A stretch of 36,092 nt of DNA, taken from Betaproteobacteria bacterium (GTDB lineage: Bacteria > Pseudomonadota > Gammaproteobacteria > Burkholderiales > Gallionellaceae). The stretch is taken from positions 1 through 36,092 of the forward strand of contig JAGVIV010000029.1 in NCBI GenBank assembly GCA_020055845.1, read 5' to 3'. Position 1 is the stretch's first letter. Every line of letters starts with the position of its first letter. Under the pieces are notes generated by a model that worked only from the letters and a program-made list of their open reading frames with translations, did no database searches and was not told the DNA's origin. Below, piece after piece: positions 1-36,092 of this stretch. The position numbers were made by a program, and so were the translations under genes.

Positions 1-146
1 GCTGCGGAACTCGCACGATCCGCTACGCGGCCACGTGCTCAAACAGTCCTCGCCGAAATCCCCTGACCAGCCTCCGCTACTCGGCGGCGCACAGGGGAAG
101 GAAAAACAAAAATTCAAAACCACCGCGTGGGCACTTCGTGCCAACG
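1..146. repeat. left arm of an inverted repeat flanking the DUF2971 gene (possibly extends beyond the window start)
   Basis: gctgcggaactcgcacgatccgctacgcggccacgtgctcaaacagtcctcgccga... recurs as reverse complement near 1190-1341; both arms carry gtgggcacttcgtgcc. Confidence 0.85.
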
Positions 147-1124
147 CTAAGTACGGATTGGGATATTAGATATAAATACACGCTTATCCGCGTCTAATAC
201 GCCAGCTTGTTTAAGCGCATCGACAAATGCATTGTGTTGAGCCAAAGGGAATTGGGATGGACCAATAATAAGCCGATCAAAAATGCGTGAAATATCTAAG
301 TCTGCAAGAGTATCTGAAACGGCTACGTCCAATGGCAACTTATAGACAATTTGAGGGATGCCTCCAATGACCTTTGTTTCATACTCCATAAGTGGCGAAG
401 ACCCTCGTTTCGGTGCATAGAGGAGGCGCCACTCTAATTCTTCGCGAAAGCCCTCGTGCTTAAGGCATGTAACACCAGCAACGAGCATATTGAATGTTTG
501 CGCAAGCAGAATGGAGCGATCTACCGAACTCAGAAATTCTTGGTTACGCTGAATATTATTAATGACCGTGTTAATTTCTTCACAAACCTCATCCTTCTTA
601 AGGTACGCCACCGGATTAAACATGACATTTAGTGCCGCACTTGCTCCGGAATACCATGGCACACTAAAAACAATGGCTACACGGGCTGAACTACCTCCAT
701 ATGCTCTCCACATAGATAGTCGACCATGCATGTCCTCGCTATCGTCATGTTCAGAAATGGATGCGATGTAGGAATTAGATTGAATATCTATCCACCACTG
801 ATTAAATAGCTCAAAGGCTTCCTGACCAACATTCTGCGAACATGAATCAAGTGCGCTCAAAAAATTAGCCTCGTTCGTATCTTTAGAGAAGAACTCCTTT
901 AGCAAATCATACCCATGATTCACTTCGCGGTAGTCTGACATGCATGTTGTATTACGTAGCCATATACGCCTTGTATTGATAATGTTCAGCGCTGCTTCGG
1001 CGGAAGTGTAATGAACAAATCTTGCTCGATCTCCCTTGTGATATAGCGCATCTCTGCGCGCACGGGCATGGGGCACAAAGATGCTTTCAAGTTTAATCGC
1101 TAGCTCATATTGTTCAGGGGTCAT
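147..1124 (-). CDS. DUF2971 domain-containing protein
   Basis: 325 aa ORF; FVHYTSAEAALNIINTRRIWLRNTTCMSDYREV resembles the DUF2971 N-terminal motif. Confidence 0.75.
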   Translation of the reverse strand: MTPEQYELAIKLESIFVPHARARRDALYHKGDRARFVHYTSAEAALNIINTRRIWLRNTTCMSDYREVNHGYDLLKEFFSKDTNEANFLSALDSCSQNVGQEAFELFNQWWIDIQSNSYIASISEHDDSEDMHGRLSMWRAYGGSSARVAIVFSVPWYSGASAALNVMFNPVAYLKKDEVCEEINTVINNIQRNQEFLSSVDRSILLAQTFNMLVAGVTCLKHEGFREELEWRLLYAPKRGSSPLMEYETKVIGGIPQIVYKLPLDVAVSDTLADLDISRIFDRLIIGPSQFPLAQHNAFVDALKQAGVLDADKRVFISNIPIRT

Positions 1125-1186
1125 GATTAGGTCATTGCTTTAGATTGAGTCCGCAGAATCATATCACCGTTAATTGTAGGGGAAGG

Positions 1187-1341
1187 TGTGGGCACGAAGT
1201 GCCCACTCTGCTGTTTGGTTTTAGGGTTTCGCTTTACCCTCCCCTCATCCGCCACCGAGTAGCGGAGACTGGTCAGGGGGTGTCGGCGAGGACTGTTTGA
1301 GCACGTGGCCGCGTAGCGGATCGTGCGAGTTCCGCAGCCGC
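1187..1341. repeat. right arm of the inverted repeat flanking the DUF2971 gene
   Basis: Reverse complement of 1-146 with high identity; contains the perfect palindrome gtgggcac-gaa-gtgcccac. Confidence 0.85.
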
Positions 1342-1493
1342 CTGAGCAGTCGAGCAACGCAGGGAATCCCGTAGGGATGGCGGATTGGGGATCGCCTTCT
1401 TTGGGTTACTTTTCTTGGCGAAGCAAGAAAAGTGACTAGCTGTCGGGCTACCCCCGACGATTTTGATTTTGAAAGAGGAGAAAACTCAACAAG

Positions 1494-1535
1494 CCTTCCC
1501 TCACCCTAGCCCTCTCCCAGAGGGAGAGGGGACTA
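1494..1535. repeat. intergenic palindromic repeat (ccctctcccagagggagaggg type)
   Basis: ccttccctcaccctagccctctcccagagggagagggg; dyad ccctctcc/ggagaggg; a type common in proteobacterial intergenic regions. Confidence 0.65.
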
Positions 1536-2393
1536 GCGCGAATTCCTCCCGCACCAATCCTTCGCAAACTGCCCCGCCACTCGCCCGCTGCGCGAACCGC
1601 GCATGAGCGACCACTGCAACGCCGCTGTGCGCACTTCATCCGTCATACCCTGCTGCCACCCGTGATGCGCCAGCCAGTGCGCCGCCACTTCCAGATATTC
1701 ATCCTGCGTGAACGGGTAAAACGAAATCCACAAACCGAAGCGTTCCGACAACGACACCTTCTCCTCCACACTCTCCGCCGGATGCACTTCGTCGCCGACA
1801 TGCTTAGTGGCAAGATTGTCTTGCATGTAGTCCGGCATCAGATGGCGGCGATTCGAGGTTGCGTAGATCAACAGATTATCGGAGAACGCCACGAGGTCGC
1901 CGTCCAGTGCGGCTTTGAGCGACTGGTAGCCCGGTTCTGCATCATTGAAGGAGAGGTCGTCGCAATACAGAATGAAACGCTCGGCTCGACCTTGCACGAG
2001 GCCGACGATATACGACAGGTCGATTAGACCCTGCTTGTCGATCTGGATTACGCGCAGCCCCTGTGCGGCATACTCGTTCAACAATGCTTTTACCAGCGAC
2101 GATTTACCCGTGCCGCGCGCGCCGGACAACAGCACGTTGTTGGCGGTGCCGCCGTTCACAAATTGCTGTGTATTTTGCTGGATGCGTTGCTTCTGGTCGG
2201 CGATGCCGAGCAGGTCGGCGAGCGCGATGCGTTGAAAATTGGGAACAGGATGCAGGCTGCGTTGTTGATGATCCCAACGGAAGGCTGCGGCAGCATGCCA
2301 ATCGGGAGACTGCGGCTGCGCGCCGGGCAACACCTTCTCCAGACGGGCCAGCAGGCCTTCGGCGCGGGTGAGAAAGTGATCGAGTTTATCCAT
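1533..2393 (-). CDS. DUF815-family P-loop ATP-binding protein
   Basis: Walker A GARGTGKSSLVKALL, Walker B-like FILYCDDLSF, sensor LLIYATSNRRHLMP. ATG at 2393 preferred over the GTG at 2408, which lies in a repeat arm. Confidence 0.85.
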   Translation of the reverse strand: MDKLDHFLTRAEGLLARLEKVLPGAQPQSPDWHAAAAFRWDHQQRSLHPVPNFQRIALADLLGIADQKQRIQQNTQQFVNGGTANNVLLSGARGTGKSSLVKALLNEYAAQGLRVIQIDKQGLIDLSYIVGLVQGRAERFILYCDDLSFNDAEPGYQSLKAALDGDLVAFSDNLLIYATSNRRHLMPDYMQDNLATKHVGDEVHPAESVEEKVSLSERFGLWISFYPFTQDEYLEVAAHWLAHHGWQQGMTDEVRTAALQWSLMRGSRSGRVAGQFAKDWCGRNSR

Positions 2394-2400
2394 AAGAGCA

Positions 2401-2492
2401 TTCACCACAGAGACACCGAGGCACAGAGAAAATCAAAAGCACTAGAAACACAGCCACACCAGATTTTTTGCCTCGGTGTCTCTGTGGTGAAA
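2401..2492. repeat. palindromic repeat (ttcaccacagagacaccgaggca ... tgcctcggtgtctctgtggtgaa)
   Basis: About 23 bp perfect inverted repeat between argJ and the DUF815 gene; related to the repeat at 16760-16882. Confidence 0.9.
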
Positions 2493-2493
2493 T

Positions 2494-3711
2494 TTAGCTT
2501 CTGTAGCTCGCGTTGATCTTCACGTAGTCGTAAGAGAAATCGCAGGTCCACAACGTGGCGTTCACTGCGCCGCGATTCAATACAACCCGAATCGTGATGT
2601 CGCTCTGTTGCATCACGCGCTGGCCGTCGGTCTCCTGATAGCTTGCCGCGCGCCCGCCGTTTTCAGCCACCAGCACATCATCCAGATACAACTTCAATTT
2701 CTCGACATCAAGGTCGCCGATTCCGGCATAGCCGATGGCGGCAAGAATGCGCCCAAGGTTGGGATCGGAAGCGAAGAACGCTGTCTTGACCAGCGGTGAA
2801 TGCGCGATGGCGTAGCCTATTTTTTTGCACTCGGCTTCGTCTTTGCCGCCTTCGATTTTAATGGTGATGAATTTAGTCGCGCCTTCGCCGTCGCGCACGA
2901 TGGCTTGCGCCAAGACGGTGGCGACTTCGGTGATGACGGCTTGCATCGCGGCACGATTGGCCGCATCAATCGCCACACCGCTCTTGCCGGTGGCAATCAG
3001 CATCAGCGCGTCGTTGGTGGAAGTATCGCCATCCACAGTGATGCAGTTGAACGAGCGATTCGCCGCCTCGCTCACCATCTGCTGCAGCAGCGGTTGCGCG
3101 ATGGCGGCATCGGTGGCGATGTAGCCCAGCATGGTGGCCATGTTGGGATGGATCATGCCGGAGCCTTTGGACATGCCTGTGACGGTGACGGTCTTGCCGT
3201 TGATTTGCACTTGCTTAGACACGGCCTTGGCGACGATGTCGGTGGTCATGATGGCTTGCGACGCATCGAACCAGTTGTCGGCTTTCAAATTGCCAATCGC
3301 TTGCGGCATACCCGCGATAATTTTCTCGACCGGCAGCGGCTCCATGATGACGCCGGTGGAATACGGCAGCACTTGCTCGGGCACGCAGCCCAGCAGCTTG
3401 GCCAGTTCGGCGCAGGTGGTGCGCGCGGAATGCATACCCTGCTCACCTGTTCCGGCATTGGCATTGCCGGTATTCACGATGAGCGCGCGTATTCCTTTGT
3501 TCGCGGCGAGATGTTGTTTGGCGAGCGTGACAGGGGCCGCGCAAAAACGGTTGGTGGTGAACACGCCGGCGACCGTTGCGCCCTCGTCCAATTTAATCAC
3601 CAGCAGGTCTTTACGCCCGGGACGCTTGATGCCCGCTTCCGCGATACCCAAAGAAACGCCCGCAACGGGCAACAATTGTGCCGCGACGGGCGCGGAGAGA
3701 TTCACTGGCAT
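2494..3711 (-). CDS. argJ: bifunctional glutamate N-acetyltransferase/amino-acid N-acetyltransferase
   Basis: 405 aa; ArgJ motifs [35 protein letters not shown]-terminal [16 protein letters not shown]. Confidence 0.95.
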
Positions 3712-3726
3712 GGGCGGATTCCTTAA

Positions 3727-4218
3727 TCAATAACGACCGTGGGTATGATAAATATAATTGTTCATTTCTACCGATTGCGTGTTCATACGGCGCGCCGTGC
3801 CGTGCACATCACGCGCGATGCCGCGCATCACGTAATACACGAGCGAAGGGCAGGAGTTCAGCAGCGATTCCAAGCGGCCGCGTTCCAGCAGCAGTATCTT
3901 GGCATCCGACTTGGCCACGATGGTAGCGCTGATGTTCTGCACGCTCCCACCGACAAAACTGATGACACCGGCAATATCGCCCTGCTGCAACTGGTGCAAC
4001 GTCACCGCCTGACCCGCCGAATTAAACTTCGCTTCGACATTGCCCTCGGCCACGATCAGCAGGCAGTCTTTCAGCTCAACCGCGCCGGGTTCCAGTATGC
4101 ATTCACCGCTTTTGTATTCGCGCTGCGTGACCAAACCGGCCAACAATTCAATCTCGGAATCGCGCAGGTCTTTTGACAGCGTGGATCTGCGCAGTGTGTT
4201 TAATATCAGTTCGCTCAT
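3727..4218 (-). CDS. cyclic nucleotide-binding (CRP-like) domain protein, no HTH domain, copy A
   Basis: 163 aa; cNMP-binding fold pattern (YKSGECILEPG...LQQGDIAGVISFVGG...); paralogous to 4300-4797. Confidence 0.8.
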   Translation of the reverse strand: MSELILNTLRRSTLSKDLRDSEIELLAGLVTQREYKSGECILEPGAVELKDCLLIVAEGNVEAKFNSAGQAVTLHQLQQGDIAGVISFVGGSVQNISATIVAKSDAKILLLERGRLESLLNSCPSLVYYVMRGIARDVHGTARRMNTQSVEMNNYIYHTHGRY

Positions 4219-4299
4219 CTTTCCCTCTCCTGTATCGCCGTGCGCGATGCAGGCCCTGTCTTTTTTATCTTTAACACTGCCGCCGACCGGCGCACGTGC

Positions 4300-4797
4300 T
4301 CAATAACGTCCGTGCGTATGGTGAATATAGTTGCTCATCTCGACGGACTGCGTGTTCATGCGGCGCACGATGCCGTGCACATGGCGCACGATGCCGCGCA
4401 TCACGTAATATACGATGGCGGGCTGGGAATTGAGCAGGGATTCAAAACGCGAGCGTTCCAGCACCAGCACTTTGCTGTCGGTCTTGGCTACAGTGGTGGC
4501 GCTGATTTGCATCACATTGCCGCCGACAAAGCCGATGATTCCGGCCAGATCGCCGGGTTGCAAAAGATGCAGCGTCATTTGTTCGCCGCCGGTGTTGGCG
4601 GTCGCTTCGACATCGCCGCTGCCGAGAATAAGCAGGGAATCTTTGACTTCGGTATCGCCGGGCTTGAGGATGTATTCACCCGCTTTGTAGTCGCGCACCG
4701 TGATGAGGCTGGCCAGCTGCTCGATCTCGGAATCGCGCAACTCTTCGGACAGCGTAGAGCAGCGCAGCGCGTTTATTACCAATTCGTTCGTTACCAT
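4300..4797 (-). CDS. cyclic nucleotide-binding (CRP-like) domain protein, no HTH domain, copy B
   Basis: 165 aa; aligns end-to-end with copy A, shared tail RRMNTQSVEM.NYI.HTHGRY. Confidence 0.8.
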   Translation of the reverse strand: MVTNELVINALRCSTLSEELRDSEIEQLASLITVRDYKAGEYILKPGDTEVKDSLLILGSGDVEATANTGGEQMTLHLLQPGDLAGIIGFVGGNVMQISATTVAKTDSKVLVLERSRFESLLNSQPAIVYYVMRGIVRHVHGIVRRMNTQSVEMSNYIHHTHGRY

Positions 4798-4826
4798 TTG
4801 TTATCTCCCCGTAATAACCCTAATGA

Positions 4827-7541
4827 TCAGCTTAATTTTCCGTGACACTGTTTGTATTTTTTACCCGATCCGCACGGACACGGATCGTTGCGTCCGACCT
4901 TTTCTCCCGCCCGCACGAAAGGCTTTTGCTCTTCGTCCGGTGCTTCGCTGGGGGCTAGTGCCTCCTCGTAATCGGCGTGATGATACTGCACATTTTCCGG
5001 CGTGTGGGGAGCTTCAACGGCCTCCACTTCCTCGCTGCTGCGTATCTGCACGTTGAGCAGAGTCTGCGTCACATCGCGCTTGATGCTGTCCAGCATATTG
5101 GCGAACAACTCGAAAGCTTCGCGCTTGTATTCCTGCTTGGGATTTTTCTGCGCGTAACCGCGCAGATGGATACCCTGGCGCAAATGATCCAGCGCCGCCA
5201 GATGCTCGCGCCAATGCGTATCCAGACTGCCCAGCATCACGATGCGCTCATAGCCGTGCATAAGCTCGGCGCTCACCGTATCGATTTTTGTCTGGTATTG
5301 CTCCTGCGCCGCGGCCTGCACGCGCTCGCTCAAACCCGATGCGTCCAGCTGCTTGTCCTGCTCAAGCCATTGCACCAGGGGCAGATGCAGTTGGAACTCG
5401 GAGGCCAGTGTCTTTTCCAGTCCGGGCGCGTCCCATTGCTCTTCCATACTGCCGTGCGGAACATACAGCGCCACCATATCGGCCAACACACCCTCGCGCA
5501 TCGCGGTGATGGTTTCGGAGATGTCATCCACTTCCAGCAACTCGTTGCGCTGCTGGTAGATCACCTTGCGCTGGTCGTTTGCCACGTCGTCGTACTCAAG
5601 AATCTGTTTGCGCATATCGAAGTTGCGCGCCTCGACTTTGCGCTGCGCGTTTTCAATGGCACGGGTCACCCAGGTATGCTCGATGGCCTCGCCTTCCGGC
5701 AGTTTGAATTTGTTCATGATCGCGGCAACACGGTCCGACGCGAAGATGCGCAGCAACGGGTCTTCCAGCGACAGATAGAAACGGCTGGAACCTGGGTCGC
5801 CCTGGCGGCCGGCGCGTCCGCGCAACTGGTTATCCACGCGCCTAGACTCGTGACGCTCGGTGCCGATGATGTGCAAGCCGCCGCTGGCCACGACCTGCTC
5901 GTGTACCGGCTGCCACTCAGCCTTGAGTTCGGCCACACGCTGTTCGCGCGCCGCCGCATCCAGACTTTCGTCCATACGCACCAGCTCGATAGGCTTCTCC
6001 ACATTGCCGCCCAGCACGATGTCGGTACCGCGACCGGCCATATTGGTGGCAATCGTAACCATCTTGGGACGCCCCGCCTGCGCGATGATCTCGGCCTCGC
6101 GCGCATGCTGCTTAGCGTTCAGCACCTGATGCGGCAATTTCGCCTTGTCCAACAGACTGGACAGCAGCTCCGAAGTTTCAATCGAGGTGGTTCCCACCAG
6201 CACCGGCTGGCCGCGCTCGTAACAGTCGCGCACATCGGCAATCACCGCGGTATATTTCTCACCGGTGGACAGATAGACCTTGTCCATCAGGTCTTTGCGC
6301 ACGGTCGGGCGATGCGGCGGGATGATGACTGTTTCCAGACTGTAGATGGACTGGAATTCAAACGCTTCCGTATCCGCTGTTCCGGTCATGCCGGACAGTT
6401 TGTTGTACATGCGGAAATAGTTCTGGAAAGTGATGGACGCGAGCGTCTGATTTTCTTTCTGTATCTTCACGCCTTCTTTGGCCTCGACTGCCTGATGCAG
6501 ACCGTCCGACCAGCGCCGTCCCGACATCAAGCGCCCAGTGAACTCGTCCACGATGACCACTTCGTCGTCCTGCACCACGTAATGCTGGTCGAGGTGATAC
6601 AAGGCATGCGCGCGCAAAGCGGCATACAGGTGATGAATGAGCGTGATATTGGCGGGGTCGTACAGGCTGCCGCCGGGTGGCAACATTCCCGCCTCGGCCA
6701 GCAGCTGTTCAGCGCGTTCGTGCCCGCTCTCGCTCAACAGTATCTGGTGATTTTTTTCATCCACACTGAAATCGCCCGCGGCTTCTTCGCTCTCTTGGCG
6801 CACCAGATGCGGCACGATTTTATCCATGCGCAGATACACGTCAAGATTATCTTCCGCCTGACCCGAGATGATGAGCGGCGTGCGCGCCTCGTCAATCAGA
6901 ATCGAGTCCACCTCGTCCACTACCGCGAAATTCAGGCCACGCTGAAAACGCTCCTCCGCCTCCGCCGCCATGTTGTCGCGCAGGTAGTCGAAACCGAATT
7001 CGTTGTTGGTACCGTAGGTAATGTCGGCCGCATAGGCAGCCTGCTTGTCGCCGTGATCCATGTTCGACAAGATCACGCCCACCGACAGTCCGAGGAAGCG
7101 ATACAGCCGCCCCATCCACTCGGCATCGCGCGAAGCAAGATAATCATTCACCGTCACCACATGCACACCTTTGCCGGACAGCGCATTCAGATAAGCGGGC
7201 AGTGTCGCCATGAGCGTCTTGCCTTCGCCGGTGCGCATCTCGGCAATCTTGCCGTAATGCAGCACCATGCCGCCTATCAGTTGCACATCGAAGTGACGCA
7301 TCTGCAAGGCACGTTTACCGCCTTCGCGCACCACAGCGAACGCCTCCGGCAACAGCGCATCCAGAGTCTCGCCCTGTTGCACGCGCAGCTTGAATTGCAC
7401 GGTTTTGTCGCGCAGCTCGTCGTCGCTCAGGGCGGCAATTCCGGCCTCAAGCGAGTTGATGGCATCTACGTTACGGCGGTATTGTTTAAGCAGGCGGTCG
7501 TTGCGGCTACCGAATACACTTTTCAGCAATTTGGAGATCAT
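4827..7541 (-). CDS. secA: preprotein translocase ATPase subunit SecA
   Basis: 904 aa; [41 protein letters not shown]-terminal SEC-C zinc motif [17 protein letters not shown]. Confidence 0.98.
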
Positions 7542-7573
7542 GTTCTTAAGTTTTACTCTGTGGCTACGGCGAA

Positions 7574-7607
7574 TAAATAAAAAAGGGTGAGGCAGCTCCT
7601 CACCCTT
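7574..7607 (-). terminator. Rho-independent terminator downstream of the M23 peptidase gene
   Basis: Minus strand: AAGGGTGAG-gagctgc-CTCACCCTT followed by a T-rich run (TTTTATTTATT). Confidence 0.85.
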
Positions 7608-7626
7608 GTTACAAAGCTTGCAAGCA

Positions 7627-8550
7627 TCAGCCTGCGTTACTTTGCAGGAAACGCACAGGGTTCTGGGCGAGGCCTTTATATCTCACTTCAAAATGCAGGT
7701 GGTTGCCCGTGGAACGGCCGGTGCTTCCCACCTTGGCAATCTCTTGTCCGCGCCGCACCACCGCACCGACCTTGGTCAGCAGCTTGGAAGCATGCGCATA
7801 ACGCGTGACAATGTCGTTACCGTGATCTATCTCGACCATATTACCATATTGCGGATGGTAATCCGCATACACCACCACGCCTCCTGCCGAGGCATAAATA
7901 GGGGTTCCCGCCTGCACCATGAAGTCCACCCCTTCGTGCATCGCGTTCTTTCCGGTGAACGGATCGATACGCCAGCCAAAGTTGGATGAGTACCAACCTT
8001 CGGTAATGGGGGCCACCGAGGGCAGCAGGCGTTTGTTCAGGCTGTTCTGCATGAGCAGTGTTTCCAGCGCCACCAATTTGTCGCTGCGGTCACCCAGCAA
8101 AGAAGAGAGCGAAACCAGCTGTTCGTTCATGCTGGCCAGCGACATATCCGCCTGCGGCGCAGCCGGAAGATACGGTCCACCTTGAGCCGGAGCTTGCTCA
8201 AAGGAGAATTCCTGCGGCTTCATTCCGGTTATCTTGACCAAACGCGCACCCAGTGTGTCCAGACGCAGCAAACGCGCCTGCATCTGTCCCAGATTTTTAG
8301 CCATTGTATCCAGGCTCTCGTGCAGATAAGCTTGTTGCTTCTGCTGTTCGTCCGCCTGTGCACTGGCCAACCAAGAGCGCAATTCGTTGCTGATACTGCC
8401 GGGCTGCAAACGTACAATGGCATACTGTGCAGTCAGCACCGCACCCACGAACAGCGCACACAGCGACACGATAGCCAGCAAAAGATGCATTCTCGTGAGC
8501 GTAATGCTGCGAGCTTTTGCAAATTGACTGGAAACTAGAATAATATTCAT
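7627..8550 (-). CDS. M23 family metallopeptidase (LytM-type cell-wall hydrolase)
   Basis: [39 protein letters not shown]...[13 protein letters not shown]-terminal TM. ATG at 8550 ([15 protein letters not shown]) preferred over ORF start 8595. Confidence 0.92.
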
Positions 8551-8586
8551 GCCCCCTCCTTCTTCGTAATCCGATATTTCCCCACC

Positions 8587-9006
8587 GTGGCCCACCGTCT
8601 AAATGCCATCTTAAGCAGCAACCGCGAACTGAGTTTACTCACGCACAAAGCGCGGCAACTTATGCTGCTGCAACGCCAGTGGGAGCAGGTCGTGCCTGCA
8701 TCGATGCAGCGCGGCTGCAGGGTGCTGCACTTAGAACAGCAGACCCTCACTCTAGCCGCAGATAACGGCGCAATCGCTGCAAAATTGCGCCAGATGAGCG
8801 GCGAACTCAGCGCCCGCCTGCGGACAGCGGGCTGCGAGGTTACTGTAATTCAAGTGCAGGTGCAAGTAAGCGCCCCGGCCTATGTTCCGCCCCCCAAACC
8901 CCATGCATTAAGTGCTTTCGGCAAAGATCAGCTCGAAGGACTCGCGTCCAAACTGGACGAATCACCATTGAAGGCCGCGCTCCAGCGCCTCGTCAAACGC
9001 GACTAA
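8587..9006 (+). CDS. DciA/DUF721 family protein
   Basis: 139 aa; QRQWEQVVPASMQRGCRVLHLEQQTLTLAADNGAIAAKLRQM matches the DUF721 pattern; sits between lpxC and the M23 gene, divergent from the latter. Confidence 0.75.
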   Translation: MAHRLNAILSSNRELSLLTHKARQLMLLQRQWEQVVPASMQRGCRVLHLEQQTLTLAADNGAIAAKLRQMSGELSARLRTAGCEVTVIQVQVQVSAPAYVPPPKPHALSAFGKDQLEGLASKLDESPLKAALQRLVKRD

Positions 9007-9203
9007 AACAGCAGCCGCCATCCGCTCAAAACATAGCGCTCCAACACGAACAACACGCCGAACAGCAACAAAATGACAGCGCTGAAACGCATCGTCTGCC
9101 AGGCGAATTGCACATAACGCCGCTGGCCGGCAAACAGATACAGGGCCGCAAACAGGACAAGGAGCAAGGCCACCAATATCAGCAATAAACGCAGCAGCAA
9201 CAT
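9003..9203 (-). CDS. small two-TM hypothetical membrane protein
   Basis: 66 aa from ATG at 9203: MLLLRLLLILVALLLVLFAALYLFAGQRRYVQFAWQTMRFSAVILLLFGVLFVLERYVLSG; between DUF721 stop and lpxC stop. Confidence 0.6.
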   Translation of the reverse strand: MLLLRLLLILVALLLVLFAALYLFAGQRRYVQFAWQTMRFSAVILLLFGVLFVLERYVLSGWRLLF

Positions 9204-9219
9204 ACGCCTCCCTAGCAGA

Positions 9220-10131
9220 TTAAGCGGCTTGCAGTTGCAGACGCAGGAAATCCGGCGCCTCTTCCTCTTTGTCAAAGGTTACGAATTCCCAGGCGGACTC
9301 GTCTGCCAGCATGCTGCGCAACAGTGCATTGTTCAGCGCATGGCCGGATTTATAGCCGGTGAACGCACCGATCAGCGGATGCCCCAGCAGGTATAAATCA
9401 CCGATGGCATCCAGCACCTTGTGCTTGACGAACTCGTCCTCAAAACGCAGCCCGTCAGGATTAATCACGCGGTACTCGTCCATCACGATGGCATTGTCCA
9501 GATTGCCGCCCAGCGCCAACCCCTGCGAACGCATGTACTCGACATCCTGCATAAAACCAAAGGTACGGGCGCGGCTCACTTCTTTGATATAGGAATTTTC
9601 ACCCAGATCCACCGTTACGTTCTGTTTGGTGTTGGCGAATACAGGATGGGAAAAATTGATCGTGAAGTTCAGTTTATAGCCGTTAAACGGGTCGAAACGC
9701 ACCCATTTATCGCCCTCCCTGACCTCCACTGTCTTTTTGACGCGGATGAATTTCTTGGCCGCGGCCAGCTCAACAACGCCGGCCGACTGCAACAGAAAGA
9801 CGAACGTCCCCGCACTGCCGTCCATGATAGGCAACTCGGAACTGCTCAGCTCCACAATGACATTGTCTATTCCCAAGCCGGCCAAAGCCGACATCAGATG
9901 CTCGACCGTGGCGACTCTCGCGCCGTTTGCCTCCAAGCAGGTGGACAAACGCGTGTCGTGCACGGCATGGGCTTCAGCGGGGATATCCACGGGCGGCACC
10001 AAATCAACGCGACGAAACACGATGCCGCTATTGGCGGAAGCCGGGCGCAAAGTCAGGTAGACCTTCTCTCCCGTGTGCAACCCGACACCCGTTGCCTGCA
10101 CCATCGTTTTTAACGTGCGTTGCTTGACCAT
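9220..10131 (-). CDS. lpxC: UDP-3-O-acyl-N-acetylglucosamine deacetylase
   Basis: 303 aa; [66 protein letters not shown]. Confidence 0.97.
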
Positions 10132-10197
10132 TTTCCCTCTGATTTCATGAACAAAAACCTACTTCCAAAGCAGCAGTTTAACATAGCCCAAAGGCAG

Positions 10198-10268
10198 GAT
10201 TGAGGAGCGTGGATTGAGGATTGAGCACACACCGCCCAGCCTTTCGCTCAACCCTCAGTCCTCAGTCC
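10198..10268. repeat. imperfect inverted ggattgagg/cctcagtcc repeat between ftsZ and lpxC
   Basis: ggattgaggattgagc ... gctcaaccctcagtcctcagtcc. Confidence 0.65.
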
Positions 10269-10272
10269 TAGC

Positions 10273-11433
10273 TTAGTCCGCCTGTTTGCGCAGGAAAGAG
10301 GGAATGTCCAAAGTTTCCACACCGGACTGCTTCATGGCTTCTACCGTTGCTTCACGATGACGCCCGGTGCGCATCACAGCAGGCATATCCAGCTCGTGAT
10401 AATCGACCGAAGGAACGTCGTGAGTACCGGTGCGCAACTGAATTTGCGGAACCAGCATTGGCTTCGGCTGTTTCTTCTGAGCCACGGAACCCAAGCCCGT
10501 CGCCACAATCGTCACACGCAATTCGTCGCCCATGGATTCATCGAACACGGACCCCACGATCACAGTCGCTTCCGAAGCCGCAAACTGGAAGCAATTCATG
10601 ACTTCGTGCAACTCTTCCAAAGTGAGACTGCTGCTGGAAGTGATATTCACCAGCACACCGCGCGCACCGGACAGATCCACATCATCCAGCAGCGGGCTGG
10701 CAATCGCCTGCTCGGCCGCTTTTTTGGCACGATTCTCACCGGTTGCAGTCGCGGCACCCATCATCGCCATACCGTTCTCGGACATCAGCGTGCATACGTC
10801 GGCGAAGTCCACGTTGACCATACCGGGTACGTTAATCACTTCGGCGATACCGGCAACGGCACCTTGCAACACACCGTTCGCGGCCTTGAATGCGGCCGGC
10901 AAAGTGGTCTTACCGCCCAGCACTTCCATCAGCTTGGCGTTCGGCACAATGATCAGCGAGTCAACATAAGTTGCCAGCTCTTCGATACCGCTTTGCGCCA
11001 GCGTCATGCGCTTGCCTTCGAACACGAAGGGCTTGGTCACTACCGCCACGGTAAGGATACCCATCTCCTTGGCCACTTGCGCCACCACCGGAGCCGCACC
11101 CGTGCCAGTACCGCCGCCCATACCGGCGGTGATGAACACCATGTTCGCACCACGGATGATTTCGGCGATACGCTCTCTATCCTCTTCCGCTGCCGCTTGA
11201 CCGACTTCAGGCTTGGCACCCGCCCCCAGACCCTTGGTCAAAGCGGAACCAATTTGCAACTGCATGCGTGCCTTGCTGCGTTTAAGCGCCTGCGCATCGG
11301 TGTTGATGGCGATGAACTCGACCCCCTGCACACCTTGCTCGATCATGTGATCGACCGCATTGCCGCCGCAGCCGCCCACACCGATCACTTTGATTACTGC
11401 CCCTTGTGGCTGTGCATCCATTAGTTCAAACAT
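10273..11433 (-). CDS. ftsZ: cell division protein FtsZ
   Basis: [29 protein letters not shown]-terminal peptide [15 protein letters not shown] at 11433 (MFELMDAQ) preferred. Confidence 0.98.
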
Positions 11434-11520
11434 CGTTTTCTCCTTATCTAAATTACAAACCAATACCCCGAAACCCGAACTGCAAATACCGCTTTAACCC
11501 TGTACCACTTAATTGCCGAA

Positions 11521-12756
11521 TCAAAAATTCCCCTGAAACCATTCTTTCATGCGCCCCATCACGTCTTTAAACGAGCCTGACTGCAAACGCGTCACCTCGT
11601 GTTTCTGCTGCTGTTCCAATCCGTACAAGAGCAAGCCCACGCCGGTGGCGAAGCGCGGTGTCTTCACCACATCGGACAAGCCACCGACATAACGCGGCAG
11701 ACCCAACCTGACCGGTAGATGGAACACCTCTTCCGCAAGCTCGACCATGCCGCTCATGGCACTGCTGCCGCCGGTCAATACGATGCCGGACGACATCAAA
11801 TCCTCGAAACCGCTGCGCCGCAATTCGGCCTGCACCAGCGAATACAACTCTTCCACACGCGGCTCGATGACATCCGCCAGCGTCTGGCGCGACAAGGTGC
11901 GCGCACCGCGCTCCCCCACTCCCGGCACTTCGATGGGCGCATCGTCGGCCAGCTGGCGCAAGGCGCAACCGTATTTAATTTTGATGTCTTCGGCATCTTT
12001 GGTCGGCGTGCGCAAAGCCATCGCTATATCATTGGTGATCTGGTCGCCCGCGATGGGGATGACCGCGGTATGGCGTATCGCGCCACCGGTGAAAATTGCC
12101 ACGTCGGTCGTGCCGCCGCCTATGTCCACCAGACACACGCCCAGATCTTTTTCGTCATCCGCGAGCACCGCACGGCTCGATGCCAACGGCTGCAATATCA
12201 TCTGGTTCATTTCCAAACCGCAGCGATGCACGCACTTGAGGATGTTCTGCACCGCCGCCACCGCGCCGGTGACGATGTGCACTTCGACTTCCAGACGCAT
12301 GCCGCTCATGCCCAGTGGTTTCTTGATTCCTTCCTGCCCGTCGATGCTGAATTCCTGTTCGAGAATGTGCAGCATCTGCTGGTCGCCCGGCAGGCTGATC
12401 GAGCTCGCCGTCTCCACCACGCGGTCAATGTCGGCCTGCATCACCTCTTTGTCTTTGATCTTGACCATGCCATTGGCGTTTGAGCTGCGGATATGGCCGC
12501 CCGCGATGCCGGTATACACTTCGCGTATCTTGCAATCCGCCATCAGCTCGGCATCTCCCAGAGAGCGTTGTATCGCCGCCACCGTGGCATCGATGTTCAC
12601 CACCATGCCCTTTTTCATGCCGGAAGATTCGTGCATGCCCACCCCGATCACCTCCAGAGTACCTTCCGGTTTGACCTCGGCCACGATGGTGACGATCTTC
12701 GATGTTCCGATATCCAAACCAACGATCAAGTCTTTGACTTCCCTGTTTTTGCTCAT
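11521..12756 (-). CDS. ftsA: cell division protein FtsA
   Basis: 411 aa; LIVGLDIGTSKIVTIVAEV, LVDIGGGTTDVAIFTGG, GIVLTGGSSAMSGM. Confidence 0.97.
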   Translation of the reverse strand: MSKNREVKDLIVGLDIGTSKIVTIVAEVKPEGTLEVIGVGMHESSGMKKGMVVNIDATVAAIQRSLGDAELMADCKIREVYTGIAGGHIRSSNANGMVKIKDKEVMQADIDRVVETASSISLPGDQQMLHILEQEFSIDGQEGIKKPLGMSGMRLEVEVHIVTGAVAAVQNILKCVHRCGLEMNQMILQPLASSRAVLADDEKDLGVCLVDIGGGTTDVAIFTGGAIRHTAVIPIAGDQITNDIAMALRTPTKDAEDIKIKYGCALRQLADDAPIEVPGVGERGARTLSRQTLADVIEPRVEELYSLVQAELRRSGFEDLMSSGIVLTGGSSAMSGMVELAEEVFHLPVRLGLPRYVGGLSDVVKTPRFATGVGLLLYGLEQQQKHEVTRLQSGSFKDVMGRMKEWFQGNF

Positions 12757-12768
12757 CGTATCTATCCC

Positions 12769-13506
12769 CTAAACCTTATTTCCCGAAATCCGTTTGCTCT
12801 GCACCTCAGCCCCGCCCGGCAGATAGGCGGAAAAGCCGTTGCGGTAACGCAAATCCACATGTTTCACCGTATTCGCCAGCGTGGCTAGACTGTACGGATA
12901 CACCGCAACGAAACGTTCCATACGTTGCCGCATCTGCTCGCGACCGAGCTCCAGCACCATGCCGTCGCTCAGCCGCACCTGCCATGCGAAACGCGGCGAC
13001 AGACTGAGTTGCACAATCTGCTGCTGCAGCGGCTGCAACACCGCGCTCAGTTCGCCGTACAGTCCCGCCACCTGGGCCGAAGTGTCGGACTGACCGACAA
13101 AGTCAGGCAACTGCTGCGTGCTTTCCGCCGTGAATATCTCGCCGTGGGTATTCACCAAAGCCACGCTGTTCCAGCGCGCCAGTGCCACATGCTCCTCCAC
13201 TTCCACTTCCAGACTCCACGGAAACTTTCTGCGCACGCTCACTTTGCGCACCCACGGCAGCTGCTCGAACGCGCGCCGTGTACGGTTGATGTCCACCGTA
13301 AAAAAATTCCCCTGTATCTGCTCATGCACCACGCGCTCAAGCATCTCCTGCGACACTTGTTTGGGCGCACTGCTCAGCTCCACCGCATTCAGCGGAAACA
13401 CCGGCAGATGCAGCACAAAACGCACTGCGCCGTACAGCAGCAGCAACAGGCTCAGGCCGAACAACAGATTCGCGGCGAGGCGCAACAGTGCCGGGTTATC
13501 CCACAT
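12769..13506 (-). CDS. ftsQ: cell division protein FtsQ
   Basis: 245 aa, N-terminal TM and POTRA-like domain ([47 protein letters not shown]). Confidence 0.94.
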
Positions 13507-14440
13507 GCGCCGCCTCTAATATCCGCAGCACCAATTGCTCGAAACTGATCCCCGCCTGCCGCGCCGCCATCGGCACCAGACTATGGTCGGTCATCCCCGG
13601 CGATGTGTTCATCTCCAGAAAATACGGCTGTCCGCTCTTGTCAATAATCAGATCGACCCTAGCCCAGCCGCGGCAGCCCAGTACATCGAAAGAACGCAGC
13701 ACGATGTCCGCGAACTGACGCTCCATCTCCGCCGGCAAGCCCGGACAGGTGTAACGCGTATCGTCGGCCAGATACTTGGCGTCGTAGTCGTAAAATTCGT
13801 GCGGGGTCTCTATGCGTATCGACGGCAATACCTTGCCGTTCACAATCGGGAACTGCACCTCCTGCCCGTCCACAAAACGCTCCACCAGCACCAGGCTGTC
13901 ATAGCGCGCGGCCAACTCATACGCCGCCTTCAAGTCACCCGCCTGTTTCACCTTGCTGATGCCGACGCTGGAGCCTTCATTGGCCGGTTTCACGAACAGC
14001 GGCAAACCCAAACGTTGCACCACCGCGTTCCAGTCGCTGTCCGCGTTAAGCAACTCAAAATCGGGAATCGGCAAACCCGCCGCTTTCCACACCAGCTTGG
14101 TGCGCCACTTGTCCATGGATACCGCAGAGGCCATCACACCGCTGCCGGTGTAGGGGATGCCCAACAATTCCAGCGCGCCCTGTACCGTGCCATCCTCACC
14201 GAAACGGCCGTGCAAGGCGATGAACGCGCGCTCGAAGCCCTCCTTCTTCAAATCCGACAGATCGCGCTCCTTGGGATCAAAGGCATGCGCATCCACACCG
14301 CTCCGTTTCAATCCGGCCAATACCGCGGCACCGCTCTTGAGAGACACTTCCCGCTCCGCCGAACGTCCGCCGAACAACACCGCGACTTTGCCGAAAGATT
14401 GAGGGTTGAGGATTGAAGGTTTAGTTGTCACTGCGTTCAT
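13496..14440 (-). CDS. ddl: D-alanine--D-alanine ligase
   Basis: 314 aa; [70 protein letters not shown]. Confidence 0.96.
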
Positions 14441-15351
14441 TTCATGTCACCAATAATTCTTACTTCGGGATGCAGCTCAATACCCGTCTGCTGCAATACC
14501 GTTGCCTGCACCGCGTTAATCAAATTTTCAATATCCGCCGCCGTCGCATCGCCGGTGTTGACGATGAAATTGGCATGCTTAGCCGACACCTGCGCACCGC
14601 CTATACTTTTGCCTTTCAAACCGCATCCCTCGATCAGCTTGGCCGCGTGTCCGCCCTCGGGATTGCGGAATACCGAACCCGCATTCGGCTGTTGCAATGG
14701 CTGGCTCGCGCTGCGCTTCTCCATGAGCAGCTTGATTTCCCGGCGCGCGGCATCGACATCTCCGGTCTCCAGTTGCAACCATGCGGCGGCGAAAAATTCT
14801 TCGCTCGTATTTCTTAACGCCACATGCCGATAAGCGATTTCATATTCACCCGCATTGCGCTCCAGCAATTCGCCGCCGCGCGTCAGCACCTGCACACGCT
14901 GCACTTTTTGCCATGTCTCGCTGCCATAACAACCCGCGTTCATCGCCAACATGCCACCCAGCGTGCCGGGGATGCCGACAAAAAATTCCGCGCCGCAAAA
15001 CTGATTCGCCGCCGCGAAACGTGCCAACTTGGCACCAGCCACTCCCGCCTGAACGTAGATGAGGTTCCCGTCCATGCGCAACTCGTTCAACGCGCCGTGC
15101 ATTAGCAGCACCGTGCCGCGAAAGCCGCCGTCGCGCACCAACAGATTGCTGCCCAGTCCCACGGCAAGCAGCGCTTCGCCCTCCGGCAACTGCCGCAGGA
15201 ACACTTGCAGATCGGCAAGATCGGCAGGGCGATACATGCGCTGTGCTTTGCCGCCCGCGCGCCAGCTGGTATGAAGGCGCATATCGGCATCGAAGCTCAA
15301 TTCGCCCCGCAGCGCCTCTGTCTTGAACTGTGCCGGTTCGCTCATATTCAT
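14437..15351 (-). CDS. murB: UDP-N-acetylmuramate dehydrogenase
   Basis: 304 aa; [50 protein letters not shown]. Confidence 0.96.
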
Positions 15352-16748
15352 TTGTTCGTTATCTGCTTTACTGAATTCGGCACGCCGCCTATGGAACCCG
15401 CGCCCATGGTCAACACCACATCGCCGTCGCGCGCTATCTGCATGATGGTTTGCGGCATGTCGGCAATTTTCTCGACGAACACGACTTCGCTCTGCCCCGC
15501 CACGCGCAGGGCATGCATCAGGGCACGCCCGTCCGCGGCCACAATCGCTGCCTCGCCTGCCGCGTAAATCTCTGCCAGCGCCAGCACATCCACACCGGAC
15601 ATCACCTGCACAAAATCCTCGAACAGGTCGCGCGTGCGTGTATAGCGATGCGGCTGAAACGCCAGCACCAAACGTTTGTCCGGAAACGCGCCGCGTACGG
15701 CTGCCAGCGTGGCTTTCATCTCAACCGGATGATGTCCGTAATCGTCGATCAAAGTGAAGGAGCCACCGCTCGCCAAGGGGATCTCGCCATAACGCTGCAT
15801 GCGCCGTCCCACCCCCTGGAACTCCGCCAGCGCCGCCACGATGGCATCTCCTGCCACGCCGACTTCGAGTGCGACAGCAATCGCAGCGAGGGAATTCAGC
15901 ACGTTGTGCAAACCGGCCAGATTGAGCGTGACATCCAGATCGAGCGGCACGCTGTTGTGACGGCACAGTGCGGTAAAGCGCATCTTGCCGCCTTCGTGCC
16001 GTACATTCACCGCGCGTATCTGTGCATCCTCGCCGAAACCGTAGGTGGTCACCGGCTTGCTGATGCGCGGCAAAATATCGCGCACATTCTCGTCATCCAC
16101 ACACAATATGGCGCGACCGTAGAACGGCAAGCGCTCGATGAAATCGACGAAGGCCTGTTTCAACTTATTGAAGTCGTGCCCGTAAGTCTCCATGTGGTCG
16201 GCATCGATGTTGGTGACAACGGCCAGTATCGGCGTGAGATACAGGAAGGACGCGTCGGACTCGTCCGCTTCGGCCACGATGAATTCGCCCGTACCGAGGC
16301 GCGCATTTGCGCCGCTGCTATTGAGCCGGCCACCGATCACAAAGGTCGGGTCGTAGCCGCCCTTGGCCAGCACGCTGGTCACCAGCGAAGTAGTGGTGGT
16401 CTTGCCGTGCGTGCCCGCCACGGCGATGCCTTGGCGCAAGCGCATCAACTCCGCCAGCATCACTGCGCGCGGCACCACGGGAATGTGCTGTTCGCGGGCC
16501 GCCAGCACTTCCGGGTTGTCCGCTTTAACTGCGGTGGAGGTCACCACGGCATCCGCATCTTGCAGATTCTTGCTGTCGTGCCCGTAATGAATGGTCGCGC
16601 CCAAAGTTTGCAGGCGCTGCGTGACCGCGCTTTCCGCCAGATCGGAACCGCTCACCTTAAAACCCAGATTGAGCAACACCTCGGCGATACCGTTCATACC
16701 GGAACCGCCGATGCCTACAAAGTGAATGTTTTTGATCTTGTGTTTCAT
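15348..16748 (-). CDS. murC: UDP-N-acetylmuramate--L-alanine ligase
   Basis: [47 protein letters not shown] at 16748; the upstream ORF extension is repeat sequence. Confidence 0.97.
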
Positions 16749-16759
16749 ACAACCCCTTG

Positions 16760-16882
16760 CACCACAGAGACACAGAGACACAGAGAAAATCTACCCCGAT
16801 TGCTTTCACAGACACGCCACTCGCAAGCAATAGCGCCCTTGGCTTTTGCCTTCCTCTGTGTCTCTGTGTCTCTGTGGTGAAT
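16760..16882. repeat. palindromic repeat (caccacagagacacagagacacagag ... ctctgtgtctctgtgtctctgtggtg)
   Basis: About 26 bp perfect inverted repeat filling the murG-murC gap; related to 2401-2492. Confidence 0.92.
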
Positions 16883-16890
16883 TGTTTTTC

Positions 16891-17955
16891 TCATTCCGCC
16901 AGCTCCATACATACCTTCGCCACCGCCTGTGTGGCATCCGGCTTCGCCAAACTGCGTGCGGCTTGCGCCATCGCCAGCAATTTTTCACGGCTCGTTTCGC
17001 GCAACAGTTGCGCCAATTTTTCCGCGCTCAATTCTTTTTGCGGCAGCAACACCGCCGCGCCGTGCTCGCTTAAAAAGCGCGCGTTGTGCGTCTGGTGATC
17101 GTCCACCGCATGCGGGAACGGGATTAGCACACTGGCCGCCCCCGCCGCCGCCAGTTCGGCAATCGTCAGCGCGCCCGCACGGCAAATCACCAGATCGGCT
17201 TTGGCATACTGCTGCGCCATGTCATTGAGGAACGGCCTGACATCGGCGCTCATACCCGACTGCGCATACAGTTGCTGCACCGTCTCGAAATGTTTCTTGC
17301 CAGTCTGGTGCAGGACATTAGGGCGTTCCTGTTCGCTCAATAAGGCCAACGCTTTCGGCAAAGCTTCGTTGAGCGCCTGTGCGCCCAGACTGCCGCCCAC
17401 CACCAGCACGTTCAGTTTGCCGCTACGTCCTGCGAAACGCGCCTGCGGCTCGGGCAGTGCGGCGATGTCGGCGCGCACCGGATTGCCGCACCACTCGGTT
17501 TTGTTGAGTACATTGGGGAAGCCGCTCAACACGCGCGTGGAAATTTTCGCCAACACTTTGTTGCTCAATCCCGCTATCGAATTCTGCTCATGGATCACCA
17601 GTGGACGGCGCAAAATCGCCGCCATCAATCCGCCCGGCATAGTGATATAGCCACCCATGCCCAGCACCACATCGGGACGCTGGCGGAATATCGCATCCGC
17701 GCTCTGACCCAAGGCACGCAACAAAGTGAACGGCAGCGTCAGCAAACGCAGCAGCCCTTTGCCGCGCACACCGGAAAAATTCACCCAAGCCATTTCATAA
17801 CCGTGCTTGGGCACCAGCTCCGCTTCCATGCTGTTCGGCACACCCAGCCACACCACACGCCAACCCTGCGCATGCAAAGCATCGGCGACCGCCAGCCCGG
17901 GATAAATATGCCCGCCGGTGCCCCCTGCCATGATGAGGATGGTGCGCTTACTCAT
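16891..17955 (-). CDS. murG: UDP-N-acetylglucosamine--LPS/lipid II N-acetylglucosamine transferase
   Basis: 354 aa; [70 protein letters not shown]. Confidence 0.97.
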
Positions 17956-19115
17956 ATCGGCAGCCCCCGCGCAACACGTCTGTTTTCATAATCAATCCTG
18001 AGCAGTACCGCGATCGCCACACAATTCACCACCACGCCGCTGCCGCCGAAGCTCAGAAACGGCAAGGTCAGCCCCTTGGTGGGCAACACACCCATGTTCA
18101 CGCCGATGTTGATCATCGCCTGCACGCCCAGCCACACTGCGATGCCCTGCGCCACCAGCGCGGCAAACAATCTGTCTTCCATGGCGGCTTGGCGACCGAT
18201 GGCGAAAGCGCGCACGATCAACCACGCAAACAACAAAATCACGGCTGCCACACCAAAAAATCCCAGCTCTTCGGCAATCACCGCCAGCAGAAAATCGGTA
18301 TGCGCCTCCGGCAGATAAAATAATTTCTCCACACTGGCACCCAGCCCCACGCCCAGCCATTCGCCGCGCCCGAAAGCGATCAGCGCATGACTCAATTGAT
18401 AGCCCTTGCCGTAAGGGTCGGACCACGGATCCATGAAGCCGATGACGCGCTGCATACGATAGGGCGAGGACAAAATCAGCGCGGCAAACGCCAGCGGCAG
18501 CGCCAGCGCCAGACCGCCGAATATTTTGAGATTGAAGCCGCCCAGCCACAGCGTGCACATCGCAATCGCGCAGATCACCACGAACGCACCCATATCCGGC
18601 TCCAGCAACAGCAGCGTGCCGACCAGCGCCATCACACCGAACATCGGGAAGAAGGCTTTGCTCAAACTGTCTTTTACCGCCCCTTTGCGCACGGTGTAGT
18701 CGGCCGCATACAACACGGCAAACAATTTCATCAACTCGGACGGCTGCAGATTGATTACGAACAGCGACAGCCAGCGCCGGCTGCCGTTGACGGACTTGCC
18801 CACGCCGGGAATCAGCACCAGCAGCAGCAACACCACGCCGAACAAAAACAGATAGGGAGCCAGTTTCTGCCAAGTCTGGGTCGGCACCTGAAACACCACG
18901 ATGCCCGCGAACAGACCGACCAAAATAAATATCGTGTGGCGCATAAGGTAATAGGCAGCCTGATACCCGGTGAATCTGCCCGCCTCGGCCGTCGCGATGG
19001 ATGCGGAGTACACCATCACCAGCCCGATAGACAGCAAAGCCGCGATGATCCAGGTCAGCACAGTGTCGTAGTCCGCCATCACACGGCGCGGGTTGCTGAG
19101 CATGGCTAGCGTCAT
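17952..19115 (-). CDS. ftsW: lipid II polymerase/SEDS protein FtsW
   Basis: 387 aa multi-[55 protein letters not shown]. Confidence 0.96.
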
Positions 19116-20500
19116 GCATCCCCCTTGGCAAGCTCATGCACGGCCGCGATGAACACTTCCGCGCGATGCTGGTAATTCCTGAACATATCAAAACTGGCGC
19201 AAGCGGGGGACAGCAACACCGCATCGCCCGTCTGTGCTTCAGCGGCAGCAATACGCACCGCCTCCTGCAAATCTCCCGCGTGCATCAGCGGCACACCACA
19301 TTCGCTCAACACGCTGGCAATCTTGTCCGCATCGCGTCCGATCAGCACCGCCACGCGCGCGTGCAAAGCCACGACGGACTGCAAGGGCGTGAAATCCTGT
19401 CCCTTGCCGTCCCCGCCCAAAATAATCACTGCGGGACGGCCCAGCCCTTTGAGCGCAGCTTCGGTCGCGCCGACATTGGTTCCCTTGGAATCGTCGTAAT
19501 AGACCACACCGTTAATTTCGGCCACTTTCTCGACACGGTGCGGCAAACCTTTGAACGCGCGCAGCCCGTTCAACAGCGGTGCCATGGGCAAACCGACGGC
19601 GCGGCACAAAGAGATGGCCGCCAGTGCATTGGAAATATTGTGCGCGCCCGCCACTTGCAACTCGCTCGCCTTCATCAGACGGCGCGTTCCTTCCACCAGC
19701 CACAGCTCGTCGTCTTCGCTTTCGACACCCAGATCGTTCTTGCCCAGCGCCGGTGTTTCCAGACCGAAAGTCTGGATGAGACGATCGCGCAGACCCATCG
19801 CCATACTTTCAGTGTCGTCGCGGTTCAGCACTTGCACACCGCTGTGCCGCTCGCAACGGAAGACACGCGCCTTGGTCGCGATGTAGTCGGCCATATCCGC
19901 ATACCTGTCCAGATGATCCTCGCTGATATTGAGCATCGTGGCGGCATCCGCACTCAGGGTATAGGTCGTCTCCAGCTGAAAGCTCGACAACTCCAACACC
20001 CACACATCGGGATGTTTACCCTGGCGCTGTATCAGCACGTCAAGCACCGCAGGCGAGATGTTTCCCGCCATCTCTGTATCCAGACCCGCGGCACGGCACA
20101 TCGCGCCCACCATGCTGGTGACCGTGGTTTTGCCGTTCACGCCGGTGACCGCGATGATCTTGGGCGGATTTTCCTGCGGCAGCGCCTGCGCGAACAACTC
20201 GATGTCGCCGACTACCGGGATGCCGCGCTTGAGCGCTTTCTGCACCAAAGGATCGGCCATCGGCACGCCCGGACTGATGGCCAGCAGCTCAATTCCGTCC
20301 AGCAGTTCGCTGCGGAACACTCCGCAACGCGCCTCAACCTGCGGATAATTCGCCTGCAGCGTCGCAAGTGAAGGCGGCACATTGCGGCTATCCGCGATAC
20401 GCACCTTGGCGCCGTACACCAGCATCCAGCGCACGAGCGACAACCCGGTCTCACCCAGACCGAGTATCAGCACCGATTTGTCTTTCAATTGCAGTTTCAT
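19112..20500 (-). CDS. murD: UDP-N-acetylmuramoyl-L-alanine--D-glutamate ligase
   Basis: 462 aa; [47 protein letters not shown]. Confidence 0.96.
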
Positions 20501-21600
20501 CTCAGTTTTAATGTTGCCAATCCGAGCAGCACCAACAACATGGTGATAATCCAGAATCTCACCACGACCTGTGTCTCTTTCCAGCCTTTTTGTTCAAAGT
20601 GGTGGTGCAGCGGAGCCATCAGGAAAATGCGCTTGCCCACACCGGTCATCTTCTTGGTGTATTTGAAATACGACACCTGCAGCATCACCGAAACCGCTTC
20701 CACCACGAACACACCGCCCATGATGAACAGCACCACTTCCTGGCGCACGATCACCGCCACCACACCAAGAGCAGCACCCAATGCCAGCGCGCCCACATCA
20801 CCCATGAACACTTCGGCGGGATAGGCGTTGAACCACAGGAATGCAAGTCCGGCACCGGCGATCGCGGCACAGAACACCGCCAACTCACTCGCACCGGGAA
20901 TGTGCGGCACCCCCAGATATTTGGCGAACACCACGTGTCCCGCGACATAGGCGAAAATCGCCAGCGCACTCGCCACCATCACCGTGGGCATGATGGCCAG
21001 TCCGTCCAATCCGTCCGTGAGATTCACCGCGTTGCTGCTGCCGACGATGACCAGATACACCAGCACCAGGAAACCGAACGCCCCCAAAGGGAACACGGCA
21101 TATTTGAAAAACGGAATAATCAGTTCGGTATGTGCGGGCAAACTCGCATGCGTCCACAAATACCCGCCGACGGCCAGCGCGATAAGCGATTGCCAGAACA
21201 TCTTGGCTTTGGCAGACAGGCCGTCGGAATTACGGTGTACCACTTTGCGGTAGTCGTCTACCCAGCCTATGGCACCGACACCCAGTGTCGTGAGCAGCAC
21301 CACCCAGATATAGGGATTGGACAGATCACCCCACAGCAGCGTGGTGATGGCAACCGAAGTGAGGATAAGCGCACCGCCCATGGTCGGCGTGCCCGCTTTG
21401 ACCAGATGTGTCTGCGGGCCGTCGCTGCGCACCGCCTGACCAATCTTCATGGCGGCCAATTTGCGGATCATTGCCGGCCCCACCATGAACGAAATGAACA
21501 GGGCCGTCATCGCCGCCAACACGGCGCGCAGCGTGATGTAATTAAACACGCTGAATGTTCTAACATCTTGCGAAAACCACTGGGCTAATGCCAATAACAT
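20497..21600 (-). CDS. mraY: phospho-N-acetylmuramoyl-pentapeptide-transferase
   Basis: 367 aa multi-[45 protein letters not shown]. Confidence 0.97.
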
Positions 21601-21613
21601 ATCTCTACTCTCC

Positions 21614-22999
21614 CTATTGCAAAGCGGTGCAGTGCTGCACCACCCGCTCCATCTTCATAAACCGAGAACCCTTGACCAGCACCGTGCTCTCGCTATCCAG
21701 ATGCTGGTTCAGACACGCGAACAGATCTTCGATACGTTTGAAATGTGTCGCCCCCGCGCCGAATTCATCAACCGCGTACGTGCTCATATCGCCCAATGCC
21801 AAAAGCCGCTGAATGCCCAGAGCGTGCGCTTCTGCACCAATCTCGGCATGGAACCGCGCCGCATCCGCGCCCAGTTCGCCCATGTCGCCCAGAACCAATA
21901 TTTTTTTGCCCGGTGCTTGCGCAAGCACCTTCATGGCCGCACTCAGAGATGCCGGATTCGCGTTATAGCTATCGTCTATCAGCACCGCGCCGTGCAGCGC
22001 GACTTTGCGTTGCAATCGCCCGGGCACACCGCAGAAATTCTTCAGCCCTGCAGCAATCGCCGGCAAGGGCACGCCCACCGCGAGTGCGGCGGCACTTGCC
22101 GCAAGCGCGTTGCGCACGTTGTGCACTCCCGGCACTTGCAGCAGCACGGAAAAATCACCCTGCGGAGTGCTGACTTCAAGCGCCGCACCGAATCCCTGCG
22201 CGCGCCAAGTCGCGCGGATGGCGGCGGGCGCGTCCACGCCGAAATCCACAATACGATGCGCGCCCGCCGTCTCGCGCCACAGCGGCGCGAACTCGTCATC
22301 GGCATTGATGACCGCCACCCCCTGTGCCGCCAGCCCCGCGAATATCTCGCCCTTCGCCAACGCCACCGCCTCCAGCGAGCCCAGTCCGGCAAGGTGTGCT
22401 TTGGCCGCGTTGTTCACCAGCGCCACATCGGGACAGGCCAGCCGCGTCAGATAATCAATCTCGCCGGGATGGTTCATCCCCATCTCGATCACCGCGTAAC
22501 GGTGGGTATCGCGCAGCTTGAGCAAGGTCAGCGGCATGCCGATGTCATTGTTCAGATTGCCCTTGGTCGCCAACACGGTATCCGCGTCGCCCGTGTGTTC
22601 ACGCAGGATGCTCGCCAGCATCTCTTTCACCGAGGTCTTGCCGTTGCTACCGGTGATGCCGATAAGCGGAATGGAAAAATGCTTGCGCCAGTGGGCGGCC
22701 AACAGACCGAGCGCCACACGCGTGTCTTCCACGACAAGGACTGAGGATTGGGGATTGAGGGCGGAACGAATCCGCGGATAACTTTCAGCGTTAACGATGG
22801 CAGCAATAGCTCCCGCGCCCAGAGCACCCACAACAAATTGAGCGCCATCGAAATTCTCGCCTTTCAGCGCCACGAATAAATCGCCCTGCTGGATGCTGCG
22901 CGTATCGGTGGAAACGGCGCTGAAACGCACATCTGCACCTTCAAGGCGCGCCCCCAATATCCCGACGATTTCAGAGAGCAACATCATGCTGTGCTCCAT
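21614..22999 (-). CDS. murF: UDP-N-acetylmuramoyl-tripeptide--D-alanyl-D-alanine ligase
   Basis: 461 aa; [34 protein letters not shown]; exact start among the first Met codons uncertain. Confidence 0.96.
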
Positions 23000-24525
23000 T
23001 CGCGTTTAAGCTCAACCGGATCCCATACGCTCAATGCACGACGCACGACCTCGCTGTCGCTGAAGGGAAGTCTCACCCCGTTGATTTCCTGATAATCCTC
23101 GTGCCCTTTGCCGGCCACCAGCACGGTATCTATCGCGCGCGCGCCGCTCACCGCCCTCGCGATGGCATGGGCACGATCCTCGACAACCTGATAAGCATTA
23201 CCCTCTATGCCGAATAGAATTGCATCAATGATGGCCTTGGCGCTTTCGCTGCGAGGATTGTCGCTGGTGATAATGCATTCATCCGCCAGCCTCGATGCCA
23301 CCGCGCCCATCAGCGGGCGTTTGCCGCGATCACGGTCGCCACCGCAACCAAACACGCAAATAACCTTGCCGCCACCGAGCTGCGTGACTTCGTGCAGTGC
23401 CTGCAATACTTTTTCTAGCGCATCCGGGGTATGCGCGTAGTCGACCACGACAGTGGGCTTGTCTTTGCCCCCCAATGTCTGCATACGTCCCGCCACGGCT
23501 TTTTGCCGCGCCAATTCATCCGCTGCCGCGGATAGTTCGATACCGCTGACCAGCAGCACCGCCAGCGCGCCCAGCAGATTGGCCGCGTTAAAGCGCCCGA
23601 CCTGACGGCTGTGCAGCTCCGCCCCACCCCAACTGGAGTGGACTTGCAGGCTCATACCTTGCGCATCCATGCGCAGACCAGCACCGAATACCATACGAAT
23701 ACCCAGACGCTCGGCCAGCGCCAAAGAGGTTTCACTCAGACCGTAGCCCACCACTTCGACTGCGGCATCGCGCAAATCCTCGGCTAGCTCGGCACCGAAA
23801 GCGTCATCCAGATTCAGTACCGCGTATTTAAGCTGCGCCTGTTCGAACAAACGCCGTTTGCTTGCAGCATAACTGCGCATGTCACCGTGGTAATCGAGAT
23901 GGTCGCGGCTCAGATTCGTGAGCAGCGCGACATCATAGTGAACGCCGTTCACGCGCCCTTCGCTCAGCGCGTGCGACGACACTTCCATCACCGCCGCCTG
24001 CGCACCCTGCGCCATATATTGCGCCAGCAAACTATGCACACCGATGGCCTCCGGTGTGGTGTTCAGTGTCGGCTGCAACTCGCCCGGAAAACCGTTACCC
24101 AGCGTCCCCAACAATGCGCTCTTGCGCCCGAGGGCATTCAGCGCGCGCGCGATCCAATGACTGCAGGTGGTTTTGCCGTTGGTTCCGGTCACGCCCACCA
24201 TCCATAGTTTTTCCGAAGGACTGCCGTAAACATGGTCGGCCAGCGCCCCCGCCTGCTGGCGCAAACCGGCAATCGCCAGATGCGGAATCTGCCATGCCGC
24301 ATCCCAGACAAAATCCTTTGCCTCCCAGATCACGGCATTCGCCCCTGCGGCGATCGCTTGCGCGATGAACTGGCGACCATCCGCCTGCGCGCCGGGATAG
24401 GCCACAAAGGTATCGCCCTCGCGCAGCAAACGGCTATCGGAGACAAGGCGCGAAATAGACACGCCCAATCCATCCAACAACCCGGGATGAAAATCTGTAC
24501 TTAAGCCGTTAGATGGGATGCTCAT
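22984..24525 (-). CDS. murE: UDP-N-acetylmuramoyl-L-alanyl-D-glutamate--2,6-diaminopimelate ligase
   Basis: 513 aa; VGVTGTNGKTTCSHWIA, VVDYAHTPDALEKVL, TSDNPRSESA. Confidence 0.96.
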   Translation of the reverse strand: MSIPSNGLSTDFHPGLLDGLGVSISRLVSDSRLLREGDTFVAYPGAQADGRQFIAQAIAAGANAVIWEAKDFVWDAAWQIPHLAIAGLRQQAGALADHVYGSPSEKLWMVGVTGTNGKTTCSHWIARALNALGRKSALLGTLGNGFPGELQPTLNTTPEAIGVHSLLAQYMAQGAQAAVMEVSSHALSEGRVNGVHYDVALLTNLSRDHLDYHGDMRSYAASKRRLFEQAQLKYAVLNLDDAFGAELAEDLRDAAVEVVGYGLSETSLALAERLGIRMVFGAGLRMDAQGMSLQVHSSWGGAELHSRQVGRFNAANLLGALAVLLVSGIELSAAADELARQKAVAGRMQTLGGKDKPTVVVDYAHTPDALEKVLQALHEVTQLGGGKVICVFGCGGDRDRGKRPLMGAVASRLADECIITSDNPRSESAKAIIDAILFGIEGNAYQVVEDRAHAIARAVSGARAIDTVLVAGKGHEDYQEINGVRLPFSDSEVVRRALSVWDPVELKREWSTA

Positions 24526-26258
24526 ACTTCCTCCGCAATCAGATCGGCAGCGGTGGGCTGCATCACATTGTCCAGCGGCGCATCATTCGGCACATTGAGC
24601 AGACGCAATGCAGCCCCCATCACATTGCTAAACGCCGGCGCAGCGACTTGTCCGCCGTAGTATTGCGCACCGCTTGGCTCGTTGATCATCACCGCGACGA
24701 TCAGGCGCGGATTGGAGGCCGGTGCCATCCCCACGAACGAAGCCACGTATTTGTTGACGTAGTGCCCGCCCTCAAGTTTGTGCGCAGTACCCGTCTTGCC
24801 CGCCACGCGATAACCGGTGATTTGCGCCAGCGGTGCAGTGCCGCCGGGACGCACCACCATCTCCAGCATATCGCGCACCGCGCGTGCCGTTGCCGCCGAA
24901 TACACCCGCGCGCCCACTGTCGGCACATCTTGCTTGAGCAAAGTCACCGGCTTCAACTCGCCATCGTTGGCGAAGACGGTATACGCCCGCGCCAGCTGCA
25001 GCAGATTCACCGAGATACCATTGCCGTAGGACATGGTGGCCTGCTCGATCGGTTTCCATTTATTGAAATCATGCAGCTTGCCGGCCGCCTCGCCGGGAAA
25101 CTCGCAACCGGTCTGTTTGCCGAAACCGTTCTCGTTCAAACTGTGCCAGAAAGCTTCCGGTTTCATCGACAGCGCGATCTTGGCCGCCCCCACATTGCTG
25201 GATTTTTGTATCACCTGCGCCACCGTGAGTTCCGCCTCGGGGTGTGTGTCATGTATCTTGCGACCGCCCACGGTATACACACCATGCTCGGTATTAATCA
25301 TCGTCTCCGGCCTGACCTTGCCCAGCTCCAGCGCCGCCGCCACAGTAAACGGCTTCATGGTCGAGCCCGGCTCGAACAAATCGGTCACCACCAGATTACG
25401 CAACAGATTCGAGCTCGGTTTCTCGCGGTTATTCGGGTTGTAGCTGGGCCAGTTCGCCAGCGCCAACACCTCGCCGGTCTTGGCATCCAGCACCACGATG
25501 GAACCGGCCTTGGCGTTGTGCTGCTCGACTGCCTGTTTGATTTCGCGGAAAGCGAGGAACTGGAGTTTGTTATCCAGACTCAGCGCAATGTCGCTTCCCT
25601 CTTTGGGTGCACGCACACTGGCAACGTCTTCGACAATATGGCCGCGCCTGTCTTTGATAACACGCTGGCTTCCCGCCTTACCGCCAAGCTGCCCCTGCAA
25701 AGCCAGCTCTATACCTTCCTGACCGTTGTCATCCACATCGGTAAAACCCAGCAGATGCGAGGTCACTTCACCGCCGGGATAATATCTGCGGTATTCATGC
25801 TTCAGCGAAACACCCGCGATTCCCAGACCGGCCACTTTTCCCGCCTGCTCGGGCGGCAGCTGACGCTTGAGATAAATAAAATCGCGTGAGGTATCGAACA
25901 TGCGCCCGTGCAATTCCTTGGTGTTCACGCCGATGATCTGCGCCAATTGCTGCACCTGTTTTGGAGTCGCCTCAACATCGGACGGACTTGCCCAGATGGA
26001 TTCCACCGGGGTGCTGATAGCGAGAGGCTCGCCGTAACGGTCGCTGATCATGCCGCGGTGGGCATGAATGTCGATTACACGCCCGTAACGGGCATCGCCC
26101 TTCTGCTGGAGAAAATCGTTGTGTATCACCTGCAGATAGATGCCGCGCGCCAACAAACCGCCGAGCACCGCGAGCAGCATCACGAACAGCACGCGCGAAC
26201 GCCACGGCGGCAAAGCCATCTGACTTTTCGTTTGGGGACTTGGAGCGCGCGGGATCAA
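24522..26258 (-). CDS. ftsI: peptidoglycan D,D-transpeptidase FtsI (PBP3)
   Basis: 578 aa; FEPGSTMKPFTV, KSSNVGAAKI, VAGKTGTAHK. Confidence 0.96.
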   Translation of the reverse strand: MIPRAPSPQTKSQMALPPWRSRVLFVMLLAVLGGLLARGIYLQVIHNDFLQQKGDARYGRVIDIHAHRGMISDRYGEPLAISTPVESIWASPSDVEATPKQVQQLAQIIGVNTKELHGRMFDTSRDFIYLKRQLPPEQAGKVAGLGIAGVSLKHEYRRYYPGGEVTSHLLGFTDVDDNGQEGIELALQGQLGGKAGSQRVIKDRRGHIVEDVASVRAPKEGSDIALSLDNKLQFLAFREIKQAVEQHNAKAGSIVVLDAKTGEVLALANWPSYNPNNREKPSSNLLRNLVVTDLFEPGSTMKPFTVAAALELGKVRPETMINTEHGVYTVGGRKIHDTHPEAELTVAQVIQKSSNVGAAKIALSMKPEAFWHSLNENGFGKQTGCEFPGEAAGKLHDFNKWKPIEQATMSYGNGISVNLLQLARAYTVFANDGELKPVTLLKQDVPTVGARVYSAATARAVRDMLEMVVRPGGTAPLAQITGYRVAGKTGTAHKLEGGHYVNKYVASFVGMAPASNPRLIVAVMINEPSGAQYYGGQVAAPAFSNVMGAALRLLNVPNDAPLDNVMQPTAADLIAEEV

Positions 26259-26539
26259 GGTGCCACCTTGCTTGCGTCAATACGCACAAACTGGATTTGA
26301 TGCCCCTGCGGCATCTGCATTTGCATCTGGCGACTGGCGATCTTTTCCACCCGTGCAGGCAAAGCCAGAGTGCTTTGCTCCAATTGCAGCTGCCCCCACT
26401 CCACTTCCATTTGCTGCGCCTTGTCTTTTTCGCCCTGCAACTCGATAAAGAACTTGCGCGCCTTGTGCTGCGAAGTCACCACACCCAGTGCGCACAGAAT
26501 CGCCACAAACAGCAGCAACAGGTTCAGTCTGACGTTCAT
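26255..26539 (-). CDS. ftsL: cell division protein FtsL
   Basis: MNVRLNLLLLFVAILCALGVVTSQHKARKFFIELQ: short N-terminal TM plus coiled coil between rsmH and ftsI. ATG at 26539. Confidence 0.9.
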   Translation of the reverse strand: MNVRLNLLLLFVAILCALGVVTSQHKARKFFIELQGEKDKAQQMEVEWGQLQLEQSTLALPARVEKIASRQMQMQMPQGHQIQFVRIDASKVAP

Positions 26540-26579
26540 AATTCCTGCCCAGCGCAGAAATACAGACATGAGAGATGAA

Positions 26580-26715
26580 CGTCTCCCTCTCCCCAACCCT
26601 CTCCCGTAAATGCCCTCACCTCAATCCTCTCCCGCAAGCGGGCGAGGAGGCGAACGAGGAAAGCAATCCACAATCCCTGCGGGCGAGGGAGCAAACGATT
26701 CGCTGTGCGATTATT
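26580..26715. repeat. intergenic palindromic repeat region between rsmH and ftsL
   Basis: tccctctccccaaccctctcccgtaaatgccctcacctcaatcctctcccgcaagcgggcgagg; translates to the familiar LNPLPQAGE / SPQSSPASGRGGE repeat signature. Confidence 0.75.
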
Positions 26716-26719
26716 CAAC

Positions 26720-27661
26720 TTACGCACCCGCGCCTCCCGTATATTCGGCCACACGCAAAACGGCACTGCGCGCGCGCGGATTGAGCGCCAATTCCCGCTC
26801 CGAAGCATGGATAGCCTTACCAACCAGTTTCAACTTTGCCTGCGGAATCTCTGCGGCGCGAATCGGCAGATTGCGCGGCAATTTGTCGCCCTGCGCCATG
26901 TCGCGCATAAAGCGTTTGACGATACGGTCTTCCAGGGAATGAAAACTGATCACAGCCATTCTTCCGCCCGCCCTCAGACTATCCATGCACTGCGGAAGCA
27001 CGCTCTCGAGTTCCTCGAGTTCGCGGTTGATATAAATCCGTACAGCTTGAAAGGTGCGCGTCGCCGGATTTTTCCCGGGCTCGCGGGAGTGCACATTTTT
27101 CGCGACAATTTCACTGAGTTGCCGCGTAGTGACGATGGGACTTTCCTGGCGCGCAATAACAAGCGCTCTTGCAATCTTCCTAGCAAACCGTTCTTCGCCG
27201 TAGTCACTAATTACCTCCGCCAATAAGCCTTCATCTACCGTTGCCAACCATTGCGCCGCGGTCTCGCCGCGACTCGTATCCATACGCATATCCAGCGGCG
27301 CGTCAAAACGGAAACTGAATCCGCGCTGCGCATCATCCAGCTGCGGCGACGACACCCCCAGATCCAGCAACACCCCATCCACCTTGTCGATTCCCAGCTC
27401 GCGCAACACCTCGCGCAAATGCTCGAAGCCGCTATGCACAATCTGAAAACGCGCATCCTGCAATGCTCGTCCCGCAGCGACCGCAACAGGATCTTTGTCC
27501 AGCGCGATCAATCTGCCGTGCGCGCCCAGCTGCTCCAGAATCAAACGACTATGCCCGCCGCGCCCGAAAGTGCCATCCACATACACACCGTCCGCCTCGA
27601 CCCGCAATCCCGCAACCGCCTCATCCAATAAAACAGTCGCGTGCACCAGACCTCCGGTCAC
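26720..27661 (-). CDS. rsmH: 16S rRNA (cytosine(1402)-N(4))-methyltransferase
   Basis: 313 aa; [59 protein letters not shown]. Confidence 0.97.
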
Positions 27662-28104
27662 AGCGTAAATCCCTCCAACTCCGGCGGCAGATCGCCGACA
27701 GCGAAGCCAACCATCTTTTCGTTCTGCGCCTGCCAGCGCGCCTCATCCCACAATTCGAATTTATTGCCCTGCCCGACCAGCATCACATGCTTTTCCAGCA
27801 CGGCATAAGTACGCAAAGTCGGCGAAACCAGCACGCGACCGGCAGCATCCATCTGCACATCTTCCGCATGCCCCACCAAGAAACGCTGCAGCGCGCGAAT
27901 GCGCGGATTGAAAGCGGAGAGCTGCATGAGCTTCTCGCGTATGGGCTGCCACTCAGGCTGGGGATAGAGCAACAGGCAGCCGTCGGCATCGGCGGTCAGC
28001 ACCAACTGGCCGGAGCAATGCGCGAGCAACATGTCGCGATGCCGTGCCGGTATCGCGAGCCGCCCTTTGCTATCCAGATTTAGTTGCGCCGCCCCCTGAA
28101 ACAT
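27658..28104 (-). CDS. mraZ: transcriptional regulator MraZ
   Basis: [27 protein letters not shown] with second AbrB-like repeat ([14 protein letters not shown]). ATG at 28104. Confidence 0.96.
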
Positions 28105-28127
28105 CTCTTGAATCCCGAATTCATTTA

Positions 28128-28161
28128 CCCACAAAAACCCACTTTTCACCACTCCATGCCA
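28128..28161 (-). promoter_or_regulatory. MraZ-binding box array (TGGCA-N5-TGGTG-N5-TGGGT-N5-TGGGT)
   Basis: Minus strand TGGCATGGAGTGGTGAAAAGTGGGTTTTTGTGGGT; four TGG starts at exact 10-nt spacing directly upstream of mraZ, two of them TGGGT. Confidence 0.8.
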
Positions 28162-28189
28162 CTATATTGAAAAAAATGCACAGGGTCAA
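28161..28189 (-). promoter_or_regulatory. sigma70-type promoter of the dcw cluster (Pmra)
   Basis: Minus strand TTGACC (28189-28184), 17-nt spacer, TATAGT (28166-28161). Confidence 0.85.
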
Positions 28190-28723
28190 GCCAAAAAACA
28201 GGTTTTTTCGTTACGGGACAATGAGTTAGCGCACTTGATTAATGCAAAATAAATATGCTTAAAAAGCAATAGATTGCGCAATCAAGCTAAAGTTGTTTGT
28301 TACGGAGGGCCTATATATTTCGGCGAAATGGCCCTCAAGAGTGAGGACGAGCCGCAGGGACTGTCGAACTGAATTTGATATATCTAACGATTGATTTGCT
28401 TTTACTTCTGCGGGGGAAATTGTTTGACGGAATTATTAGTAAAGATACCGGGTTGAAAATTATTTCCGTGCATGCAGTATCTCTTTACTCAAGCCGAAAG
28501 TTGTAAGGCTTCTCGCTGGTTTCCGCTATGTGCCAGAAGTGGCCGCTCGTATCTCCCCCCCAGAGAAGACATTCACTTCCGTCCGTACTATTATGTATAT
28601 GAGGAACAATTGTTAGAGCGTATTTCAATGAATCAATTGCTTATCGATAATGTGCATTCCACACTATTATCAATAGTACAGACCGGTGGGTCTGTCTAAT
28701 AACTGTTAGGGCTATCATCCAAA

Positions 28724-29065
28724 ATGAGCAGCAATTCTCACAATTCCAGCAGATCGCAACTTGCGAAACATTTTGGTAGGCGGAAGATTTTTTGGGTTAG
28801 TCTCATTTCAATTGCTGTAATTGCTGAGTGGGCATTCGTAATGAACGGCCCTGTTGGTGATCCGACAATTGTCAAAGGCAGCATCACTCAACAGTGTGTC
28901 CCCTTTGGAAAGCAGAGCATTTTTTTTCATTGCACCGCGCAGTTACAGGATGGCTCTTTTCAAGTATTCTCTACACTGGCACCAGTCGCATCTGGTGCGC
29001 CTGTTTTATTCTTGCGTTACAGCCGTCGCTTTTGGGGGAGCCACTATGAAGCCAAGTCTTACTAA
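28724..29065 (+). CDS. cassette 1 ORF: hypothetical single-TM protein
   Basis: 113 aa; TM-like FWVSLISIAVIAEWAFVM; stop lies 9 nt before attC1. Confidence 0.7.
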   Translation: MSSNSHNSSRSQLAKHFGRRKIFWVSLISIAVIAEWAFVMNGPVGDPTIVKGSITQQCVPFGKQSIFFHCTAQLQDGSFQVFSTLAPVASGAPVLFLRYSRRFWGSHYEAKSY

Positions 29066-29074
29066 GCCGTATAG

Positions 29075-29143
29075 CCCTAACCTAACGTTCGAGCGGGACT
29101 GCCGCGAAGCAGCCCGCGTCAGCCCCTCAACTTTACGTTAGAG
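29075..29143 (+). other. attC site 1
   Basis: CCCTAAC-CTAACGT-TCGAGCGGGACTG...CAGCCCCTCAACTTTAC-GTTAGAG; GAG-c-GGG-a-CTG pairs with CAGCCCCTC leaving extrahelical bases. Confidence 0.88.
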
Positions 29144-29151
29144 AGCACACC

Positions 29152-29697
29152 ATGATGAGCCGGTTCTTCCTCTTATTGCTGAGTTGCCTATTGGCACAAA
29201 CGACTTTTGCTGGCGACACGCCTCATGTTGATAAGAAGCTTGATTCATTGCTTGTCTATGGTCAGGGGTTCATTTTTTCGGTTAAGGAGCCAGCGGGCTG
29301 GAAAGGTGACACCGTAAACGCAGCGCAATTCTCGACAAACATAATCTTTTATCCGGCATCCCAGTCACTGGATAAAGCCCAAACCATTATTCGTGTTCTT
29401 GTAGCTGACAAGACCGACGAGAACATCAATGAAGACTTGGCTCATGACATGACCGGTTATCGCGAGCAGTATCCCAACGTCGTTTTCAAGGAGCTCGCCA
29501 TTTCTCACCCCAAGTACCAAGTGTTTCCAAAGCTTTTTACTGTACCGGGCAGCTTCTACGAATATGTTGCTTATGTGAATCCAGGCCCCACCAAGAAATT
29601 GATGTTCTCCGTTTCAATGAACAAACAAATGAAGGAGGCTTCTGAACTTGAGCTTGATGTTTTTCAAAATATCATTGCATCGCTACAAATGCTATGA
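29152..29697 (+). CDS. cassette 2 ORF: hypothetical secreted protein
   Basis: 181 aa; signal peptide MMSRFFLLLLSCLLAQTTFAGD; start 9 nt after attC1 R' box, stop 4 nt before attC2. Confidence 0.75.
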   Translation: MMSRFFLLLLSCLLAQTTFAGDTPHVDKKLDSLLVYGQGFIFSVKEPAGWKGDTVNAAQFSTNIIFYPASQSLDKAQTIIRVLVADKTDENINEDLAHDMTGYREQYPNVVFKELAISHPKYQVFPKLFTVPGSFYEYVAYVNPGPTKKLMFSVSMNKQMKEASELELDVFQNIIASLQML

Positions 29698-29700
29698 GCT

Positions 29701-29778
29701 CTCTAACCCTGCGCTCAAGTTCGCTCCCTCCGGTCGCTGGGACGCGCCTGCGGCGCTCCCCTTAGCTACACGTTGGGC
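29701..29778 (+). other. attC site 2
   Basis: CTCTAAC-CCTGCGC-TCAAGTTCGC...CCCTTAGCTACAC-GTTGGGC; R'' CTCTAAC is the complement of the upstream GTTAGAG. Confidence 0.88.
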
Positions 29779-29782
29779 GTCT

Positions 29783-30178
29783 ATGAAGCTCTTAGCTATG
29801 TGCCTTCTTTCGTTTGCCTCTTGCGCTGCGTCGGCATCTCCTTGCGATGGTGTAGATCGTTCGCTTACCAAAAACCGAAAGAGCCAACTTGCTCCGGTCA
29901 TTGCCAAGCAGCTCAACATCGAGTCAACCGAAATTCTCCAGTCTTACCGCTACCGTGGTTGGTACATCATCTACGTTGGCACACAGGTGTCTGATGAAGC
30001 ATTTTTATTTTTCAGCGGTGATCCAACGCAAGGCAAATACCTCACCACTTGGGGCGGTGGTGCTGCGGCAAGTGAAGAGCCCGAAATCAAGCAGTGGGTT
30101 CTCAAGAACGCAAAAGGCATCCCATCAAAACTAGCTGGTTGCTTTGCATGGCATGTTACGAAGGATCGCGACCAATGA
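29783..30178 (+). CDS. cassette 3 ORF: hypothetical secreted protein
   Basis: 131 aa from ATG 29783: MKLLAMCLLSFASCAASASPCDGVDRS... signal peptide; the longer ORF from 29648 reads through attC2. Confidence 0.72.
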   Translation: MKLLAMCLLSFASCAASASPCDGVDRSLTKNRKSQLAPVIAKQLNIESTEILQSYRYRGWYIIYVGTQVSDEAFLFFSGDPTQGKYLTTWGGGAAASEEPEIKQWVLKNAKGIPSKLAGCFAWHVTKDRDQ

Positions 30179-30182
30179 AAAC

Positions 30183-30245
30183 GCCCAACCCGGCAGTCGA
30201 GAGGGACTGCGCAAAAGCGCGCAGCCCCTCACTTTTACGTTGAAT
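30183..30245 (+). other. attC site 3
   Basis: GCCCAAC-CCGGCAG-TCGAGAGGGACTGCGC-AAAAG-CGCGCAGCCCCTCACTTTTAC-GTTGAAT; R'' GCCCAAC is the complement of the upstream GTTGGGC. Confidence 0.9.
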
Positions 30246-30430
30246 GTCTGCTTTCTGAAGTCCCATCTGTCTGCAACGGGTCGGGAGCAGAATCTGGTAA
30301 CTCATCAAGTCGGTGCCAGCTTAAAGATAGATGCCGGCAACATTCCCTTTGCCCCCCACATCCAGCTTGAGATTTTCACCGGAATTGCGGCTCGACACTT
30401 CGGAGACGCGCATATAAATCTGAATAGAAT

Positions 30431-31171
30431 TTACTCGGCTGATGCCCCGCAGCATTTTTTATATTTCCTGCCGCTGCCGCAAATACATGGCGCGTTGCGG
30501 CTTATTTTGAGATTTTCATTTGCCGAAGATTTTCCGTTCATGCGTTCACTTTCTGCACGTCGCTGCGGAGCCCAGTATTTGAAAATCCAGCCGACGCTCG
30601 CGGGAATTGTTTTGGACAACTCTTCCCGTTGCACGGGTGTCTGTACCAGTGTCTCTTCTTCCTCGCTCACGTCTTCCGCGCCCAGCAAGTAAATCGGACG
30701 CAACATATCCGCACCGTGTTTGGATTCAAATAATGCCTTCCAGCTATCGCGCTGGAGCTTGATAGCGGTCATGTATCCATGCGCCCACATCTCGCCGTCG
30801 ACATACTCGCGTTCATCATCCTGATAGACATGCAAGTCAAACACCGGCTCGAAGGGTTCGTCTTCCTGCTGCAGATTCCAAACGATGGCATTCAGGTGGC
30901 GCGTCATCAAACCGATGATGCGTTCTTCCTGGGCTTTCGTCTCAAATGTGGGCGCATCTTCATCCTCCGGCCCCCACACACGGGGAAGCCAGTCGCCTTG
31001 AGTTAATTGCACGGGAGCGGATGCGATCGCGGTTAGATAGCCATCGAGGCAATCCAGTAACATGACCTCGTTCGAGGTGGCATCGGACATCAGAAAGTTG
31101 TCGAGTTCATCCATCTCCACATCGGATAGTGCTGGCTCAATTTCCATCGGTTCAAAATCTTGATTGGGCAT
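30431..31171 (-). CDS. UPF0149/YecA-family protein with C-terminal SEC-C zinc motif
   Basis: LDNFLMSD...LDGYLTAIASAP...LPRVWG, C-terminal ISRNAPCICGSGRKYKKCCG. ATG at 31171 (MPNQDFEPMEIEP); the longer ORF start overlaps rnpB. Confidence 0.85.
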   Translation of the reverse strand: MPNQDFEPMEIEPALSDVEMDELDNFLMSDATSNEVMLLDCLDGYLTAIASAPVQLTQGDWLPRVWGPEDEDAPTFETKAQEERIIGLMTRHLNAIVWNLQQEDEPFEPVFDLHVYQDDEREYVDGEMWAHGYMTAIKLQRDSWKALFESKHGADMLRPIYLLGAEDVSEEEETLVQTPVQREELSKTIPASVGWIFKYWAPQRRAESERMNGKSSANENLKISRNAPCICGSGRKYKKCCGASAE

Positions 31172-31265
31172 GATGACGTTACTTTCTTTCCTGAACGATT
31201 GGGTGTCGTGCTGTGCGCGATGATTGTGGGTGGCTCGGGATATTTCTCTGAGACGGATCTGAAAA

Positions 31266-31616
31266 AGGTGAAGCCAGCCGGTAAGCCGGGTTCTGTCGTG
31301 GACAGTCATTCCTCTAGGCGTTTCGTTACCTGACGCTCAAGCAACCTACCCGCAGGCGACGCGAGCAACGTCATAGCCTGCTTATTTGGTCTTGCTCCGG
31401 ATGGGGTTTACCCTGCCACTGGTGTTGCCATCAGCGCGGTGAGCTCTTACCTCGCCATTTCAACCTTACCGTTTCCCGAAGGAACTTAGGCGGTGTATTT
31501 TCTGTGGCACTTTCCATCGCCTCACGGCGTCCGGTCGTTAACCGGCATCCTGCTCTATGGAGCCCGGACTTTCCTCCCCGTCCTTGCGGACGCGGCGACT
31601 GTCTAGCCAGCTTCGG
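31266..31616 (-). ncRNA. rnpB: RNase P RNA component (class A)
   Basis: Minus strand 5' GAAGCTGGCTAGACAGTCGCCGCG, GAGGAAAGTCCGGGCTCC, 3' GACAGAACCCGGCTTACCGGCTGGCTTCACCT. Confidence 0.95.
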
Positions 31617-31676
31617 CGCGGAGTTTAACCCAGATCAAGTAAGGCAGTAGCGCGGATTTGCGGAGAAACTCAATCC

Positions 31677-33167
31677 CTAAGCTTCGAGCACCTGCAAGCT
31701 CACGCCCCATTCGCGCCATTGCTTTGCTTCTTCCTGCAAGGCGGTCTCGGTGAGCGGATTTTGCGCGAGCCATCCGGCGGTGAGCGTGAGGTGGAATTTG
31801 CTGCCGCTGAAACGCCCTTGCATCACGGGCAGCTGCACATCACCGCGGTTGCGATAGAAGATGGTGGCCAAACGCAAAGCCATTACCAGCGACAGATCTT
31901 CGGCAGTAAAGGCCGTGAACAGCTGTCCGCGCAATTTGTCCAAACCGCCGCGCTGGGCGAGCGTCAACAGACTCAGCCTATCCTGTTCCTTTTTAGAGAA
32001 ACCGGGCATATCGGCATTTTTCAATATATACGCGGTGTGTTTGTGAAAGCCGCTGTGCGCCACACTGATGCCGATCTCATGCAAACGCGCGGCCCAATCC
32101 AGCTGGCGCAATGCGGTCTCGTTCGACTCTCCGGCAAAAAACTGCTGCGCCAAAGCCGCCGACAAACGCGCGACGCGCTCGGCCTGACGAACATCCACAT
32201 GATAGCGGCGCATAAATTGCTGCACGGTGAGGTCGCGCATATCGTGATTGTGGAAGCGCCCGAACAGGTCATACAACACACCTTCGCGCAACGCGCCCAA
32301 GGCGGGAAGCATCTGCTCGATACCGAGTTCGCTGAGTGCGGCATACATGATGGCAAGGCCACCCGGCAGCACCGGAATGCGGTCCGCCTTCAAACCCTGC
32401 AATTCGAGACGCCGCACATCGCCGACCCGGATCAGCTCCGCGCGCAGACTCTCCAGCCCGGTGCGCGTGATACCGCCCGCGCTGTAACCGTTCTGTTCAA
32501 GGATGTCGCACAACACGCGCGCACTGCCCGATGAACCCAGCGCAACAGTCCAGCCCGTCTGACGGTAATCGCTCACGATGGTTTGCAACTCGGCGCGGGC
32601 AGCCAACTCCGCTTGCTTGAGACTGTTCTTGGTGACTTTGCCATCGGGGAAGAAACGCAGGCTGTAACTCACGCACCCCATGTACAGACTTTCCAAGCGG
32701 ATGGGATCGAGTCCGTCGCCGATGATGAATTCGGTCGAGCCGCCGCCGATGTCCATCACCAGCCGCTTCCCACCCGCTTGCGGCAGGCCGTGCGCCACAC
32801 CGAGATAAATGAGGCGCGCCTCTTCTCGGCCCGCGATGACTTCGATGGGAAAGCCCAGCGCGGCTTCCGCCTGGGGCAGAAATTCGGCGGCATTCTTGGC
32901 TACGCGCAGCGAATTGGTGCCGACCGCACGTACTGCCTCGCGCGGCAGGCCGCGCAAACGTTCGCCGAAACGCTGCAAACAGACGAGCGCGCGCTGCTGG
33001 GATTCTTTATCGAGATGTTTGTTTTCGGTGAGGCCGGCGGCGAGACGCACCGGTTCGCGCAAGCCATCCAAGAGATAAATCTGCTCGTTTTCTACACGCG
33101 CAACTTGCAAGCGAAAACTGTTTGAACCGAGGTCGACCGCGGCGAGTATTGATTGCTGCTGCGGCAC
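31677..33167 (-). CDS. ppx: exopolyphosphatase (Ppx/GppA family)
   Basis: 496 aa; LAAVDLGSNSFRLQVARVE, LVMDIGGGSTEFIIG; C-terminal HD-like region. Confidence 0.93.
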   Translation of the reverse strand: MPQQQSILAAVDLGSNSFRLQVARVENEQIYLLDGLREPVRLAAGLTENKHLDKESQQRALVCLQRFGERLRGLPREAVRAVGTNSLRVAKNAAEFLPQAEAALGFPIEVIAGREEARLIYLGVAHGLPQAGGKRLVMDIGGGSTEFIIGDGLDPIRLESLYMGCVSYSLRFFPDGKVTKNSLKQAELAARAELQTIVSDYRQTGWTVALGSSGSARVLCDILEQNGYSAGGITRTGLESLRAELIRVGDVRRLELQGLKADRIPVLPGGLAIMYAALSELGIEQMLPALGALREGVLYDLFGRFHNHDMRDLTVQQFMRRYHVDVRQAERVARLSAALAQQFFAGESNETALRQLDWAARLHEIGISVAHSGFHKHTAYILKNADMPGFSKKEQDRLSLLTLAQRGGLDKLRGQLFTAFTAEDLSLVMALRLATIFYRNRGDVQLPVMQGRFSGSKFHLTLTAGWLAQNPLTETALQEEAKQWREWGVSLQVLEA

Positions 33168-33176
33168 GTATCCTCC

Positions 33177-33884
33177 CTATTCGCGAACTTCGCGTTCAAA
33201 CTCTTCCACGCTCACATGACGCACATCGCGCCCTTTAACCATATACACGACGTACTCGCACATATTCTTGGCGTGGTCGCCGATGCGCTCGATGGCCTTG
33301 GCCACGAACAAGATCTCCAGCGAGGTGGAAATCGTGCGCGGGTCTTCCATCATGAAGGTGATGAGGTAACGCATGATGGAGCGGAACTCCTCATCCACCT
33401 GCTCGTCCTGGCGCACCACTTGAGCGGCCGAACTCAGATCCAGACGCGCAAACGCATCCAGCGATTTGCGCAGCATGTCTAGGGCGATGTCGGAAGCATG
33501 TTCGATCTGGTGATAACGCGGATGGCGCAGACGCTCTTTTTGCGACAGCAATTTCGCCATGCGCGCGATTTTTTCGGCTTCGTCGCCGATGCGTTCCAGA
33601 TCGGTGATGGTCTTGATGACCGTCATGATCATGCGCAAATCACCCGCGGTGGGCTGGCGGCGCACCAGAATATGGTTGCAGCTTTCGTCGATCTCGACTT
33701 CCATTGCATTGACGCGATGGTCGTCTTCAATAACCCGGTTCATCAGCTCCACATCACCGGAGATGAGCGATTCAATCGCCAAACGGATCTGGCTCTCCAC
33801 CAGCCCACCCATCTGCAATACACGAGCACGCACCGCTTCAAGCTCGGTGTCGAACTGTTTGGAGGTATGTTCGTTGCTGACCAT
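33177..33884 (-). CDS. phoU: phosphate signaling complex protein PhoU
   Basis: 235 aa; FDTELEAVRARVLQMGGLVESQI, RIGDEAEKIARMA, ERIGDHAKNMCEYVVYMVKG. Confidence 0.95.
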   Translation of the reverse strand: MVSNEHTSKQFDTELEAVRARVLQMGGLVESQIRLAIESLISGDVELMNRVIEDDHRVNAMEVEIDESCNHILVRRQPTAGDLRMIMTVIKTITDLERIGDEAEKIARMAKLLSQKERLRHPRYHQIEHASDIALDMLRKSLDAFARLDLSSAAQVVRQDEQVDEEFRSIMRYLITFMMEDPRTISTSLEILFVAKAIERIGDHAKNMCEYVVYMVKGRDVRHVSVEEFEREVRE

Positions 33885-34001
33885 GTCCGTTCCTTATTAA
33901 GTGTGTGGTAATCGGACTATGCTACCGATACGTCATGAATTATTTATTACAGGGCGAAAGAGGGAGGATAAATCCTGTCGCCCCCGTTGCCCTTCCCCGT
34001 G

Positions 34002-34667
34002 TTACAACGTCATCGTCTGCACGCCGTCCGGTGTGGCCAGTAGCAGCACGTCCGCACCGCGACGCGCAAACAGACCGTTCGTCACGACCCCGGGCAAATG
34101 ATCAAGCGCAGCTTCCAGCTCGACAGGATTCAATATCTGCAAGCCATGCACATCCAGAATGAGATTGCCGTTGTCGGTGACAAATCCCTCGCGCAATTTC
34201 GGATGCCCGCCCAGCTTGACGATTTCGCGCGCGATATAGCTGCGCGCCATGGGAATCACTTCGATAGGCAGGGGGAATTTTCCCAGCACATCCACCAGCT
34301 TGCTGGAGTCGCACACACAAACAAATTTCTTGCTGGCTGCCGCCACAATCTTTTCGCGCGTCAACGCGCCGCCGCCGCCCTTCAGCATATGCAGATGGCG
34401 CGTGATCTCATCCGCGCCGTCCACATACACTGGCAATTCACCTGCATCGTTCAGCGACACCACTTCGATACCATGTCCCTGCAAACGTTTGGCGGAAGCT
34501 TCCGAGCTTGCCACCGCGGCACGCAATCTATGTTTGATTTTTCCCAATTCGTCGATAAAAAAATTGGCGGTCGATCCCGTACCCACACCCACGATACAGT
34601 CCTCGGGCACATAGGCGATTGCCGCCTGGGCCACTGCGCGCTTCAAATCATCTTGTGTCATTGCCAT
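34002..34667 (-). CDS. rpiA: ribose-5-phosphate isomerase A
   Basis: [39 protein letters not shown]; start codon (34679/34667/34661) uncertain. Confidence 0.95.
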
Positions 34668-34829
34668 CTTAAAATCCACATTCCGTAATATCGTTTTCGT
34701 GCTTCGATTATTGCAGGATTTTATGAATTAAGAAACATTAATCCCGCAAATCACCCGCGCACCGCGCTTGATGTGGGGCGTACGCAAGAGTAGCCTAGCC
34801 AGCGGTAAACACAAAAACGGGGATTCAAG

Positions 34830-35723
34830 ATGTATCGATGGGGATTGCTACTTGCCGCACTGTTGCTTACGGGATGCGGCAAGCAGGAAGAAACTTATCA
34901 GGCGCAATTGAGCCAGACCCCCGCGGACAACGCGAAAGAATATGTCGTCGGCATTCACCCCCTGCACAACCCCAAACGTCTGTTCGAGATCTACCAGCCC
35001 ATCATCTCCCATATAGAACAGAACATTCCGGGGGCGCACTTCAAGCTGGAAGCCTCGCGCAACTACGAAGAGTTCGACAAAAAACTCTACAGCGGCCACT
35101 TTGATTTCGCCATGCCCAACCCCTACCAGACCGTGCTCTCGCTCAAACACGGTTATCGCGTGTTCGGCAAAATGGGGGACGATAAGAATTTTCGCGGCAT
35201 CATCCTCGTGCGCAAGGACAGCGGCATCCGCACCGTGCGCGACCTCAAGGGCAAGAAGATCGCCTATCCTGCCGCCACGGCGCTCGCCGCAACGCTGATG
35301 CCGCAATATTATCTGCACACTCACGGCATCGATGTGAATCGCGACATCGAAAACCTCTACGTCGGCTCGCAGGAATCCTCCATCATGAATGTGCTGCGCG
35401 GGCACACGGCGGCAGGCGCGACCTGGCCTTTACCGTGGAATACCTTTACACAGGAGCATCCCGACCTGGCCGCCCAGCTCGAAATCAAATGGCAAACAGA
35501 AACTCTGCCCAACAACGCCTGGGTCGTGCGCGCAGATATACCGACGGAACTGACTGCCCGATTCGCGGCGCTGCTGTTCGGACTCAACGCGAGTCCAGCG
35601 GGACTGGACATGCTGGCGCATGTCCCCATTTCCAAATTCGAGCCTGCGAGCAACGAGTCCTATCAACCTGTACGCGAATATCTGAAAGTATTTTCAGCAA
35701 CCGTACGCCCGATCGACTATTAG
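34830..35723 (+). CDS. PhnD-like phosphate/phosphonate-type periplasmic substrate-binding lipoprotein
   Basis: 297 aa; lipobox LLLTGCGK; VVGIHPLHNPKRLFEIYQPIISHIEQ, FDFAMPNPYQTVLS, LVRKDSGIRTVRDLKGKKIAYPAATALAATLMPQYYL. Confidence 0.85.
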   Translation: MYRWGLLLAALLLTGCGKQEETYQAQLSQTPADNAKEYVVGIHPLHNPKRLFEIYQPIISHIEQNIPGAHFKLEASRNYEEFDKKLYSGHFDFAMPNPYQTVLSLKHGYRVFGKMGDDKNFRGIILVRKDSGIRTVRDLKGKKIAYPAATALAATLMPQYYLHTHGIDVNRDIENLYVGSQESSIMNVLRGHTAAGATWPLPWNTFTQEHPDLAAQLEIKWQTETLPNNAWVVRADIPTELTARFAALLFGLNASPAGLDMLAHVPISKFEPASNESYQPVREYLKVFSATVRPIDY

Positions 35724-35734
35724 GCCCCCCCAAA

Positions 35735-36092
35735 ATGCGAACCCTAAAAAAAATCAGTCTATTGTGGCGCGGCTCGATACGCAGACAACTGATCTTCGGT
35801 TTTGCGCTTGCCTCTCTCTCCCTCACGCTGGGATTCGGTTATCTGATGCTCCAGCAACAGCGCGATGAGTTGTTCAAACTGTCCGAAGAACGCACCACCT
35901 CGCTGGCTCATGCACTATCCATCAGTAGCACCTCGTGGGCGATGGCCAATGATCTCGCCGGACTGCAGGAGGTGGTGCAGGGTTTCGCCAAGACACCGGG
36001 GCTGCGCCGTGCCTATTTTTTAAACACGCGCGGCGAAGTGCTGGCTTCCACCAACACAGCCGACATCGGGCTATTCCTGCACGAGCAGCTGA
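35735..36092 (+). CDS. membrane-bound sensor protein, N-terminal part (truncated by window end)
   Basis: MRTLKKISLLWRGSIRRQLIFGFALASLSLTLGFGYLMLQQQRDELFKLSEERTTSLAHALSISSTSWAMANDLAGLQEVVQGF...; TM followed by periplasmic sensor-like region. Confidence 0.7.
   Translation, partial: MRTLKKISLLWRGSIRRQLIFGFALASLSLTLGFGYLMLQQQRDELFKLSEERTTSLAHALSISSTSWAMANDLAGLQEVVQGFAKTPGLRRAYFLNTRGEVLASTNTADIGLFLHEQL

Follow-up and report, generated by a model that had tools for sequence, protein, structure and literature searches.

A probable integrase-less integron platform between mraZ and rnpB, and its dispersed relatives in the Gallionellaceae

How does a short array of gene cassettes come to stand between the dcw cluster and rnpB with no integron integrase beside it? 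The array lies in a stretch of 36,092 bases (hereafter the window, meaning the whole of the DNA that was analysed) from a genome of the Gallionellaceae, a family of iron- and nitrite-oxidising bacteria. A first-pass annotation, made from the window alone, had read it as a cryptic CALIN, a cluster of attC sites lacking an integrase. Our analysis indicates that the window probably holds an integrase-less integron platform, one member of a family dispersed through the Gallionellaceae, whose cassettes were placed by an integron integrase acting formerly in cis, or in trans. The platform begins with an attI-type head (attI-B), which carries a promoter-like sequence and a short leader ORF; three cassettes joined at G/TT follow, and a conserved 3′ segment closes it.

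The cassette array and its surroundings

A home-made scan for attC motif and fold gave about 10 matches per shuffled window and did not discriminate, and a covariance model was used instead. Eighty-eight attC-like sites were gathered from 40 array-bearing loci of this and related genomes, and the model (R1) was trained on 31 of them, none from the window. The attC helices of the training set covary, with 82 double-sided changed cells against 39.7 ± 5.0 in shuffles. Across both strands of the window, R1 returned exactly three matches, all on the forward strand, and no further attC site up to E = 10. The sites occupy 29075–29143 (attC1; 71.6 bits, E = 5 × 10−16), 29701–29778 (attC2; 45.4 bits, E = 2.3 × 10−9) and 30183–30245 (attC3; 76.6 bits, E = 2.7 × 10−17), coordinates identical to those proposed independently in the first-pass annotation. 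Sites near-identical to attC1 are present in genomes G001 and G006; attC2 shares 92–93% identity with attC sites of the IntI-A array of G008, and attC3 shares 89% identity over 45 nt with an attC of the resident IntI-A integron (L010:2136–2180).

The G/TT cores at 28705, 29137, 29772 and 30239 delimit three forward-strand cassettes, at 28706–29137, 29138–29772 and 29773–30239, and bear out the lengths of 432, 635 and 467 bp previously assigned to them. The core at the start of each cassette matched the reverse complement of that cassette's own R″ over 11, 10 and 9 nt, respectively, while off-diagonal pairings gave 3–5 nt, as is characteristic of gene cassettes. The final core, at 30239, pairs with no R″, which indicates that the array stops there. 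Judged by its sequence, the array works like the variable region of an integron.

One ORF was found in each cassette, at 28724–29065 (113 aa), 29152–29697 (181 aa) and 29783–30178 (131 aa), all on the forward strand and opposite, as had been noted, to mraZ and the dcw cluster. By eye, each protein begins with a signal peptide or membrane segment: one apparent transmembrane segment in the first, and signal-peptide-like starts in the second and third. None of the three matched a Pfam family above cut-off or any NCBIfam family. Plasmid relatives of the cassette 1 ORF were looked for and none was found. Of the 159 genomes, five others, all outside the genus, encode relatives of the cassette 3 protein at 47–57% identity; its plasmid relatives are hypothetical proteins of at most about 36% identity. 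The AlphaFold model of the cassette 2 protein was uninformative (pLDDT 40), and that of cassette 3 (pLDDT 71) gave no significant match in the PDB.

The array stands in a low-GC island, as the annotation had it, with 42–50% GC over 28000–29750 against 55–63% in most of the flanking sequence. To its left lies mraZ (27658–28152, reverse strand). Its placement between dcw and rnpB holds with one amendment, namely that a UPF0149/SEC-C gene (30431–31177, reverse strand) intervenes before rnpB (31266–31614, reverse strand), which is followed by ppx. Two genomes of the same genus, G003 and G005 (loci L107 and L108), have the order ppx–rnpB–mraZ with only a short spacer between rnpB and mraZ, and neither the array nor the UPF0149 gene in it. 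A third genus mate (L094; G004:C1:52000–60000) carries a different attI-B array, which lies between ppx and rnpB and runs the opposite way with respect to dcw. The insertion of the present array is therefore lineage-specific, and this short neighbourhood has been struck two times, once to each side of rnpB, with the arrays oppositely oriented. A conserved syntenic block without cassette turnover, the contrary case raised in the first-pass annotation, is not what these relatives contain. The UPF0149/SEC-C gene, absent from this place in the three genus mates and placed elsewhere in relatives, has also arrived or moved here. An empty chromosomal site with a target duplication was sought as well, and the intergenic DNA of relatives proved too divergent for this comparison.

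The conserved ends of the element

The extent given in the first-pass annotation was right for the three cassettes, and its CALIN coordinates stand, but the bounds were too narrow for the element, which reaches both ways, from about 28521 to 30297. What had been missed was the attI-type head with its promoter-like sequence and the conserved 3′ segment. Comparison of the array DNA with relatives showed that the stretch 28510–28710, up to the first G/TT, is repeated elsewhere. Seventeen copies could be aligned over about 130–200 bp and diverge past the crossover. When the whole family was searched, 73 of 159 genomes gave a match, nearly always one that ended at the crossover G/TT. Within this stretch attI-B was located at 28580–28709 on the forward strand, with its crossover G/TT at 28705 (model R2, 113.6 bits, E = 1.1 × 10−32). 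In 31 of 39 loci the core that follows attI-B and the R″ of the first attC downstream of it agreed over at least 6 nt, compared with 17% of mismatched pairs; the end of the element is thus the point at which cassettes dock.

The 130-bp element is homologous to a site that is adjacent to and divergent from intI and ends at the crossover. At L104, L179 and L207 (genomes G022, G066 and G150) attI-B directly adjoins and diverges from an intact gene for an integrase, IntI-B, and in G148 its neighbour is an IntI-B pseudogene with four stops. These positions, beside the intact gene at three loci and beside the pseudogene at a fourth, make the element very probably the attI of another integron type. 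From the same adjacency in four loci, together with homology, attI-B may be taken as the substrate that IntI-B cuts. The 5′ and 3′ parts of the window element are those of a complete integron whose IntI-B is intact in three genomes and a pseudogene in the fourth.

Upstream of attI-B, at 28521–28579 on the forward strand, lies the element's left end (CCGCTATGTGCCA...GAGAAGACATTC), with an approximate boundary. It is common to other orphan copies: when 54 left flanks were compared, 39 resembled at least one other. A promoter-like sequence, AAGACA-17-TATTAT, was found on the same strand at 28566–28594; it scored 9/12 in a consensus scan for which 2.4 matches are expected by chance in the region. 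Across 35 copies, its −10 region, TACTATTATG, belongs to the most strongly conserved columns. This promoter-like site, a putative Pc, reads into cassette 1, which renders the label 'cryptic' doubtful. A forward-strand leader ORF of 23 codons, MNQLLIDNVHSTLLSIVQTGGSV, runs from 28628 to 28699 and ends just before the crossover, and a leader ORF of 22–24 codons is kept in 43 of 51 copies. The attI1 of class 1 integrons likewise contains a leader ORF, ORF-11. Substitutions give no support for coding constraint on the leader ORF (mean dN 0.28, dS 0.35), and the hairpins of the leader are not supported as a conserved RNA structure (consensus energy about 0, a single pair with double changes).

At the other end, about 45–58 bp following the last attC are common to many loci. 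In the window this 3′ segment (TTGAATGTCTGCTTTCTGAAG...GGGTCG; model R3) lies at 30240–30297 on the forward strand and forms the right end of the element. Outside the training set, R3 matched downstream of attI-B, and co-oriented with it, at L093, L196, L191, L201, L190 and L208; it also matched at the right-hand end of L179, an intact IntI-B integron that belonged to the training set, and gave no match in IntI-A arrays. A 3′ segment lying downstream of an attI-B head points to an element with two conserved ends around variable cassettes. By R3 and BLAST, the left and right ends are both conserved and are not recognisably copies of each other. The idea that the flanks are two copies of one dispersed direct repeat was discarded, as R3 matched right ends and almost no left flanks. 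No contiguous empty copy, with attI-B joined directly to the 3′ segment, was found in 159 genomes. The attI-type head and the conserved 3′ segment, common to many loci, argue that the array is an orphan integron platform rather than a stray cluster of cassettes.

Integrases, a small recombinase and the dispersed copies

The statement that the window has no intI was upheld, as the TIGR02249 profile found nothing in its contig (C187). Three attC sites without a nearby intI are a CALIN by the IntegronFinder definition of at least two attC without a nearby intI (PMC9024848), and that classification stands. The intI in cis that belongs to a complete integron was found neither between mraZ and rnpB nor elsewhere in the window. 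Elsewhere in the genome, a single integron integrase scored above the family cut-off (IntI-A; contig C46, TIGR02249, 474 bits), accompanied by its own, different attI (...GTGTCTACTTTACGTT) and by two attC sites scored by the model. The genome is a MAG, 89% complete with 7.3% contamination, and an IntI-B gene could therefore be missing from the assembly. IntI-B is 87–95% identical among the three genomes in which it is intact, and 46–48% identical to the resident IntI-A. By eye, the IntI-A integron (L010:1270–3125) lies between tadA and NlpC/P60, lytic transglycosylase and trxB-like genes, and its second cassette has two overlapping ORFs that resemble, on sequence, a toxin–antitoxin pair.

Searches with R2 found more than 150 copies of attI-B in 90 of 159 Gallionellaceae genomes and in 11 of 15 genera, with up to six copies per genome and four in the present one. 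Exact-pattern matches came from Gallionella, Candidatus Nitrotoga, Sideroxydans, Sideroxyarcus, Candidatus Ferrigenium and one Nitrosomonadales MAG. Beyond the four IntI-B loci, nearly all copies examined are orphans with no intI alongside and with different cassettes. Among the 90 carriers, 33 have no integron integrase at all, including the single-contig genomes G182 and G153. When about 60 loci were compared, no two had a first cassette in common, and upstream flanks matched almost only through intI-B genes or genes for a small tyrosine recombinase (TR). Carriage of attI-B by phages or plasmids was not borne out: searches of PLSDB and INPHARED gave no match, and the exact pattern did not occur in IMG/VR.

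Individual loci vary in composition. In the present genome, contig C57 (L089, 7000–17000) carries TR, attI-B, one attC and the 3′ segment; C246:850–976 (L243) carries a divergent attI-B, with no attC found, and C62:2487–2540 (L244) a lone 3′ segment. At L255 (G176:C9:310500–316500), two divergent attI-B stand back to back about 1 kb apart, each with its own attC sites. At six positions (L104:4993, L122:5038, L123:5097, L197:2353, L198:4172 and L173:2250) an attC is cut, or continued, at its R′ box by sequences that recur in different genomes, CTACAWGGGCTTCCCC and GTTGANGCTGTAGAAAAACC, as if insertion elements target attC in Gallionellaceae. A further sequence, GTTGAACTAAACCGCTRWCGCGG, starts right at the attI crossover both in L129 (G017:C46), beside intI, and in L185 (G112:C10), at attI-B. 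It is possibly another element that targets attI, and in L129 it is followed by an ORF resembling a tyrosine recombinase.

The TR protein, of 204 aa, is encoded beside several attI-B copies. In 42 genomes, 10 TR copies of at least 86% identity were found, six of which lie within about 1.5 kb of attI-B (G000:C57, G176:C10, G140:C5, G150:C73, G148:C85 and, with a partial attI-B, G139:C16); none of the lower-identity copies in these genomes is near attI-B. TR relatives are present on 446 plasmid records. A separate contig of the present genome, C165 (L012, 3451 bp), is filled by three co-oriented tyrosine-recombinase-like frames in a row, of 442, 432 and 339 aa, which look like a recombinase trio.

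Origin of the platform and its place among known systems

A platform of this make-up would descend from an IntI-B integron through loss or replacement of intI-B. Its cassettes would have been inserted by an integron integrase, either IntI-B formerly in cis or an integrase in trans, for which the resident IntI-A is a candidate if it accepts attI-B. The putative promoter would express the first cassettes, and some copies may have spread as units, possibly by means of the linked TR.

How the integrase-less form became so widely distributed could be explained in several ways. A full IntI-B integron may have decayed in place, independently at each locus, with the integrase-less form immobile, which is in line with the proposal that CALINs are degraded integrons (PMC9024848). 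Two loci fit such a loss of intI-B: in G148 (C85) the order is TR, intI-B pseudogene, attI-B and array, and at G150:C73 TR lies 121 bp from attI-B, in the place expected for intI-B, in what looks like a deletion. Against decay in place, many orphans have a common left junction that is missing from the intact IntI-B loci, and up to six copies occur per genome at unrelated sites. Moreover, G065 carries two copies that agree at every base over 155 bp, from ATGTGCCAT up to the crossover, while their left flanks are unrelated and their first cassettes differ, a pattern that points to recent duplication. As a general account, decay in place is conceivable and seems doubtful.

Alternatively, the orphan form may itself be mobile by means of TR, in which case copies lacking TR, that of the window included, would be non-autonomous. 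In L089 and L172, what lies between TR and attI-B can be aligned with the left end of the window element. The preference of close TR copies for attI-B (six of 10, and none of lower identity) and the plasmid-borne relatives of TR also speak for movement of this kind. The orientation of TR and its distance to attI-B are variable, however, most leader loci and many carriers lack TR, and neither a target duplication nor an excised form was observed. Transfer by TR must be considered rather unlikely as the explanation.

Finally, IntI-A on C46 might have added cassettes singly to a chance attG-like site by mraZ, leaving a plain CALIN, an origin that is accepted for CALINs (PMC8618304) and agrees with the intact IntI-A integron in this genome and with the likeness of attC3 to its attC, but this is very improbable. 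The target is no chance sequence: the 130-bp element recurs at many unrelated loci and is linked to intI-B, and conservation extends to the right end.

The preferred reading, an orphan platform derived from IntI-B integrons, can be set against known arrangements. Like a CALIN, the window array has at least two attC with cassettes, few in number, and no intI nearby; unlike one, it begins with a conserved attI-type site bearing a promoter-like sequence, ends in a conserved 3′ segment and belongs to a dispersed family. It resembles a complete sedentary chromosomal integron in an attI homologous to those of L104, L179 and L207, in docking at G/TT and in a right end like that of L179, and differs in having no intI in cis and several copies per genome instead of one locus. 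Insertion at attG likewise leaves cassettes away from the resident integron's integrase. Its target, however, is a single, ordinary ancestral sequence, uninterrupted in relatives, whereas here it is the conserved, repeated attI-B element. Class 1 integrons, with their 5′-CS and 3′-CS, also hold variable cassettes between two conserved segments and share possible movement as a unit. The 5′ segment here has no intI, there is no qacEΔ or sul1, and the sequence is unrelated. A MITE-flanked class 1 integron was reportedly described by Gillings in 2009; around the present element no such pair of repeats was established.

Complete integrons and CALINs are of roughly similar frequency, and the latter are mostly put down to decay or off-target insertion (PMC9024848, PMC8618304). 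In the open-access literature searched, a single paper names both the Gallionellaceae and integrons, each one time, and no description of such a platform family was found. IntegronFinder does not search for attI outside class 1 (PMC9024848), and the models of attI-B and the 3′ segment (R2 and R3) supply an attI family for annotation there. The action of integron integrases in trans also becomes testable: Candidatus Nitrotoga sp. M5, matched to G150, combines an intact IntI-B integron with orphan copies in the same genome. It is a tentative, rather less than even, prospect that the platform is mobile without an integrase of its own, in which case TR would spread promoter-bearing docking sites, several to a genome, which a shared integron integrase would supply in trans and which would give one cell multiple expressed first-cassette positions. 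More generally, a family that joins conserved ends to a high copy number, and whose cassettes were different at each locus examined, suggests a third state beside decay and off-target insertion, in which integron platforms may persist and disperse in the Gallionellaceae without an integrase.
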